Shown: piece by piece, positions 1 to 64,000 of the stretch | Layout: each line of letters starts with the position of its first letter | Numbering within the stretch: the stretch's first letter is position 1 | Assembly: GCA_017465565.1 (NCBI GenBank) | Contig: JAFTWA010000022.1 | Span: 1-64,000, forward strand | Origin: Tyzzerella sp. | Lineage (GTDB): Bacteria > Bacillota > Clostridia > Lachnospirales > Lachnospiraceae | DNA: 64,000 nt | Reading direction: 5' to 3' | The notes under the pieces: generated by a model | Told to the model about the DNA's origin: nothing | Database searches by the model: none | What the model saw: only the letters and a program-made list of their open reading frames with translations | Made by a program: the position numbers and the translations under genes

Positions 1-104
1 AAACTGCTCGTTTTTGGGTATACAAGAGTAAAAAAGACTGCCTGTGCCCAACCGCATCGGTAATCTCATCTCCCCCGCCAAACACAAATATGCCTGCTGC
101 ACCA

Positions 105-132
105 CAAAAAAAGCCACCACGCAAGTGGCAGC
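105..132 (-). terminator. Rho-independent terminator of the 184-621 gene
   Basis: On the minus strand an 8-bp stem with two G-U pairs and a TTGC loop (113-132) is followed by seven T. It lies about 50 bases past the stop of the minus-strand gene. Nothing else is recognised in bases 1-104. Confidence 0.65.
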
Positions 133-183
133 CAAAAATCCGTATTATTCTTTTGATTTTTAATTTTTCAATAGTCCCTTACT

Positions 184-621
184 CTATTCTGCCTTACCTT
201 TCTCTAGGGCATCTTCAATTGCATTGAGGATTACCTGCGAGGTGTAAGGGCTATCCTCGCTGTAAGCAATATTTTCTAAGGATTGTGTGTCGTAAATTTG
301 CTCTGCAATATATTCAATCGTAGGCTGAACCAGCGGATACATAGTAGTTACGGATTCATCCAGATTACTAAACCGGATTGCATTGATGTGCGAGCTGTCG
401 ACTACGACTTCCACTTCAAGATTCGTATTGTTTAGCGAAACGGTGGAAGTATAGATGCCAGGAACATACCGCTGCCCGGAATCAGCGCCAGTATTATTTT
501 TTTGTTTTGGAAAGAACATAAATGCTAATAATATGATTAATAATATGCCGAGCAAAACAAAAACGGCAGTATAGATAATTTCTTTCATGTGTAAGACAAC
601 AATTTTCGTTTTGGAACTCAT
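184..621 (-). CDS. Small membrane-anchored protein, unknown function
   Basis: A 145-residue protein with one strong membrane helix (about residues 14-38, rich in Leu and Ile) and an extracytoplasmic remainder of about 105 residues. The start is the ATG at 621, five bases after an AGGAGG box. The outer part runs GIYTS, then alternating hydrophobic strands, and ends in a helix beginning TSQVILNAIEDAL. That layout resembles FMN-binding (FMN_bind) domains, which end in a SGAT-S..I..A...AL motif, but the SGAT threonine motif is not clear here, so the link is only a guess. The gene is divergent from pth and has its own terminator. Confidence 0.75.
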   Translation of the reverse strand: MSSKTKIVVLHMKEIIYTAVFVLLGILLIILLAFMFFPKQKNNTGADSGQRYVPGIYTSTVSLNNTNLEVEVVVDSSHINAIRFSNLDESVTTMYPLVQPTIEYIAEQIYDTQSLENIAYSEDSPYTSQVILNAIEDALEKGKAE

Positions 622-700
622 AAGTGCCTCCTAATCGAATCTGAATTTTTGTTTTTCTATAATGTATGAAAAAGAAAGGAAAATTATTCATGGCTTTTGC

Positions 701-729
701 GTGACAAAAAGGCAGTATTCTTGTAAAAT
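701..729 (+). promoter_or_regulatory. Probable sigma-A promoter of pth-mfd
   Basis: GTGACA (701-706), a 17-base spacer, and TAAAAT (724-729), 30 bases before the pth start. The match is moderate. Confidence 0.4.
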
Positions 730-759
730 AGGAAAAGCAGTAGAGAAAGAGGTGTAGAT

Positions 760-1338
760 ATGTATATTATTGTGGGACTTGGGAATCCGGCAAAAGAATA
801 TGAAGGCACACGCCACAATGTTGGATTCGATGTCATAGATGCCATTGCGGACAAATATAATATATCGGTGACAGAGCGTAAACATAGAGCATTTTGTGGA
901 AAGGGATTAGTTGCGGGACAGAGAGTGATTCTCGTTAAGCCACAGACTTACATGAATCTGAGCGGCGAGAGTGTGAGAAGCGTCCTTGATTTCTATAAAG
1001 TGGATGAGGAGACTGAATTAATCGTAATTTTTGATGATGTAAGTCTCGATGTGGGACAGCTTCGTATTCGCAAGAAGGGAAGCGCAGGCGGTCACAATGG
1101 AATTAAGAATATTATTCAGCATTTAGGCCATAACGTGTTCCAGAGAATTAAGGTCGGAGTTGGTGAGAAACCAAAGGAATACGACCTTGCAGACTATGTG
1201 CTTGGTCATTTCTCAAAAGAGGATAAGGAACGGATGGCAGATGGATATAAACGTGCAGTCGAGGCAGTGGAAATGCTTGTAATGGGCGACATTGACGGCG
1301 CGATGAACGAATTTAACAAGAAGGTTGTTAAGGAGTAA
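760..1338 (+). CDS. pth: Peptidyl-tRNA hydrolase
   Basis: Cytosolic enzyme that cuts the ester bond of peptidyl-tRNAs released by stalled ribosomes, recycling tRNA. The 192-residue length is normal for the family. Visible signatures are the N-terminal GLGNPAKEYEGTRHN with the catalytic His19, the KPQTYMNLSG stretch with Asn66, the FDD at 91-93 with the catalytic Asp, and a GSAGGHNGIK substrate loop. An AGAGGTG ribosome site precedes the ATG. It overlaps the ribosome site of mfd, which starts four bases after its stop. The pth-mfd pair is conserved in Firmicutes (spoVC-mfd in Bacillus). Confidence 0.97.
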   Translation: MYIIVGLGNPAKEYEGTRHNVGFDVIDAIADKYNISVTERKHRAFCGKGLVAGQRVILVKPQTYMNLSGESVRSVLDFYKVDEETELIVIFDDVSLDVGQLRIRKKGSAGGHNGIKNIIQHLGHNVFQRIKVGVGEKPKEYDLADYVLGHFSKEDKERMADGYKRAVEAVEMLVMGDIDGAMNEFNKKVVKE

Positions 1339-1342
1339 AAAG

Positions 1343-4300
1343 ATGCAGGCTTTTATAGCACCACTTATGGAACTGGCTGAGTTTGAGACAGTCCAAAGGA
1401 AGCGAAAAGAGAAGAAGGGGATTTTGCAGTTTGCAGGCTGCGTGAATTCCCAGAAAACACATATGATGTATGCACTTGGCGATGGTTTTGATTATAAAAT
1501 CATCGCTACTTCTAGTGATATGAAAGCGAAGCAGATTTATGAAGAATATAAGGTTTTAGATAATAGTGTATTTCTATATCCTGCAAAGGACCTCCTGTTT
1601 TATCAGGCAGATTTACGCGGGAAATATCTGATTAAGCAGCGTATGGAAGTATTCCAGGCAATGCTGGAACAGAAAAATGTAACGGTCATCACCAGCTTTG
1701 ATGGCTTTATGGATTCCCTTCTTCCGCTTAGGACCCTGAAAGAGCGCATTTATACGATGAAGCTTGGCGATGTGGTTGATTTTGAAAAGATAAAGAAGGA
1801 TATGGTGCTTCTTGGCTATGAGCGGGAAGAACAAATCGAAGGACCGGGACAATTTGCAGTGAGGGGCGGCATTTTGGACATCTATCCGCTGACAGAGGAG
1901 GTGCCAATCCGTATTGAGCTCTGGGGAGATGAGATTGATTCGATTCGTACCTTTGATGTGGAAAGCCAGCGTTCCATTGAAAATTTAGAGGAAATTACGA
2001 TTTATCCGGCAAGCGATTTTCCAGAGGAAGAGGCGAAGAGGGTTTCTTTTCTGGATTATTTTGATGTGGAAAAAACCATGCTCTTTTTGGATGAGCCAGT
2101 GCGTCTCATCGAAAAAGGGGAAGGCGTAGAAAATGAATTTGTGCAGGCGCAGGCAAACCGTATGGAAAGCGGGTTTGACGTTTCGGATGAGGAAATGAAG
2201 CTGTTCACAACAAAAGAAGTGGCGGAGAAGATGAATGATTTTTATGCCATCGCTTTTTCTGCGCTGGAAATGAAATGCAAGGAACTCCGTGCAAGGGAAG
2301 TATTTCATTTGCAAAGCAAGAGCGTAAATCCATATAATAATAGCTTTGAGACTCTGACCAGAGACTTGAAGCGCTTGAAGCGGACTGGCTATCGGGTTGT
2401 GCTGCTTTCGGGCTCCAGAACAAGGGCAAAGCGCTTGGCTGAGGATTTGCGGGACTACGACCTCAGCAGTTTTTATAGCGAGGATTTGGACCGCGAGGTG
2501 ATGAGCGGTGAAATCATGGTAACCTATGGACACGTGGCGGCCGGTTATGAATATCCGATGCTGAAGTTCATGGTGATTTCCGAAACGGATATTTTCGGAA
2601 AAGTAAAGAAGAAGAAAAAAAGAAAGACCTATGAGGGTCAGAAGATACTCAGCTTCTCTGAATTGAAAATCGGAGATTATGTGGTTCATGAAAACCACGG
2701 TCTTGGGATTTATCAGGGAATTGAGAAAATAGAGATAGACAAGACCGCAAAGGATTACATGAAGATTTCTTATGCAGGCGGCGGAAATCTTTACATTCCT
2801 GCCACGCAGCTGGATTTGATTCAGAAATATGCAAGTGCAGACTCTAAGAAACCGAAACTGAACCGCCTTGGCGGTCAGGAATGGACAAAGACGAAGAGCC
2901 GTGTACGCGGGGCTGTCAGGGAGATTGCAAAGGACCTTGTAGAGCTCTATGCGGCTAGGCAGGAAAAAGAAGGCTTCGTATACGGGGAAGATACCGTGTG
3001 GCAGAGAGAGTTTGAGGAGATGTTCCCATTTGAGGAGACAGAGGACCAGCTCCTTGCGATTGAGGCTGTGAAGCATGACATGGAAAGCACGAAGATTATG
3101 GACCGTCTGATTTGCGGCGACGTTGGCTTTGGCAAGACGGAGATTGCAATCCGTGCCGCGTTCAAGGCAGTGCAGGAGAATAAGCAGGTTGTATATCTGG
3201 TGCCGACCACTATCCTGGCCCAGCAGCATTACAATACCTTTATGCAGCGTATGAAGGAGTTCCCGGTGCGGGTGGATCTTATGTGCCGCTTTCGGACACC
3301 TGCGCAGCGCAAGAAAACGATGGAGGACACGAAGCGCGGTCTGGTTGACATCGTAATCGGGACCCACAGTGTGCTGAATGATAATCTGCAGTACAAGGAT
3401 TTGGGACTCCTTATCATTGATGAAGAACAGCGTTTTGGGGTGCAGCATAAAGAGAAGATTAAGAAGCTGAAAGAGAATGTGGATGTTATGACACTGACAG
3501 CCACACCGATTCCAAGAACCCTTCACATGAGTCTCATTGGAATCCGGGATATGAGCGTGCTGGAAGAGGCTCCGCTGGACCGTATGCCGATTCAGACCTA
3601 TGTTATGGAATACAACGATGAAATGGTGCGCGAGGCAATCCAGAGAGAACTTTCACGCCAGGGACAGGTTTACTATGTCTACAATAAAGTGAAGGATATT
3701 GATGAGATCGCGGCGAAGATTCAGAAGCTGGTTCCAGAGGCAAACGTTGCCTATGCCCACGGACAGATGCGGGAGCATAAGCTGGAAAATATTATGCTTG
3801 ATTTTATCAATGGAGAAATTGACGTCTTGGTTTCTACCACGATTATAGAGACGGGGCTTGATATTTCTAACGCAAATACCATGATTATCCACGATGCAGA
3901 CCAGCTTGGACTTTCGCAGATGTACCAGCTCCGCGGACGAGTTGGCCGTTCCAACCGCATGGCATATGCATTTCTGTTATACCGCCGTGACAAGCTGCTT
4001 CGTGAGGTTGCAGAAAAGAGACTGGCAGCCATCCGTGAATTTACAGACCTGGGTTCTGGATTTAAGATTGCGATGCGGGATTTGGAAATCCGTGGCGCGG
4101 GAAATCTCCTCGGCGCAGAGCAGCATGGACATATGGAAGCTGTCGGGTATGATTTATACTGCAAGATGTTAAACGAGGCAGTGAAGCACCTGAAGGGCGA
4201 ACTGGAGGAGGAACCATATACAACAACGGTGGACCTCAATGTAGATGCATTTATCCCGGCATCCTATATTCCAAACGAATACCAGAAGCTGGATATTTAT

Positions 4301-4681
4301 AAGCGTATTGCCAGCATTGAAAATGAAGAGGAAATGGACGATATGCTGGAAGAACTCATCGACCGTTTTGGCGATGTCCCAAGAAAGGTGCAGCAGCTTC
4401 TTTCTATCGCGCTTTTAAAGGCGTTGGCGCACAGCGTTTACGTAATCAGTGTGGAGCAAAAGGGCGAGGTTTTCAAATTCATAATGTATGAAAAGGCAAA
4501 GGTTCATGTGGAACGAATCCCACTGCTTTTGGATAAATATAAAGGCAATTTGAAATTCACAGTGGACACCAACCCATATTTCACCTATCAAAAGAAAGCA
4601 AAGAATAAAAAGGATAAGGATGAGGATGTCTTAGAACTTGTGAAAAATGTGTTAATTGACATAAAATCATTGCTTGATTGA
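1343..4681 (+). CDS. mfd: Transcription-repair coupling factor Mfd
   Basis: ATP-dependent DNA translocase that removes RNA polymerase stalled at lesions and recruits UvrA. The protein has 1112 residues, counted from the ATG at 1343 after an AAGGAG box in the pth stop region; a TTG at 1325 is in frame but lacks a site. Order of domains: UvrB-like N-terminal part, a CarD-like RNA-polymerase-interacting domain from about residue 440 (IGDYVVHENHGLG), Walker A GDVGFGKT near 591, the DEEQ box near 692 (IDEEQRFGV), the TRG-type RGRVGRS region, and a C-terminal D7 domain. It is probably co-transcribed with pth. Confidence 0.97.
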   Translation: MQAFIAPLMELAEFETVQRKRKEKKGILQFAGCVNSQKTHMMYALGDGFDYKIIATSSDMKAKQIYEEYKVLDNSVFLYPAKDLLFYQADLRGKYLIKQRMEVFQAMLEQKNVTVITSFDGFMDSLLPLRTLKERIYTMKLGDVVDFEKIKKDMVLLGYEREEQIEGPGQFAVRGGILDIYPLTEEVPIRIELWGDEIDSIRTFDVESQRSIENLEEITIYPASDFPEEEAKRVSFLDYFDVEKTMLFLDEPVRLIEKGEGVENEFVQAQANRMESGFDVSDEEMKLFTTKEVAEKMNDFYAIAFSALEMKCKELRAREVFHLQSKSVNPYNNSFETLTRDLKRLKRTGYRVVLLSGSRTRAKRLAEDLRDYDLSSFYSEDLDREVMSGEIMVTYGHVAAGYEYPMLKFMVISETDIFGKVKKKKKRKTYEGQKILSFSELKIGDYVVHENHGLGIYQGIEKIEIDKTAKDYMKISYAGGGNLYIPATQLDLIQKYASADSKKPKLNRLGGQEWTKTKSRVRGAVREIAKDLVELYAARQEKEGFVYGEDTVWQREFEEMFPFEETEDQLLAIEAVKHDMESTKIMDRLICGDVGFGKTEIAIRAAFKAVQENKQVVYLVPTTILAQQHYNTFMQRMKEFPVRVDLMCRFRTPAQRKKTMEDTKRGLVDIVIGTHSVLNDNLQYKDLGLLIIDEEQRFGVQHKEKIKKLKENVDVMTLTATPIPRTLHMSLIGIRDMSVLEEAPLDRMPIQTYVMEYNDEMVREAIQRELSRQGQVYYVYNKVKDIDEIAAKIQKLVPEANVAYAHGQMREHKLENIMLDFINGEIDVLVSTTIIETGLDISNANTMIIHDADQLGLSQMYQLRGRVGRSNRMAYAFLLYRRDKLLREVAEKRLAAIREFTDLGSGFKIAMRDLEIRGAGNLLGAEQHGHMEAVGYDLYCKMLNEAVKHLKGELEEEPYTTTVDLNVDAFIPASYIPNEYQKLDIYKRIASIENEEEMDDMLEELIDRFGDVPRKVQQLLSIALLKALAHSVYVISVEQKGEVFKFIMYEKAKVHVERIPLLLDKYKGNLKFTVDTNPYFTYQKKAKNKKDKDEDVLELVKNVLIDIKSLLD

Positions 4682-4698
4682 GAAAAAAGAGTTATAAT
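4670..4698 (+). promoter_or_regulatory. Probable promoter of the foldase gene
   Basis: TTGCTT (4670-4675), a 17-base spacer and a perfect TATAAT (4693-4698) straddle the mfd stop codon, 32 bases before the next start. Confidence 0.5.
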
Positions 4699-4729
4699 TA
4701 TGAGTTAGAAGCACGAAGGAGGATTACCT

Positions 4730-5773
4730 ATGAAAAAAATGATAAAAAAAGTAGCTGCACTTGCAGCAGTGGCAGCAATGACAGTTACAGCGTTGGTTGG
4801 ATGTGCAAGTAGTAGTGTTGATAATAGTGCAGTAGTGGCAACAGTAGGAGAAACAGAAATCACAACAGGACTTGTGAATTTCTACATCAGATACCAGCAA
4901 TCATCTATTGAAAGTATGTACGAAGCATATTATGGAGATCAAATCTGGTCTTTAGAGATTGAAGAAGGTGTTACTTACGAAGAGTATTTAGTAGATACCA
5001 CGATGGATATGCTGGAAGAGTATTATCTTTTAGATGCCCACAAAGCGGACTATGAAGTTTCCCTTTCAGAGGATGAGCTTGCGGCAATCGATGAAGCAGC
5101 AGAAGCATTTGTGAAAGCAAACAAAGATGATGTGATTGAAAAGATTTCAGGACAAAAAGAGTACGTTGCTGAGCTTTTAAGACTTTTTACAATCAGTGAA
5201 AAGATGTATGAACCAATGACAGCTGACATTAACCGTGAAGTTTCTGATGATGAAGCTGCACAGAAGAGATTGGCATATGTTGGTTTCTCCATTGCATCAT
5301 ATGATGAAAACGGAGTAGAGACAAAGCTTTCTGATGAAGAAATTGCAGATAAGAAGAAAGAAGCAGAAGACGTGCTTGCAGCAGCAAAAGCAAACGGAAG
5401 CTTATATTCTTATGCAGAAGAGTCAGAAGATTATACAGCACACCAGCTTACATTTGATGCAGAATCTACATCTATTGCAGAAGAAGTTATCGAAATTGCA
5501 GATAAATTGGCAGAGGGCGAATTTGCAGAAGTGATCGAAACAGACGCTACCATCTATGTTGTTCAGTTGGAAAGCCTCTTAGACGTAGATGCAACAGCAA
5601 CTGAAAAGGATAATATCATCCTTGAAAGAGAAGAAGCAAGATATACAGAAATCGTTGATGGCTGGAAAGAAGAATCAGGAATCAAAATCGATGAAAGTGT
5701 TTTAGAGCAAATCAATGTAAAAGCTTTGAAGGTTATGCCTGTAGAAGAAGAGGAAGAAGAAACAGAAGAATAA
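4730..5773 (+). CDS. PrsA/SurA-like foldase lipoprotein
   Basis: A 347-residue exported lipoprotein. The signal peptide ends in a lipobox LVGC, with the lipidated Cys at residue 25. Residues 34-180 resemble the helical SurA_N chaperone region, followed by a degenerate PpiC-like parvulin region (about 180-300). The C-terminus is very acidic (EEEEEETEE). It is expected to assist folding of secreted proteins outside the membrane; peptidyl-prolyl isomerase activity is uncertain because the rotamase motifs are weak. A good AAGGAGG site precedes the ATG. Genes of this type commonly follow mfd in Lachnospiraceae, as far as I recall. Confidence 0.85.
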   Translation: MKKMIKKVAALAAVAAMTVTALVGCASSSVDNSAVVATVGETEITTGLVNFYIRYQQSSIESMYEAYYGDQIWSLEIEEGVTYEEYLVDTTMDMLEEYYLLDAHKADYEVSLSEDELAAIDEAAEAFVKANKDDVIEKISGQKEYVAELLRLFTISEKMYEPMTADINREVSDDEAAQKRLAYVGFSIASYDENGVETKLSDEEIADKKKEAEDVLAAAKANGSLYSYAEESEDYTAHQLTFDAESTSIAEEVIEIADKLAEGEFAEVIETDATIYVVQLESLLDVDATATEKDNIILEREEARYTEIVDGWKEESGIKIDESVLEQINVKALKVMPVEEEEEETEE

Positions 5774-5785
5774 GAACTGTCATTT

Positions 5786-5816
5786 AAAAGGAGGTGTTGT
5801 AATAGCATCTCCTTTT
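5786..5816 (+). terminator. Terminator after the foldase gene
   Basis: Stem AAAAGGAGGTG / CATCTCCTTTT with a 9-base loop and one G-U pair. The 3' arm ends in TTTT. Confidence 0.65.
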
Positions 5817-5825
5817 GATTATTAG

Positions 5826-5854
5826 TTGAACTTCTTACTTTATTGTGCTAAAAT
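5826..5854 (+). promoter_or_regulatory. Promoter of pduL
   Basis: TTGAAC (5826-5831), a 17-base spacer and TAAAAT (5849-5854) with an extended -10 TG at 5846-5847. Confidence 0.6.
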
Positions 5855-5887
5855 AATGCATTATCGAAATTAGGAGTGAAAACAAAC

Positions 5888-6529
5888 ATGAGTCTTAAGA
5901 TTCCAATAGAGACTTCTGCAAGACATATTCATGTCAGCGAAGCTGATTTTAAGAAATTATATGGGGAGGATGCGTCTCTTACATACGTGCATGAACTCAG
6001 CCAGCCTGGGCAATATCTATGTAAAGAGCGTATTACCATTGTTGGTCCACGTGGCAGGTTTGAAAATGTTGCAATCCTTGGACCTTACCGTAAAGAGACA
6101 CAGATCGAGCTTTCTATGACGGATACGAGAAAAATCGGTGTACCCGGTGTGATTCGTCAATCTGGTTATATAGAGGGGACTCCAGGGTGTACCCTGATTG
6201 GTCCGGCTGGCAGTATTGAATTGGAAAAGGGCGTTATTGTCGCAAAGCGTCATATCCATATGACTCCTCTGGATGCAAGCCGTGCACGTGTAAAAGATAA
6301 TGACGAAGTCTTCGTTATCACAGAAAGCTACGAGCGTGGTCTGATATTCGCAGACGTTGTTGTGCGTGTCAGTCCATCTTTCAAAACTTCCATGCATGTG
6401 GATACGGACGAAGCAAATGCATTTGCAGGGCAGGATAATCCTTGTGGTGCGATTTTAAAACTATTTGATGGGCAAACATACAGCCTGCAGCAGTGGGCTG
6501 ATGAAATTCAGTCGGGAATTAACCGATAA
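5888..6529 (+). CDS. pduL: Phosphate propanoyltransferase / phosphotransacetylase, PduL family
   Basis: Transfers an acyl group between CoA and phosphate (acetyl-CoA or propanoyl-CoA to the acyl phosphate). It is unrelated in fold to Pta. The 213-residue length suits the family. Two beta-barrel halves carry the metal-binding histidines: TSARHIHVSEADF near the N-terminus and VAKRHIHMTPLDA near residue 119. The start is the ATG at 5888, 11 bases after AGGAG; a GTG at 5876 overlaps the ribosome site and is rejected. No microcompartment shell genes are nearby and there is no N-terminal encapsulation extension, so a role in acetate metabolism (with an acetate kinase elsewhere) is more likely than propanediol use. 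Confidence 0.92.
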   Translation: MSLKIPIETSARHIHVSEADFKKLYGEDASLTYVHELSQPGQYLCKERITIVGPRGRFENVAILGPYRKETQIELSMTDTRKIGVPGVIRQSGYIEGTPGCTLIGPAGSIELEKGVIVAKRHIHMTPLDASRARVKDNDEVFVITESYERGLIFADVVVRVSPSFKTSMHVDTDEANAFAGQDNPCGAILKLFDGQTYSLQQWADEIQSGINR

Positions 6530-6548
6530 CTTTTAGGAGGGATTTATT

Positions 6549-6995
6549 ATGAGTAAAACAGATGAAGTGAGAAAAGCCATGGTCGAAGCCATGAAGGCAA
6601 AGGACAAAGAAACAAAAGATGTACTTTCGCTTTTGTTAGCGGCTTTGAAAAATAAAGCAATCGACAAGAGAGCAGATCTGACAGAGGAAGAGGAAGTTCA
6701 GGTTATTTTAAAAGAAATCAAGCAGACAAAAGAGACCTTAGAGCTTACACCGGCAGACAGAACGGAACTCATTGAAGAAACGAAAAAGCGTATTGCTGTA
6801 TTAGAAAAATTTGCACCAAAGATGATGGATGCAGAGGAAGTGAAGGCGGTGATAGCCGGTGTGCTTGCTGACCTTGGTATTGATGCACCAACAGGAAAAG
6901 ACAAAGGAAGAATCATGAAAGAATTGATGCCAAAGGTGAAAGGAAAAGCCGATGGCAAATTAGTAAATGAAATTGTAAGTTCTTTTATGGTATAA
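6549..6995 (+). CDS. yqeY: GatB/YqeY-domain protein
   Basis: A 148-residue cytosolic protein, wholly helical, starting with the family pattern of small YqeY proteins (KAMVEAMKAKDKETKDVLSLLLAALKN) and ending in a GatB tail-like domain (GRIMKELMPKVKGKADGKLVNEIV). This tail domain binds tRNA in GatB; for free-standing YqeY a role in tRNA-dependent amidation or tRNA quality control is only suspected. An AGGAGG site is present. It follows pduL by 19 bases and is probably in its operon. Confidence 0.9.
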   Translation: MSKTDEVRKAMVEAMKAKDKETKDVLSLLLAALKNKAIDKRADLTEEEEVQVILKEIKQTKETLELTPADRTELIEETKKRIAVLEKFAPKMMDAEEVKAVIAGVLADLGIDAPTGKDKGRIMKELMPKVKGKADGKLVNEIVSSFMV

Positions 6996-6996
6996 T
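6967..6996 (+). promoter_or_regulatory. Possible promoter inside the yqeY stop region
   Basis: ATGAAA (6967-6972), an 18-base spacer and a perfect extended TGGTATAAT ending at 6996. The start point would lie just before the terminator hairpin at 7010. Confidence 0.35.
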
Positions 6997-7009
6997 AGAA
7001 TAGTGTACG

Positions 7010-7049
7010 CCTCGATGACAAACAATGTATGTTATCGAGGTATTTTTTT
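7010..7049 (+). terminator. Terminator after yqeY
   Basis: 11-bp stem CCTCGATGACA / TGTTATCGAGG (one G-U) followed by TATTTTTTT. The ribosome site of the next gene begins at once after the T-tract, so the hairpin also lies directly in the leader of the MATE gene. Confidence 0.85.
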
Positions 7050-7060
7050 GGAGGAGTAAC

Positions 7061-8407
7061 ATGAAAAAAGGTGTGGATTTGATTCACGGAAAACCGACGG
7101 GCGCAATGTTCTTTTTTGCGCTTCCCATGATTATTGGAAATCTGTTCCAACAATTTTATAATATGGCAGACTCGGTTATTGTAGGGAATTTCGTGGGGGA
7201 AGATGCGTTGGCAGCAGTGGGAGCGTCTTACTCTTTTACGAATATTTTTATTATGGTGGCTATCGGCGGTGGAATGGGTACTTCGGTGCTGGTCAGCCAG
7301 TATTTTGGTGCAAAGAAGTATAGCGCGATGAAGACAGCGGTGTATACATTTTTGACCACATTTGTTGTGTTTAGCATTCTGCTGGCGCTTATTGGATTTG
7401 TGGTAAATCCAATAGTGTTGAAGGCACTAAAAACGCCGGACAATATATATGAGGATGCAGTTCTTTATTTGCAAATTTACTTTATGGGCTTACCATTTAT
7501 GTTTATGTACAATATACTTTCGGCGAATTTTAATGCGCTTGGCAAATCAAAGATTCCTTTGTATCTATTAATGTTTTCATCTGTGCTAAATATTGTGCTG
7601 GATATTTGGTTTGTGGTCTCCTTTGGGATGGGTGTAGCCGGGGTTGCCATTGCGACGGTGATTGCACAAGGCGTTTCTGCGACTATTTCCTTTACGCTTT
7701 TGATGCGGTTTTTGAAAACATATGAAGGGGAAAATGTGAAGAGGTTTGACGTGAAAATGCTTGCAAATGGCGTAAAAATTGCCATTCCATCCATTATACA
7801 GCAATCCATTGTAAGTATAGGACTTCTTTTGACACAGTCCGCAGTAAACCAATTTGGTTCCTCAGCTGTTGCAGGTTATTCGGCGGCAAGCCGTCTGGAA
7901 TCTATCTGCATTGTGCCAATGGTTGCAACTGGAAATGCCATGTCTACATTTACAGCCCAGAATCTTGGGGCTGGAAAGCAGGAACGCATTAAGGAAGGGT
8001 ATCGGGCGGCAGTTAAGATTATCATTGGATTTGGAATCGGAATTGCCCTGGCGACACAGCTTTTCCATAAGCCACTCATTTCAGCGTTTGTGGATACGTC
8101 GTCGGCTTCGCTTGCTTTTGAAACAGGAACTGCATACCTTAAGTTTATCGGATGTTTTGTTTTCATACTCGGATTTAAAACGATTACAGATGGAATTTTA
8201 AGAGGCTCTGGAGATGTGAGGGTTTACATGATTGCAAATCTGGTGAATCTGGTGATTCGAGTGTCTGTGGCGCGGCTTGGAGCACCTGTGCTTGGGATGT
8301 GGATTATCTGGAGCATTGTCCCGGTGGGATGGTTTGTGAACTTCGCAATATCATATTTGTGGTATCGGACGGGGAACTGGAAGAGAAAGAAATTAATAAA
8401 GGAATAG
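7061..8407 (+). CDS. MATE-family multidrug/organic cation antiporter
   Basis: A 448-residue integral membrane protein with about 12 hydrophobic helices and two homologous halves, the layout of MATE exporters that use Na+ or H+ gradients. The first helix holds the typical PMIIGNLFQQFYNMADSVIVG stretch, matched in the second copy downstream. The start is the ATG at 7061, after GGAGGAG; an upstream ATG at 7025 lies in the terminator hairpin. The substrate cannot be told. A homologue follows immediately. Confidence 0.93.
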   Translation: MKKGVDLIHGKPTGAMFFFALPMIIGNLFQQFYNMADSVIVGNFVGEDALAAVGASYSFTNIFIMVAIGGGMGTSVLVSQYFGAKKYSAMKTAVYTFLTTFVVFSILLALIGFVVNPIVLKALKTPDNIYEDAVLYLQIYFMGLPFMFMYNILSANFNALGKSKIPLYLLMFSSVLNIVLDIWFVVSFGMGVAGVAIATVIAQGVSATISFTLLMRFLKTYEGENVKRFDVKMLANGVKIAIPSIIQQSIVSIGLLLTQSAVNQFGSSAVAGYSAASRLESICIVPMVATGNAMSTFTAQNLGAGKQERIKEGYRAAVKIIIGFGIGIALATQLFHKPLISAFVDTSSASLAFETGTAYLKFIGCFVFILGFKTITDGILRGSGDVRVYMIANLVNLVIRVSVARLGAPVLGMWIIWSIVPVGWFVNFAISYLWYRTGNWKRKKLIKE

Positions 8408-8482
8408 ATGACAATTTGGAATATAAGGAGTATACTTAATTTAGTTTGAATTGATACAGAAAGATAACATGAGGCGGTATAT

Positions 8483-9838
8483 ATGAGCGCAGAAAAAAAG
8501 AATGCTTTGACAGAGGGCTCCATTGCAAAGGGAATGATAACATTTGCAATCCCAATGTTTTTTGGACAACTATTTCAACAACTTTATAATATGGCAGATT
8601 CCTTAATTGTTGGAAACTTTTTGGGAAGCGAAGCCTTGGCGGCAGTAACGTCCACAGGAAGTCTTATCTTTTTGCTGGTAGGATTCTTCAATGGGCTGGC
8701 AATAGGAGCCGGTGTTGTGATTGCCCGCTATTTCGGAGCGAGAGATTATAAGAATTTAAAAATTGCGGTGCATACAGATGTTGCCTTTGGTTTTGTATGT
8801 GGTATTATTATGACACTTGTGGGAGTTCTTTTAACTCCACAGATATTGAAATTAATGGGGACACCAGCAGATGTTTTTCCAAATTCGGTGGCTTACCTCA
8901 GGGTTTACTTCTTGGGTTCTCTTGCGGTGGTACTATACAATGTATGTACAGGAATTCTGCAGGCAGTGGGAGATAGCAAGCATCCACTCTATTATCTGAT
9001 TGTATCGTCCTGCACGAATGTGGTATTAGACCTGATTTTCTGTGGTGTATTTCGTCTCGGTGTGGAATATGCGGCACTTGCTACGGTGATTTCGCAATTT
9101 GTAAGCGTTGTTCTCTGCTTTGCGAGATTGGTTCGTGCAAATGATGTATATAAGGTATATGTGAAAGAAATCCGCATGGACAAGGAGATGTTAAAGCAGA
9201 TTGTTCGAATTGGACTTCCAACGGGACTTCAGAATTCGATTATTTCTCTGGCAAATGTGGTTGTGCAGTCGAATATCAACGCATTTGGGAAAATGGCCAT
9301 GGCAGGCTGCGGGGCTCATTCCAGAGTAGAAGGATTTGCCTTCCTGCCAGTTACATGCTTCTCTAATGCGCTAACTACATTTGTAGGACAGAATCTTGGA
9401 GCAAAGCAGTATGACCGAGTGAAGAAAGGTGCTATTTTTGGAGTGTTCTGTACAATTGTACTTGCAGAATGTATTGGACTTATTGTATATAAGTTTTCAC
9501 CACAGTTAGTTGCACTGTTTGATTCGAATCCAGAGGTAGTGCAGTATGGTGTGATGCAGGCGAGAACAACGACCTTGTTCTATTTTTTGATGGCATTTAC
9601 CCATGCCTCCGCAGCGATTATGCGTGGTGCAGGAAGGTCAGCGGTGCCAATGTATGTCATGTTGGTTTCGTGGTGCGCAATCCGTATTACATATATCACA
9701 ATTATGGTTAGAATAATTCCCGATATCAGGGTGGTATTTTCAGCATATCCAATTACATGGACGATTAGTACGATTATATTCTTGGTATATATTTTCAAAG
9801 TGGATTGGATGTATGGGTTTGAAAAACAGGAGGCTTAA
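8483..9838 (+). CDS. MATE-family multidrug/organic cation antiporter (second copy)
   Basis: A 451-residue membrane protein with the same organisation as its upstream neighbour, for example the matching PMFFGQLFQQLYNMADSLIVG first helix. The two differ over most of their length, so this is an old duplication rather than a recent one. The ATG follows a GAGGCGG site. The 75-base gap contains no clear terminator, so joint transcription with the first copy is possible. Confidence 0.93.
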   Translation: MSAEKKNALTEGSIAKGMITFAIPMFFGQLFQQLYNMADSLIVGNFLGSEALAAVTSTGSLIFLLVGFFNGLAIGAGVVIARYFGARDYKNLKIAVHTDVAFGFVCGIIMTLVGVLLTPQILKLMGTPADVFPNSVAYLRVYFLGSLAVVLYNVCTGILQAVGDSKHPLYYLIVSSCTNVVLDLIFCGVFRLGVEYAALATVISQFVSVVLCFARLVRANDVYKVYVKEIRMDKEMLKQIVRIGLPTGLQNSIISLANVVVQSNINAFGKMAMAGCGAHSRVEGFAFLPVTCFSNALTTFVGQNLGAKQYDRVKKGAIFGVFCTIVLAECIGLIVYKFSPQLVALFDSNPEVVQYGVMQARTTTLFYFLMAFTHASAAIMRGAGRSAVPMYVMLVSWCAIRITYITIMVRIIPDIRVVFSAYPITWTISTIIFLVYIFKVDWMYGFEKQEA

Positions 9839-9858
9839 GATTATAGTAAAACATTTGA

Positions 9859-9893
9859 AAAATGGAGCAGGAGAATTTCCTGCTCCATTTTTG
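9859..9893. terminator. Bidirectional terminator between convergent genes
   Basis: Perfect 12-bp stem AATGGAGCAGGA / TCCTGCTCCATT with a 5-base loop, T-rich on the plus side and A-rich on the left. It serves the MATE gene and the convergent kinase gene. Confidence 0.85.
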
Positions 9894-9909
9894 TATAAAG
9901 TTAGTATTG

Positions 9910-11175
9910 TTAAATAATGATTCTTGTAATGAAGGTTTCGCCTTGTATGGTGAATTGACAGTTTCCTCCGAGACGCTCGGTCATATAACGGATACTCTGT
10001 GTACCGTAGCCGTGTCCCTCCTTAGTTGAGAGAGGAAGTCCATCTGCAAAGGCAGGTTTCACTGCCACCGGATTTTTTACCGAAAGCAGTAACTTATCTT
10101 CCGAACTTTTGAGCAGCAGTTTTATGCTTCGCTTCTCCGTGGATATGTCATCTTGCGCGTTGAGTGCGTTGTCTAAAGCGTTGGAGAGGATGGAGCAAAA
10201 TAGAAGCTCATCCGTTTTAATTTCATCTATTTCCACCGTATATGTAAAATCAATATATTTTAACTTGCATTTGGCAACAAAGTCAGAAAGCACATAATTT
10301 ACGGTGTCGTTTTTGCAAAAATGTACTACCTTGGTGCCATCAATGTGAGAAGTGTGAGACATAATCATTTCCTTTGCTTTATTGTAATCCCCATCTTCGA
10401 TGCAGACAGCGAGGCTGCTCAAAAATAGACGCATATCGTGGCGAAGAAGTTTTACTTCATGTTCGCTGCGCTTTATTGCTTCCACTTCCTTCGACTGCTG
10501 TGCTACGATAACCCGAACAATCTGTTCTTTGCGCTCCGCATCTGCCTTCTGCTCGTATTCTTTGTAATATACAAAGCAGAAAATCATGTATATGATACTC
10601 AGAAAGAATGGAAGAAATTCAGCAACAATACGGTTGTTATTCGTCCACAAATTGGTATAGATTACCGTGGTGTAATCAAAAATGTAATACACTGTAGGTA
10701 TGATACCGAAAATGCATACACTTCGGGTATCTTTGTTAAAAAGCCCTGAAAGATACGAAGCCAGGTATTTTAAAGTAATAAAAGCGACAACTATCAATGC
10801 ACAAATCCGTGCCAACTGCGCTGCAACCGTGTTTTCAGTAAGTGAAGTGATGAGTACACCAAACCACTTTGCAGGCTGGCAGCAGAGATATGCCGTAAAA
10901 ACAGAGGCCAGTGAGGTCATAATTTTCTTGTGGTATGCAATACACAGAAACAAAATCAGTGGAAGATGGGTAATCAATGGATATAACTTCCACACCAATA
11001 CTTCGGCAAAAAAAACGTAAACCACAATCTGAAGTGCGCCGCAGAGAGCACACAGACCTAGAAAATGCAGCATATTCTTTTTGCTGAACCGAATTCCTGC
11101 AAAAGCAACGGATAAATAGACACCAAATAGCAATAGGAGTGTGCCATGCACAAAAAATAAACTATTTTCGAGCAT
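9910..11175 (-). CDS. AgrC-like GHKL sensor histidine kinase
   Basis: A 421-residue membrane sensor. Residues 1-195 hold about six membrane helices; then a coiled linker leads to a HPK10-type core. The phosphorylated His sits in LLRHDMRLF near residue 247, the N-box in SNALDNALNA, and the G-box in GHGYGTQSI near the C-terminus. These are the features of the AgrC/ComD/VirS group, which often sense peptides or small extracellular cues; no peptide precursor gene is seen beside it. The start overlaps the regulator stop by one base (TAATG), so the two are translationally coupled. Confidence 0.93.
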   Translation of the reverse strand: MLENSLFFVHGTLLLLFGVYLSVAFAGIRFSKKNMLHFLGLCALCGALQIVVYVFFAEVLVWKLYPLITHLPLILFLCIAYHKKIMTSLASVFTAYLCCQPAKWFGVLITSLTENTVAAQLARICALIVVAFITLKYLASYLSGLFNKDTRSVCIFGIIPTVYYIFDYTTVIYTNLWTNNNRIVAEFLPFFLSIIYMIFCFVYYKEYEQKADAERKEQIVRVIVAQQSKEVEAIKRSEHEVKLLRHDMRLFLSSLAVCIEDGDYNKAKEMIMSHTSHIDGTKVVHFCKNDTVNYVLSDFVAKCKLKYIDFTYTVEIDEIKTDELLFCSILSNALDNALNAQDDISTEKRSIKLLLKSSEDKLLLSVKNPVAVKPAFADGLPLSTKEGHGYGTQSIRYMTERLGGNCQFTIQGETFITRIII

Positions 11176-11897
11176 TAGCGGTCACCTGCCTTTCCAAAAA
11201 GCAGCTCAAAATAGGCTGCTTCAAACTCCTTGTGACGGTTGCGTGAAATAGGAATGCGATAACCAGAACGCATTTTGATTTCCTTCAATGTATAAGTGTC
11301 AATCTGATAGATGTTTACGATGTAACTGCGGTTACATTTGAAAAATCCGTCTGCAAGCAGGAGTTTTTCTTCATAAGTGTAAAGCGGCTCTGTAGCTGCA
11401 ATGGTCCGCCCATCGCAGAGGGTGAGCAGAACACGCTTGTTCTGGGCCTCAATATATTCTATACTATTAATTTCTACCCAATGGACAGCATTTTGACCTT
11501 TTACAATAATTCTTTTGGCTTCTTTGCGAATGTCCTCAGCAAGCTCTGTTAGACAGTGAAAGAGTCTATCAGTATTCAACGGCTTTAGGAGATAGTCATT
11601 TGCCTTGACGGTATAAGAATCCACCGCAAATTCCGGAGACGAGGTTAAAAATACAATCTTCACACTCTTGTCCTGCTGACGAATCTCTTTGGCGGCCTCA
11701 ATTCCATTTAACAGAGGCATTATCACATCCAGTAGGATGATGTGAAAAGGGTTGCTGGCATGGGCAGTGATTAGGGAATCCGCATTCTCAAAGGTTTCAA
11801 TCTGTAAATGTTCGGACCCAATTTTCTGTCTTTCTATGACAGTTTTTATCTGCCACAGAAATGCCGGCTTATCGTCGCAAATTGCAATTCTGAGCAT
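11175..11897 (-). CDS. LytTR-type response regulator
   Basis: A 240-residue regulator: receiver domain (residues 1-120, acidic pocket CDD at 7-9 and phosphoacceptor Asp in IILLDVIMP near 57) followed by a LytTR DNA-binding domain (from about residue 135, with the FFKCNRSYIVN motif). The start is the ATG at 11897 preceded by AAAGGAGGTG; an upstream in-frame ATG at 11948 lacks a site and lies in the promoter. It is partner to the kinase downstream. LytTR regulators bind paired 9-10-bp repeats about two helical turns apart, and such a pair lies in the divergent intergenic region. Confidence 0.95.
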   Translation of the reverse strand: MLRIAICDDKPAFLWQIKTVIERQKIGSEHLQIETFENADSLITAHASNPFHIILLDVIMPLLNGIEAAKEIRQQDKSVKIVFLTSSPEFAVDSYTVKANDYLLKPLNTDRLFHCLTELAEDIRKEAKRIIVKGQNAVHWVEINSIEYIEAQNKRVLLTLCDGRTIAATEPLYTYEEKLLLADGFFKCNRSYIVNIYQIDTYTLKEIKMRSGYRIPISRNRHKEFEAAYFELLFGKAGDR

Positions 11898-11919
11898 ATT
11901 TTCACACCTCCTTTGTATC

Positions 11920-11948
11920 AGTATATCAAAGAAATTTTTTGCGTGCAA
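11920..11948 (-). promoter_or_regulatory. Promoter of the LytTR two-component operon
   Basis: Minus strand TTGCAC (11948-11943), a 17-base spacer and TATACT (11925-11920), 22 bases upstream of the regulator start. Confidence 0.6.
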
Positions 11949-11960
11949 TCAATCTGATTT

Positions 11961-11993
11961 ACCGTTCACTCCGCAAAAAAAGCATTTCACTCC
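11961..11993 (+). promoter_or_regulatory. Predicted LytTR operator (direct repeat, 21-bp period)
   Basis: Two copies of TTCACTCC begin at 11965 and 11986, exactly 21 bp apart. The extended half-sites are ACCGTTCA (11961-11968) and GCATTTCA (11982-11989), separated by 13 bases. This is the geometry known for LytTR regulators such as E. coli BtsR and YpdB. A TAAAAT -10 at 12022-12027 with no good -35 lies downstream, as expected for an activated promoter driving the surface protein gene at 12074. Confidence 0.6.
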
Positions 11994-12073
11994 CAAACCC
12001 CAAATGGGTATCTTTTTTTGGTAAAATAATCTCGACTTAAATTCTATTAAAGAGACTAACTATGAGGTGAAAG

Positions 12074-13861
12074 ATGATGAAAAAAAGAATAATGAGCGTA
12101 TTGCTTGCCGTTGTTATGGTACTTGGCACAATGATTGCTACAAGTTCAGTGACATATGCGGCGGCAGAAGAAATTACGATTTCGGATGCAACGTATTACG
12201 ATAGCGGAGCGTTGAAAAGCATTAAAACTCAATTTGATTGGGATACAGGTGCCGCAACTGTTCGTCTTGTACTTATGACACAGAGACTGCGTTCTGCAGG
12301 TGAAGAAGGTACAAGTACTAGCTATGGTGATTTTACTGATTTAGGGCACTATAGAAATGCATTCGATAGTTTTGGGGAAGTTCAAACTTATGATGACACA
12401 AATAGTACTTTTGGTATTGTTGCCTACTCTGATGTAAAGGAAGTAAGGCTGGGTAGTGAGAATAATGAACTGGCAATCAGCTTTGAGGAAACAGATATTC
12501 CTTTGAATAGAAATGGAATATATTATGTTTATCTGTGGACAGAATACTACGGTGCTTGTTACCCGGATAATCTATTCGTGGCAATCAATGTTCAGGATGG
12601 TGTTGTGCAGTACACTCCTGCAACTGGAAGAAACAGTTATAATGAAGAAGCTTTTGTAAAGGTTGTAAGTCAGGTGACATATGACGTGACTGTTACGCCA
12701 GGGGAACATATGACAAAGGCAGCTAATTCTGGTGCAGAAAGCCAGGCAGATTTGGGGGTTCCAATGACTCCAGTAGTCTATGTCGCTGATGAAGGATATT
12801 ATTTTCCAGAAAACTATGCAGTAACCTCTGTAAATGGTATTAAAGTTACAAGAGACAGTGAGACGCAGATAACCGTTTCTGGTATGCCTACTGCAGACAC
12901 GCAGATTACAATGACAGCACCTACGCGAAAACTGCTTCCTCTGGAAGACATGGTATTCAATTATGCATATGATGTACAGAGAAGTCCTGCGTTTCCGGCT
13001 AAGGGTGATACTATTCAGATGAGTGGATTGACAAAACCATGTCTTGCTGACGGAACTCGAGGAACAACTAATGAAGGAAGCTGGACACTGACACCAATTG
13101 GTACATATGGACTTATCAAGGATGGAGAAAAAGCTTCTGGAAAATTAAAGGGTATTGTAGAAAGTGTTGTACAAGGATATGCAAATCTGGATGCAGATAC
13201 AATTGTTCTCCATGAATTAAAAGACGGTGATACGCACATCGCTTATGGTATTACAGTTGCATACAATAAAGAAGCTGGTATGGCAGTATTCCTTGGCGAT
13301 AATTTAAGTGGTGGAGCAGGATACTTACTTTCTGTGGAAAGTAAATCTGGTGATGTAAATACGACTGCAACTGCAATCCTTACCGATTGGGTTGCCCCTC
13401 CAGTTTATGATATTACTGTAGCAGATGCTGCAAATGGTACAACAGAAACATCTGCAGCGAAGGCAATTGCAGGGGATACGATTACAATCACAGCAACGCC
13501 AAAGCAAGGATACAAGATAGATTCTGTAAAATATAATGATGGCGAAGACCATGACGTAGCTTTGGTTGGCGGAAAGTACACATTTGAAATGCCTGCAAAG
13601 AATGTTACTGTGAAGGTGACTTATAAGGCGGTTACAAGTGTTCCTGAAGGAAATGAAGGAAATCAAGCAAATAATCAAGTAACAAACAATCAGACAGCAA
13701 ATAACCAAACATCTTCTGAGAGCAGTGAAGAGACGAAGTCACCACAGACTGGCGATGTAAGTCGCTTCTTTATCTGGTTTGCACTTGCAGCAGGAAGCTG
13801 CGCAGTTTATAAATGTGTTCTTGAACTTGAAAGAAATAAAAAAAGAATAAGAAGATACTAG
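12074..13861 (+). CDS. Sortase-anchored surface protein
   Basis: A 595-residue secreted protein. It has a signal peptide (residues 1-30, ending in VTYAAAEE), an unrecognised N-terminal region rich in beta structure, and an InlB/Flg_new-type repeat near 443-520 (from YDITVADAANG to NVTVKVTYKA). An Asn/Gln/Ser/Thr-rich linker then leads to a cell-wall sorting signal SPQTGD near 555, with a hydrophobic helix and a basic tail. SPxTGD signals are a common variant of LPxTG in Clostridia. An adhesin or environment-facing role is likely but not shown. It is divergent from the LytTR system and probably its target. GAGGTGAAAG precedes two adjacent ATGs. Confidence 0.88.
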   Translation: MMKKRIMSVLLAVVMVLGTMIATSSVTYAAAEEITISDATYYDSGALKSIKTQFDWDTGAATVRLVLMTQRLRSAGEEGTSTSYGDFTDLGHYRNAFDSFGEVQTYDDTNSTFGIVAYSDVKEVRLGSENNELAISFEETDIPLNRNGIYYVYLWTEYYGACYPDNLFVAINVQDGVVQYTPATGRNSYNEEAFVKVVSQVTYDVTVTPGEHMTKAANSGAESQADLGVPMTPVVYVADEGYYFPENYAVTSVNGIKVTRDSETQITVSGMPTADTQITMTAPTRKLLPLEDMVFNYAYDVQRSPAFPAKGDTIQMSGLTKPCLADGTRGTTNEGSWTLTPIGTYGLIKDGEKASGKLKGIVESVVQGYANLDADTIVLHELKDGDTHIAYGITVAYNKEAGMAVFLGDNLSGGAGYLLSVESKSGDVNTTATAILTDWVAPPVYDITVADAANGTTETSAAKAIAGDTITITATPKQGYKIDSVKYNDGEDHDVALVGGKYTFEMPAKNVTVKVTYKAVTSVPEGNEGNQANNQVTNNQTANNQTSSESSEETKSPQTGDVSRFFIWFALAAGSCAVYKCVLELERNKKRIRRY

Positions 13862-13871
13862 GGAAAATTTA

Positions 13872-14877
13872 AAAAAAAGGGGCTGTTGCAAAATAAAGAA
13901 AACAAAAATCATAATATGAGGTTTTGGCCACCACATTGCGTGGTGGTTTTTTTGTGCAATCGCAAGGAATTATGTGCCGATTTTCCATATGCAATATTTT
14001 TGACGTTCCACGGATGAAAAAATCCTGTTTTTTGCAGATTTTTGCAGGATTTTATGTGAATTTTTCTTTATAGGGAATAACTGTGCTGATATGCTAAGAG
14101 TTCTGTCAAAAGTGTTAGCACTGCAAGAAAGTTTTTTCGTATATGGAAATTGCCACACAAAATATGAAACACCCATCTTCTGCGAAAATACATCTGCAGT
14201 CTTTTGATGATTTTCTTACAGCCTCGTGAGACAAAAAGTCGGTTGTACAAAGCACGTTCAAACAGTCACGAATTTCCAAATGAAATGAGTGTTCAAGGTC
14301 TAGGCTACAGATTCTGGAAAAGTCTACGTGGCTGCGTTCAGTGATGTGATTAAGGAAGTGCTCCAAGAACTTACTTCGTGCGGACAACTTTCCGCACTCC
14401 CTCATTTACTGAACTGCAGCCACTAGACTTTGCACAGAATCTTTCGATGCCCTTTCGCGCCCATTTCATTTGGAAATTCTGGCTGTGCGTTTGCTTTGAG
14501 CAACTGTAATAGAACTCTTGTCTCACAGGCTGTTAGAAAATCCAAAAGACGAAGCCGTATTTCTGCAGAAGATGGGTGTTTCATATTTTGCGTGGCGATT
14601 TTCCATATACGAAAAAACTTTCTTGCAGTACTAACACTTTTGACAGAACACTTAGCATATAAGCACAAGTATTTCCTATGAGGAAAAATTTACATAAAAT
14701 CCTGCAAAAATCGGCAAAAAACAGGATTTTTTCATCCGCGGAGCGCCAAAAATATTGCATATGGAAAATCGGCACATAATTCCTTGCGATTGCACAAAAA
14801 AACCACTACACAATGTGGTGGCCAAAACCTCATATTATGATTTTTGTTTTCTTTATTTTGCAACAGCCCCTTTTTTT
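13872..14877. mobile_element. 1-kb near-perfect palindromic (fold-back) element, no transposase
   Basis: The left arm reads A7-GGGGCTGTTGCAAAATAAAG inward and the right arm is its reverse complement. The outer 57 bases (13872-13928 versus 14877-14821) are identical, the next 60 differ at two sites, and similarity fades inward but can be followed almost to the centre near 14375, where a GTGCGGA/TCCGCAC hairpin sits (14378-14397). The ends resemble insertion-sequence terminal repeats (GGxxCTGTTGCAAA-type). No transposase or other credible gene is inside. No direct target duplication is obvious: the flanks are A-runs and T-runs. Confidence 0.85.
13928..13953 (+). terminator. Terminator within the palindrome left arm
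   Basis: CCACCAC-ATTGC-GTGGTGG stem followed by seven T. It would end transcription from the surface protein gene. The mirror copy in the right arm (around 14796-14821) acts on the minus strand and has one mismatch. Confidence 0.75.
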
Positions 14878-14927
14878 GTATATTGAAATCTTTTAAGAGT
14901 ATAATAATAATTAGAACAAGAAAACAA

Positions 14928-14956
14928 TTGACGCGCGTCAAATAAAAATGTATACT
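14928..14956 (+). promoter_or_regulatory. Promoter of the HipA-like module with overlapping 14-bp palindrome
   Basis: TTGACG (14928-14933), a 17-base spacer and TATACT (14951-14956). The -35 box is the left half of a perfect palindrome TTGACGCGCGTCAA (14928-14941), so a dimeric repressor bound there would block polymerase. The HTH protein encoded second in the operon is the natural candidate. Confidence 0.65.
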
Positions 14957-14993
14957 TATTGTGAGAAAGATAATTGCTTAGGAGGAGATAGGG

Positions 14994-15815
14994 ATGAACA
15001 GGAAAGTAATTGTTGAAAAGCAGGATCTCACTTATCTCAAGTGGTCCCATGCAAGAAATTCAAGTGGTACAGCAGGTACATTTTTAAAATCCCAGTCGAT
15101 AATATCCGGAGAAAAAATATATTATAAATTATCTAATTTTGACAGTGAAAAGGGAATTATCGGTCATGAATGTGTAAATGAAATTATTGTTGATCGTTTG
15201 CTTACGATTTTAGGAGTAGAACACTTGGAGTATCGACTTATTCACGCAGATATCGAGATAGATGGCAAAGTCCATGATACATGGCTATGCGAATCAAAGG
15301 ATTTTAAGCAAAAAGGTGAAACAAAATCAGCTTTGGATAGCTATTATCAGATTAATAGAGAGCCGAATGAATCTCGATATGAGTTTTGTATAAAAAATGG
15401 ATGGCAAAAGTACATTGATACTATGCTGGCAGTAGATTATTTGATATTAAATAGAGATCGCCATGGTGCAAATATAGAGGTGCTGCGAAATGGACGAAAA
15501 CATATGATGAGGATTGCGCCTTTGTTTGATCATGGATTATCTTTTCTATGTTCTTGTTATAGTGATGAAGAGATAGAAAGGTTTGATATATTAGCGGATA
15601 AACCGTGCCAAAACTTTATTGGCAGTCGGTCTACATTTGAAAACTTAAATTTAATTACGGAGAAAAATACGATTTTCCAGTCAAAACTAAAATTGCAAGA
15701 TAAAGAAAAATTATTTAAAGATTTATCGTTTGTATTATCAGAAGTACATCGGGATAAGATATGGGATATGCTTTGGGCAAGGTGGTGTCAATATGAAAAG
15801 TTATGCAATTTATGA
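14994..15815 (+). CDS. HipA-like Ser/Thr kinase, short form
   Basis: A 273-residue protein carrying the kinase core of the HipA/HipT family: a Gly/Ser-rich nucleotide loop (NSSGTAGTFLK, about residues 22-32), the catalytic loop NRDRHGAN near 156-163 with catalytic Asp and Asn, and a metal-binding LFDHG motif near 180. Full HipA proteins have about 440 residues; the N-terminal subdomain is absent here and seems to lie in the next gene, as in HipBST systems where it is a separate protein. Such kinases phosphorylate translation factors or tRNA synthetases; the target here is unknown. GGAGGAG precedes the ATG. Overlaps the next gene by 23 bases. Confidence 0.82.
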   Translation: MNRKVIVEKQDLTYLKWSHARNSSGTAGTFLKSQSIISGEKIYYKLSNFDSEKGIIGHECVNEIIVDRLLTILGVEHLEYRLIHADIEIDGKVHDTWLCESKDFKQKGETKSALDSYYQINREPNESRYEFCIKNGWQKYIDTMLAVDYLILNRDRHGANIEVLRNGRKHMMRIAPLFDHGLSFLCSCYSDEEIERFDILADKPCQNFIGSRSTFENLNLITEKNTIFQSKLKLQDKEKLFKDLSFVLSEVHRDKIWDMLWARWCQYEKLCNL

Positions 15816-16608
15816 TGAAGAATTAGATGAAACATTTGCAATTGGCTATTTGTTCTATTATGAAAAATCGAAAAGTTTTGTGATAGAATTGAGTGCAGAT
15901 TTAGACGAATGGGATGCTCCCTTGTTATTTCAGAGATTGGTAAGAGAAAAAAAATATACTGTTCCACGAGATATTAGTTTACTGTGGGTGAAAGAAAGAG
16001 TGATTCCAAGCGGCAGGCAAAATATTGGAAGTATTCTTAAAAATCACAAGTTGAAAGATTATAGTGAAATGGCACTTCTTAGTTTGTCAAAGGGAAGATG
16101 TTCTCAAGACAACTGCTACATCACAGAAATATCGGAGGAGAAAATCCCGGAGAATATTAAAGATAGAATGAAGAAGAATTTATGGGAATGTTTTCCGACA
16201 GAAGATAATCAGATTGTATGTTTGTTTAAAGATGATATTGTAAAAAAAGTGGAGATTTCGCTGCTTCTTGAACAGTACAAAGATATTTTATATGTCTTAA
16301 AGAATAGAACGTTGCTTGATAGTGTGAAAGTAGGGGCTGGCGGATACAGTATTATCTTTAATGATTCTATTGAAATTCAAACTTCGGATTTGAGAAGAAT
16401 TGGGCAGACACTTCCACTAACTTCGAAAGATTTTTATAATTTTGTACGCAGAAATGTATTGGATACAACGAAAACTTGTGATATGCTTCAGTGTTCAAGA
16501 CAGAATTTATCCTATCTAGTTAAGGAGAAGAAAATCAAGCCGATTATTTATGGTACAAAAGAAAACCTATATTTAAAAGGTGAAATTGAAAAAACTTTAA
16601 ACGATTAA
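15793..16608 (+). CDS. Candidate antitoxin/regulator: HipA-N-like + DUF2442-like + HTH
   Basis: A 271-residue protein that starts at the ATG 15793 (AAGGTGG site) inside the end of the kinase gene. Three parts can be made out by eye. Residues 1-115 have the pattern of the HipA N-terminal subdomain (a vIPsgRqNi stretch near 72, then YSEMALL and a SKGRCSQD loop). Residues about 125-195 follow the DUF2442 pattern (VKVGAGGYSIIFNDSIEI). The C-terminal 60 residues form a helix-turn-helix (TTKTCDMLQCSRQNLSYLV). It probably neutralises the kinase and binds the palindrome upstream. The domain calls rest on pattern resemblance only. Confidence 0.6.
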   Translation: MKSYAIYDEELDETFAIGYLFYYEKSKSFVIELSADLDEWDAPLLFQRLVREKKYTVPRDISLLWVKERVIPSGRQNIGSILKNHKLKDYSEMALLSLSKGRCSQDNCYITEISEEKIPENIKDRMKKNLWECFPTEDNQIVCLFKDDIVKKVEISLLLEQYKDILYVLKNRTLLDSVKVGAGGYSIIFNDSIEIQTSDLRRIGQTLPLTSKDFYNFVRRNVLDTTKTCDMLQCSRQNLSYLVKEKKIKPIIYGTKENLYLKGEIEKTLND

Positions 16609-16650
16609 AAATGGTATGCAATGTGATGAAGAAATGTTACAAATAGTTCC

Positions 16651-16707
16651 TTGCACTTGGCGGTTGTCCGCAGTATAATAAAGAAAAGATAGACTGCGGA
16701 TGACCGC
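16651..16707 (+). promoter_or_regulatory. Promoter with 15-bp inverted repeat around the -10 box
   Basis: TTGCAC (16651-16656), a 17-base spacer and perfect TATAAT (16674-16679). The arms GCGGTTGTCCGCAGT (16660-16674) and ACTGCGGATGACCGC (16693-16707) are inverted repeats with two mismatches, one in the spacer and one over the start point. This is a likely operator for autoregulation of the next gene. Confidence 0.65.
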
Positions 16708-16737
16708 GGAGAACGGTGATGTAAAGAGGGCGAGAAA

Positions 16738-17973
16738 ATGGATAAGATTACGGCAAAGCAGGCGGCGGAAATGTGGGGCGTATCAGAACGCACGGTGCAG
16801 GATTATTGCATCAAAGGCCGTATTCCCGGTGCCGAGCGTTGGGGGCGAACATGGATGATCCCTGCTGACGCGGAGAAACCAAAGGACGGCAGAAGCAAGT
16901 CTGCAAAACGGACAGTAGAACGAAAGCCGTATATCTCTATGCCCAAACAGACACCACAGATATTAATGTCGAGCTTTTACAGCAAGCCCGGAACGGCGGA
17001 GGAATGTATAAAGAGCCTTTCAGATAGTCCTGAAACGGCGGCGGTCTTTGAAGGCTGGCTTGCTTTTAGCCGAGGAGATCTCACAAGGGCGCTGGATGTT
17101 GTCTTACCGCTGCTTGACGTAGAAGGTGATTTCTACGGCACGCTGAACATGGGAATGCTCACCATGGCCTGTGCCATCTGGAAGAACGACGCAGCTTTGT
17201 GGCGAACCGGACGAGTGCATATTTCCGCCGTAGCCTGCACTGATGAATATGAGCGCAAGATACGGGATCTGTGGCTTGGTATCAACGATGCAGGTGTGCT
17301 GACCAACATTCAAAATCTGAACTGGTACTCCTGGTCGGAGTTTGACAAACTGCCCGAAGATTCACTTCCTGCCATTTGGTTCAATTACGCAAGACATCTG
17401 CACAAGATTGGAACCTACCTTGCCCGTGGAGAAACTACCTTTCCTGATATTCAGGGACTTGGAATGATGCGAATGTATCCTTACTTGGTGGAGCCGCTGA
17501 TTGTACAGGTAAACCGTGCAGGCTCTCTCTTTGCGGAGCTTTGCATCCGTCTGCTCTGTGCCGGTGCGTATCTGAATATCGGCATGCAGGAGGCTGGTCT
17601 GCACCATTTGGATGTTGCCTTGAACCTTGCTGTGCCAGACAAACTCTACGGCGTTTTAGCGGAGTTCCGAGGAATGTTCAATACGTTGATGGATGACCGA
17701 CTGGATCGGATTGATCCCGAAGCTGCAAAGGTCGTTAAGAAACTATATAAGGACATGCTTGCCAACTGGAACGACATGACTAACCGGTCGGTGACAATCA
17801 CCCTGTCTGAACGGCAGAGCGAGATTGCAAGGCTTGCATCTCTCGGTCTTACCAATGAGGAAATCGCAGACCGATTGCATGTATCCTTCCACACCGTCAA
17901 GTCTACCATTTCGATGATTATGAACAAGACTGGAACCAGCAAACGTTCTGAATTCAGCAAACATATTTTCTGA
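16738..17973 (+). CDS. Transcription regulator with N-terminal MerR-like and C-terminal LuxR-type HTH
   Basis: A 411-residue protein with a DNA-binding domain at each end. Residues 1-50 are an excisionase/MerR-like winged helix (TAKQAAEMWGVSERTVQDY then GRTWMIP). Residues about 345-405 are a GerE/LuxR HTH (LSERQSEIARLASLGLTNEE then VSFHTVKS). The helical middle (70-330) looks like a TPR-type sensing region. No receiver or kinase is adjacent. The DNA is visibly richer in G and C than the flanks, as are the next two genes, which suggests a transferred block. It is probably the regulator of the surface protein operon that follows. Confidence 0.82.
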   Translation: MDKITAKQAAEMWGVSERTVQDYCIKGRIPGAERWGRTWMIPADAEKPKDGRSKSAKRTVERKPYISMPKQTPQILMSSFYSKPGTAEECIKSLSDSPETAAVFEGWLAFSRGDLTRALDVVLPLLDVEGDFYGTLNMGMLTMACAIWKNDAALWRTGRVHISAVACTDEYERKIRDLWLGINDAGVLTNIQNLNWYSWSEFDKLPEDSLPAIWFNYARHLHKIGTYLARGETTFPDIQGLGMMRMYPYLVEPLIVQVNRAGSLFAELCIRLLCAGAYLNIGMQEAGLHHLDVALNLAVPDKLYGVLAEFRGMFNTLMDDRLDRIDPEAAKVVKKLYKDMLANWNDMTNRSVTITLSERQSEIARLASLGLTNEEIADRLHVSFHTVKSTISMIMNKTGTSKRSEFSKHIF

Positions 17974-17974
17974 C

Positions 17975-18016
17975 AGAAATCGCCCGTTTTTGATGGAAAA
18001 CGGGCGATTTCTTTTT
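17975..18016 (+). terminator. Strong terminator
   Basis: 16-bp perfect stem from AGAAATCGCCCGTTTT with a TGATGG loop and a T-tract, starting two bases after the regulator stop. Confidence 0.92.
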
Positions 18017-18043
18017 GGTAAAAATTATTTATACTAGTATTGT
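18015..18043 (+). promoter_or_regulatory. Possible promoter of the Cys-rich/surface protein operon
   Basis: TTGGTA (18015-18020), a 17-base spacer and TATTGT (18038-18043). It is weak and may need an activator. Confidence 0.35.
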
Positions 18044-18072
18044 GAAAATATATCTAACGAAGGAGGGACGGC

Positions 18073-18426
18073 ATGAATCGAAAGTGTCCGACCATACGGG
18101 AAGGTGATCTTTATGAGGTACTGATGGTGGACGGCGGAACCTTTGAGATTCGCTACGGTTACTACGAAGATTACGAACGGAATGACTCCGAGCCGATCCC
18201 CATCTATCCCGACTTAGAAAGAACCCCTATTTACGGTACCAGCGGAAAACGCATCGTCACGCATATGCAAGACCCATGTCAGCACTTTAGTCCTCAAGCT
18301 GGTAGTGATACAGAACGATGTTGCGGATGTTGCAAGCATTACCCGCAAAACAGGCAGATGATGAATGCCTGTCAGTGCATACATAATAAGACGAAAAGAA
18401 TGCCCGAAAGGAGCAAAGCGATATGA
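18073..18426 (+). CDS. Small Cys-rich protein, unknown function
   Basis: A 117-residue protein without a signal peptide or membrane helix. The first 70 residues are acidic and aromatic (YEVLMVDGGTFEIRYGYYED). The C-terminal half holds eight cysteines, including CCGCC and CQC, and two His, suggesting a metal site. It starts after GAAGGAGG and its stop overlaps the start of the next gene (ATGA), so the two are translationally coupled. I do not recognise a characterised family. Confidence 0.75.
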   Translation: MNRKCPTIREGDLYEVLMVDGGTFEIRYGYYEDYERNDSEPIPIYPDLERTPIYGTSGKRIVTHMQDPCQHFSPQAGSDTERCCGCCKHYPQNRQMMNACQCIHNKTKRMPERSKAI

Positions 18427-20963
18427 GAAAGAAAGCCTTTACAAAAAGAATACTGGCGGTCGCCTTGAGCATCATTATGGTGCTGGGCTTGATGCCGGTG
18501 ACGGCGTTTGCCTATCCGGGGGACGGTGGAGCGATACTTACCTCCAATGATCCCGGTCAGTATGATATGGACGGCAGACCTTTGCTCGTTTACGTTACAC
18601 CAAATGGCGGCTATGTCGGACGAACCAGCGGCGGTAATAGCGACAGCACACAACAGTTCACAGCAACAGCCTATGATGGTTGGTTTTTTAGTCAATGGCG
18701 TACATATTACGAAGGCCCCTCCAGTGACGAAAGTAATCCCAATCACACATGGGATAGCGAATGGTGTTTTTCAGAGCCAGGAGATTCTGAGTCAAAGCCT
18801 AATCTTAACAGTGCAATGATTCAAGTTAACAGAGAGTGGGATGACAAAGGAACTTATTATCTCTACGCAATTTTTAATCCTATTATCACCATCCGGATTG
18901 ACGAGGGCGTTGAAGGTTATCTTTATTTCAAAGTCATTAAGAACGGAACTGGCGATTATTCCAAGAATCTTGGGGGTTCCGGCGAGGCAAGCAGGCAGCT
19001 TAGCCATGTGGAGTATGGATATGGCCTGCAGTTCGAGGTTAAACTGAAGGATACCCATTTACCTGTGCGTGTAAGCGTAAATGGTGTGGATAAGACATCC
19101 GAATATTTGAACGCTGATTTTGAGAGGGACAATGGAGGTACTATCCTTTTTCCAACGAATGCAACCACTCCTGAAAGTGACGCTGATATGCTGTGGCTGA
19201 CGGGTCCTGTGGCGATCGAAGTAACCACAAGATTAATAAACAGTATCGTTCAATTTGATGCCAATGGTGGCAGCGGTGCTATGGCGGCACAGACTTATTC
19301 CTATGGTGAAGCACAGGCATTGACCGAAAACAGGTTTGGTAAAACAGGCTATACTTTTGCAGGCTGGAACACGAAAGCCGACGGCACGGGTACAGCTTAT
19401 ACTGACAAACAATCTGTCACCTTTACTCCTGTAAATGACGGTGAAAGCATTACCCTGTATGCTCAGTGGACAGAGTGTACCAATCATAGTTGGGAAAACG
19501 GCAAATGTAGCAACTGCGGCATCAGTTGTTCACACTCCGGCGGAACTGCCACCTGCACAGAGAAGGCAACCTGCACAGAATGTGGTATGAAGTATGGTAC
19601 TCTGAAAGATCACAGCTACACCTATTCCGCAAACGAGGCAGTCATTACTGAAACTTGTACGAATGGCTGTGACCACAGTGAATCGACAACCATCAACGCT
19701 CCTGTCGGTACACTTGTTTATGACGGTACCGAGAAAAAAGCCACTGTTTCCTATTCTGATGGTTGGCAAGGCGGCGAGTTAAGTGTTGCCTACGAGTCGG
19801 ACAATATCAACGCTGGTGATGTTACCGCTAAGATTACCATAAGCGGGGTAACTGCTACGGTGGACTATAAGATAGACAAGATGGAACCTGCCTATACGGT
19901 GCCTACTGGTCTTACCGTTACCTATGGTGATACGCTTGCGAATGTTGAATTGCCTGAAGGCTGGAGCTGGAAGGACAGTACGGCGAGTGCCGGAGATGTT
20001 GGCACAAACACCTTTAAGGCTGTCTTTACGCCTGTGGACACAGATAATTATAAGACGATAGAGGCCGATGTGTCTGTAAAGGTAGAACCAAAAGAAATCG
20101 GCATTAGATGGGGTACAACCGAGTTTATCTATTCCGAGGGTAAAGCGCAGGCGCCTACCGCTACGGCAACAGGCATTATAACCGGCGATCAGATTGCTTT
20201 AATTATTTCCGGTGCAAAGGTGGATGCAGGCAGCTATACCGCTACCGTAACCGGTATCACAGGCGATAAGGCAGCAAATTACAAATTGCCGAGCAATGTA
20301 ACAACAGCCTTTACCATTGGAAACGCTTTTCAAACGGCTCCTGTGGTGACGAGCGAAAATGAAACCATCTTTGCAAAGGGCGATGGCAAAATCATGGGCG
20401 TAGATTCCACAATGGAATACCGCAAGGAGGATGGAAGCAACTATACCGTTATCAGCAGTAGTGAGATTATCGGTCTTGAAGCTGGCAAATACTATGTGCG
20501 CTATGCGGCTAAGTCTAATTATGATGCATCAGAAGATACTAAGATTACTATTACAGCAGGCAGAAAACTGACAGTAACAGTCCCGCAGAATCAGAGAGGA
20601 TATATTCTGACTGTTGATAAGACTGAATTTGAATATATGGGAGGTTTTGAGATTACATTCAAGATTGCTGAGGGTTATTCTAAAACAGAGAATTTTGCTA
20701 TAAAACTGAACGGAGAAGATATGCAGTGGGGAAACTTTGATGAAATTGGTGTTCAGAGTTGTAGCACAGATATTGAAATTACTGTGGAGGGCGTTGGTCT
20801 CATAATTCACACGTCAATCCCGGCAAAAGATTCTCCAGAGACGGGAGATGCCATCAACCTTTGGCGGTGGTTTGCTCTTTTATTCGTCAGTGGTGCAGGT
20901 ATTTTCGGAATTACCTATAGTGATTGCAAAAGAAGAGCAAAAACAACAACCGAAAAGGAGTAG
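18423..20963 (+). CDS. Large sortase-anchored repeat protein
   Basis: An 846-residue surface protein. Signal peptide residues 1-30 (ending in VTAFA), a novel N-terminal region to about 270, then a Listeria-Bacteroides (InlB B) repeat near 275-350 with the typical GYTFAGWNTKADGTG core and a Cys/His-rich segment near 350-415 (four CxxC-like pairs). MBG/YDG-type beta repeats follow to about 660, then a C-terminal region and the sorting signal SPETGD near 803 with a hydrophobic helix and a basic tail. It is probably an adhesin or scaffold on the wall. Base composition is close to the upstream regulator and unlike the backbone, supporting transfer as one block. Confidence 0.88.
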   Translation: MRKKAFTKRILAVALSIIMVLGLMPVTAFAYPGDGGAILTSNDPGQYDMDGRPLLVYVTPNGGYVGRTSGGNSDSTQQFTATAYDGWFFSQWRTYYEGPSSDESNPNHTWDSEWCFSEPGDSESKPNLNSAMIQVNREWDDKGTYYLYAIFNPIITIRIDEGVEGYLYFKVIKNGTGDYSKNLGGSGEASRQLSHVEYGYGLQFEVKLKDTHLPVRVSVNGVDKTSEYLNADFERDNGGTILFPTNATTPESDADMLWLTGPVAIEVTTRLINSIVQFDANGGSGAMAAQTYSYGEAQALTENRFGKTGYTFAGWNTKADGTGTAYTDKQSVTFTPVNDGESITLYAQWTECTNHSWENGKCSNCGISCSHSGGTATCTEKATCTECGMKYGTLKDHSYTYSANEAVITETCTNGCDHSESTTINAPVGTLVYDGTEKKATVSYSDGWQGGELSVAYESDNINAGDVTAKITISGVTATVDYKIDKMEPAYTVPTGLTVTYGDTLANVELPEGWSWKDSTASAGDVGTNTFKAVFTPVDTDNYKTIEADVSVKVEPKEIGIRWGTTEFIYSEGKAQAPTATATGIITGDQIALIISGAKVDAGSYTATVTGITGDKAANYKLPSNVTTAFTIGNAFQTAPVVTSENETIFAKGDGKIMGVDSTMEYRKEDGSNYTVISSSEIIGLEAGKYYVRYAAKSNYDASEDTKITITAGRKLTVTVPQNQRGYILTVDKTEFEYMGGFEITFKIAEGYSKTENFAIKLNGEDMQWGNFDEIGVQSCSTDIEITVEGVGLIIHTSIPAKDSPETGDAINLWRWFALLFVSGAGIFGITYSDCKRRAKTTTEKE

Positions 20964-20969
20964 AAATAT

Positions 20970-21044
20970 ATGAAATCAACAGGTATTGTACGTTGCATAG
21001 AGGAATGTGTTATTATAGGACAAAAGTCGACAAAACCCGCATAA
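20970..21044 (+). pseudogene. Fragment of an AbrB/SpoVT-type gene start
   Basis: ATG and the next codons read MKSTGIVRCIEE and then lose similarity, stopping after 24 codons. The first 35 bases closely match the start of the intact gene at 22841 (MKATGIVRRIDD) and a GGAG precedes it. It is best read as the truncated 5' end of a second abrB/spoVT-like gene cut off by rearrangement. Confidence 0.6.
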
Positions 21045-21148
21045 ACACTGGAGATTTCGCTGATTTTTATCCAACCTAATTCTCGTAAAATCCTAACAAA
21101 ATTGGTTTTTCGACCCCAAAAGCGAGGTGTAGCCTACATATTATGACG

Positions 21149-21178
21149 CCGGATGAGCGATATGTTCATCCGGTTTTC
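21149..21178 (+). terminator. Terminator after the surface protein operon
   Basis: 10-bp stem CCGGATGAGC / GTTCATCCGG (one G-U), loop GATAT, then TTTTCT. Confidence 0.65.
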
Positions 21179-21217
21179 TATTTGTCAAAGTGCGCAGGCC
21201 TTTACTCTCGAAAATAA

Positions 21218-21255
21218 GTTTTGTCGCAAAAGTTATATAAGATTTGCGACAAAAC
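21218..21255. repeat. Perfect 13-bp inverted repeat with 12-base spacer
   Basis: GTTTTGTCGCAAA (21218-21230) and TTTGCGACAAAAC (21243-21255) flank AGTTATATAAGA. No T-tract follows, so it is not a simple terminator. The arm-core-arm layout recalls recombination sites or an operator. No gene lies between 21045 and 21366. Confidence 0.6.
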
Positions 21256-21310
21256 AACTAACTTGAAATATCAATATTTTTGTGAAGTTTAGTGATTTGT
21301 AAACCACGCA

Positions 21311-21339
21311 TTGCGTTGTTGCAAAAACTGTGTTACAAT
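21311..21339 (+). promoter_or_regulatory. Promoter of the XRE/Bro-N pair
   Basis: TTGCGT (21311-21316), a 17-base spacer and TACAAT (21334-21339), 28 bases before the start. Confidence 0.6.
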
Positions 21340-21366
21340 ATAGAAAATGTAAAAAGGGGAGAGGAA

Positions 21367-21576
21367 ATGGATACAGCACAGATAATTAAGGAAATGAGAG
21401 AACGGACAGGAATGAATCGTAAAGAGTTTTCGGAATATACGAAAATCCCGATAAGAACCTTGGAAGACTGGGAGGCGGGAAGAAGAACACCGCCAGAGTA
21501 TGTTCCGAGGTTATTAAACTATCAGCTACTGTATGATAAGTGGATAAAAGAGAAGGAGGTAAAAGAAGATGAGTGA
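21367..21576 (+). CDS. XRE-family HTH protein
   Basis: A 69-residue protein that is almost wholly a lambda-repressor-like HTH (MRERTGMNRKEFSEYTKIPI then TLEDWEAGRRTPPEYV). The start is the ATG at 21367 after GGGGAGAGG; upstream in-frame starts lie in the promoter. It overlaps the Bro-N gene by 8 bases. It is probably a repressor of this small phage-like cassette. Confidence 0.85.
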   Translation: MDTAQIIKEMRERTGMNRKEFSEYTKIPIRTLEDWEAGRRTPPEYVPRLLNYQLLYDKWIKEKEVKEDE

Positions 21577-22441
21577 CAAGATTCAATTATTTGAAGAGCA
21601 ACCGATTCGCACAGCGTGGGATGAAGAGAAAGAAGAGTGGTACTTTTCTGTAGTGGATGTTGTGGGTGTATTGACAGATCAAGAGACACCAAGAGGAGCA
21701 ACTAATTATTGGGCCAAGTTGAAAGAAAGGTTAAAAGAAGAAGGCGCAAATCAGTTGCTGACAAATTGTCAGCAACTGAAATTAAAATCGCCAAAGGATG
21801 GAAAAAGATATAAAACCGATGTTGCGGATACCGAGCAATTACTTCGTATCATTCAATCCATTCCATCGAAAAAAGCAGAGCCTTTCAAGATGTGGTTGGC
21901 ACAAGTCGGGCGCGAAAGAATAGAAGAAACTATTGATCCAGAATTGACAATCGACCGTGCACTAGATACATATCTGAAGAAAGGGTATGGTGAGGATTGG
22001 ATTCATCAGAGATTATTGTCTATCCGTGTAAGAAATGAACTAACAACAGAATGGAAGCAACGAGGAATTAAGAGTGGGAATGAATTTGCCATCTTAACTG
22101 ATGAAATCAGTCGTGCATGGTCGGGAATGACAACCAGAGAATATAAAGATTTGAAAGGACTAAAAAAGGAAAATCTTCGAGATAATATGAGCACGACAGA
22201 AATTATATTGAATATGCTTGCTGAAACTGCGACAAAGGATATTTCTGCGAGAACGAAACCAGAAACATTTACAGAGAGTAGAAAAGTGGCAAAACGAGGT
22301 GGAAGTATTGCAGGGAATGCAAGGAGAGAACTGGAAGAGGAACTGGGAGAACCTGTTATAACCTCAAAGAATGCCACGCAATTAAATACAATTGTTACCG
22401 AATTGATAGAGGCAAGGGCGGAAGAAGGTGAATTAAGTTGA
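21569..22441 (+). CDS. Bro-N domain antirepressor-like protein
   Basis: A 290-residue protein with an N-terminal Bro-N domain (residues 10-115: EEWYFSVVDVVGVLTD, then NYWAKLK) as in phage antirepressors and baculovirus BRO proteins, and a helical C-terminal part with DinD-like character (GGSIAGNARRELEEELGEP). Such proteins bind DNA or repressors. The AAGGAGG site lies inside the XRE gene. No other phage structural gene is present, so this is a stand-alone cassette or remnant. Confidence 0.87.
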   Translation: MSDKIQLFEEQPIRTAWDEEKEEWYFSVVDVVGVLTDQETPRGATNYWAKLKERLKEEGANQLLTNCQQLKLKSPKDGKRYKTDVADTEQLLRIIQSIPSKKAEPFKMWLAQVGRERIEETIDPELTIDRALDTYLKKGYGEDWIHQRLLSIRVRNELTTEWKQRGIKSGNEFAILTDEISRAWSGMTTREYKDLKGLKKENLRDNMSTTEIILNMLAETATKDISARTKPETFTESRKVAKRGGSIAGNARRELEEELGEPVITSKNATQLNTIVTELIEARAEEGELS

Positions 22442-22635
22442 AAACAGCATTAGAACAGAAACTAAGAACTACGTTTCCATTTATAAATAGATGTTGCGAG
22501 TGTGCTGATGGCTGGTATCAATTATTGTATAATTTATGTCAAGAACTTACCGATAGATATGAAAAGAACAATAAAGATATCATAAAGATATGGATACATA
22601 TAGCGAAGAACTCAGAAAAGACATTGAACAGATAG
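22438..22635 (+). pseudogene. N-terminal fragment of a small Cys-containing protein
   Basis: A 65-codon frame starting with TTG that overlaps the Bro-N stop (TTGA). It contains FPFINRCCECADGWYQLLYNLCQE. From memory of clostridial proteins, this segment and the zinc-ribbon segment of the next frame occur together in one longer chain, so the two appear to be halves of a gene shortened by an internal deletion and frame change. It could still be expressed as a short peptide. Confidence 0.45.
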
Positions 22636-22757
22636 TTCGCAAATATGAGGCAAACAGTAAATTCGTATGTGAGGTGTGCGGAAAAGAGGGTTCGATACGA
22701 ACAGATATTCCATGGATAAAAACATTGTGTGATGATTGTCGCATGAATTTTGAATGA
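22590..22757 (+). CDS. Small zinc-ribbon-like protein (possible C-terminal gene fragment)
   Basis: A 55-residue frame from an ATG inside the preceding frame, ending TGA at 22757. It has a short helical lead (SEELRKDIEQIVRKYE) and two CxxC knuckles, CEVCGKEG and CDDC, 17 residues apart, as in a zinc ribbon. No convincing ribosome site precedes it. It is most likely the C-terminal half of the gene that begins at 22438. Confidence 0.45.
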   Translation: MDTYSEELRKDIEQIVRKYEANSKFVCEVCGKEGSIRTDIPWIKTLCDDCRMNFE

Positions 22758-22840
22758 AATTAAAAACAGAAGATGCAGTATAAATATCCTTGTTTTACAG
22801 ATACTAACAGTACAAATTTGTAAAGCAAGGAGATTTATAT

Positions 22841-23389
22841 ATGAAAGCAACAGGTATTGTACGCCGCATAGACGATTTGGGACGTGTGGTTGTCCCAAAG
22901 GAAATCCGCAGAACTCTTCGTATCCGTGAAGGGGATCCATTAGAAATTTTTACAGACCGCCAAGGCGAGATTATTCTTAAAAAATATTCACCAATTGGGG
23001 AATTATCTGCATTTGCAAAAGAATATGCAGACAGTCTTGCTACAACACTTGGTTGTACAATCTGTATCACAGACCATGACCAGATTGTAGCCGCAGCAGG
23101 ATATGGCAAGAAAGAACTGCAAGACAAATACATTAGCAAGCGTTTGGAGAATGCAATTTCTGAAAGGGAGCAGGTTCTTGCTTATAAAGGCGAAAAGAAA
23201 TTTGTGCCAGTGACAGAAGAAACAACTGAAGAATTTGCAGGACAGGTCATCTGTCCAATTATCTGCGAAGGAGATGTGCTTGGTTCTGTTTTGATTCTGG
23301 AAAAGCAAGATAAAAAGAAGCTTGGTGAGACAGAACAGAAGCTTGCATCCTGCGCTGCAAACTTTTTAGGACGACAAATGGAACAATAA
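22841..23389 (+). CDS. spoVT: AbrB-type regulator SpoVT
   Basis: A 182-residue regulator. Residues 1-50 are an AbrB swapped-hairpin DNA-binding domain (TGIVRRIDDLGRVVVPKEIR); residues 55-180 resemble the GAF-like domain of SpoVT (GCTICITDHDQIVAAAG). In Bacillus, SpoVT modulates sigma-G genes late in spore formation, and its gene lies directly after mfd; here it is 18 kb away from mfd. AAGGAG precedes the ATG. In non-sporing Lachnospiraceae such genes persist, so sporulation is not proven. Confidence 0.9.
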   Translation: MKATGIVRRIDDLGRVVVPKEIRRTLRIREGDPLEIFTDRQGEIILKKYSPIGELSAFAKEYADSLATTLGCTICITDHDQIVAAAGYGKKELQDKYISKRLENAISEREQVLAYKGEKKFVPVTEETTEEFAGQVICPIICEGDVLGSVLILEKQDKKKLGETEQKLASCAANFLGRQMEQ

Positions 23390-23399
23390 AGCATATTTG

Positions 23400-23435
23400 C
23401 CTCCTTGCCCTCATAAATTGAGGTAGACAAGGAGG
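23400..23435 (+). promoter_or_regulatory. Hairpin that sequesters the ribosome binding site of the next gene
   Basis: CCTCCTTG (23400-23407) pairs exactly with CAAGGAGG (23428-23435), the ribosome site of the gene at 23445. An inner CCTC/GAGG stem (23409-23412 with 23420-23423) extends the structure. No T-tract follows. Confidence 0.6.
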
Positions 23436-23444
23436 TAGAATGTG

Positions 23445-23816
23445 ATGATAAAAAGCGAAAAGAGTGAAAAGGTGATGTGGGTGCTAAAGTCACTCTTAGC
23501 ATCCTATATTGTAACAGGGCTTCTGCTCTTACTTTTGACTTTTCTGTTATACCAGTTTGATTTGGACGAGCAGAAGGTAACAGCAGGAATTATAGTGACT
23601 TATGTAGTGTCCACTTTTGTGGGAGGTTTTATTATTGGAAAGCTTACGGGGACGAAGAAATTTATCTGGGGACTGATTATTGGGGTCGTTTATTTTCTAT
23701 TACTGTTCCTGATTTCGTTAGGTGTTTACCGGGAATTTAATTCCAATGGAATGAATATGATAACCACAATTTTGCTTTGTCTTGGTGGCGGTATGCTGGG
23801 AGGTATGTTATCGTAA
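23445..23816 (+). CDS. TIGR04086-family small membrane protein
   Basis: A 123-residue integral membrane protein with four hydrophobic helices (for example VTGLLLLLLTFLLYQF and IWGLIIGVVYFLLLFLISLG) and a Gly-rich last turn (GGGMLGGML). This is the layout of the TIGR04086 family seen in clostridia; its function is unknown. ATG 23445 is chosen, nine bases after GGAGG; a GTG at 23442 is also possible. Translation may be limited by the hairpin covering its ribosome site. Confidence 0.85.
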   Translation: MIKSEKSEKVMWVLKSLLASYIVTGLLLLLLTFLLYQFDLDEQKVTAGIIVTYVVSTFVGGFIIGKLTGTKKFIWGLIIGVVYFLLLFLISLGVYREFNSNGMNMITTILLCLGGGMLGGMLS

Positions 23817-23823
23817 AAAGAAC

Positions 23824-23852
23824 TTTAAAAAGTATAAAGAATGTGATACAAT
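23824..23852 (+). promoter_or_regulatory. Possible promoter of recJ
   Basis: TTTAAA (23824-23829), a 17-base spacer and TACAAT (23847-23852). The -35 is weak. Confidence 0.4.
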
Positions 23853-23878
23853 AACAGAATCATTGGGAGATAATTAAG

Positions 23879-23912
23879 AAGGATAGGGGAAGGTGTTTCC
23901 TCTGTCCTTTAT
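23879..23912 (+). terminator. Terminator-like hairpin before recJ
   Basis: 13-bp stem AAGGATAGGGGAA / TTCCTCTGTCCTT with two G-U pairs, then TTTATT. It could end the upstream gene, or attenuate transcripts from the 23824-23852 promoter. Confidence 0.5.
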
Positions 23913-23945
23913 TACTTGCCAGGAATTATATTTTTGAGGTACTTT

Positions 23946-25661
23946 ATGGAAAAATGGTTTGTCATGCGGAAGGGTGCTCCTTTCCAGGAAATTGCAGAAA
24001 AATTTCATATTCATCCAATTCTTGCAAGATTGATCCGCAACCGCGAGGTAATCGGAGATGAGGCGATTGATGTTTATTTGAATGGAACAATCGCTGATTT
24101 GCACGATGGAATGCTCATGAAGGATATGGACAAAGCGATTGATATTTTGATGGAGAAAATTCGTGAGGATAAGAGGATTCGGATTATCGGGGATTATGAT
24201 ATCGATGGAATCAACGCGACTTATATTCTAATGGAGGGTCTTCGTGCGCTTGGGGCGGATGTAGATATCGATATTCCGGACCGCATGAAGGATGGATATG
24301 GTTTGAATAAGGTACTGATTGACCGGGCTTTTGATGCGGATGTGGATACGATTATTACCTGCGACAATGGAATTGCAGCGAGCGAAGAGATTACATATGG
24401 GAAACGTCTGGGAATGACGATTATTGTGACGGACCATCATGAGGTGCCTTACGAGGAAATCGCAGGAGAAAAGCAGTATATCCTGCCGCCGGCAGATGCG
24501 GTGGTGGACCCAAAACGAAGAGACTGCGAATATCCATTCAAGGAGCTCTGCGGTGCGGGAGTTGCGTATAAGCTTGTGGAGGCTATGTTTGAAGCATTAG
24601 GAAAAGATGTGGAGGATGTGGATTATCTGATGGAAAATGTGGCAATTGCTACCGTGGGAGATGTGATGGACCTGGTGGGAGAGAACCGCATTTTCGTAAA
24701 GCAAGGGCTTGAGATGTTAAAGCGTACGAATAACCTCGGTTTAAAGGCGCTTATCGAATGTACAGGTGTGGATGTGGAACATTTATCCTCTTATCACATA
24801 GGATTTATTATCGGACCGTGCCTCAATGCCAGCGGGCGTCTTGATACAGCAAAGCGTGCGTTAGAGCTTTTGTGTGCCAGAATGCGGAAGGAAGCGGATG
24901 TGCTGGCAGGTGACCTCAAAGCGTTAAATGATAATAGAAAAGATATGACTGCGATTGCGGTGGATAATGCAATCGGACAGATTGAAGAGACAGATTTGAA
25001 ATACGACAAGGTGCTTGTGGTGTATTTGCCAGATTGTCATGAGAGCCTTGCAGGAATTGTGGCAGGAAGAATCCGTGAGCGCTATTATAAGCCAACACTC
25101 ATTCTTACGAAGGCAGAAAGTGGACTGAAGGGCTCAGGACGCTCCATAGATACCTATCATATGTATGAGGGCCTGAATAAGTGTAAGCATTTGTTAACCA
25201 AATTTGGGGGACATAAATTGGCAGCAGGACTTTCTTTAGAGGAAGAGAATCTGGAAATGCTTCGGCTGACGTTGAATCAGAATTCAGGGCTTACAGAGGA
25301 TGATTTGATTCCACGAATTTCGATTGATATGCAGATGCCGCTCCGCTATGCCAACGAGGCACTGGTGGAGCAGCTTGAACTTTTAGAGCCGTTTGGAAAG
25401 GGCAATCAGAAGCCTGTTTTCGTGGAAAAAGATATTGAGATCTTAAACACCAGAATTCTGGGCAAAAATAAAAATGTGCTCAAAATGCAGGTGCGGGACG
25501 CAGAAGGGACCGTGATGGATGCCATGTATTTTGGGGATATTCAAATGTTTTTAGAGCATTATGAGAAAAAATGTGGTAAGGCTGCATTTACCTATTATCC
25601 GTCCGTAAATGAATATCAGGGACGGAAGAGCATGCAGATTATCGTACAAAACTATCAGTAA
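23946..25661 (+). CDS. recJ: Single-strand-specific 5'-3' exonuclease RecJ
   Basis: DHH-family nuclease acting in recombination and mismatch/base-excision repair. 571 residues from the ATG at 23946 (GAGG six bases before); an upstream in-frame start at 23916 lacks a site. Motifs: DYDIDG near residue 85, CDNG near 140, TDHHE near 160, a DHHA1-type GSGRS and FGGHKLAAG in the second domain, and a C-terminal OB-fold. It is expected to be followed by apt and relA in Firmicutes; here 17 kb of accessory DNA intervenes. Confidence 0.95.
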   Translation: MEKWFVMRKGAPFQEIAEKFHIHPILARLIRNREVIGDEAIDVYLNGTIADLHDGMLMKDMDKAIDILMEKIREDKRIRIIGDYDIDGINATYILMEGLRALGADVDIDIPDRMKDGYGLNKVLIDRAFDADVDTIITCDNGIAASEEITYGKRLGMTIIVTDHHEVPYEEIAGEKQYILPPADAVVDPKRRDCEYPFKELCGAGVAYKLVEAMFEALGKDVEDVDYLMENVAIATVGDVMDLVGENRIFVKQGLEMLKRTNNLGLKALIECTGVDVEHLSSYHIGFIIGPCLNASGRLDTAKRALELLCARMRKEADVLAGDLKALNDNRKDMTAIAVDNAIGQIEETDLKYDKVLVVYLPDCHESLAGIVAGRIRERYYKPTLILTKAESGLKGSGRSIDTYHMYEGLNKCKHLLTKFGGHKLAAGLSLEEENLEMLRLTLNQNSGLTEDDLIPRISIDMQMPLRYANEALVEQLELLEPFGKGNQKPVFVEKDIEILNTRILGKNKNVLKMQVRDAEGTVMDAMYFGDIQMFLEHYEKKCGKAAFTYYPSVNEYQGRKSMQIIVQNYQ

Positions 25662-25684
25662 TATAATAAGTAGGAAAATATAAG

Positions 25685-25740
25685 GACCGTCGGTACGGGA
25701 TATCCATTTGTGGGATACCGCGTATCGGCGGTCTTTGTTT
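25685..25740 (+). terminator. Terminator of recJ
   Basis: Long stem running from GACCGTCGGTACGGGATATCC to its near-complement ending GGCGGTC, then TTTGTTTT. Confidence 0.85.
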
Positions 25741-25751
25741 TGAACCGTAAT

Positions 25752-26522
25752 TTAAACACTTTTACTCTGTGAATATTGTTTTGGAGTCATGCCGGTATGA
25801 TTTTGAAAGCATTTACAAAAATATGCAACGTCATAAAAACCAAGCTGGTTAGAAATCTCACTGGTGGACATATCTGTCGACTCTAACAGATAGATTGCTT
25901 TCTCTATTTTGGCTTTCGTCCGGTACTGGATAGGACTCATGCCGAATTTAGTCTTAAAAAGCTGTCTGAAACCACTCGGACTCATTGCATACCGCTTTGC
26001 CACTTCGTCTATAGAACAATCGGTGTTCTTCTGCATAAAGTTCTTTGCTTCCTCAAGAAGATAAGCGTGTCGGCTTCGAATCCCGGCTGTGGATTCTATC
26101 ACCGTATCCAACAGAAAATACAATAATCCCCTATTACGGTAGACCGAGTTTGCCGTGCTATAGTCCTCCTCTACATACTGGCGGAATGCCTTGAAACAGT
26201 GAGACGGCGCATTTTCCAGAATTCTCAAAGGAGTAGAAGTATCACAGAATGGTTTATCGCTGATGAAATTTACAAGATAGTTGTCAACAGCGCCTAGTTC
26301 TGTATGAAAAATTACTTCGTAATAACACTGTGCAGGCAAAAATATGATATCGCCCTTCTTCGCACGGAGCGTTTGGGATTCTGTAATAAAATCAATATTC
26401 CCGTTGATGACAAGCATGAACCCGTTATCAGGGCGGGGAGTCGTTGTGTAATAATAATTTGTAATTGTCCAGTGCTGTTTAAACACCTTTGCTGGTTCAA
26501 TATAACAATCATGGAAAAACAT
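25752..26522 (-). CDS. AraC-family regulator of the glycan locus
   Basis: A 256-residue regulator: N-terminal cupin-like sensing domain (about 1-140, with RAKKGDIIFLPAQCYYEV) and a C-terminal AraC/XylS double HTH (SIDEVAKRYAMSPSGFRQLF, then MSTSEISNQLGFYDVAYFCK). The start is the ATG at 26522 after GAGGTG; an in-frame ATG at 26552 lies upstream of that site. Divergent from the GH30 gene, so it is the likely sugar-responsive controller of the ABC and glycosidase operon. Confidence 0.92.
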   Translation of the reverse strand: MFFHDCYIEPAKVFKQHWTITNYYYTTTPRPDNGFMLVINGNIDFITESQTLRAKKGDIIFLPAQCYYEVIFHTELGAVDNYLVNFISDKPFCDTSTPLRILENAPSHCFKAFRQYVEEDYSTANSVYRNRGLLYFLLDTVIESTAGIRSRHAYLLEEAKNFMQKNTDCSIDEVAKRYAMSPSGFRQLFKTKFGMSPIQYRTKAKIEKAIYLLESTDMSTSEISNQLGFYDVAYFCKCFQNHTGMTPKQYSQSKSV

Positions 26523-26589
26523 GGAAATCACCTCAAAAACAGAGTACACCATTTTGGCGAAAAATACAATAATAATATTATATATTACA

Positions 26590-26617
26590 TTGAATTAAAT
26601 ACTTGAGATAGTATAAT
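26590..26617 (+). promoter_or_regulatory. Promoter of the GH30/ABC operon
   Basis: TTGAAT (26590-26595), a 16-base spacer and perfect TATAAT (26612-26617), 35 bases before the GH30 start. Confidence 0.6.
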
Positions 26618-26651
26618 TAAATTAAAAAAATACAGAAAGGTGTTGTGAAAA

Positions 26652-27992
26652 ATGAAAGCTATACAGTTATTTACAGACCAAAATCACGAGATGTCCCAGG
26701 CTGAAATATTTCCAGCATTGTATGTTTCTAGAGCAAATACACTCCGCATATTGGAGCAGCCTGTAGAAGGGTTTAAGGGCTGTGGTGTTGCCATAACTGG
26801 TTCGTCATGCTACGAGCTCAGCCTAATGGAAGCGGAAGAAAGACGAGAACTCCTGGAGAAAATCTATACAAAAAAAGGCTTAGGACTTTCGGTCGGAAGA
26901 TTAACCATAGGCTCAAGTGATTATTCAGCCGAACTCTACTCTTATGATGATGTGGAGTTTGACGTGGAGTTATCGCATTTTTCTATTCAACGTGACGAAA
27001 AATACATTATCCCAATTATCAAACAAATCTTAGAGATAAACCCAGAATTGTATTTGTTTGCTTCTCCATGGAGTCCGCCGGGATGGATGAAAACAGGAGG
27101 AAATATGTGTGGCGGCTATATGCGGGAGGAATTTGTAGAATGCTACGCAGATTATATTGTGAAATACATCAAGGCTTATGCAGAGAAGGGTATCAAAATA
27201 TCTGCCATTACACCACAAAACGAACCGAATACACAGCAGGACGGATATATGACAGCGTGCATATGGCATCCAGAAATAGAAGCGAAATTTATTAAAATTC
27301 TGAAAAAGAAATTTGTGGAAAACGGACTCAGTACAGAAATCTGGATGTATGACCATACCTTCAGTGATACTGACAGGGTACTTTGGCAGCTGGATAACAC
27401 AGAGGGCCTTAAGGATGCATGTGACGGCGTTGCCTTTCATTATTATAAGGGAACGATAGAAGAAACGCTGAAGCTGAAAGAGGCTTATCCAGAGCTCCGT
27501 CTTCATTTTACCGAAGCAGGTCCTAGATTATATGACAATTATGATGTTGACTGGTGCAAATGGGGCATTATGATTTCGAAGGCAATCCAATGTGGATACA
27601 GCTCTTTTACAGGCTGGAATCTGATGTTGAACGAAACTGGCGGTCCAAATATTGGTCCATTCCTTTGCGGAGGATTGATTACAAGAAATAATGACACTGG
27701 TGAACTTACATACAGCGGTCAATATAAGGCGTTGAACCATATTTCCAAATATATAAACGAAGAATCAAAAATCTATCCGATTTGTGTGGATAAAGAATAT
27801 GATTTGCCAATGCATACATATCCACAGCAAAACATGAAAATCGAAGGCTTTTGTATTGAAAACAATGACGAAAAAATCTTAATACTTATTAATCCAAACA
27901 GTACAAAACGTCAAACACAAATTTTCCTAAATGATACATGGTGGTATATCGAACTGACACCGGAAAGTTTATCCACCGTATTTATTAAATAG
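26652..27992 (+). CDS. GH30-family glycoside hydrolase, cytoplasmic
   Basis: A 446-residue retaining beta-glycosidase of family GH30 (beta/alpha barrel plus C-terminal beta domain). The acid/base Glu lies in TPQNEPN near residue 188 and the nucleophile in LHFTEAG near 286; the FASPWSPPGWMKT stretch is typical of the family. There is no signal peptide, so it acts on an imported oligosaccharide. GH30 members include beta-glucosidases, beta-xylosidases, beta-fucosidases and beta-1,6-glucanases; the exact substrate cannot be told. First gene of an operon with an ABC importer 25 bases downstream. AAAGG site. Confidence 0.9.
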   Translation: MKAIQLFTDQNHEMSQAEIFPALYVSRANTLRILEQPVEGFKGCGVAITGSSCYELSLMEAEERRELLEKIYTKKGLGLSVGRLTIGSSDYSAELYSYDDVEFDVELSHFSIQRDEKYIIPIIKQILEINPELYLFASPWSPPGWMKTGGNMCGGYMREEFVECYADYIVKYIKAYAEKGIKISAITPQNEPNTQQDGYMTACIWHPEIEAKFIKILKKKFVENGLSTEIWMYDHTFSDTDRVLWQLDNTEGLKDACDGVAFHYYKGTIEETLKLKEAYPELRLHFTEAGPRLYDNYDVDWCKWGIMISKAIQCGYSSFTGWNLMLNETGGPNIGPFLCGGLITRNNDTGELTYSGQYKALNHISKYINEESKIYPICVDKEYDLPMHTYPQQNMKIEGFCIENNDEKILILINPNSTKRQTQIFLNDTWWYIELTPESLSTVFIK

Positions 27993-28017
27993 CATAAGTA
28001 GAAAGGAAATGAAATTT

Positions 28018-28896
28018 ATGGGAAGTAAGAAGAAATCGTTGGGCGTAAAAATATTGCCGTATCTGTTGATTTTCCCAGTGTGTTTATCAGTTGCCTTATT
28101 CAGCTTTTATCCGTTCGTCAAGACTATCGTGAGTTCATTTTCTGTTACCGATGAATTCGGTGGATGGATCAGATGGGCGGGAACGACTTTCTGGCAGATG
28201 ATAGTAGAGAGCAAGACAAATGACTTCGGAAAGATGGTACGGACGACACTGGTCTTTGCTGTCATGAATTTTACCATGACGCTCAGCCTTGCAGGTGTTT
28301 TGGCATTTTTGACCACCAAGAGGACGAGACTTAGCAAAATCTATCAGACACTGTTTGCACTGCCGATGGCCGTGGCTTCGGCTACAGCCAGTATCGTGTG
28401 GAAATTTATCCTAAACAGCGAGGGTGGACTTTTAAATACATGGCTTGGAACAAATATTGAGTGGCTGAATGATCCAAAGATTGCCATCTGGATGGTGTCT
28501 ATTGTTACCGCATGGTGTCATTTGGGACATAGTTATCTGTTCCTTTTGGCAGGCTTCCGTAGTGTGTCGGCTGATGTGCAGGAGGCAGCGATTGTGGACG
28601 GCGCGGGCAGATTTACCCGTGCATTTCGAATCATGATTCCGATGGCATCACCACAAATCTTTTTTGTAGTGTTTACAAATATTATTTCAGCACTGAAGAC
28701 CTTTACACAGATTAACCTGTTGACAAATGGAGGACCGGCAGGAGCCACCAGCACTCTGATGTATGGAATTTACTGGCGGCAGTATAAAGGAGAATACGAA
28801 GCGGCGTGCTGTCTGTCGATTGTACTGTTCCTGGTGATCTTCCTGATTACAAGAATTCAGTTCTTGTCTGAAAAGAAATTGGTACATTACCAGTAA
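28018..28896 (+). CDS. ABC sugar importer permease (MalF/UgpA type)
   Basis: A 292-residue membrane protein with six helices and the EAA loop EAAIVDGAGRFTRAFRIMIP that docks the ATPase. The ATG at 28018 is chosen (nine bases after AAAGGAA); another at 28009 is too close to the site. Carbohydrate-uptake-1 type. No ATPase gene is in the locus, so a shared MsiK-like ATPase encoded elsewhere is expected, as is usual for these systems in Firmicutes. Confidence 0.93.
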   Translation: MGSKKKSLGVKILPYLLIFPVCLSVALFSFYPFVKTIVSSFSVTDEFGGWIRWAGTTFWQMIVESKTNDFGKMVRTTLVFAVMNFTMTLSLAGVLAFLTTKRTRLSKIYQTLFALPMAVASATASIVWKFILNSEGGLLNTWLGTNIEWLNDPKIAIWMVSIVTAWCHLGHSYLFLLAGFRSVSADVQEAAIVDGAGRFTRAFRIMIPMASPQIFFVVFTNIISALKTFTQINLLTNGGPAGATSTLMYGIYWRQYKGEYEAACCLSIVLFLVIFLITRIQFLSEKKLVHYQ

Positions 28897-28916
28897 AAGG
28901 CGGAGGTGAAAGGATT

Positions 28917-29732
28917 ATGAAACGAAAACATAAAAAGGCCATAAGAGAGGCTTTGAAAATCATACTTGGGGTCATTATCATGTTCCCGCTAATCATTATG
29001 ATTATTACAGCGTTCATGCCTAAGGCAGAGGTTTTAAGCATTCCCTTCAATCTCAGCATTAAGAATCCGACATTAGACAATTTTGCCTATGTATTCAAAT
29101 ATCTGGAGATACTGACCTACCTAAAAAATACATTTGTTGTAATTGGAGTCTGCGTGCCAGTGCAGGTTATCACATCTCTCCTGGCAGCATACGCGTTTTC
29201 TTATTTTGAGTTTCCACTGAAGAAGACCATATTTACGCTTCTGCTGATGAGTATGATGATTCCAGGTGAGGTAGTAATGATGACGCTCTTTAAGATGATT
29301 GTAAACTGGGAGCTGATTAATACTTACGCCAGTTTGATTATTACGCATCTGGTCAGCGTGGGAGCTGTGTTCATGTTCAGACAGAATATGCTGAGTCTGC
29401 CACGTTCGCTGTGGGAGGCAGCTAGAATGGACGGCTGTGGCTATATGAAATATTTCTCCAGCATTCTGGTGCCGCTTTGCAAGACGCTGATTGTAGCCCG
29501 TGTGCTTGAAAGCTTTATCTGGACATACAACAGCCATCTGTGGCCACTGATGGTTATCACAACAGATACTATGAAAACAGTTCAGGTTGGAGTTGCTTCA
29601 CTTACGGGAGCCCAGCACTCAGGAATCGTTCTGGCGGCTACTGCATGTGTGCTGGTGATACCGGTGCTCCTCTTTATCTTTGGTATGGATAAGATTTCGG
29701 AAGGCTTAACAGCTGGGGCAGTGAAAAGCTAG
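28917..29732 (+). CDS. ABC sugar importer permease (MalG/UgpE type)
   Basis: A 271-residue six-helix permease, partner to the preceding one, with EAA loop EAARMDGCGYMKYFSSILVP near residue 163. GGAGGTG precedes the ATG. The gap between the permeases is 20 bases, so they form one operon. Confidence 0.94.
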   Translation: MKRKHKKAIREALKIILGVIIMFPLIIMIITAFMPKAEVLSIPFNLSIKNPTLDNFAYVFKYLEILTYLKNTFVVIGVCVPVQVITSLLAAYAFSYFEFPLKKTIFTLLLMSMMIPGEVVMMTLFKMIVNWELINTYASLIITHLVSVGAVFMFRQNMLSLPRSLWEAARMDGCGYMKYFSSILVPLCKTLIVARVLESFIWTYNSHLWPLMVITTDTMKTVQVGVASLTGAQHSGIVLAATACVLVIPVLLFIFGMDKISEGLTAGAVKS

Positions 29733-29739
29733 AAAACCG

Positions 29740-29756
29740 GCAATAGTTCTTATTGC
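29740..29756 (+). other. Small intercistronic hairpin before the binding protein gene
   Basis: GCAATA-GTTCT-TATTGC, with no T-tract. A stem at this place can stabilise the mRNA of the highly expressed binding protein relative to the permeases. Confidence 0.35.
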
Positions 29757-29793
29757 TAAAAATAAATTTCAACAATAAAAGGAGGAAAAGAAT

Positions 29794-31161
29794 ATGAAAA
29801 AGAAATTACTAACATTACTTCTTGTTTTGGTAATGGTATGTGGCTGTCTTGCAGGCTGCGGCGGCAAAGACGGAGATGAAGGCCAGGGCGGTTCAGGCGG
29901 AAAAGGCGGCGTTACAGAACTGACTCTCTGGTGTTCTTATGACGAGGCTTCCACCACAGTGCTCGAAGGACTGGTAGAAAAATTCAATGAGGAATACAAA
30001 GACCAATATCATATGTCAGTAGAAAATACAGGTACAGTAACTACATACCGTACAAAACTGTTATCCCTGAAAAAATCAGATTATCCTTCTGTGTTCTTTG
30101 GCGTAAGTAATGCGATGGCAGAGTACGCGGATGCATCTTACGTAGTTCCGATTCAACAATACGTGGACGAGGATTCAGACAAATGGACAGAGGATTGGTA
30201 TGACAATGTAAAGGCTGCTTACTCAGACCAGGACGGCAACCTGGTAGGCGGTGTTATGGGCTTAAGTACAAAAGGTTACATGGTAAATGTGACTGCACTG
30301 GAGGCAGCAGGCTATACAGTGGCTGACATTACAAGTTTTGAAAAAATCGCTGAAATCTCTCAGGCAGCTGTTGACAAGGGTGTTGTGAAATACGGCTACT
30401 GTATCGGAGATGGAAATGATATCTATGATATGTTGATTTATCAAGGCGTGGACATCTTTGACGGCGGAAACGGATATACAGGTGATATTACAAAATGTAT
30501 GTATACAGAGGGTGACACAAAAGCGTCATTAAAGAAACTCATCGGTCTCCAGGCAGACCTTTTCAAGAGTGGCGCAGCATACAAGAATACAGGTGGTACA
30601 AGTGCATGTATGTCTCTTTGGGTGAATGAGCAGGCATTATTCTGGACCTGTACAAACTCTTTCGTATACGAGTTCTCTGACTTAGACCTAAACTTTGAAT
30701 GGGCATTCGTTCCATTTACAGGCGTTGATGAAAATGCAAAATACAAGGGATGTGCACTTACAGAGGGAACAGGAATGTTCATTGCAAACTCTGAGGACGA
30801 GGCACAGATGCAAGGCGGATATGAATTTATCAAATTCATGTCTAGAACAGATATGCAGGTTGAATGGTGTACTTACCGTGGATACGTTCCATATACAAAG
30901 GAAGCTGCGGCAAGTGAAGAATGGGTTACCTATCAAAACGAATTCTATCCATCTGCTGGACTTTTGATGGATATGATGCAGAACACACCTAGTGATTTGA
31001 GATTCCCTAACTCAGAGTTGATGGCTCAGGTGCTTTCTTCAAATGCAAACATTAAGAGCATTATTATGACAGAGCCTGATTCCAATATTGATGAGCTGAT
31101 TCAGAACGCAGCTGACAGCATTAACGAATCAATTGAGATTCAAAATCTGCGTGGAAATTAA
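29794..31161 (+). CDS. ABC sugar-binding lipoprotein
   Basis: A 455-residue extracellular solute-binding protein (family 1). Signal peptide with lipobox LAGC (Cys22), a flexible Gly-rich linker (GGSGGKGG), then the two-lobe fold beginning TELTLWCSYDEAS. It is anchored outside the membrane and delivers an oligosaccharide to the two permeases upstream. AAAGGAGG site. The ligand is probably a product of plant or host glycan breakdown and a substrate of the GH30 enzyme, inferred from gene order only. Confidence 0.94.
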   Translation: MKKKLLTLLLVLVMVCGCLAGCGGKDGDEGQGGSGGKGGVTELTLWCSYDEASTTVLEGLVEKFNEEYKDQYHMSVENTGTVTTYRTKLLSLKKSDYPSVFFGVSNAMAEYADASYVVPIQQYVDEDSDKWTEDWYDNVKAAYSDQDGNLVGGVMGLSTKGYMVNVTALEAAGYTVADITSFEKIAEISQAAVDKGVVKYGYCIGDGNDIYDMLIYQGVDIFDGGNGYTGDITKCMYTEGDTKASLKKLIGLQADLFKSGAAYKNTGGTSACMSLWVNEQALFWTCTNSFVYEFSDLDLNFEWAFVPFTGVDENAKYKGCALTEGTGMFIANSEDEAQMQGGYEFIKFMSRTDMQVEWCTYRGYVPYTKEAAASEEWVTYQNEFYPSAGLLMDMMQNTPSDLRFPNSELMAQVLSSNANIKSIIMTEPDSNIDELIQNAADSINESIEIQNLRGN

Positions 31162-31222
31162 TAAGAGAGTAACCTTTTATATAAAGAAGAAGTTTTAATA
31201 AAATGAAAGGAGCGGGAAGAAG

Positions 31223-32428
31223 ATGAGAAAAAGAAAGCATCTGAAATTAGTCTGTGTTTTCATGGCGGCATTGCTTCTTTTCCTGGCTGGCTGTAGCCAG
31301 ACTGGCCAGGAGGGAAGTCTCTCGCAGGAATCGGATAAAGTAGGGACGGAAGACAATAAAACCGGGGACGATAAGACCGAAGGAAGTAAAGCCGAAGACA
31401 ACAAAACTGAAGACGATACCGAAGAGAATGCTTCTGCCGAAACTGAGGATACACCGGTATTTATGAGAGCGGATTATTCTGACAAAGTATTGGACCGTTC
31501 TCAGGTAGAAGGAAAATTTGCAGTTTATTTCCTTGGGTCGGATGTGCTTTACAGCTCTTATAGTTATACCCAGAAGGGTGGGGACAGCGTGCTGTTGATT
31601 GCGCCAGACGGAACAACTATGTTGTACGACTGCTTCAAGCCTATCAGTGCTGCATATGTGGTATATGCGTTGCAAGAACTTGGAATTACAAAGATTGATT
31701 ACTTTGTAAACAGTCATCCTCATGTGGACCATATGGGAGGCTTTAGTCTCATAGCACGTTATTTCGAGATTGGGCATGTGTATCTGCCAGGTGCTGAGAA
31801 CGCGTACGAAAATCCAGGAACCATGGGTGGAAGCTGTGCTGCAATGATGAATGACATCAAGAGCCTTAATATCCCTTACTCATATCTGGTAGAGGGAGAC
31901 AGCTTCAAGTTTGGTTCGGACGTAAGTGTCAAGGTATACAATCCACCGGCAAATCTTGACTTTGATAACATAGACGCAAATGAATGGTCTTTGGCATTAA
32001 AGCTTGTCTACAAGGATGCCAGCGTTCTCTTAGCAGGAGACTGCGGCAATAATAAGGCGAAGCTGGGGCGGTCTACAGAGGCGGAGCTTGCAGCGAAATA
32101 TGGGAGCGAGCTGCAGGCCGACGTGTCAAAGTGTAACCACCACGGTGATGGAAATGTCAACGGTAATACAATGGCAGGAAGCAAGGAATGGATTGCAGCA
32201 GTAAATTCTAAAATCTATGTGGCATGTAATAACCAGTTTACCGATGAGAAAAACTATTTTACTCATGTAGCCACAGGGGCAGAAGTATACCATACGGGCC
32301 TGGACGGAACGGTTCTTGTGTATACTTCGGGTGATGGTACTTACGACGTGCAGCTAGAGATGGAGCGCAACAATCCAGATTATTTTGGAAGCACTGACGC
32401 AGTGGACGGTCATTTGACGGTCAAGTGA
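31223..32428 (+). CDS. Secreted metallo-beta-lactamase-fold lipoprotein (ComEC/Rec2-like domain)
   Basis: A 401-residue lipoprotein: lipobox LAGC (Cys24), an acidic, Lys/Thr/Asp-rich low-complexity linker (about 25-75), then a metallo-hydrolase domain. Metal ligands are visible in NSHPHVDHMGGF near 170-180, LAGDCG near 270 and CNHHGDG near 308. The opening KGGDSVLLIAPDG resembles the MBL domain of ComEC and related nucleases or phosphodiesterases. The substrate outside the cell is unknown. It sits 20 bases before the giant beta-helix gene and probably shares its transcript. Confidence 0.85.
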   Translation: MRKRKHLKLVCVFMAALLLFLAGCSQTGQEGSLSQESDKVGTEDNKTGDDKTEGSKAEDNKTEDDTEENASAETEDTPVFMRADYSDKVLDRSQVEGKFAVYFLGSDVLYSSYSYTQKGGDSVLLIAPDGTTMLYDCFKPISAAYVVYALQELGITKIDYFVNSHPHVDHMGGFSLIARYFEIGHVYLPGAENAYENPGTMGGSCAAMMNDIKSLNIPYSYLVEGDSFKFGSDVSVKVYNPPANLDFDNIDANEWSLALKLVYKDASVLLAGDCGNNKAKLGRSTEAELAAKYGSELQADVSKCNHHGDGNVNGNTMAGSKEWIAAVNSKIYVACNNQFTDEKNYFTHVATGAEVYHTGLDGTVLVYTSGDGTYDVQLEMERNNPDYFGSTDAVDGHLTVK

Positions 32429-32448
32429 TGAAGTCAGGAGGATAGAAT

Positions 32449-35400
32449 ATGGAGAATAATAGCGTAACAACTAAGCAAAAAACGAAAAGATTAGTGATTC
32501 TGCTGGCAGCTATTTTTCTGTTGTGCGGGGTCAGTCTTGGAGGAATATATGCATGGAAGACTTGGAATGAGAAGCCGGTAGCGGAAAATCCGGACGATGA
32601 CAAGATTCCTATAGATAATTATGTTCCAGGCGACCTTGTACTAGATGAAGAAGGAATGCCAGAGGATGGTTCGGATATTACAGAGACAGAGACAGCTATC
32701 GACGCTGACACTCTGCGGGCACTTCTGTTGACAGACGGGAAATTTGCCATTGAACTGACAGAGGACATTCGCATTGATGAGACTCTGGTAGTAAATGGTA
32801 CGAAGAAGCTTGTGGGAAATAAGAGCATTATCATGGAACTGTATGCAGAGCCATTTCAGTCTGTAGCCTCAGTTTCAGCAGGCTCTACTCTGATTCTGGA
32901 CGGTGTGACACTGGACGGAAATGGAATTGCAAACGGTGTAACGGTAGGAAAAAACGCTGGTTTCACTGGACTTTCAGGGAAAATCCTGTATCCAGTACCT
33001 TATGGCGTTCTTGTTGCAGGTAATGCAAGACTTTCAGGTATCACAATTGACCACAGCGCGGATATCGGACTTTGCGTGGAAGAAGGCGGAAAGGTTTCCC
33101 TGGAAGGTGGAAAGATTGTGGATGCTGCTCAGTCAGGTATTCACATCCAGCCGACTGCCCAGGTTACCATCAGCAATGATGCGCTGATTGAAGGCAGCCA
33201 ATATTTGGTAAGAAACAGAGGTACCTGCGTCATGACAGGCGGAACGCTGCGTGATACATCTGGATGTCTCGTATACAGTAATGGAGATTTTACGGTCGAC
33301 TATCAGGGGAAAAATGCTGATGACAGACTGGAATGGTACAATGCACGCGGAGAAGCTGGAATCCGTATCGGAAGCGGCGGTACAGCAGTCATCAATGGTG
33401 TGTATGTACATGATATTACCGGTGTTGGCATCTCAGTCGTGAACCATGGTGGTACAGAAATTACAAATACTGTGATTGCAAATACAGGAAGCTATGGTTT
33501 TTCAACTTATGGCGGAAAAGAAGAGGTTGTGCTGAAAGATGTGCAGATTCTGGATACAAAAGCCAGTGCGGTGCGTGCCCACAGCACTACGAAAACAACG
33601 CTTACCAATGTGACAGTGAAGAATACAACTGGATTTGGAATCAAGAACGAAAATAATCTTGTAGTTGCAAATAATGTAACAATTGAAAACAGCGAAAATA
33701 CCGGAATCTGGGGTAACACTGGTTCTACAACAGAAGTAGACGGTGCGACTATCATCAAACCAGGAAAATTTGGTGTTGAAAACAATTCTGCAAAGATGAC
33801 TTTGAAGAATGTTAAGATTACAGACCCTGCAAGAATGGGATATGTCGGCAAAAGAGAATCTGTTACAACGATTGCCAATATGACGATTGAAAATGCACCA
33901 GAACGCGGTATTTACAATCTTGGCGGAACAGTAACAGCTAGTGACGTGACTGTAAAATCAACAGGAACCTACGCTGTATCAACGGCGAAGTCTGGTGAGT
34001 TCCCAGGTTCAATGACTATTACAAACCTGACAGTAACAGGAGTGAAAGAACGCGATGGTGTAAACTGCTATGAGTCTGTTCTGACTGTAACAAAAGGAAA
34101 GATTTCTGATGCCAAACGCCACGGTGCTATCGCATCAAAGGGCGGCAAGATGACTTTGACAGACGTAGAGATTTCTGATTGTGGAGAACGCGGTGTTACG
34201 GGTTCAGGCGGAGATATCACTCTTAAAAATGTAACTGTTAAAAACGCTGGCAAGTTTGGTGTAACAACCAGCAAGTCAGGAGAATATGTAGGTCAGGTAG
34301 TTGCAGAAAATCTTACTATCAAAGGCGTAAATGGTAATGCATTAAATAACAATGCTTCGGTTATGAAGATAACAAGCGCAACCATCTCTGATGTGGCAGG
34401 CAACGGTGCATATGCAGAAAAAGGTGCCCAGCTGACATTAAAAGATGTAGAAATCAAAGATGCTGCAAAACGTGGTATTTATCTGAGAAACGAAGGCACG
34501 AAAGCAATCGTGACAGATACGGAGCTTCTCAGTACTGGACAGAGCAGTATCTTCCAAGAACCGGGAACGGTAGTAGAAGCAACAGGCGTGACTGTTGATG
34601 ACTCAAAGAGTTACGGTGTTTTTGTAAAAGGTGCGACATTTACAGGACAGAATGTGACAGTTGCCAACACAACAGAAAACAGCATTAATATCAGTGCTTC
34701 TGCGGAGGATGGAAAATCTGTTGTGAATGTAACGGGCCTTAACATTAAAAATGCAGGAAAACGTGGTGTTGCTAACTCAGGAGGCGAAGTGACTCTTGCG
34801 GATGTGAACATCACAAATCCAGGAACCTATGGAGCAACTACCAGCAAGTCTGGTGAGTATGTAGGTAAGTTGGATATCACAAATCTGACTATCACAGGTG
34901 TACAGAAGAATAATGCTCTGAATAACAATGGTTCTGTTATGAACGTATCTAAAGGAACACTTTCTGATATTGCAGGAAATGGTGCATATGTAGAAAACGG
35001 CGGTCAGCTCGCACTGACAGGCGTAGAAATTAAAGATGCTGAAAAGCGTGGTATTTATGTAAATGATGCGAAGACACAGGTTACGCTGACAGACACGAAG
35101 ATTTCTGGTACAACAGAGAGCAGTATTTTCCAGGAACCAGGAACCATCGTGGAGGCAGACAATGTGACCATTGATACTTCTAAGAGCTATGGTGTCTTTG
35201 TAAATGCAGCTTCCTTCACAGGAAAAGTGCTGAAGGTGTCAAATACAACTGAAAGCAGTTTTAATATTGAAAGTTCTGATGAGAATGGAAAATCTGTTGT
35301 GACAGTAGACGGTTTAACGATTACAAATACAGATAACCGTGGTGTTGCAAACAGAGGTGGTGATGTGACTCTTACAGATGTAACAATCACCGATGCAGGA

Positions 35401-37650
35401 ACTTATGGAGCAACTACAAGTAAAGTGGGCGAACTGGTTGGTAAACTTGATGTTACGAATCTGACTATCACAGGTGTGAAGGCAAACAATGCCTTGAATT
35501 GTAACGGTTCTGTTTTGAACGTAACAAATGAAGAGATAGGAAAGATTTCAGGTGTAGCACAGAATGGTATCTATGTTGAAAATGCTGGTGAAGCAACGCT
35601 CACAAATGTAGAAATTGATGACTGTGGAAAACGAGGTATTTATGTAAATGGAGCGGATGTAGAGGCGACACTTACAAATGTGAAGGTTTCTAATACAGTT
35701 ATGACAAATATTCGTGTGCAAGGCGGAGCAGAATTAAATGCAACAGATGTTGTTGTAGAGATGAATGATGAGATAGGAAAAGCTGTCGGTCAAGAAAACT
35801 TCTACGGTATCTGTATCGTTGGTGCTGCGTCACAGGTGACTATTGACGGTGAAAAGTCTACTGTTACAAGAAACAAACTTGCAGAAAATGTAGTGCCAGA
35901 AAAGAGTGCTGTATGGGTTGAATCAGGAAGTCTGACTATCAAAGGTGGTACATACAATGGACTTAGAGCGACAGAAGGAGGCGCTATTTATACAAAGGGA
36001 ACGCTTAACATAAATGGTGGAAATTATGCAGGTAATAGTGCAACAAATGGTGGTGCTATTTATAACATGGGCGGAAACTTAACGATAGTTGATGGTACTT
36101 TCGAAAGTAATAGTGCTGAAAGAGGTGCTGTTGTCTACAACAATGGGACCATGCGTGTGACAGGCGGTATTTTTGGAAATGAAAACAAAGGTAATGAAGC
36201 TTCTGTGCATGGAGGAGTCATCTTTAACAACACTACTCATAGCCTTGAAATAACAGGCGGTACTTACCAATATAATATAGCTACTAATAGAGGCGGTGTT
36301 GTATTAAGTCAAGGAACTGTGAAAATCACTGGAGGCGAATTTGCACACAACACAGCAAATGGAACACAAGGTGGTGGCGTAATTGGTGCTACTGGTAATG
36401 CTACATTGAACATAGAAGGTGGCAATTTCCATGATAACACAGCAACTGTAGGTGGAGCGATTGAGTGTAATTGTACATTAACAATCAAAGATGGAATCTT
36501 TAATAAGAATACAGCGGTAAAAGGTGGAGCTATATACCTAGAATCTTCAGGTAGATTGACTGTGAAGAATGGTGCAACTTTCGGTGGAGAAGAAGAACAA
36601 GGCAATACAGCTACTGAAAGTGGTGGAGCAGTATATTGTGCAGGCTCATCTAAGGCGACAATCGAAGGTGGTGTGTTTGCATATAACACAGCAGCAGGTG
36701 TTACAGGTGGCGGAGCGATTAGCGGCGAAAACGGAACAACAATCACGGTGTCTGGTGGTTCTTTCCATCATAATGCGGCGACATCAACTGCCGCAAATGC
36801 AGATGTATACGGTGGCGGTGCTATTGAAAGTAATGGTGATGTAGTGATTTCTGGTGGAACCTTTGAACAGAATACTGCAAAGAAGGGTGGAGCAGTATAT
36901 ATAGATACTGCAGGTAGCCTCAATATAACAGGTGGTATTTTTGGTGGAGCTGAAGGAAAAGGTAATGCTACTACTTATAGAGGTGGTGTAATTTATATTA
37001 CAGATAGAACAACAGCACCTGCAAATACAAATGTGACAATTGCAAATGCAACGTTCAGCTATAATAAAGTTGCAAATGATAGTGCTGTGTCTGGTGGCGT
37101 TATGTATGTGGGAACCAATAATAAGGTCACAATTGGAACTTGTACATTTAATGACAACAAAGCTGAATATACAGGTGCAACTTCCGAAACTTACATCTTA
37201 GGAGGCGTTATTACTATAGATAGTAGTGAAGTGGAAATCACAAATAGTAATTTTAGTAATAATAAGGCAAATATAGGTGGAGCGATTTATGTAGCCAATA
37301 CAGGTAAATTGACACTGAAAAATTGTGAATTCGCAGATAACAAGGGGACATCGAATAGAGACGATGATATCCGTTGCCAAAATACTAGCACACTTTATCT
37401 TGGAGGCAAAGTGATAGCACAGGTGGCTTTGAATAATACTGCAAAGATGTATGTTGACGAGGTGTTAACAGAAGACAGTGAGATTACGGTAAGAATAATA
37501 AATGGATTATCTAGCAATAGAGTAATTGTTGAATTTACAAATAACGTAAGCATGTCAGATGATTTGAAAAAAGAGATTTTTATTTTACGCAGTGATAGCA
37601 AAGGTAGTTCATTGTCTTTTGCAGATAACAAAGTAACGGTTCTTAAATAA
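32449..37650 (+). CDS. Giant membrane-anchored beta-helix repeat protein (1733 residues)
   Basis: N-terminal basic stretch then one hydrophobic helix (about residues 15-37) act as an uncleaved signal anchor; the rest is extracellular. Residues about 85-1130 are right-handed parallel beta-helix repeats (VTNLTITG, LTDVTITD, GRGV/ RGIY turns) including three long near-tandem units of about 191 residues. Residues about 1150-1690 change to Pmp-like coils (GGAIY..., GTFE.N.A). No catalytic motif of a pectate lyase is obvious and no sortase signal is present. A glycan-binding, adhesive or hydrolytic surface role is possible. AGGAGG site; directly follows the MBL lipoprotein. Confidence 0.88.
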   Translation: MENNSVTTKQKTKRLVILLAAIFLLCGVSLGGIYAWKTWNEKPVAENPDDDKIPIDNYVPGDLVLDEEGMPEDGSDITETETAIDADTLRALLLTDGKFAIELTEDIRIDETLVVNGTKKLVGNKSIIMELYAEPFQSVASVSAGSTLILDGVTLDGNGIANGVTVGKNAGFTGLSGKILYPVPYGVLVAGNARLSGITIDHSADIGLCVEEGGKVSLEGGKIVDAAQSGIHIQPTAQVTISNDALIEGSQYLVRNRGTCVMTGGTLRDTSGCLVYSNGDFTVDYQGKNADDRLEWYNARGEAGIRIGSGGTAVINGVYVHDITGVGISVVNHGGTEITNTVIANTGSYGFSTYGGKEEVVLKDVQILDTKASAVRAHSTTKTTLTNVTVKNTTGFGIKNENNLVVANNVTIENSENTGIWGNTGSTTEVDGATIIKPGKFGVENNSAKMTLKNVKITDPARMGYVGKRESVTTIANMTIENAPERGIYNLGGTVTASDVTVKSTGTYAVSTAKSGEFPGSMTITNLTVTGVKERDGVNCYESVLTVTKGKISDAKRHGAIASKGGKMTLTDVEISDCGERGVTGSGGDITLKNVTVKNAGKFGVTTSKSGEYVGQVVAENLTIKGVNGNALNNNASVMKITSATISDVAGNGAYAEKGAQLTLKDVEIKDAAKRGIYLRNEGTKAIVTDTELLSTGQSSIFQEPGTVVEATGVTVDDSKSYGVFVKGATFTGQNVTVANTTENSINISASAEDGKSVVNVTGLNIKNAGKRGVANSGGEVTLADVNITNPGTYGATTSKSGEYVGKLDITNLTITGVQKNNALNNNGSVMNVSKGTLSDIAGNGAYVENGGQLALTGVEIKDAEKRGIYVNDAKTQVTLTDTKISGTTESSIFQEPGTIVEADNVTIDTSKSYGVFVNAASFTGKVLKVSNTTESSFNIESSDENGKSVVTVDGLTITNTDNRGVANRGGDVTLTDVTITDAGTYGATTSKVGELVGKLDVTNLTITGVKANNALNCNGSVLNVTNEEIGKISGVAQNGIYVENAGEATLTNVEIDDCGKRGIYVNGADVEATLTNVKVSNTVMTNIRVQGGAELNATDVVVEMNDEIGKAVGQENFYGICIVGAASQVTIDGEKSTVTRNKLAENVVPEKSAVWVESGSLTIKGGTYNGLRATEGGAIYTKGTLNINGGNYAGNSATNGGAIYNMGGNLTIVDGTFESNSAERGAVVYNNGTMRVTGGIFGNENKGNEASVHGGVIFNNTTHSLEITGGTYQYNIATNRGGVVLSQGTVKITGGEFAHNTANGTQGGGVIGATGNATLNIEGGNFHDNTATVGGAIECNCTLTIKDGIFNKNTAVKGGAIYLESSGRLTVKNGATFGGEEEQGNTATESGGAVYCAGSSKATIEGGVFAYNTAAGVTGGGAISGENGTTITVSGGSFHHNAATSTAANADVYGGGAIESNGDVVISGGTFEQNTAKKGGAVYIDTAGSLNITGGIFGGAEGKGNATTYRGGVIYITDRTTAPANTNVTIANATFSYNKVANDSAVSGGVMYVGTNNKVTIGTCTFNDNKAEYTGATSETYILGGVITIDSSEVEITNSNFSNNKANIGGAIYVANTGKLTLKNCEFADNKGTSNRDDDIRCQNTSTLYLGGKVIAQVALNNTAKMYVDEVLTEDSEITVRIINGLSSNRVIVEFTNNVSMSDDLKKEIFILRSDSKGSSLSFADNKVTVLK
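34249..35800 (+). repeat. Internal tandem repeats in the beta-helix gene
   Basis: Three units start at 34249, 34822 and 35398 (periods 573 and 576 bases), each beginning with a G-[TK]-[YF]-G-x-TTSKSGE-like motif. The third is incomplete. A shorter, more divergent relative begins near 33964. Confidence 0.75.
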
Positions 37651-37662
37651 AATTAAACACTC

Positions 37663-37688
37663 GCAGGCAGCCTACTCAGGCTGCCTGC
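37663..37688 (+). other. GC-rich perfect hairpin without T-tract
   Basis: GCAGGCAGCC-TACTCA-GGCTGCCTGC followed by AAATATT. It is likely an mRNA-stabilising or processing stem, or a weak terminator, between the beta-helix gene and the sugar enzyme genes. Confidence 0.6.
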
Positions 37689-37713
37689 AAATATTCATTA
37701 ATGGAGGTGTGTT

Positions 37714-38613
37714 ATGAGAGTATCAACAACTACAGGCATCTGCGGCACAGTCCTATGGAAACACAAGATGTATTTTTCCTGCGAGGATTCTATCCGGGCT
37801 GTGAAAGAAGCAGGCTTCGATGCTATAGATATAAGCTTCGATACATACGAGCGTGAGGGGCTTCCTATGACTCAGCCTGACTGGAAGGACTGGATAAAAC
37901 GTCAGAAGGAACTCTGTGATGAACTGGGACTTCCAATCACTCAGGGACATGCCCATTATTATTCTTCCAAGCAGAACCGGGAGTTTACACCCCTTGAAAG
38001 GGAAGTACACATCAGTAAGATGATGCGAGATATCGAAGCCGCAGGAATCTGCAGGATTCCATGGCTGGTGTTCCACCCTGCAACCTCATATGACAGCGCA
38101 GGGTATTCCCGCCGTGAGACCTTAAAGAATGAGACAGAGAGATTTAAGCGGTTCGGTGAGATGGCTGCCAAGCATGGCGTGGGAATTGCCATTGAGAACA
38201 TAGGGCGTACCAAGAGTGGTGACAAGCTGTTTGGGACTACGACGGAAGAATTATTAGAACTTCTGGACTGTCTGGGTGACGACAACCTGTTCGGTATCTG
38301 CTGGGATACGGGGCACGGTAATCTGCATAAGATTAACCAGCCTGAGGCCATACGTCAGATGGGAAAGCGTCTGAAGGCGCTTCACATCCACGATAACCGT
38401 GGGGAGAAGGATGAGCATCAGCTGCCTTATCTGGGAAATATAGAGTGGGAGCCATTACTTCGTACATTAAAAGAAGTGGAGTATGCAGGAGATTTCACTT
38501 ATGAGGCTAACTTCTTTACCCCAGGATTTGACCCGGAATTTCATCCGGAAGCCATGAAGTTCGCCTGCAAATTGGCGCGCCATATGGTTTCATTGTGCGA
38601 AAATAATTTTTAA
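37714..38613 (+). CDS. Sugar phosphate isomerase/epimerase-like TIM-barrel protein
   Basis: A 299-residue cytosolic enzyme of the AP-endonuclease-2-like TIM-barrel superfamily (IolE, ketose 3-epimerases, hydroxypyruvate isomerase). Metal-ligand regions are visible: AIENIGRTKSG (Glu), CWDTGHGNLH (Asp, His), LHIHDNRGEKDEHQLP (His) and TYEANF (Glu). GGAGGTG precedes the ATG. It heads a run of five small-sugar genes and probably interconverts the imported sugar or its keto form; the exact substrate is unknown. Confidence 0.88.
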   Translation: MRVSTTTGICGTVLWKHKMYFSCEDSIRAVKEAGFDAIDISFDTYEREGLPMTQPDWKDWIKRQKELCDELGLPITQGHAHYYSSKQNREFTPLEREVHISKMMRDIEAAGICRIPWLVFHPATSYDSAGYSRRETLKNETERFKRFGEMAAKHGVGIAIENIGRTKSGDKLFGTTTEELLELLDCLGDDNLFGICWDTGHGNLHKINQPEAIRQMGKRLKALHIHDNRGEKDEHQLPYLGNIEWEPLLRTLKEVEYAGDFTYEANFFTPGFDPEFHPEAMKFACKLARHMVSLCENNF

Positions 38614-38630
38614 GAAGAGGAAATGGTTTT

Positions 38631-39887
38631 ATGGATTTTAAGGTATTACTTCAAGGTATAAATAGCTGCGAGTGTGGAAAGAGCCATGTCTGTCCTATAG
38701 AACATGTAATCATAGAACGTGATGCACTGAAGTCACTTGGTGATATATGTGAAAGCTATCAAAGTATTTTGATGGTGTCTGACCAGAATACATATAGAGT
38801 TTGTGGAAAAGAAGTGGCAGAGATTCTTGGTGCAAAGATTACAACAAGCATTATGTTTGAAACAGGAGATGCGCCGCTGATTCCAAATGAAGAAGCAATT
38901 GAGGCGATTCATGCAAAATTTATAGATGGCGTAGACTTGGTATTAGGTGTTGGTTCAGGGGTTATCAACGATTTATGTAAAATTGTAAGCTTTGAACACA
39001 AGCTGCCATATTATATTGTTGCAACAGCACCGTCTATGGATGGCTATGCATCGGTTGGTTCTGCACTCATTTTAAAAGGCATGAAAGTAACTTTAAATGC
39101 CGCGCCGCCGAAAGCAATCATTGCAGATACAAAGGTTTTGAAGGATGCTCCAATGGATATGCTTCAGGCTGGCTACGGTGATATTATCGGTAAATACTCA
39201 TGTCTCAATGACTGGAAATTGAGCGCATTGATTAACGATGAATATTTTTGTCAGAAGGTATATGACATTACATACGAAACAACAGACCAAGTGAGAGATT
39301 TGGCTGAAGGTGTGGTAAATCGTGAAGAAGACGCCATTGGAGCACTCATGGAAGCCTTGGTGGTAGTTGGTATCGCTATGGCTTATGTGGGAAATTCAAG
39401 GCCGGCTTCTGGAAGTGAGCATCATTTCTCACATTATTTTGAAATAACAGGTATCTTAACAGGAACGCCATATCTGGCACATGGTATTGACGTTGTATAT
39501 TCATCAGTGCTTACTGCGAAGCTTCGTGAACAGATTCTTGCGTCTGTACCTGTAAGGCGTGGATTCAATGAAGAAGAGTGGAAGAACGAAGTGGAGAGAA
39601 TTTACTTAAGCTCTGCAGATGAGGTTGTGCAGCTTCAGAAAAGATTAGGCTGGTACTGGGAAGATAACAGCGAAAAAGTATTGTCAAAATGGAATGAAAT
39701 CAAAGAATTGCTTGCAGAGGCACCAACTGAGGATGAGGTGCTTCAGATGGTGGAAGCAGTCGGTATGAATTATCAAGAATTTATTGATTTGTACGGACAG
39801 GCAAAAATTGATGACGCAATTCTATATGCCAAAGATTTAAAAGACCGTTACTCAGTTCTTTGGTTATATTATGAATTTTTTAGATAG
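38631..39887 (+). CDS. AraM-like iron/zinc-dependent dehydrogenase (glycerol-1-phosphate dehydrogenase family)
   Basis: A 418-residue protein of the dehydroquinate-synthase-like fold. NAD-binding VLGVGSGVINDLCK near residue 105, substrate loop ATAPSMDGYAS, and metal ligands in GYGDIIGK (Asp), GSEHHFSH (His) and LAHGID (His). Characterised relatives are archaeal glycerol-1-phosphate dehydrogenase and Bacillus AraM, which reduce dihydroxyacetone phosphate. In a sugar locus it may act on another polyol phosphate instead. It follows the epimerase gene by 17 bases in the same operon. Confidence 0.87.
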   Translation: MDFKVLLQGINSCECGKSHVCPIEHVIIERDALKSLGDICESYQSILMVSDQNTYRVCGKEVAEILGAKITTSIMFETGDAPLIPNEEAIEAIHAKFIDGVDLVLGVGSGVINDLCKIVSFEHKLPYYIVATAPSMDGYASVGSALILKGMKVTLNAAPPKAIIADTKVLKDAPMDMLQAGYGDIIGKYSCLNDWKLSALINDEYFCQKVYDITYETTDQVRDLAEGVVNREEDAIGALMEALVVVGIAMAYVGNSRPASGSEHHFSHYFEITGILTGTPYLAHGIDVVYSSVLTAKLREQILASVPVRRGFNEEEWKNEVERIYLSSADEVVQLQKRLGWYWEDNSEKVLSKWNEIKELLAEAPTEDEVLQMVEAVGMNYQEFIDLYGQAKIDDAILYAKDLKDRYSVLWLYYEFFR

Positions 39888-39903
39888 ATACGGAGGGAAT
39901 AAC

Positions 39904-41316
39904 ATGTTTGACTATAAAGTGAAAATCGGTCTTGTACCTATGCGCCGCAACACCACGGACCGTCCGAGAGGAGCAAGCTGGAACTGGTATTCTCCAGAGC
40001 AGCGGGCAATTCAGGTTGTAGGTTATATTGAAGAAAATTTTGCAAGCGGACAGGTTTCGTTTGTGGATACAAAGGGGCTTGGAATCGGTGATTTGATTTT
40101 TGATGATCAGTCTGCACAGCAGGCAATTGAACGCATGAAAAATGAAAATGTAGACGCGGTCATGATTATCAACTGTAACTTTGGAAACGAAGAAGCAGGG
40201 GCTGATATTGCGAGAGAGCTGGGAAAACCAGTGCTGATTTATGCACCGCTGGATGAAGAGTACAGTCCAGATGGAACACGTACAACGGATTCACAGTGTG
40301 GATTGTTCGGATTATCCAGACAGCTGCAGCGTTTCCATATTCCATTTTCGAATCTGCCAAGCTGTAAGGTGGAATCTGACAAATTCAGCGCTGGATTTGA
40401 ACAGTTTGTGAGAGTTGTCTGTATGGTGAAGAATTTTAAAGGCATGAGAATTGGACAGGTAGGAACGCGCCCGATTCCATTTTACTCAGTTATGTACAAT
40501 GAAGGAGAATTATTGGAGAAATTTGGAATCAGGATTATACCAATTAACTTTGCCATCATTGAGCAGAGAATGAAGACAGCTGCAGAAAATTATAAGGAAG
40601 AGATTGCAGGCTTTGAAGAGTATTTCAAAACCAATTACAAAATGGACGATTTGACGCCGAAGTATATCAACGGGCTTGCTACCATGGCGGTAATGTACCG
40701 CAACTTATTTGAAGAATACAATCTGGATATTATGGCAACCGAATGCTGGACAGCAACTCCGATTATGTTTGATGGGTTAGCTCCATGTGCAGTACTTGGA
40801 CTTTTGAATGACCTTGGATATATGATTGCCTGTGAAAACGACATTCACTGTGCCATGACCATGGCAGTCTTGAAATGTGCGACTTTAGGAAAAAGGAAAC
40901 CGTTGTTTGGAGAGTTCACTGTAAGACATCCGGAAAATGAAAACGCAGAGCTTTTATGGCATTGTGGACAGTTCCCACTGTCACAAAAGGCACCTGATTG
41001 TGAAGCGTCTCTGGTAAACCAGCGAGAATGGTTCAGGGGAAAAGACGGTACATACACAGCTGCGCGCATTGACCAGGAAAGCGGAGATTATATGATGCTG
41101 CCACTCCTTTGCCACACCACAGAAGGACCAAAAACCAACGGAACCTATATCTGGGGTGAATTTGAGAATTTGCAAAAGGTTGAAGACCGCTTGCTGCAAG
41201 GTCCTTACATTCATCATTTTATTGAAATTGAGGGTGATTATCGGAAAGAATTAGAGGAATTCTGCAAGTATGTTCCGAACCTTAAGCTAGACAGAACACT
41301 GGAGTGGGGAAAGTAG
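39904..41316 (+). CDS. L-fucose/L-arabinose isomerase-like protein
   Basis: A 470-residue protein of the FucI/AraA fold family, from the ATG at 39904 after GGAGGG (an in-frame ATG at 39871 lies inside the previous gene). The C-terminal domain has TECWTATPIMFDGLAPC, ENDIHCAMTM, and late His-containing segments (LLWHCGQFPLS), resembling isomerase active-site strands. Members of this broad family isomerise aldoses to ketoses, but several have other roles, so the reaction is only inferred. The 17-base gap to the AraM-like gene supports one operon. Confidence 0.83.
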   Translation: MFDYKVKIGLVPMRRNTTDRPRGASWNWYSPEQRAIQVVGYIEENFASGQVSFVDTKGLGIGDLIFDDQSAQQAIERMKNENVDAVMIINCNFGNEEAGADIARELGKPVLIYAPLDEEYSPDGTRTTDSQCGLFGLSRQLQRFHIPFSNLPSCKVESDKFSAGFEQFVRVVCMVKNFKGMRIGQVGTRPIPFYSVMYNEGELLEKFGIRIIPINFAIIEQRMKTAAENYKEEIAGFEEYFKTNYKMDDLTPKYINGLATMAVMYRNLFEEYNLDIMATECWTATPIMFDGLAPCAVLGLLNDLGYMIACENDIHCAMTMAVLKCATLGKRKPLFGEFTVRHPENENAELLWHCGQFPLSQKAPDCEASLVNQREWFRGKDGTYTAARIDQESGDYMMLPLLCHTTEGPKTNGTYIWGEFENLQKVEDRLLQGPYIHHFIEIEGDYRKELEEFCKYVPNLKLDRTLEWGK

Positions 41317-41328
41317 AGGAATTATGTT

Positions 41329-41955
41329 ATGGTTTTAGAAAAAATATATAGCATCGATGATGAAGTATTTGCGGAGTACGGAAGAAAAATTACAGGTGCA
41401 GATGTGACAGAGATTGTTGCTGCAGGTAAAGCAATTACGTTTCCAAAAGAGGGTTCGGCTTACGAACCTTCCACAGCTGCATTTGAAGAATTGGCAATTT
41501 CAGAGTGGATTCGAAAAGAATGCTTTGGCGAGCTGCCAACGCAGGTTGGTTATTGCTATGGACATAGCAATTTCTTAAACGCATGGGAATGGCATACAAG
41601 CAGTGAGATTAATATTGCAGTAACTGACTTGGTGTTAATTTTAGCAAAAAGAAGCGATTATCAAGATGGAAAAATAGATTCGTCCACAGCAAAAGCATTT
41701 CTTCTGAAAGCGGGAGATATGGTGGAGGTTTATGCAACGACATTACATTTCTGTCCATGCGAAGTGAGTAAAGAAGGATTTGGCTGTGTGGTTGCTTTAC
41801 CAAAGGGAACCAACACGCCATTGGATGAAAAGGCTGGGGACCCACTGTTGTTCCGCAAAAATAAGTGGCTGATTGCACATGAAGAGAATGAAGGGCTCAT
41901 TGCGCGGGGCGTTGCTCCGGGCATTATAGGGCCAAATTATGAAATTAAGTATTAG
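41329..41955 (+). CDS. DUF4867-family protein
   Basis: A 208-residue cytosolic protein that matches, as I recognise it, the DUF4867 family: cupin-like strands with GHSNFLNAWEWHTSSEINIAV and VYATTLHFCPCEV, the His/Glu residues of which could bind a metal. It ends GVAPGIIGPNYEIKY. Function unknown; it is 12 bases from the isomerase-like gene and may be a sugar isomerase or mutarotase. The ATG at 41329 follows AGAGGA by eight bases; an ATG at 41324 is out of frame. Confidence 0.8.
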   Translation: MVLEKIYSIDDEVFAEYGRKITGADVTEIVAAGKAITFPKEGSAYEPSTAAFEELAISEWIRKECFGELPTQVGYCYGHSNFLNAWEWHTSSEINIAVTDLVLILAKRSDYQDGKIDSSTAKAFLLKAGDMVEVYATTLHFCPCEVSKEGFGCVVALPKGTNTPLDEKAGDPLLFRKNKWLIAHEENEGLIARGVAPGIIGPNYEIKY

Positions 41956-41984
41956 TAAAGCAGCCGAAAAGGAGAAAATTATTT

Positions 41985-42617
41985 ATGAAGACAATCTTGT
42001 TTCAAGGGGATTCCATAACGGATGCATTACGCGTGAAAACTGCACGTCTTAATTTGCCTGGTACGGAAACGGGAATTGGTTATGCTTTATTTGTTAATGC
42101 AGAGCTTGGGTTAGAGTATCCAGGGGAGTACACTGTTATAAACAAAGGAATCTATGGCAGCAGAGTTACCGATCTGTATGCCAGAATCAAAGCAGATATT
42201 ATCAATCTAAAACCAGACATTTTGAGCATTTTGATTGGTGTAAATGATGTGTGGCATGAGTTTAACTTTGGGGACGGAGTAAGTGCTGAGAAGTACTACA
42301 AAATTTATTCTATGTTAATAGAAGAGATAAAGGACGCCCTGCCAGATATTCGCATTATCATTATGGAACCGTTTGCGCTGAAAGGAACAGAAACAGAGAA
42401 ATGGTGGGATGATTTTCAGTGCGAAGTGAAAAAGAGAGCGGAAAAGGCAAGAAAAGTTGCTGAAAAATATAATTTGGAATTTATTCCGCTGCAGGATAAA
42501 TTTGATGCGGCATCACAGACTGCACCAAATGAATATTGGCTGCGGGATGGAGTCCATCCAACTGCCGCAGGGCATGAATTACTTAAAAATGAATGGATGA
42601 GACAATTTTTCTATTAA
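41985..42617 (+). CDS. SGNH/GDSL-family hydrolase
   Basis: A 210-residue esterase-like protein with the four SGNH blocks: FQGDSITD (Ser9), the oxyanion Gly in NKGIYGSR, GVNDVW (Asn), and DGVHPTAAGH (Asp-His). No signal peptide, so it acts in the cytosol, plausibly removing acetyl groups from imported oligosaccharides before GH30 and the isomerases act. Last gene of the locus. Confidence 0.92.
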   Translation: MKTILFQGDSITDALRVKTARLNLPGTETGIGYALFVNAELGLEYPGEYTVINKGIYGSRVTDLYARIKADIINLKPDILSILIGVNDVWHEFNFGDGVSAEKYYKIYSMLIEEIKDALPDIRIIIMEPFALKGTETEKWWDDFQCEVKKRAEKARKVAEKYNLEFIPLQDKFDAASQTAPNEYWLRDGVHPTAAGHELLKNEWMRQFFY

Positions 42618-42633
42618 TGTAGAAAAGTATATA

Positions 42634-42678
42634 AAAATACCCTCAATAAGGTGGTTTCCATCTGGTTGAGGGTATTTT
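42634..42678 (+). terminator. Terminator of the sugar locus
   Basis: 13-bp stem AAAATACCCTCAA / TTGAGGGTATTTT around a 19-base loop. Confidence 0.8.
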
Positions 42679-42749
42679 GGCGTCTCTTTTTGTATTAATA
42701 GAAAAAGTATGGCGTGGAATACATCAAAAGCCAATGTAAAATAGATAAT

Positions 42750-42789
42750 TATCAAATAGTTTGATAAATCGACAAAAAAATGTTATAAT
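42750..42789 (+). promoter_or_regulatory. Promoter of apt-relA with overlapping palindrome
   Basis: TTGATA (42761-42766), a 17-base spacer and perfect TATAAT (42784-42789). The -35 is the right arm of a perfect inverted repeat TATCAAA-TAG-TTTGATA (42750-42766), a possible operator. Confidence 0.65.
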
Positions 42790-42821
42790 ATCATATAATT
42801 TTTTATTAGGAGAGTTTTAAC

Positions 42822-43349
42822 ATGATAAAACCGATTGAAGAATACGTAAGAAGTATACCTGATTTTCCAGAACCAGGGATTATTTTTAGAGATGTAACTA
42901 GTATTTTGGAAGATGCAGATGGCTTACATCTCGCCATAGATTTGATGCAGGAAAAGTTAAAAGATGTGGATTTTGATGTGGTGGTAGGTCCAGAATCGCG
43001 TGGGTTTATTTTTGGAGTGCCAATTGCATATAACCTTCGCAAACCATTTATTCCAGTTCGTAAGAAAGGAAAACTCCCATGTGAGACTGTTTCCGTTGAA
43101 TATGATTTGGAATACGGAAGTGCTGTGATTGAGATGCATAAAGATTCTATCAAACCAGGGCAGAGGGTAGTTATTATTGATGATTTGATGGCAACAGGCG
43201 GTACCATTGAAGCGATTATCAAGTTAATCGAGGGAATGGGCGGCGTTGTTGTAAAAACAGTTTTCTTAATGGAATTAGAGGGCTTAGAAGGAAGAAAGAA
43301 ATTAGGCGGATACGATGTAGAGACAGTAATTGCATATCCGGGTAAATAA
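42822..43349 (+). CDS. apt: Adenine phosphoribosyltransferase
   Basis: Purine salvage enzyme: adenine + PRPP to AMP + pyrophosphate, cytosolic. 175 residues, normal for the family. The opening ends FPEPGIIFRDVT, the hood region has GPESRGFIFG, and the PRPP-binding motif VVIIDDLMATGGT is near residue 110. AGGAGAG site. Precedes relA by 23 bases; recJ-apt-relA is the usual order in Firmicutes. Confidence 0.97.
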   Translation: MIKPIEEYVRSIPDFPEPGIIFRDVTSILEDADGLHLAIDLMQEKLKDVDFDVVVGPESRGFIFGVPIAYNLRKPFIPVRKKGKLPCETVSVEYDLEYGSAVIEMHKDSIKPGQRVVIIDDLMATGGTIEAIIKLIEGMGGVVVKTVFLMELEGLEGRKKLGGYDVETVIAYPGK

Positions 43350-43372
43350 ATTTTTTGAGGGGGCTTGAGACT

Positions 43373-45673
43373 ATGGCTGACAATAAAATATTGGAAAATC
43401 CATATAGTGGGCTATCGTTTGAAGACGGTCATGCAGTAAAAGCGCCAGAAGATTACCAGGATCCCAAGGTGTTGTATGAAAAACTGATTGAGCGTGTCCG
43501 TAAATACCATCCTTCGGATGATATTTCTATGATTGAAAAAGCGTTTGATATTGCTTATCATGCACACGAAGGGCAGTGCAGAAAGTCAGGAGAACCTTAT
43601 ATTATCCATCCGCTTTGGGTAGCCATTATTCTTGCTGATTTGGAATTGGATAAAGAAACAATTGTAGCCGGTATTTTGCATGATGTTGTGGAAGATACGG
43701 TTATGAGTGATGAGGAGATTACAAAAGAATTTGGTGCAGAGGTTGCGCTTCTGGTTGATGGCGTAACTAAGTTAGGGCAATTGTCTTACTCAGCAGATAA
43801 ATTAGAAGTGCAGGCAGAAAATCTTCGTAAGATGTTCCTTGCTATGGCAAAGGATATCCGTGTTATCTTAATTAAGCTTGCGGATAGACTTCATAACATG
43901 AGAACACTTGAATTTATGCGTCCTGAAAAGCAAATGGAAAAGGCGAGAGAGACGATGGATATCTATGCGCCGATTGCAGGGCGTCTTGGTATTTCTAAGA
44001 TTAAGACCGAATTAGATGACTTGGCTTTGAGATATACAAAACCAGATGTTTTTTTTGATTTGGTAAAACAGCTGAATGACAGAAAAACGCAGCGGGAAGA
44101 ATTTGTTGATTCCATTGTGACTGAAGTTTCAGAACATATGGAGCATGCTGGAATCAAAGCGGAAATCAAAGGCCGTGTAAAACATTTCTTTAGTATCCAT
44201 AAAAAAATGGTGAACCAGGAAAAGACAATTGACCAGGTTTATGACCTGTTTGCAGTCCGCATTATTGTGGATTCTGTGAAAGACTGCTATGCTGCACTCG
44301 GTGTAATTCACGAGATGTATACACCGATTCCAGGACGTTTTAAAGATTATATTGCTATGCCAAAGCCGAATATGTATCAGTCGTTACATACGACGCTGAT
44401 GAGCTCTGTCGGACAGCCGTTTGAAATTCAGATCCGTACCGCAGAGATGCATAAGACGGCAGAATATGGTATTGCGGCACACTGGAAATACAAAGAGTCA
44501 AATGACGGCAAGAAGAGCGTTGCTGCACAGGAAGAAGAAAAGCTGACATGGCTCCGTCAGATTCTGGAATGGCAGCAGGATACAGATAACCGTGAATTTT
44601 TAAGCTTATTAAAAGGCGGTTTGGATTTATTTGCGGAAGACGTTTACTGTTTCACTCCAAATGGAGATGTTAAGAATCTTCCAAATGGTTCCACACCAGT
44701 CGATTTTGCCTACATGATTCACAGTGCAGTAGGAAATAAAATGGTGGGTGCCCGTGTAAACGGAAAGCTTGTTAACATTGATTATAAGATTCAGAATGGT
44801 GATAGAATCGAGATTCTGACTTCCCAAAATTCAAGAGGACCTAGTCGTGACTGGCTCAACATTGTTAAGAGTACACAGGCCCGCAACAAGATTAACCAGT
44901 GGTTTAAGAAAGAATTAAAGGAAGAAAATATTGTCCGGGGAAAAGAATTGCTTCAGGCATACTGTAAGGCAAAGTCGCTCGTTTACAGTGATTTGACAAA
45001 GCCTAAATATATGCAGGTTGTGCAGGCGAAATATGGCTTCAAGGAATGGGAAGGAATCCTTGCTACGGTTGGCCATGGCGGACTGAAAGAAGGTCAGGTC
45101 ATTAACCGTCTTGTAGAAGAATACGATAAAGACCACAAAGAAGTTATCACAGATGAAAAGATTCTTGAGCGTGTAAAAGAGGCTACAAGGCGCAAAGCCC
45201 ATGTGGCAAAATCAAAGAGCGGTATCATTGTAAAGGGGATTGACGATATGGCAGTTCGCTTCTCAAGATGCTGTAACCCAGTACCAGGTGATGAGATTGT
45301 CGGCTTTGTAACCCGTGGACGTGGTATGTCGATTCATAGAACAGACTGTGTAAACATTATCCATCTGTCTGAGGCAGAACGAATCCGTCTGATTGATGCG
45401 GAGTGGGAGGCAAGTATTACCGAAGAAAAAGGTCAGTACATGTCTAGTATCAAGATTTATGCAAATAACCGCCAGGGCTTACTGATGGAAATCTCAAAAA
45501 TCTTTACAGAGAATAAGATTGATATTAATGCTATTAATACGCATGTCAGCAAGCAGAGTATTGCTACGTTGGAACTTAGCTTTGCAGTTGGTGGACGTGA
45601 AGAACTGAACCATATTGTGGAGAAATTGCGTCAGATTACAGGTGTGATTGATATTGAGAGAACAACAGGATAG
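43373..45673 (+). CDS. relA: Bifunctional (p)ppGpp synthetase/hydrolase
   Basis: 766-residue RelA/SpoT homologue (Rel) that makes and degrades the stringent-response alarmone. Order of domains: HD hydrolase (HAHEGQ near 62, HDVVEDT near 103), synthetase (RFKDYIAMPKPNMYQSLHTT near 321-340), TGS (near 427), a Cys-containing RIS/zinc-finger region (FSRCCNPVPGD), and ACT (from about 687). The HD ED residues are intact, so it should hydrolyse as well. The ATG at 43373 follows GAGGGGG; an in-frame start at 43355 lies ahead of the site. Confidence 0.96.
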   Translation: MADNKILENPYSGLSFEDGHAVKAPEDYQDPKVLYEKLIERVRKYHPSDDISMIEKAFDIAYHAHEGQCRKSGEPYIIHPLWVAIILADLELDKETIVAGILHDVVEDTVMSDEEITKEFGAEVALLVDGVTKLGQLSYSADKLEVQAENLRKMFLAMAKDIRVILIKLADRLHNMRTLEFMRPEKQMEKARETMDIYAPIAGRLGISKIKTELDDLALRYTKPDVFFDLVKQLNDRKTQREEFVDSIVTEVSEHMEHAGIKAEIKGRVKHFFSIHKKMVNQEKTIDQVYDLFAVRIIVDSVKDCYAALGVIHEMYTPIPGRFKDYIAMPKPNMYQSLHTTLMSSVGQPFEIQIRTAEMHKTAEYGIAAHWKYKESNDGKKSVAAQEEEKLTWLRQILEWQQDTDNREFLSLLKGGLDLFAEDVYCFTPNGDVKNLPNGSTPVDFAYMIHSAVGNKMVGARVNGKLVNIDYKIQNGDRIEILTSQNSRGPSRDWLNIVKSTQARNKINQWFKKELKEENIVRGKELLQAYCKAKSLVYSDLTKPKYMQVVQAKYGFKEWEGILATVGHGGLKEGQVINRLVEEYDKDHKEVITDEKILERVKEATRRKAHVAKSKSGIIVKGIDDMAVRFSRCCNPVPGDEIVGFVTRGRGMSIHRTDCVNIIHLSEAERIRLIDAEWEASITEEKGQYMSSIKIYANNRQGLLMEISKIFTENKIDINAINTHVSKQSIATLELSFAVGGREELNHIVEKLRQITGVIDIERTTG

Positions 45674-45691
45674 AAATAATAAAATATTTTA

Positions 45692-45720
45692 TTGAATTTT
45701 TGTAGACGATTGTATATACT
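45692..45720 (+). promoter_or_regulatory. Promoter of the structured RNA
   Basis: TTGAAT (45692-45697), a 17-base spacer and TATACT (45715-45720), pointing at a start near 45726. Confidence 0.65.
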
Positions 45721-45725
45721 ATAAG

Positions 45726-45943
45726 TGAGCAAAGAGATTTGTTCAGCGTGAATAACGCTCATAATATTATTCATATGTATAGAACAGGTCATGAGCCTGT
45801 TTTGAACAATGAAGTAGGAGGTTGTTTCAAGTCGCAGTGTCCTATGGAGTTCTTGGAGGGTTTGGCAGTTTCCACAACTTGAAGTAGGCTATGAGCCGAA
45901 AGAAAATGCCAGAAAAGGCTTCGGTTTTGTCCGAAGCTTTTTT
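45726..45943 (+). ncRNA. Structured non-coding RNA, candidate 6S RNA
   Basis: About 218 bases bounded by a promoter and a strong terminator, with no frame of useful length. Stems seen: GAGCAAA/TTTGTTC at the 5' end, AGCGT/ACGCT, AACAGG/CCTGTT, TTGAACAA/TTGTTTCAA, and a long-range TTCAAGT/ACTTGAA. GCTCAT (45757-45762) can pair with ATGAGC at 45791 or at 45891, so alternative folds are possible. Length, location in the relA-hisS-aspS neighbourhood (bsrA lies near aspS in Bacillus) and lack of a coupled downstream gene fit 6S RNA, but the central bubble was not verified. Confidence 0.5.
45918..45943 (+). terminator. Terminator of the structured RNA
   Basis: GCTTCGG-TTTTGT-CCGAAGC followed by six T, then TCTTTTT. 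Confidence 0.9.
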
Positions 45944-45976
45944 CTTTTTCACTTTATACAAGAGAGGAGGTAACTG

Positions 45977-46558
45977 ATGGATGCATTAAAACAAAGCACT
46001 GTGGCTTTTCAAGAGTTGATGAAATACGAATATGAAATTGTAGCTGGAAGTAAGAAGACGCTTATTAAAATGGTGTTGTTCTTTTCAAAAGAACATTTTA
46101 TGCATCTAATCGGATTACATAAATTAACAGATTTGTAAATTCAAAGACATAGTAAAGAAAAATTATATGATATGATAATGAATAATGAACTTACATATGA
46201 TTATTTGCAAAAAAGTGAATTTTTTCCTGAGATAAAAGAGAGAATAGAGTTTTTTCCCCTTCTTGAAAAAGTGTTGGATAGTAATGAATTAATGATCAAG
46301 TATAAGAAAGGGTTCACGAAAGGGACTTTAATTACAGCAACATATATTATTGTTTATGAGCATGAAGATGTGATTTTGCACTACTTTGTCGATGAGGAAA
46401 CTGATACTGGAAGGTATTACGGCAAATCTTTTTTTGGACGAGCAGATAATAAATTTATAAAGAATCAACAAACATTTAAAGTGTTAAAAAAACGCAAAGA
46501 TAATAATGAAACAGGTGTTTCACAAATTTTATGTGATAAAATGATTAAAGAGCGGTAG
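45977..46558 (+). pseudogene. PBECR4-like nuclease-domain protein interrupted by one in-frame stop
   Basis: An ATG at 45977 after GAGGAGG opens a frame that hits TAA at 46136-46138, after 53 residues, and then continues in the same frame without interruption to 46558. The joined 193-codon product reads FQELMKYEYEIVAGSK, FMHLIGLHKLTDL, stop, IQRHSKEKLYD, then DYLQKSEFFPEIKERIEFF and FFGRADNKF. This resembles the PBECR4 family (phage barnase-EndoU-colicin-RelE-like nucleases) as I remember it. The TAA could derive from a CAA codon by one change. Whether it is dead or re-initiates at 46172/46178 cannot be told. Confidence 0.65.
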
Positions 46559-46597
46559 TAAAGTTGCTTGGTGTAACGGTTTAATGAGGTGACTTAG

Positions 46598-47221
46598 ATG
46601 ATGAAAATAGAAAAATTTGTACTTGGTGCTATGAGCACAAACACTTATCTGGTAGAAAACAAAGACACAAAAGAATTGGTTATTGTGGACCCAGCGGCTT
46701 GTCCAGACTACATGGTTTCGCATGTAAAGTCAAATGGGTACGAACCCAAGGCAATTCTTCTGACACATGGACACTTTGACCATATAATGGGAATTGATAA
46801 ATGGGTGAAAGAGTTTGATGTACCGGTATATGCTTATGCAGATGAAAAAGAGGTGTTGGCAGACTCGGGTTTGAATTTGTCATGTATGCTGGGTGTGTCT
46901 TATACGTTTAATAAAGTAAAGGAACTACAGGATGGTGATGTGCTTGATTTAGTTGGTTTTTCTTTTAAGGTAATTCATACACCCGGACATACCAAAGGTG
47001 GATGCTGCTACTATGAGGCTGCCGAGGGCGTATTGTTTAGTGGAGATACATTGTTCCATCAAAGTGTTGGAAGAAGTGATTTTCCAACGGGAAGTATGGC
47101 GACATTGGTTCGTTCTATTAAGGAAAAACTTTTCTGTCTGCCAGATGATGTGATGGTATATCCGGGGCATAATTCATTAACTTGTATTGCAGATGAAAAG
47201 ATGTATAATCCATTTGTTTAA
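46598..47221 (+). CDS. Glyoxalase-II-like metallo-hydrolase
   Basis: A 207-residue cytosolic metallo-beta-lactamase-fold protein with THGHFDHIMG (ligands near 59-65), a His in HTPGHTKGG near 130, and FSGDTLF near 150 (bridging Asp), ending YPGHNSLT. This is the YcbL-type small glyoxalase-II-like group found in this position in Firmicutes; it probably hydrolyses thioesters. GAGGTG site. hemZ starts 15 bases downstream. Confidence 0.92.
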   Translation: MMKIEKFVLGAMSTNTYLVENKDTKELVIVDPAACPDYMVSHVKSNGYEPKAILLTHGHFDHIMGIDKWVKEFDVPVYAYADEKEVLADSGLNLSCMLGVSYTFNKVKELQDGDVLDLVGFSFKVIHTPGHTKGGCCYYEAAEGVLFSGDTLFHQSVGRSDFPTGSMATLVRSIKEKLFCLPDDVMVYPGHNSLTCIADEKMYNPFV

Positions 47222-47236
47222 AAGTTGAGGTTTGAA

Positions 47237-48691
47237 ATGATTAGAATTATAGTAAAGAATGAGATGTTTGCTTATGACATGTTCCATATTATAAAGGCTT
47301 TCTACCCTGGCGAAAATATTGAACAAATTGTGAACAAGTCCTGTCCCCAAATGATTAAAATTGAGATGGAGGACAAATTTTTAATAATCGAAGAAGAGTT
47401 AATAGGTCTGATAGACAGAAAATTAAAGAAGCGATATGTAAATATCAAGGTTTATAAATGGCTGAAGGATGTGACAGGCAAGGAACTTGCCTGGGGAATC
47501 ATGACAGGTGTCCGGCCTACAAAACCAATGATGCATCTGATGGAAAGTGGTATGTCAGATGAAGAAGTAATGAACTGGATGCAGGAAAATTATCAGGTGA
47601 CAGGTGCGAAGGCAAGACTTGGAATCGAGGTTGCTAAGAGGGAAAAAAGCCTTCTGGACCAACTAGATTACAAGGATGGCTACAGTCTATATATTGGCAT
47701 TCCATTTTGTCCAACCACCTGCTCTTACTGTTCCTTCACTTCTTATCCAATTGCGGCCTGGAAAACCAGAGTGGATGAATATCTGGATGCGGTTTGCAGG
47801 GAACTTACATTTATTGCGAACGCTTCCAAGGAAAAGAAACTTAACACAATTTATATTGGCGGCGGAACGCCGACGACTCTGGAACCAGAGCAGCTTGACC
47901 GCTTACTGACACATTTGGAAACGCATTTTTCTTATCAGGATTTGAAAGAGATTACAGTGGAGGCAGGAAGACCTGACAGTATCACGAGAGAAAAGTTAGA
48001 GGTTTTGAAAAAGCATAATATTGGAAGAATTTCCATTAATCCGCAGACCATGCAGCAGAAAACTTTAGATATCATTGGACGTAGACATACCGTTGAGGAT
48101 ATTGAAAGAGTTTTCAAAATGGCAAGGGAAATTGGATTTGACAATATTAATATGGACTTAATCGCGGGACTTCCAGAGGAAACCGTAGAAGATATGCGGG
48201 ATACTTTGGAAAAGATTAAAGTGATGGCGCCAGACAGCCTGACAGTCCATGCACTTGCTATGAAGCGCGCTTCAAGACTCACCCAGGAGCAAAAGGGAAA
48301 GCCCCGCGAAGCAGGCGAAGAGGCTCAAATTGCCCAGACACTTTCAGCAATGATAGAGCTTGCGGCGAAAGGGGCAAAGGACATGGAACTCGTTCCGTAT
48401 TACCTTTACAGACAGAAAAATATTGCTGGAAATTTTGAAAATGTTGGCTATGCAAAGGTTGACAAAGCCGGAATATACAATATACTTATTATGGAGGAAA
48501 AACAATCGATTATCGGTGTGGGTGCAGGTTCATCTACCAAGATTGTGGTTCCTGATGAGAAAGCAGAAATTGATTCGAGGACGGGGAATTTGAAGAAGAT
48601 TGTCCGCTCGGAAAACGTAAAAGATGTAGAACAATATATCAGTCGGATCGACGAGATGATAGAACGAAAAGGAGAATTATTATGGCCTTAA
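47237..48691 (+). CDS. hemZ: Coproporphyrinogen dehydrogenase-like radical SAM protein HemZ
   Basis: A 484-residue member of the HemN/HemW/HemZ group. The radical-SAM cluster motif is CPTTCSYC (Cys158, 162, 165), with GGGTPT after it. HemZ-type proteins have a distinct N-terminal extension, seen here (residues 1-140). No other heme gene is nearby, so oxygen-independent heme synthesis or another role is open. The ATG at 47237 follows GAGG by six bases; a TTG at 47225 is rejected. It overlaps hisS by 10 bases. Confidence 0.92.
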   Translation: MIRIIVKNEMFAYDMFHIIKAFYPGENIEQIVNKSCPQMIKIEMEDKFLIIEEELIGLIDRKLKKRYVNIKVYKWLKDVTGKELAWGIMTGVRPTKPMMHLMESGMSDEEVMNWMQENYQVTGAKARLGIEVAKREKSLLDQLDYKDGYSLYIGIPFCPTTCSYCSFTSYPIAAWKTRVDEYLDAVCRELTFIANASKEKKLNTIYIGGGTPTTLEPEQLDRLLTHLETHFSYQDLKEITVEAGRPDSITREKLEVLKKHNIGRISINPQTMQQKTLDIIGRRHTVEDIERVFKMAREIGFDNINMDLIAGLPEETVEDMRDTLEKIKVMAPDSLTVHALAMKRASRLTQEQKGKPREAGEEAQIAQTLSAMIELAAKGAKDMELVPYYLYRQKNIAGNFENVGYAKVDKAGIYNILIMEEKQSIIGVGAGSSTKIVVPDEKAEIDSRTGNLKKIVRSENVKDVEQYISRIDEMIERKGELLWP

Positions 48692-49941
48692 AGAAGAAGC
48701 CGGTAACCGGTATGAAGGACATGCTCCCAAAAGAGATGGAAATCAGGGATTATGTTATTCAAATGATTAAAGACACATACAAAACCTTTGGATTTACATC
48801 CATGGAAACTCCATGTGTAGAACATATTGAAAACCTTTGCAGTAAACAGGGTGGAGATAATGAAAAGTTAATTTTCAAAATCTTAAAACGTGGTGAAAAA
48901 TTAAAATTAGAAACAGCAGAGACAGAAGCTGACTTAGTAGATGGTGGACTTCGTTATGACTTAACAGTGCCACTTGCAAGATACTATGCAAACCATGCAA
49001 ATGAACTTCCTTCTCCATTCAAAGCAATGCAGATTGGAAATGTATGGAGAGCTGACCGTCCGCAGAGAGGACGTTTCCGTCAGTTTGTGCAATGTGATAT
49101 CGATATTCTTGGGGAACCAGGCAACCTTGCAGAAATCGAGTTAATCCTTGCAACAACAGCGATGCTTGGAAAATTAAATTTCAGCAATTTCACAGTATGC
49201 ATCAACGATAGAAACATTTTAAAAGCAATGGCAGCATACAGTGGATTCCGTGAAGAGGATTACGATGAAGTATTTATCATCTTAGATAAGATGGATAAAA
49301 TCGGCATGGAAGGTGTTGCAAACGAATTAAAAGAACTTGGTGGTTACACACAAGAAAATATTGACACTTATCTTGGACTCTTTGACCAGATTAGCGGTGA
49401 TATCGAAGGCATTCGTTTCTGCAAGGATAAATTAGCAGGCTTCTTGGATGAAAAGATTGCAGATGGCATGGAACTCATCATTTCCAGCGTGGAAGCGGCA
49501 AAGGAAGCGCAGTTCAAAGTAAAATTTGACCCAACTCTTGTACGCGGACAAGCTTACTATACAGGAACCATTTTCGAAATCAGAATGGACGAATTTGGCG
49601 GCTCTGTTGCAGGTGGCGGACGTTACGACAAGATGATTGGTAAATTTACGGGGCAGGATACACCAGCTTGTGGATTCTCCATCGGATTTGAGCGTATCGC
49701 AATGCTTCTTCTTGAAAATGGTTACGAGCCAGGAAACAAGAAAGAAAAGAAAGCATATTTGCTTGAAAAGAATATGCACCAAGAGGGAATCTTAAAAGTG
49801 CTTGCAATGGCAAAAGCTGACAGAGAAGCTGGAAAGCAGGTTCTTATCGTAAATATGAAAAAGAACAAGAAGTTCCAAAAAGATCAGTTAATCGAAGAAG
49901 GTTATACTGACATTCAGGAATGCTATAGAGACAATATTTAA
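48682..49941 (+). CDS. hisS: Histidyl-tRNA synthetase
   Basis: Class II synthetase that charges tRNA-His, 419 residues. Motif 2 is in IGNVWRADRPQRGRFRQFVQCDIDILG-like sequence near residue 115-140; histidine-binding loops and motif 3 (GGGRYDKM, GFSIGFERIAM) follow; a C-terminal anticodon-binding domain ends the chain. It overlaps hemZ by 10 bases. No T-box leader is possible in this compact arrangement. The hisS-aspS pair is conserved in Firmicutes. Confidence 0.96.
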   Translation: MALKKKPVTGMKDMLPKEMEIRDYVIQMIKDTYKTFGFTSMETPCVEHIENLCSKQGGDNEKLIFKILKRGEKLKLETAETEADLVDGGLRYDLTVPLARYYANHANELPSPFKAMQIGNVWRADRPQRGRFRQFVQCDIDILGEPGNLAEIELILATTAMLGKLNFSNFTVCINDRNILKAMAAYSGFREEDYDEVFIILDKMDKIGMEGVANELKELGGYTQENIDTYLGLFDQISGDIEGIRFCKDKLAGFLDEKIADGMELIISSVEAAKEAQFKVKFDPTLVRGQAYYTGTIFEIRMDEFGGSVAGGGRYDKMIGKFTGQDTPACGFSIGFERIAMLLLENGYEPGNKKEKKAYLLEKNMHQEGILKVLAMAKADREAGKQVLIVNMKKNKKFQKDQLIEEGYTDIQECYRDNI

Positions 49942-49957
49942 GAAAGAGGAAGATAAA

Positions 49958-51748
49958 ATGGCAGAATCAATGAGAGGCTTAAAAAGAAGCCACAGATGTG
50001 CAGAGTTAAATAAATCAAACATCGGCGAAACAGTTACTGTTATGGGCTGGGTGCAAAAGAACCGTAACAAAGGTGGTATCGTGTTCGTTGACTTACGTGA
50101 CCGCTCAGGAATTTTACAATTGATTTTTGAAAATGGCAGTGTAAGCGAAGAGGATTTTGAAAAAGCTGGAAGACTCCGCAGTGAATTCGTTATTGCAGCA
50201 GTTGGTACAGTAGAAGCCCGTTCTGGTGCAGTAAATGAAAATCTTGCAACAGGTGAAATCGAAATCCGCGTAAAAGAACTTCGCGTATTATCAGAAGCTG
50301 AGACACCACCGTTCCCAATTGAAGAAAACAGCAAGACAAAAGAAGAATTAAGATTAAAATATCGTTATTTAGATTTGAGAAGACCTGACTTACAGAAGAA
50401 CTTAATGATGAGAAGTAAGGCAGCAACACTTACCCGTCAATTCTTAGCAGACGAAGGTTTCCTTGAAATCGAAACACCAATTTTAGTTGGAAGTACTCCA
50501 GAAGGAGCGAGAGACTACTTAGTACCAAGCCGTGTACACCAGGGATGTTTCTATGCGCTTCCACAATCACCACAATTATTCAAACAATTGTTAATGTGCT
50601 CTGGTTACGACCGTTATTTCCAAATCGCAAAATGCTTCCGTGACGAAGACCTGCGTGCAGACCGTCAGCCAGAATTTACACAAATCGATATGGAATTATC
50701 TTTCGTGGATGTAGATGACGTTATCGACGTAAATGAAAGATTGTTGGCAAAATTATTTAAAGAAATCTTAGACGTAGAAGTTCCACTTCCGATCCAGAGA
50801 ATGACGTGGCAGGAAGCAATGGACCGCTTCGGCTCTGACAAGCCGGATATCCGTTTTGGCATGGAATTAGTAGATGTTTCAGAAGTTGTAAAAGACTCTG
50901 AATTTGTAGTATTCAAAGGAACTTTGGAAAATGGCGGAAGCGTTCGTGGTATCAACGCAAAAGGCCAGGGTGCTATGCCACGTAAGAAAATCGACAAATT
51001 GGTTGATTTTGCAAAAGATTTCGGTGCAAAAGGTCTTGCATACGTTGCAATCCAGGAAGACGGCTCCATCAAATCTTCCTTTGCAAAATTCATGAGCGAC
51101 GAAGAAATGGCAGCTCTTGTAAAAGCAATGGATGGAGAAAACGGAGACTTATTATTATTCGCGGCAGACAAGAACAAGGTTGTATGGGATGTACTTGGTA
51201 ACCTCCGTCTTGAAATTGCCCGTCAATTAGAATTGTTAGACAAAGGCGACTACAAGTTCTTATGGGTAACAGAATTCCCATTATTAGAATGGAATGATGA
51301 GCAAGAACGTTACCAGGCAATGCACCATCCATTTACAATGCCAATGGATGAAGACTTACATCTTCTTGATACAGATCCAGGTAAGGTTCGTGCAAAAGCA
51401 TATGATATCGTATTAAACGGTACAGAGCTTGGCGGCGGAAGCGTTCGTATTTTCAATAATGACATCCAAAACAAGATGTTTGAAATGCTTGGTTTTACAC
51501 CAGAACAGGCTGAGGCGCAGTTTGGATTCTTATTAAATGCATTCAAGTATGGTGTGCCACCACACGCAGGACTTGCATACGGATTAGACCGTCTCATCAT
51601 GCTTATGGCAAAAGAAGACAGTATCCGTGATGTAATTGCATTCCCTAAGGTGAAGGATGCTTCTTGCCTTATGACAGAGGCACCAACAAGAGTAGAACAG
51701 AAGCAGCTGGATGAGCTAGCAATTGCAATTGTAGAAACAGAAGAATAG
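49958..51748 (+). CDS. aspS: Aspartyl-tRNA synthetase
   Basis: Class II synthetase for tRNA-Asp, 596 residues, bacterial type: N-terminal OB-fold anticodon domain (VTVMGWVQKNRNKGG), catalytic core with motif 2 near FQIAKCFRDEDLRADRQPEF, the bacterial GAD insertion (about 290-410), and motif 3 HAGLAYGLDRL near 535. AAGAGG site, 16 bases after hisS; last gene of the hydrolase-hemZ-hisS-aspS run. Confidence 0.97.
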   Translation: MAESMRGLKRSHRCAELNKSNIGETVTVMGWVQKNRNKGGIVFVDLRDRSGILQLIFENGSVSEEDFEKAGRLRSEFVIAAVGTVEARSGAVNENLATGEIEIRVKELRVLSEAETPPFPIEENSKTKEELRLKYRYLDLRRPDLQKNLMMRSKAATLTRQFLADEGFLEIETPILVGSTPEGARDYLVPSRVHQGCFYALPQSPQLFKQLLMCSGYDRYFQIAKCFRDEDLRADRQPEFTQIDMELSFVDVDDVIDVNERLLAKLFKEILDVEVPLPIQRMTWQEAMDRFGSDKPDIRFGMELVDVSEVVKDSEFVVFKGTLENGGSVRGINAKGQGAMPRKKIDKLVDFAKDFGAKGLAYVAIQEDGSIKSSFAKFMSDEEMAALVKAMDGENGDLLLFAADKNKVVWDVLGNLRLEIARQLELLDKGDYKFLWVTEFPLLEWNDEQERYQAMHHPFTMPMDEDLHLLDTDPGKVRAKAYDIVLNGTELGGGSVRIFNNDIQNKMFEMLGFTPEQAEAQFGFLLNAFKYGVPPHAGLAYGLDRLIMLMAKEDSIRDVIAFPKVKDASCLMTEAPTRVEQKQLDELAIAIVETEE

Positions 51749-51755
51749 AAATAAC

Positions 51756-51785
51756 AAAAGGAAGTTGCAGCGCAACTTCCTTTTT
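51756..51785. terminator. Bidirectional terminator between aspS and the LUD gene
   Basis: Perfect 13-bp stem AAAAGGAAGTTGC / GCAACTTCCTTTT with a 3-base loop, T-tract on the plus side and A-tract on the left. Confidence 0.92.
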
Positions 51786-51791
51786 ATGTTT

Positions 51792-52430
51792 CTAATATCC
51801 TAATTCTTCTCCGATTAATAGAACTTTAATTCTTCCATTGTGTTTTGAGTGTCTGGTAATCAGAATTTCGCAGCAGATACAATTTTCTGAATGACAGTCC
51901 ATACAGTGTCCAACTACGCTGCAAGGAGTTTTGATTCCAAGCCTAATGGTATTGGCTGGAGACGCTACATTCTGTACGCGTGCAATTCCAGTAGAAATAT
52001 CATCTACAATCTTATTCATACCTACGAGAACAAGAACGTGTTCCGGTCCGTGAGCCAAGCATGCAACACGGTTTGCATTTCCGTCGATATTAATCAGTTC
52101 ACCATCAATTGTTACCGCGTTAGAACTCATTAGGAAATAGTCGCATCCCATGGTTTCTAAAAATACGGCTTTTTTCTCTTCAGGAGTGGTTGCTAAATTA
52201 CGGTCAATAAAGTGAAGATTATCAGCAGTTTTAACAGCATCAAGAAGTCCGCATTCTTTTACTGTCTCAGCGCCTCCCATTCCAACGCTGCCCCCGTCTT
52301 TCATTAAGTCCATGGCAAGTGCAACGGCAGCAGCACTGTCTTCGCAGTAAAACGCTTCGATATTACGTTTCTTAAAATTCTTAATCATTGTATTTGCTAA
52401 ATTTTGAAAAGCTTGTTTTTTCGGTGTCAT
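51792..52430 (-). CDS. LUD-domain (DUF162) protein
   Basis: A 212-residue cytosolic protein of the LUD family (LutC/LutB-related), with SVGMGGAETVKECGLLD near 52-68, YFLMSSNAVTIDGELINIDGNANR-like strands, and a C-terminal Cys cluster (CMDCHSENCICCE, five Cys). The start is the ATG at 52430 after GGAGG; longer in-frame starts run through promoter-like DNA. LutABC members oxidise lactate, but this stand-alone form is common in clostridia with unknown role. Convergent with aspS. Confidence 0.87.
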   Translation of the reverse strand: MTPKKQAFQNLANTMIKNFKKRNIEAFYCEDSAAAVALAMDLMKDGGSVGMGGAETVKECGLLDAVKTADNLHFIDRNLATTPEEKKAVFLETMGCDYFLMSSNAVTIDGELINIDGNANRVACLAHGPEHVLVLVGMNKIVDDISTGIARVQNVASPANTIRLGIKTPCSVVGHCMDCHSENCICCEILITRHSKHNGRIKVLLIGEELGY

Positions 52431-52491
52431 ATGTATACCTCCGTCCTTATATATAAAAATATTGTACCATAAAAAAATATGAAAAAAAGGG

Positions 52492-52520
52492 TTGACAAAT
52501 GATATATAGGCTAGTATAAT
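52492..52520 (+). promoter_or_regulatory. Consensus promoter of the tRNA-Gly genes
   Basis: TTGACA (52492-52497), a 17-base spacer and TATAAT (52515-52520): perfect sigma-A consensus, 31 bases before the first tRNA. Confidence 0.92.
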
Positions 52521-52551
52521 CATTTTTGTTCGGTTGACAAATCAAGAACAT

Positions 52552-52623
52552 GCACGAGTGGCTCAGTGGTGGAGTATCGCCTTGCCAAGGCGAGGGTCGC
52601 GGGTTCGAATCCCGTCTCGTGCT
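52552..52623 (+). tRNA. tRNA-Gly (anticodon GCC)
   Basis: 72 bases. Acceptor GCACGAG/CTCGTGC, anticodon stem TCGCC/GGCGA with loop TTGCCAA (anticodon GCC at 52584-52586), and a T-arm with GGTTCGAATCC. Discriminator U as expected for bacterial tRNA-Gly. CCA is not encoded. Confidence 0.97.
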
Positions 52624-52678
52624 TTTACTTCGCAAAAGTGAAAAAACTTTATAATGGTTCTCGAAAGAGAGTAGATAT

Positions 52679-52750
52679 GCACGAGTGGCTCAGTGGTGGA
52701 GTATCGCCTTGCCAAGGCGAGGGTCGCGGGTTCGAATCCCGTCTCGTGCT
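52679..52750 (+). tRNA. tRNA-Gly (anticodon GCC), second identical copy
   Basis: Identical to the first copy over all 72 bases and separated from it by 55 bases of unrelated sequence. No CCA encoded. Transcribed from the same promoter. Confidence 0.97.
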
Positions 52751-52760
52751 CTTTTTATTT

Positions 52761-52796
52761 CAGTCAATCCTGTTTTGTGGTTGGCTGTTTTTTTTT
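52761..52796 (+). terminator. Terminator of the tRNA operon
   Basis: 7-bp stem CAGTCAA / TTGGCTG (one G-U) with a 13-base loop and a run of nine T. Confidence 0.8.
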
Positions 52797-52857
52797 GCAT
52801 AGCTGTATTTGAGAAAAGAGTAAATTTTTCCAATTGTTAGATAAATCACGAAATATG

Positions 52858-52887
52858 TTGCAAATTCCATTGCAAGTATCATATAAT
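52858..52887 (+). promoter_or_regulatory. Promoter of glmS
   Basis: TTGCAA (52858-52863), an 18-base spacer and TATAAT (52882-52887). The leader to the start codon is only about 30 bases, too short for a glmS ribozyme. Confidence 0.65.
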
Positions 52888-52924
52888 TAATAAGTGATTT
52901 TTAATTATACATGGAGGGAAAATT

Positions 52925-54763
52925 ATGTGTGGAATTGTAGGATATATTGGAGATAAACAAGCTGCTCCATTTTTATTAGAAGGACTCTCAAAATTAGAAT
53001 ATAGAGGATATGACTCTGCTGGTATTGCAGTGCGAAAAAATGAATCTTTAGTGGAGGTTGTTAAAGCAAAAGGACGTCTTAAAATGTTGTCCGAAAAGAC
53101 AGATAACGGACGTGCTGTTCAGGGAACAATCGGTATTGGACATACCAGATGGGCAACACATGGCGAACCATCAGAAGCAAATGCGCATCCACATATGTCA
53201 AACGACAAAACAGTGGTTGCAGTTCACAATGGTATTATTGAAAACTATCAGGAACTGAAGGATAAGCTTCTTAAGAAAGGATATGGCTTCCATTCTCAGA
53301 CAGATACGGAAGTTGCAGTGAATTTAGTTGATTATTACTATAAAAAAGTTGGTGGTAACCCAATCGAAGCTCTTACAGAAGCAATGCTCCGAATCAGAGG
53401 TTCTTATGCACTCGTTGTTATGTTCCGTGAATTTCCAGAAGAATTATTTACATGTCGTAAAGACAGCCCAATGATTATTGGAAAGAATGAAGGCGAATGC
53501 TATATTGCATCTGACGTTCCAGCTATTTTGAAATACACAAGAAATGTTTACTATATCGGAAATATGGAGCTTGCCCGTATCTCAAAGGGTGAAGTGACAT
53601 TTTACAATATGGACAAGGAACAGATTGAAAAAGAATTGACGGAAATCAAATGGGATGAAGAAGCGGCAGAAAAAGGCGGCTTCGAGCATTACATGATGAA
53701 GGAAATCTTTGAGCAGCCTAAGGCGGTGAAAGATACATTGAATTCGATTGTGAAAGATAATCGTATTGACCTTTCAAATGCCGGACTTACAGAGGATGTC
53801 ATCAAGGATATTAACCGTATTTACATTGTGGCTTGCGGAAGCGCATACCATGTTGGAATTTCATTAAAGTATGTAATCGAAGATATGGCAGAGATTCCAG
53901 TAGAAGTGGACCTTGGTTCAGAATTCAGATACCGTAAGCTTCTTTTGGAAAAGAACAGTCTCGTTATCGTCATTAGCCAGTCAGGGGAAACGGCAGATAG
54001 TATCGCAGCTCTTCGTCAGGCAAAAGAAATGGGCATTAGAACACTTGGCATAGTAAATGTTGTTGGTTCCTCTATTGCCCGTGAGGCAGACAATGTGCTT
54101 TACACAGTTGCAGGTCCGGAAATTGCGGTGGCTACTACAAAGGCTTACAGTGCACAGCTCATTGCAGGCTATCTTCTTGCAATGCAGTTTGCGTTAGTAA
54201 AAGGAAAGATTTCAGAAGAAGAATATCAGGAAATGATTCTTGAACTTCAGACAATTCCTGATAAGATTCAGAAGATTTTGGATGACAAAGAACGTATTCA
54301 GTGGTTTGCAGCAAAATTTGTGAATGCAAAAGATGTATTCTTCGTTGGACGTGGTCTGGATTATGCAATCTGTCTGGAAGGAAGTCTTAAGATGAAGGAA
54401 ATCAGTTATGTGCATTCAGAAGCTTATGCAGCAGGCGAATTAAAGCATGGAACAATCAGCTTGATTGAGGATGGAATTCTGGTAATTGGACTTCTGACAC
54501 AAAAAGACTTGTATGAGAAGACAATCAGCAATCTCTTAGAGGTAAAGAGCCGCGGCGCATACCTGATGGGCACGACTACCTATGGAAATTATAATATTGA
54601 AGACACAGTTGATTTTGCTGTATATGTTCCACAGACAAATCCATATTTTGTGAATTCACTGGCTATCATTCCATTGCAGTTAATGGGATATTATATCAGT
54701 GTTGCAAAAGGTTTGGATGTAGATAAGCCAAGAAACTTAGCAAAGAGTGTAACGGTAGAATAA
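52925..54763 (+). CDS. glmS: Glutamine-fructose-6-phosphate aminotransferase (isomerizing)
   Basis: Makes glucosamine-6-phosphate from fructose-6-phosphate and glutamine, the first step to cell-wall amino sugars. 612 residues. Ntn glutaminase domain with nucleophile Cys2 (MCGIVGYIGD), GHTRWATHG near 75 and HNGIIENY near 100; two SIS sugar domains with ACGSAYHVG, SQSGETADS and AVATTKAYSAQ; C-terminal end DKPRNLAKSVTVE is the family signature. No glmS ribozyme is present in the leader, unlike Bacillus. GGAGGG site. Confidence 0.97.
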   Translation: MCGIVGYIGDKQAAPFLLEGLSKLEYRGYDSAGIAVRKNESLVEVVKAKGRLKMLSEKTDNGRAVQGTIGIGHTRWATHGEPSEANAHPHMSNDKTVVAVHNGIIENYQELKDKLLKKGYGFHSQTDTEVAVNLVDYYYKKVGGNPIEALTEAMLRIRGSYALVVMFREFPEELFTCRKDSPMIIGKNEGECYIASDVPAILKYTRNVYYIGNMELARISKGEVTFYNMDKEQIEKELTEIKWDEEAAEKGGFEHYMMKEIFEQPKAVKDTLNSIVKDNRIDLSNAGLTEDVIKDINRIYIVACGSAYHVGISLKYVIEDMAEIPVEVDLGSEFRYRKLLLEKNSLVIVISQSGETADSIAALRQAKEMGIRTLGIVNVVGSSIAREADNVLYTVAGPEIAVATTKAYSAQLIAGYLLAMQFALVKGKISEEEYQEMILELQTIPDKIQKILDDKERIQWFAAKFVNAKDVFFVGRGLDYAICLEGSLKMKEISYVHSEAYAAGELKHGTISLIEDGILVIGLLTQKDLYEKTISNLLEVKSRGAYLMGTTTYGNYNIEDTVDFAVYVPQTNPYFVNSLAIIPLQLMGYYISVAKGLDVDKPRNLAKSVTVE

Positions 54764-54787
54764 AATATAGAATATTGCTCTATTTTA

Positions 54788-54817
54788 TTGACAGATATCA
54801 CAAAAATATCGTAAAAT
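54788..54817 (+). promoter_or_regulatory. Promoter of the mannitol operon
   Basis: TTGACA (54788-54793), an 18-base spacer and TAAAAT (54812-54817), 145 bases before mtlA. Confidence 0.65.
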
Positions 54818-54863
54818 AGAAGAAGGGATTTGGCATATTGCTAAATAATAATTATGATTTTTA

Positions 54864-54921
54864 CAAGTACAGGGAACATGTGATTCAATCGCCGGTTTTA
54901 CATGTTTCAAAGATGTGCTTG
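54864..54921 (+). promoter_or_regulatory. Two-tier hairpin in the mtlA leader
   Basis: Outer stem CAAGTACA (54864-54871) with TGTGCTTG (54914-54921), one G-U pair, and inner stem GAACATGT (54874-54881) with ACATGTTTC (54900-54908). It is followed by no T-tract. It may be a protein- or RNA-binding regulatory element in the 145-base leader. Confidence 0.5.
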
Positions 54922-54962
54922 TGAAATATATTAAAATCTAAAGTACAATGGAGGGTTTAGTA

Positions 54963-56816
54963 ATGAAAAACGCATTACAAAGATTTGGTAAATTCCTTTC
55001 AGCAATGGTTATGCCTAACATCGGTGCATTCATCGCATGGGGATTTATTACAGCATTATTTATTCCGGATGGATGGATTCCAAATGAGGATCTTGCTTCT
55101 ATTCACCCATTCATGCTGAACTACTTACTTCCAGCTCTTATCGCTTACACAGGTGGTAAGATGGTTGGTGGAGACCGTGGTGGTGTTATGGGTGCTATCG
55201 CAGTTATGGGTTGTGTAGCTGGTTCTAGCCAACCTATGCTTATGGCAGCTATGGTTATGGGTCCTTTAGCAGGATGGCTTATCAAGAAATTTGACAAAGC
55301 CATGGACGGACGTATGCCAGCAGGTTTCGAGATGTTAATTAACAACTTCTCAATCGGTATCTTCGGTATGATTCTTGCAATCATTGGATACTTCGTAATT
55401 GGACCATTCATGACAGGTATTACTAACGTATTAACAGCAGGTGTTGACGTACTTGTAGAAAACAGTTTACTTCCACTTGCAGCTATCTTAGTTGAACCTG
55501 CAAAAGTATTATTCCTTAACAATGCTATTAACCATGGTGTATTCACACCAATCGGTGTAGAACAGGCAGCTGAAGCTGGTAAGTCTATCATGTACATGAT
55601 CGAAGCTAACCCAGGCCCAGGTCTTGGTGTACTTCTTGCTTACTGGTTCGCATCAAAAGATAAAAACACAAGAGATTCAGCACCAGGTGCAATCATCATC
55701 CACTTCCTTGGTGGTATCCATGAAATCTACTTCCCATATATTCTTATGAACCCAGTAGTTATCATTGGACCTATCGTTGCTAACATTTGTGCAATCGCAT
55801 TCTACTCAATCACAAATTGTGGTCTTGTAGGACCTGCATCACCAGGATCAATTATTGCATTCTTAGCTGTTTCACCAAAAGATCAGATTTTAGTAGTTCT
55901 TCTTGGTGTTGCTCTTGCAGCAGTAATTTCATTCTTCATCAGCAGCTTTATCATTAAGTTAACTGAAGGAAAAACTGGAAAATCTCTTGAAGAAGCAAAA
56001 CAAGAAAAAGACGCTAGAAAAGCTGAATCTAAAGGTCAGGTAGTTGCTAACGTTGAAGTAAAAGCTGGCGAAGTTAAGAAAATCATCTTTGCTTGTGACG
56101 CTGGTATGGGTTCTTCAGCAATGGGAGCAACAAAATTCCGTAACAGAATCAAAGATGCCCGCCCAGACATCACTGTTAAAAACACATCTGTTGACAATAT
56201 TCCAGCAGACTGTGATATCGCAGTAGTTCAGGCTACACTTCAAGACCGTGCAAAAGCATCAGCTCCAAACGCTAAGCTTGTTATCATTGGTAACTTCTTA
56301 GCTGACCCAGCATTAGATGCTCTTTACGAAGAAATCGTTGCTGACGAAAAAAAAAAGATAATTAGTGAAGAACCAGTTGTTGTTGAAGAAAGCAAAAATG
56401 TAGTTCTTGCTAAAGAAAGCATTAAATTAAACCAACCTTCAGTATCGAAGGAAGAAGCTATCCGCGCAGCTGGCGAACTTCTCGTTGCAAGAGGAGCAGT
56501 TGAACCAAGCTATGTGGAAGCTATGTTAGAACGTGAGCGCCTCGTTACTACATACATGGGAATGGGAATTGCTATTCCACATGGTACATCAGAGGCAAAA
56601 GGCACAGTGAAAAAGACTGCAATCACAATGCTTCAATATCCAGAAGGAGTTGATTTCGGCGATGAAAAGGCTCAACTTGTATTTGGTATCGCAGGTATCG
56701 GAGAAGAACATCTTGATCTTCTTGGAAAGATTGCAGGAACTCTGGATGATCCAGAAGTACTCGATAAGATGAAAACTACAGATGATGTAGATTGGATTCT
56801 TGAAACACTTTCTTAA
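54963..56816 (+). CDS. mtlA: Mannitol-specific PTS permease, EIICBA
   Basis: Imports and phosphorylates mannitol in one step. 617 residues from the ATG at 54963 (GGAGGG site; the ATG at 54948 contains that site). EIIC membrane domain residues 1-340 (FGKFLSAMVMPNIGAFIAWG at the start), EIIB with phospho-Cys378 in ACDAGMGSSAMGA, and EIIA with phospho-His540 in GIAIPHGTSEAKG. The three domains are fused as in E. coli MtlA. mtlD follows. No mtlR activator is adjacent. Confidence 0.95.
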   Translation: MKNALQRFGKFLSAMVMPNIGAFIAWGFITALFIPDGWIPNEDLASIHPFMLNYLLPALIAYTGGKMVGGDRGGVMGAIAVMGCVAGSSQPMLMAAMVMGPLAGWLIKKFDKAMDGRMPAGFEMLINNFSIGIFGMILAIIGYFVIGPFMTGITNVLTAGVDVLVENSLLPLAAILVEPAKVLFLNNAINHGVFTPIGVEQAAEAGKSIMYMIEANPGPGLGVLLAYWFASKDKNTRDSAPGAIIIHFLGGIHEIYFPYILMNPVVIIGPIVANICAIAFYSITNCGLVGPASPGSIIAFLAVSPKDQILVVLLGVALAAVISFFISSFIIKLTEGKTGKSLEEAKQEKDARKAESKGQVVANVEVKAGEVKKIIFACDAGMGSSAMGATKFRNRIKDARPDITVKNTSVDNIPADCDIAVVQATLQDRAKASAPNAKLVIIGNFLADPALDALYEEIVADEKKKIISEEPVVVEESKNVVLAKESIKLNQPSVSKEEAIRAAGELLVARGAVEPSYVEAMLERERLVTTYMGMGIAIPHGTSEAKGTVKKTAITMLQYPEGVDFGDEKAQLVFGIAGIGEEHLDLLGKIAGTLDDPEVLDKMKTTDDVDWILETLS

Positions 56817-56851
56817 TTAAATTTAAGGAAACAATATGTTTTAAAAGTATC

Positions 56852-56880
56852 TCACCCGCTCTTACTCTAGGAGCGGGTGA
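56852..56880 (+). other. GC-rich hairpin between mtlA and mtlD
   Basis: Perfect 10-bp stem TCACCCGCTC / GAGCGGGTGA with a 9-base loop and no T-tract. It probably protects or processes the mtlA mRNA, or partly ends transcription. Confidence 0.65.
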
Positions 56881-56910
56881 AATGATAAGTTAAAAAAAGG
56901 AGAGTTTTTT

Positions 56911-58053
56911 ATGAAAACGGCAATTCAATTCGGCGCAGGAAACATTGGTCGTGGATTCATTGGAATGTCACTTGCTCAGGCAGGCTACAAAGTATATTTT
57001 GCAGATGTTAACCCAGTTATCATTGACCGCCTTGCGCAAGATAAGAAATATACAGTTCACATTATGGATGTGGAGAAAAAAGATTATGAAATTACAAATG
57101 TAGACGGAATTTTCTCAAACGGAGAGGAAATCATCGGAGAAATCGCAAAGGCTGAAGTTATTACAACAGCAGTTGGATTAACTATTCTTCCACGTATTGC
57201 TCCAACATTTGTTGCTGGTATCAGAGCAAAAATCGCAAACGGTTCAAAAGAATATTTGAATATCATTGCTTGTGAAAATGCTCTTCGCGCAAGCTCACAA
57301 TTAAAAGCACACATCTATGGTGCTTTAAATGATGAAGAAAAAGCATATTGTGATGAGTATGTAGGTTTCCCAGACTGTTCTGTAGACCGTATCGTTCCAC
57401 CAATGGTAAACGAAATTCCTACAGACGTAGTGGTAGAAAACTATTATGAATGGAACGTAGAGAAAGCATCCTTCAAGGGTGAGATTCCAGCAATCGAGGG
57501 AATGAACCTTGCAGATAATCTTGATGCATATATCGAAAGAAAACTTTTCACATTAAACACAGGTCACTGTATCACAGCATATCTTGGTGTAATCAAAGGC
57601 CTCTCAACAATTAAGGATGCAATTGAAGATCCAGAAATTTATGCGCTAGTTCATGAAGCTATGGAACAATCAGGAGCAGGACTTGTTAAGAAACATGGTT
57701 TTGATGCAGAAGCTCATGCAGCTTACATCGAAAAAATTATTAAGAGATTTAAGAATCCTTACTTAAACGATGATGTGGCACGTGTAGGACGTGAACCACT
57801 TCGTAAATTAAGTGCAACAGACCGTTTAATCAAGCCTACTATGACAGCACTTGGATTTGGACTTCCAGTGGACAAGCTTATTGTTGGTATTGCAGCAGCT
57901 CTCCGCTACAACAATCCAGAAGATCCACAGAGCTTAGAAGTACAAGCTAAGATTGCGGAAAAAGGCGTGGTAGAAGCACTTCGTGAAATCTCAGGTGTAG
58001 AAGATGAAGCATTCCTTGCACAAGTAAAAGAAGCTTACGACAAGATTGCGTAG
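56911..58053 (+). CDS. mtlD: Mannitol-1-phosphate 5-dehydrogenase
   Basis: Oxidises mannitol-1-phosphate to fructose-6-phosphate with NAD+. 380 residues, normal length. N-terminal Rossmann motif QFGAGNIGRGFIG, then NPVIIDRL, GHCITAYLG and active-site KxxxxNxxH-like region (FTLNTGHC). AAAGGAG site. Its product feeds glycolysis and also GlmS, which is encoded just upstream. Confidence 0.96.
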   Translation: MKTAIQFGAGNIGRGFIGMSLAQAGYKVYFADVNPVIIDRLAQDKKYTVHIMDVEKKDYEITNVDGIFSNGEEIIGEIAKAEVITTAVGLTILPRIAPTFVAGIRAKIANGSKEYLNIIACENALRASSQLKAHIYGALNDEEKAYCDEYVGFPDCSVDRIVPPMVNEIPTDVVVENYYEWNVEKASFKGEIPAIEGMNLADNLDAYIERKLFTLNTGHCITAYLGVIKGLSTIKDAIEDPEIYALVHEAMEQSGAGLVKKHGFDAEAHAAYIEKIIKRFKNPYLNDDVARVGREPLRKLSATDRLIKPTMTALGFGLPVDKLIVGIAAALRYNNPEDPQSLEVQAKIAEKGVVEALREISGVEDEAFLAQVKEAYDKIA

Positions 58054-58095
58054 TTGTTAAAACAAAAATTTAATTTATTTGGGTCTCAATGAAAG

Positions 58096-58140
58096 AGCAG
58101 GACTATTGGAGATAATTCCGATAGTCCTGCTTTTTCTCTT
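58096..58140 (+). terminator. Terminator of the mannitol operon
   Basis: 15-bp stem AGCAGGACTATTGGA / TTCCGATAGTCCTGCT with a short loop and TTTTTCTCTTTTT. It can also serve the convergent AraC gene. Confidence 0.9.
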
Positions 58141-58145
58141 TTTCT

Positions 58146-59009
58146 TTATTCGTCGTATTTAAAAGCAAATTGCCTCGTGTGTAAACGTTGGTACTCGCTT
58201 GGAGCCATACCATAGTGCTCTCGAAAGAGTTTTGCAAAATGAGACAGACTCATGAAGTTTAACATGTATACAATTTCAGTAATGCTGTACTGGTTAGAGT
58301 TTAACAGTTGTGCAGCATATTCCATCTTTTTCTTATTGTGATATTGAATGATAGTATACCCTGTCTTCTCCTTAAATAAAGCAATCAGTGATGACTTTGC
58401 AATCGGGTAGTCTTTGTAAATGTCGCTTACATTTTTGCTTAGGTATGAATAGTTGTTTAACTTGTTCAAAAGGTTATCAATATACAATTGAGAACTTTTT
58501 GTGTTAGAAGTTGTCTGCATAGGTATTGTGCAAAAAGTGAAAGCAGTAAAGAAAAATAAGTGTGCCAGCTTTTCTTTCGTCTTATAATCAGAATTATTCA
58601 TGAGCCTGTTTGACAAATCTACGAGATAGTCCGTCTGCTGGCTGGTGAGGTGTTGCTCCAGATACTTCCCAAGAGTATGAAGTGGCTGCTTTGGGAAATA
58701 TTTGGCTAGCAGTGACTCGAAATAATCTTTGCGTAAAATAAATGAAAAATGAATGCTCTCAGGATCATGAATCATAATACTGTGTGACTCCCCTTTTTGA
58801 TAAAAAATGAGGGAGTTTTTTTGTAAAATATTTTGCTGTCCCTTGTATTCATTTATAAAACTTCCATATGTGACAAGCGAAAATTCGTAAAAGTCAAAAT
58901 GGGTGTGCAAAGGGGTATCACAAGCCACATAAAGTTGTGCATATTTCGCATCATTGGAAAAAGCATGTTCTTTAAATTGATATAGTAATGGTCTGTCTTG
59001 ATTTTGCAT
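58146..59009 (-). CDS. AraC-family regulator
   Basis: A 287-residue regulator: N-terminal cupin-like domain (about 15-140, TPLHTHFDFYEFSLVTYGSF) and C-terminal AraC double HTH (SKNVSDIYKDYPIAKSSLIALF and SITEIVYMLNFMSLSHFAKLFR). The start is the ATG at 59009, six bases after GAGG; in-frame codons up to 59054 lie upstream of it. It is convergent with mtlD and divergent from the surface-protein locus at 59284, so either may be its target; the divergent one is more usual for AraC regulators. Confidence 0.9.
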   Translation of the reverse strand: MQNQDRPLLYQFKEHAFSNDAKYAQLYVACDTPLHTHFDFYEFSLVTYGSFINEYKGQQNILQKNSLIFYQKGESHSIMIHDPESIHFSFILRKDYFESLLAKYFPKQPLHTLGKYLEQHLTSQQTDYLVDLSNRLMNNSDYKTKEKLAHLFFFTAFTFCTIPMQTTSNTKSSQLYIDNLLNKLNNYSYLSKNVSDIYKDYPIAKSSLIALFKEKTGYTIIQYHNKKKMEYAAQLLNSNQYSITEIVYMLNFMSLSHFAKLFREHYGMAPSEYQRLHTRQFAFKYDE

Positions 59010-59080
59010 ATCATTCCTCATTTCTATAATTGTTTCACAAGATAATAAATTCACTAAATTGGAAAAAATCGTTAATACAT

Positions 59081-59109
59081 TTTTGTAAGAACCAAGAATA
59101 TGCTACAAT
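59081..59109 (+). promoter_or_regulatory. Possible promoter of the right-end surface locus
   Basis: TTTTGT (59081-59086), a 17-base spacer and TACAAT (59104-59109) with extended TG at 59101-59102. The following 170 bases are very A-rich and hold no supportable gene. Confidence 0.45.
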
Positions 59110-59283
59110 ATTTCGATTGAAAAATCAAGTGATTGGAAAAAAATGTCTATTATGCAAAAAAAAGGCAACAAAAATTTATAAAAATGAATTAGCGTTGGAA
59201 AAAAAAGAGAGCAGAATAAAAAACCATACTATAAAATAATAAAAAAGTGGACGAAATTGCAAAAAAATGGGGGAGGAAGGAAT

Positions 59284-59829
59284 ATGCAAAAGAGACGTGT
59301 AATGCTGCTCACGGCCGTGTTGGTGATGGCGGCAACTGTTGGCTGCGGTAGTGGACGGATTTTCAACGAAAAGATTGTCATTAGTAGTTACAAAGAATTG
59401 GAAATTGGATCGGATTCGGACGACATAGAAGCAGAAGTATGGAAAACGCTGCTTGAAAACTGCGTTGTAGAAGAATATCCGCAGGAGGAACTAGATGCTT
59501 TGAGGGAGGAACTGGAGACGCAGTACGGCTACGCAGCCTATTATAAAGGAATGACAGCTTCAGAGCTGATAGAAGAAAAGCATGGAATGACAGTGGTAGA
59601 ACTTGCTAAGGAACAGCTAAGGAAAGAATATGCAATTGATTTGATAGCAGAAAAGGAAGGTTTAACTCTTAGTCAGGAAGAGTATGAACAGAGACTTGCA
59701 GAGAAAGCAGAGGAAAGTGGGATTGCTGAGCCAAAGGAGTACGAGAGTATGTTCGGACAGGGAGAACTGGAGCAGATGTTTTTGGAAGAACGAGTTTTTG
59801 ATTTTCTGATGGAAAGTAGAAAGAAATAA
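59284..59829 (+). CDS. SurA/trigger-factor-like chaperone lipoprotein
   Basis: A 181-residue lipoprotein: lipobox TVGC (Cys21), then a helical acidic region typical of the SurA_N or trigger-factor C-terminal chaperone fold (YPQEELDALREELETQYG, then LIEEKHGMTVVELAKEQL, LAEKAEESGI). No PPIase domain. The ATG at 59284 follows GGGAGGAAGG; a frame upstream from 59257 covers this site. It probably helps fold or export the two large proteins encoded after it. Confidence 0.8.
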   Translation: MQKRRVMLLTAVLVMAATVGCGSGRIFNEKIVISSYKELEIGSDSDDIEAEVWKTLLENCVVEEYPQEELDALREELETQYGYAAYYKGMTASELIEEKHGMTVVELAKEQLRKEYAIDLIAEKEGLTLSQEEYEQRLAEKAEESGIAEPKEYESMFGQGELEQMFLEERVFDFLMESRKK

Positions 59830-59870
59830 ATATAAATCAAACATGGCAAAGAAGCAAAGGAGGAAGAAGA

Positions 59871-62063
59871 ATGAAAAAAGTAATAGCAAGCTTATTAATT
59901 ATGAGCGCCATGGTATTCACTCTGACGGCCTGCGGAGACGAGATGACGCAGTCGGAAGAGACAAAAAAACAGGAGACGGTTGTGGAACAGAAAAAACTGA
60001 CCGACCCGAGAGGGAAGACGCTGACAGATACGTCTACCGGGGAGACGAGTCCACAGCTTGTAGAGACGACCTATGAGACTACAGATGTGGTAGTTGCAGA
60101 AATGGTCCCTACAGAGACGGGATATGCAGTTGACCCAACCGGCGAAACAGACAGTACAGAAGGGCTTCAGAAAGCGCTGTATGATTGTTACAATGCAGGA
60201 GGTGGAACGGTGTATTTGCCAGCCGGTAATTACGCAATCTCGGACACAATCTACATCCCGCCATATGTTACCTTGCGCGGGGACTGGCAGGACCCAGATG
60301 TGGGTACAGAATACGGAACGATTATTAGCGTGTGGATGGAATCAGAGGATGCCGAGAAAGCAGGTGCATTTGACATGAGTACTTGCAGCGGTGCAATCGG
60401 TCTTACGGTGTATTATCCGCTGCAGTCAATGGAATGCATCAGACCATATCCATACACCTTCTATTTGTCTGCACAAGGCGTAAACACCCACAATGCAACC
60501 ATTAAAAATGTGACCGTTATTAATGGTTACCGAGGAATTGGAACTCCAGGTGCAGTTAACCATGAATCGATACAGGTACATAATGTGAAAGGCACGTTTT
60601 TGTGCTGTGGTCTCAAACTGCAAAATGGTTCAGAAATTGGAAATGTCGACAATTTCGTAGTGAACAACAAGTATTGGATTGAGGCGTCAGCAGACTGCAT
60701 GAATGCGGTTCCGGAGAAAGTCATCAACGCATATACGAAAGAATATACGACGGGACTCATATTCAGTGATATTGAAGGGTACGCCTTCAGTGATATTTAT
60801 GTAGATGGATGTAAAGTTGGTATGCAGACTGTCAAAGGAGACAGAGCTAATTTCTGGTGTCTGTTTTATAATATGAACATTACAGATTGTGAGCAGGGAG
60901 TTATCATTGATTTCAGCCATTCGATTTTTGGTTCCGTGATTGCAAAGAGTCATATTGAAGGTGGACTTTTCCATAATTCAGACGGAGTAATCAAACTCTG
61001 CGATGTGGAGGTGGTTGGAGAAATCCAGGAAAACGGCACAGGCTCCGTTATGACAGACGATACAGATTTGAGCGGTTATGTTTACGATTATACGAAATCT
61101 TATGTGAAACCAACGCATAACATGATGGTTGCAAATTTACCAGCGGCGATTGCTGGGGATGCAAGTTCTGTTTTGCAGAATGCTTTGGATGAGATGAGTG
61201 CTCAGGGTGGCGGCGTTGTGTATGTTCCGGCAGGACAATACAGCTTCCGTAACCCAGTTACAGTTCCAGCAGGAGTAGAAGTGAAAGGCTGTATTCCGAT
61301 TCTATCTCGAAGTGTGAACAACATTAACGGCGGAACCGTGTTCCATTGCTACTACGGAGATGACGCTTCCAATAAAGCAGAAGACCAGGCGTTTATCACA
61401 TTGGCAGGAGAAAATGCGGGTATTAGTGGTATTCGAATTGTTTATCCGGAAAACAGCCCAAAGACCGATGATTTGAACACCTCTTACGCGGTGCGAGGTA
61501 AGGCGAAAGGCGTGTATGTTGTAAATTGTATGATTTCTGGGGCGGCATATGGAATTGATTTCTACGATTGTGATGAGCATTACATCGACGGCGTGGTTGC
61601 GGGCTGTTATTACAATGTATTCCGTCTGGGTGGAACTGGAGGTACACTGGCAAGAAGTTTGCAGAATGGTAGTGTTATAACAAGAAATTCTGATGTTGGA
61701 TTAATTGACTGGCCAGGAGAGACGGAAATGTTAAATGTATACAGAGATGGACTTTTACGTGCATACTGCGATTATATTGTCGTTGAAGATGCCATAAACC
61801 AGCTCATCTTTAACACCTTTGCATATGGTACGAAAACGGGTATTACGAATATTAATTCAGAAAATACAGCTCTGATTAACTATACGAACGACTGGCATGG
61901 AACGACAACGCCGCAGTTTGTTATCCAAGGTGGAAGCATGACAGGTGTGAATCTCATGCGAGTAAAAGGATATTCGTTTGAATTGGAAAAAGGAAAGATT
62001 GAATTCTACAACCGTTTGACATCGGGTGAAGTAGGAGAAAAAACGGTAATTCGAGAAAAGTAG
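59871..62063 (+). CDS. Pectate-lyase-3-fold surface lipoprotein
   Basis: A 730-residue lipoprotein: lipobox LTAC (Cys21), a Thr/Glu-rich linker to about residue 75, then two beta-helix domains that each open like Pectate_lyase_3/tailspike folds (TEGLQKALYDCYNAGGGTVYLPAGNY near 97, and SVLQNALDEMSAQGGGVVYVPAGQY near 442). The catalytic residues are not obvious, so it may cleave or only bind polysaccharide. AAAGGAGG site. Third similar lipoprotein style in the window; it forms an operon with both neighbours. Confidence 0.85.
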   Translation: MKKVIASLLIMSAMVFTLTACGDEMTQSEETKKQETVVEQKKLTDPRGKTLTDTSTGETSPQLVETTYETTDVVVAEMVPTETGYAVDPTGETDSTEGLQKALYDCYNAGGGTVYLPAGNYAISDTIYIPPYVTLRGDWQDPDVGTEYGTIISVWMESEDAEKAGAFDMSTCSGAIGLTVYYPLQSMECIRPYPYTFYLSAQGVNTHNATIKNVTVINGYRGIGTPGAVNHESIQVHNVKGTFLCCGLKLQNGSEIGNVDNFVVNNKYWIEASADCMNAVPEKVINAYTKEYTTGLIFSDIEGYAFSDIYVDGCKVGMQTVKGDRANFWCLFYNMNITDCEQGVIIDFSHSIFGSVIAKSHIEGGLFHNSDGVIKLCDVEVVGEIQENGTGSVMTDDTDLSGYVYDYTKSYVKPTHNMMVANLPAAIAGDASSVLQNALDEMSAQGGGVVYVPAGQYSFRNPVTVPAGVEVKGCIPILSRSVNNINGGTVFHCYYGDDASNKAEDQAFITLAGENAGISGIRIVYPENSPKTDDLNTSYAVRGKAKGVYVVNCMISGAAYGIDFYDCDEHYIDGVVAGCYYNVFRLGGTGGTLARSLQNGSVITRNSDVGLIDWPGETEMLNVYRDGLLRAYCDYIVVEDAINQLIFNTFAYGTKTGITNINSENTALINYTNDWHGTTTPQFVIQGGSMTGVNLMRVKGYSFELEKGKIEFYNRLTSGEVGEKTVIREK

Positions 62064-62080
62064 AAAAGGAGGTAGCTTAT

Positions 62081-64000
62081 ATGGCAAACAATAGTTCGCA
62101 AAAGAAGAATATCATTGCGATTGTTATATTGTCGTTGATACTCGTTGCTGCCGTTATTGGAATAGGTATCGGACTGTATAACAAGAGCAAGCCAAGCATC
62201 GTTGCAACAGAAGAAGATACGGATATAAGCTTCACGTTCTACGAGGAACAGGAAGTGGACGTAGAAAATCTGAGCAGCCACAATGACGTTGGCGTTATGA
62301 TTATAGACGGTGATGACCAGACATATTTTGATGGAACATTAAAAAATGCGTCGGTCACGAGAAAAAAAGGAGAGTATGTACAGGGAACGGGTGCGCTTGC
62401 AATTGGAAGCTTTGCTTCAGGAACGAGTGGTACGGTTAATACATATGGATGCTTTGAGGGAGTTGATATCTCGAATTATGCAGAAGGAAGCATTCACGTT
62501 TCTTTGTATGTGAGTGATACCAGATATCTGGGCGATACCATTATTTTCGAACTGTCAAGTTCAGGACATTGGGATGTAGAAGAAATCTGCTGGTTTATTC
62601 CGCCGAGCGTTTTAAAACAAGGCTGGAACGATCTCTATTTAAGCATGGAGGATAAAATTGCTACGGGCGGAGATATAAACTTAAAAAGCATCAATTTCTT
62701 CCGCATGTTTACTTCAGGTACAAAAGTAGGACTTGATGTGATTATAGACTGTGTGTATGCAACAAATACCGCAGGAATGTCGTTAGAAAAACAGGCAGGA
62801 TATCCTGCATCTACAAAAGCAGGTTATCTTATGGACTGTGATACGTTGGATGGAATTTCATCAAGTGGCAGAGTTAAGATTACAAAAGCAGAAGGAGAGT
62901 ACAAAGAAGGAAAAGGTGCCATTCTTGTTTCCAATCCAGATGTGAACTGGGTGGGAACCACCTTGAAGACGGCGGATATTTCTGCGTATGAGAACGGGAA
63001 GCTCACCTTCTGGTTATATGTGAATAAAGCATCTTATGTGAAAGATGGTCTCATTACAGTAGAACTTAGCAGCAGTGGTACCTGGGACCAGAACGAAATC
63101 ACATGGTGGCTCAATGGTTCTGACTTAAAAACAGGTTGGAACGAAGTGAGTCTGAGTATGCTTACTGCAGTAAATAGTTCGAAGGACAGAACACAGCCGA
63201 TTGATTTGACAAAGGTAAACTTTTTCCGAATTTTCGGAGAAAACTGCAGCTCTAATCTTGTTGTGATTCTGGATGCATTACGCGTTGTGCCAGCAACTGT
63301 GATTGTGCCGGCTAACGGCATGATTTTAGACTGTGACTCTCAGGAGAACATGGAAGTTACTTCAAACAATACGATTAGTGTAACGAACAAAGCAGGGGAA
63401 TACAAAGAAGGAACCGGAGCCTTTAAGAACGAAGGCAGCGGCACGGCTTGGTGGCAGGTGAAGATGTTTGACGTACTGGATATTTCCAAGTATGCAGACG
63501 GAGGAATCCACCTCTGGTTATATGTGAGTGACACTTCAAAGCTCAGCTCATACATGGGCATTGAACTTGGAAGCGGCGGAAAATGGGATGTAAATGAATA
63601 CCAGTGGAATCTGAATAAAGAGTCTCTGAGCAACGGCTGGAATGAACTCTACTTGAATTTCAGTACGGCAGCAGTCACTGGCGGAGAGCCAACCTTAAGT
63701 GCAATCAACTGGTTCCGTATCTATGCAGAGTGTAGCGGAGACCTTGTTGCGATGGTAGATGACGTTCATGCAGTTTCTGCATCGGATGGAGCAAAATTGC
63801 CAGTAATCTCTGCCTGCGACAGTATGAGAGATGTAAACCTGTTATTCGGCTATGTGACAGCACAAGAAGCAGAGCACAAAGAAGGAACAGGTGCATTTAA
63901 GTCAAGTGCTTCCAACGTAATGCTCAGCTACTTTAAGCTGATTAAGCCAGTAGACATTACGGAATATTTAGATGGTTACCTGCATATCTGGTTCTATATC
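62081..64000 (+). CDS. Signal-anchored protein of repeated carbohydrate-binding-like modules (partial, runs off the window)
   Basis: Open for 640 codons from the ATG at 62081 (AAAGGAGG site) to the edge. Residues 1-40 form a basic stretch and one hydrophobic helix, an uncleaved signal anchor. The rest is at least four jelly-roll-like modules of about 160-175 residues starting near 62320, 62830, 63330 and 63800. Each has the pattern KEGxGA, DIS.Y..G.LH.WLYVS, IEL.S.G.WD.NE..W, GWNEL.L, and INWFRI or INFFRM. This resembles carbohydrate-binding domains of secreted clostridial glycan enzymes. Any catalytic domain would lie beyond the edge. Confidence 0.8.
   Translation, partial: MANNSSQKKNIIAIVILSLILVAAVIGIGIGLYNKSKPSIVATEEDTDISFTFYEEQEVDVENLSSHNDVGVMIIDGDDQTYFDGTLKNASVTRKKGEYVQGTGALAIGSFASGTSGTVNTYGCFEGVDISNYAEGSIHVSLYVSDTRYLGDTIIFELSSSGHWDVEEICWFIPPSVLKQGWNDLYLSMEDKIATGGDINLKSINFFRMFTSGTKVGLDVIIDCVYATNTAGMSLEKQAGYPASTKAGYLMDCDTLDGISSSGRVKITKAEGEYKEGKGAILVSNPDVNWVGTTLKTADISAYENGKLTFWLYVNKASYVKDGLITVELSSSGTWDQNEITWWLNGSDLKTGWNEVSLSMLTAVNSSKDRTQPIDLTKVNFFRIFGENCSSNLVVILDALRVVPATVIVPANGMILDCDSQENMEVTSNNTISVTNKAGEYKEGTGAFKNEGSGTAWWQVKMFDVLDISKYADGGIHLWLYVSDTSKLSSYMGIELGSGGKWDVNEYQWNLNKESLSNGWNELYLNFSTAAVTGGEPTLSAINWFRIYAECSGDLVAMVDDVHAVSASDGAKLPVISACDSMRDVNLLFGYVTAQEAEHKEGTGAFKSSASNVMLSYFKLIKPVDITEYLDGYLHIWFYI

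Follow-up and report, generated by a model that had tools for sequence, protein, structure and literature searches.

A HipA-type kinase gene pair in a Tyzzerella genome whose proposed antitoxin combines HipS-like, DUF2442 and HTH domains in one chain

Modules built around kinases of the HipA superfamily differ in gene number, gene order and the placement of their regulatory domains. In the two-gene modules HipBA, hipAB and hipEB, N-subdomain-1 is part of the kinase, whilst HipBST consists of three genes with the regulator first (PMC9325769). The kinase-first modules hipEB, hipIN, hipJS and hipMP have been described by Gerdes et al. 2021 (PMC8262856); that paper also describes short kinases with downstream HipS-like partners and, in hipIN, a HipS-like domain fused to another domain (HipS-HIRAN). 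HipS has been reported to neutralise HipT by inserting Trp65, which is conserved in some but not all HipS, at the Gly-rich loop (PMC10627512), or alternatively through a shifted P-loop to which ATP cannot bind (PMC9325769). DUF2442 is known as the antitoxin domain of DhiTA of Dickeya dadantii, which is encoded by a toxin-first, autorepressed operon (PMC8198452). In the accessible text of the literature that mentions HipA and DUF2442 together, DUF2442 is paired with DUF4160.

The locus compared here with these systems belongs to a genome of Tyzzerella sp. (Lachnospiraceae; GCA_017465565.1) of 3.22 Mb and 88.6% completeness. The window, the whole stretch of 64,000 nucleotides that was analysed, is part of contig 37 of this genome, and its features are listed in Table 1. 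Position 14928, where the preliminary description had the locus begin, is the first base of both the -35 box and the palindrome. The partner ORF as listed opens at a TTG at 15730; the ATG at 15793 aligns with the starts of relatives, has AGGTGG ahead of it and yields a protein of 271 aa and a 23-nt overlap with the kinase gene. The two genes overlap in 36/37 three-part loci (two of the 37 being duplicates), mostly by 14, 23 or 26 nt, which suggests translational coupling of the partner to the kinase. In five pairwise comparisons per gene, dN/dS was 0.062-0.112 for the kinase and 0.085-0.116 for the partner, values that are rough since dS exceeds 1 in most; purifying selection apparently acts on both genes. 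The fold of the short leader RNA is unremarkable (z -0.92) and no terminator was found 3' of the pair. At this locus the nearest named relatives come from metagenome assemblies of Lachnospiraceae, which derive, where titled, from the rectum and caecum of goat and the rectum of water deer.

Table 1. Coordinates of the proposed features of the kinase-partner locus in the window.
Feature	Position	Strand	Description and basis
Promoter TTGACG-17 nt-TATACT	14928..14956	+	-35 box within perfect palindrome TTGACGCGCGTCAA (14928-14941), proposed operator
Kinase-gene ribosome-binding site AGGAGG	14980..14985	+	Sequence
Kinase gene	14994..15815	+	273 aa; HipA-type protein kinase consisting of the core domain, without N-subdomain-1
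Partner-gene ribosome-binding site AGGTGG	15780..15785	+	Sequence; inside the end of the kinase gene
Partner gene	15793..16608	+	271 aa, three-part, proposed antitoxin/autorepressor
HipS-like domain	15793..16140	+	Partner residues 1-116; profile comparisons with relatives
DUF2442 domain	16159..16419	+	Partner residues 123-209; Pfam PF10387 via family members
HTH_17/MerR-type DNA-binding domain	16420..16605	+	Partner residues 210-271; Pfam PF12728 via members

The first gene had been read as a short HipA-type kinase without the N-terminal subdomain, and this is borne out by sequence profiles, catalytic residues and the position of the Gly-rich stretch. The stretch, SSGTAG, lies at residues 23-28 and N-subdomain-1 is therefore absent, as it is from the short kinase families HipG, HipM, HipI and HipJ (PMC8262856). 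E59, E63, D148, N153, D155, R156, H157, N160 and D179 are invariant in 35/35 aligned kinases, and K45 is present in 31 of the 35, including the window protein. The HipA-type motifs are thus present in the window kinase, namely the catalytic NxDRHxxN, the aspartate of the metal site and K45, the ATP lysine. Compared directly with Pfam, the protein gives weak matches only, to PI3_PI4_kinase and to HipA_C (14.7 bits, cut-off 30.5), and 22/35 aligned kinases match HipA_C at E<=0.01 (best 5.9e-8). An NCBIfam search of both window proteins gave no match. Among solved structures, the profile of the 35 kinases is closest to CtkA (1.8e-12) and also matches HipT of Legionella (7.4e-4).

The second gene had been described as uniting the missing subdomain, a DUF2442-like domain and an HTH in one chain, a composition that sequence profiles uphold, least directly for the HipS-like part. 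The window proteins are sub-threshold in Pfam, and domain calls were made via the sequences of relatives. With a profile of residues 1-116, matches were found in stand-alone proteins (111-130 aa) encoded directly after a same-clade kinase (L020, L021, L085 and L087-L090, the kinase at L087 being without its start), in the region ahead of the kinase core in the single-chain HipA-type kinases L091-L093 (2e-6 to 2e-5 within a small set of ORFs), and in the Couple_hipA part of the HipS-HIRAN protein L097. The profile also matches the C-terminal part of proteins encoded ahead of a short kinase, which bear an N-terminal HTH of the HTH_7 (L094-L096) or HTH_3 (L104, L078 and L082) type and are 189-218 aa long in L094-L096 and L104. 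In hhalign comparisons, all with small sets, the HipS-like part scored 98% against L113 and L102 (L113 itself being over the Couple_hipA cut-off), 97.5% against the N-terminal parts of L091-L093 and, for the HipN-like parts of L097 and L077, 93.8% (E 1.7e-7). As controls, the segments for DUF2442 and the HTH gave less than 1% against all seven sets. The values were 0.7% against the HipS set L105-L109, of which L105 is close to solved HipS (2.2e-19 for Legionella, 9e-10 for E. coli), and 0.3% against the HipA N-terminal parts L111 and L114-L116, and none of the 33 partners matched Pfam Couple_hipA at E<=0.1. In view of these negative comparisons the part is called HipS-like, not HipS, and its link to proven HipS runs through HipN-like intermediates.

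Trp65 of the solved E. coli HipS corresponds to the W in P-E-G-W; the matching partner loop, as placed by the hhalign alignment, is P72-x-x-R75-Q76-N77, in which R75, Q76 and N77 occur in 33/33 partners and no Trp is found at the Trp65 position. With P-x-x-R-Q-N in place of P-E-G-W, contact with the kinase therefore probably differs, and the partner is predicted to dock at the HipS place with a different plug. Residue 65 of the partner is aromatic (W in 29/33, F in 4/33) and might conceivably act as another plug.

The preliminary description had proposed searching the partner for Couple_hipA and DUF2442, and only the latter was recovered: DUF2442 (PF10387) is matched by 15/33 partners at E<=0.1 (best 4.3e-9), and relatives with the DUF2442 segment exceed the Pfam cut-off. 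The HTH, which had been thought HipB-like, proved to be of the HTH_17/MerR/excisionase type and not a HipB-type XRE domain. HTH_17 (PF12728) is matched by 25/33 partners at E<=0.1 (best 7.2e-10), L019 being over the cut-off, whilst the window partner's own copy gives only a sub-threshold HTH_17 match. The DUF2442-HTH half weakly matches NE0471 (PDB 2auw; profile residues 136-250, E 0.019), which aligns with DUF2442 and the start of the HTH but has no match to the HipS-like part. DUF4160 genes adjoin the single-domain relatives L024 and L027. There are also shorter relatives: L098 (2545-3162) combines a HipS-like part with HTH_17 and a weak remnant of DUF2442, and L103 (2491-3156), which has no Pfam match, is matched by the HipS-like profile and weakly by that of the HTH and has a perfect TTGAC-N4-GTCAA upstream; no kinase of this clade was found in the stretches of L098 and L103 examined.

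Among the described modules, hipIN resembles the pair in being kinase-first, in its short kinase without N-subdomain-1 and in a partner whose N-terminal HipS-like domain is followed by a nucleic-acid-binding domain, but the partner here has DUF2442-HTH where hipIN has HIRAN, which is matched by 0/33 partners at E<=0.1 (Pfam). The module hipIN was equated with the PADLOC candidate PDC-M03 because the L097 partner matches Couple_hipA (2.1e-7), HIRAN (2.6e-13) and PDC-M03B (3.3e-104); no mention of PDC-M03 was found in the open-licence literature (preprints not included). In hipJS a kinase is likewise followed by a HipS-like protein, which is the layout of the sister loci L020, L085 and L088-L090, whereas the window partner has two further domains and a proposed operator lies upstream of the pair. 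The kinase, HipS-like and HTH functions of HipBST are all present here, but in two genes with the kinase first, with the HipS-like part and an HTH of another type in one chain and with no Trp at the Trp65 place. With HipBA, hipAB and hipEB the locus shares a two-gene kinase module with an HTH partner, kinase-first in hipAB and hipEB; it differs in that N-subdomain-1 lies in the partner and not in the kinase, and from HipBA in having no XRE-type HipB partner. DhiTA shares the toxin-first operon, the DUF2442 antitoxin and autorepression, but its toxin is DUF4160 instead of a kinase, and its antitoxin is tabulated as DUF2442 only (PMC8198452). In HipAD/DS-6 a HipA-family kinase is likewise accompanied by a partner of several domains, for which binding to both kinase and DNA has been proposed (PMC13092281), although the domains of that partner, DUF3037 and DUF1829, match 0/33 partners here.

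The claims of novelty fare unevenly against this background. Reversed gene order, which had been held distinctive, is not so in view of the kinase-first modules already published (PMC8262856). The claim of a distinct fused antitoxin stands in part: no description of HipS-DUF2442-HTH in one chain was found in the accessible text of the open-licence literature (no preprints; a weak absence), but HipS-like fusions as such are known from hipIN. No such module in Lachnospiraceae was found in the same literature.

The co-occurrence of the candidate operator with the HTH is the best indication of what the HTH does. In the window the palindrome overlaps the -35 box, and TTGAC-N4-GTCAA (<=1 mismatch) lies <=130 nt upstream of the kinase in 36/37 three-part loci, against 0.11 expected by shuffling. 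With duplicate sequences (L005/L036 and L008/L034) removed, the site is found in 34 of 35 distinct HTH-bearing loci, 25 times in perfect form; the exception, L062, has a perfect site, but 169 nt upstream. The same search found it in 0/6 loci whose partner is without the HTH (HipS-like only), an association (Fisher 1.6e-6) uncorrected for relatedness. The candidate operator thus appears both conserved and tied to the HTH. Excluded from the count were same-place loci (L001, L010, L033, L035, L037, L038, L039, L064, L065 and L099), loci whose kinase is truncated (L011, L041 and L087) and loci without one (L057 and L086), among which L011 and L041 have the site and L057, L086 and L087 do not. No loci from L117-L145 were taken in; by eye, L117 has the site.

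A -10 box (<=1 mismatch) follows the -35 hexamer of the site by 15-18 nt in 29/35 loci (L006 and L062 not scored; two duplicate pairs included), and a second site (<=2 mismatches) is present in 20 loci, in 15 of them 39-44 nt further down. The operator centre is CATATG in L017-L019, L040 and L043 and CGTATG in L012, and elsewhere CGCGCG and variants. The assembled own genome contains a single copy of TTGACGNNCGTCAA (reversed control, 0) and two copies of the looser TTGAC-N4-GTCAA, a number at chance level given four for the reversed control. Allowing two mismatches, two sites were found in the window versus 2.14 expected, which is not significant. Rarity is therefore no argument by itself, and the operator carries weight through its position and conservation. 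The only other TTGAC-N4-GTCAA in the own genome, TTGACATATGTCAA (G000:C32:32180-32193), has the form of the second operator group.

The kinase and its partner are closely linked. Some partner match is present in 90/397 family genomes, most of those beyond the three-part and HipS-like cases covering the DUF2442 segment only. A three-part partner is found in 30/397, beside a kinase in 28 of them; of the 30 partners, 28 are near full-length in one piece, one (G448) is in two pieces in one frame and one (G471) runs across a stop. The HipS-like part alone occurs in 6/397 (G352, G430, G575, G581, G585 and G661; ORFs checked). Conversely, the kinase profile detected 33 same-clade kinases in the 397 genomes at E<1e-50, with up to six candidates per genome scored, and comparison of coordinates placed all 33 next to a partner, 28 of them three-part and five HipS-like only. 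The profile match starts at position 8 or earlier in 32/33; that of G575 starts at 29, and this kinase may be incomplete.

By contrast with the 0/33 kinases that stand alone, 3/36 partners have no kinase or a remnant of one. In G636 the partner is intact and is preceded by an operator-like site (one mismatch) and the final 36 codons of the kinase gene. G471 has neither kinase nor site, and its partner is interrupted by a stop; G585 has a HipS-like partner with no kinase beside it. In the same-genus genome G008, kinase residues 1-146 are missing while a perfect site and the partner are kept. Loss of the kinase with the partner kept would be the direction expected of a toxin, although the numbers are small. 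In a tree with a very long outgroup branch, the HipS-only clade falls within the three-part ones, so that HipS-only partners may have arisen by loss from three-part ones.

Among the genomes drawn, the module is rarer outside the family. A full partner was found in two genomes of another family (G266 and G305) in a draw of 291 class genomes, and strong kinase matches among 299 phylum genomes came only from G086, which belongs to the same family, and from the own genome. Plasmid records gave two matches, one weak (29%) and the other on plasmid pNP95 of Pseudobutyrivibrio xylanivorans MA3014, which carries a 69%-identical kinase with the palindrome upstream and a partner frame interrupted near its start. 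Phage records gave one weak match (25% identity), and the kinase was found in 0/8 candidate stretches of viral contigs.

A scan of 10 neighbouring ORFs identified a MATE transporter pair, a two-component system, repeat-bearing probable surface proteins and a LuxR-type regulator. In an empty-site comparison, the regulator downstream of the pair gave no full-length match in the nine other genomes from the genus. A near-palindrome of ~1 kb (window 13872-14877) immediately precedes the kinase promoter, with outer arms of 278 nt that are 95% complementary; one half of it has 56 own-genome matches (itself and the other arm included), several of them in inverted pairs, as in a dispersed repeat family. 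About 5 kb downstream of the pair, at window 21569-22441, is a gene for a protein with a Bro-N domain, a type of domain common in phages. The own genome also holds a second HipA-type module on contig 60 (L082 549-1908) in the other order, in which a 268-aa kinase is preceded by a protein of 182 aa that has HTH_3 and, at its C-terminus, a HipS-like part (profile match 6e-4). Elsewhere, L029 (976-3174) comprises a kinase fragment, a 143-aa HipS-like protein, an AAA_21/AAA_15 ATPase gene (by Pfam, putatively AbiEii-type) and a further gene, and is possibly a defence context.

Taken together, it is quite probable that the pair forms a type II toxin-antitoxin module of the HipA kinase superfamily. 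What can be read from the sequences themselves is the gene pair with its profile domains and catalytic residues, purifying selection on both genes, an operator whose presence follows that of the HTH, and a few kinase losses with the partner kept; to these we add toxicity, neutralisation, target and trigger by inference. The bare kinase core, once freed from the partner, would phosphorylate an essential host protein and stop growth, perhaps a tRNA synthetase if HipA and HipT are a guide to its target. By analogy with HipS, the HipS-like domain would fill the place of the kinase's missing N-subdomain-1 by the Gly-rich loop and keep the kinase off. The DUF2442-HTH half would bind the palindrome over the -35 box, an operator identified by comparison, and repress the operon. 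It would probably act as a dimer, perhaps more effectively with the kinase bound, and would tie the kinase complex to the operator, as DhiA represses dhiTA (PMC8198452). The overlap of the genes would couple translation of the partner to that of the kinase.

A possible, if less than probable, reading is that the pair serves in anti-phage defence as sensor and effector, a phage product (possibly sensed by the DUF2442 part) freeing the kinase to cause abortive infection. The kinase matches the PADLOC candidate model PDC-M03A (1.9e-8) and the N-terminal part of the window partner gives a weak direct match to PDC-M03B (3e-3), although PDC-M03 has no more than candidate status. Phage protection is provided by DS-6/HipAD, in which a HipA-family kinase is paired with a different two-domain partner, and a catalytic-residue change abolishes it (PMC13092281); in L029 the HipS-like gene is followed by the ATPase gene, whereas no known defence gene was found among the 10 neighbouring ORFs scanned in the window. 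Defence would in any case be compatible with, not opposed to, a toxin-antitoxin module.

It is unlikely that the kinase is no toxin and instead a CtkA-like housekeeping or signalling kinase with a regulatory subunit, the HTH half giving signal-responsive control of the operon. Such a role agrees with CtkA as the closest solved structure by profile, with a window pair that, from what can be seen of the contig, lies on the chromosome, and with dN/dS of about 0.1; it sits poorly with the patchy occurrence (30/397 family genomes), the plasmid copy on pNP95, the candidate operator over the pair's own promoter and the few kinase losses with the partner kept. About as unlikely, or slightly more so, is a two-input antitoxin derived from two unrelated toxin-antitoxin systems, with the HipS part inhibiting the kinase and the DhiA-like DUF2442-HTH half as sensor for a second ligand, be it the kinase's state, a phage protein or a DUF4160 toxin, which it relays to operator and kinase; if so, a signal through DUF2442 would release the kinase, and the locus would be a cross-wired toxin-antitoxin hub and not a simple fusion. 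That DUF2442 is the main restraint on the kinase, as DhiA is on the DUF4160 toxin (PMC8198452), with residues 1-116 as a scaffold, is very improbable, given seven loci in which a same-clade kinase is followed by residues 1-116 alone (L020, L021, L085 and L087-L090) and flanking window ORFs that do not match DUF4160.

As a toxin-antitoxin module, the pair would achieve with one partner what HipBST divides between two, since HipBST needs separate HipS and HipB for kinase and promoter and here one chain appears to do both. There are also matched natural controls, in the form of sister loci with only the HipS-like part and no such operator, HTH and HipS-like fusions encoded ahead of the kinase, and single-chain kinases. 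The restraint of HipA-type kinases, and the contribution of DUF2442 to it, are therefore directly testable with Lachnospiraceae genes.
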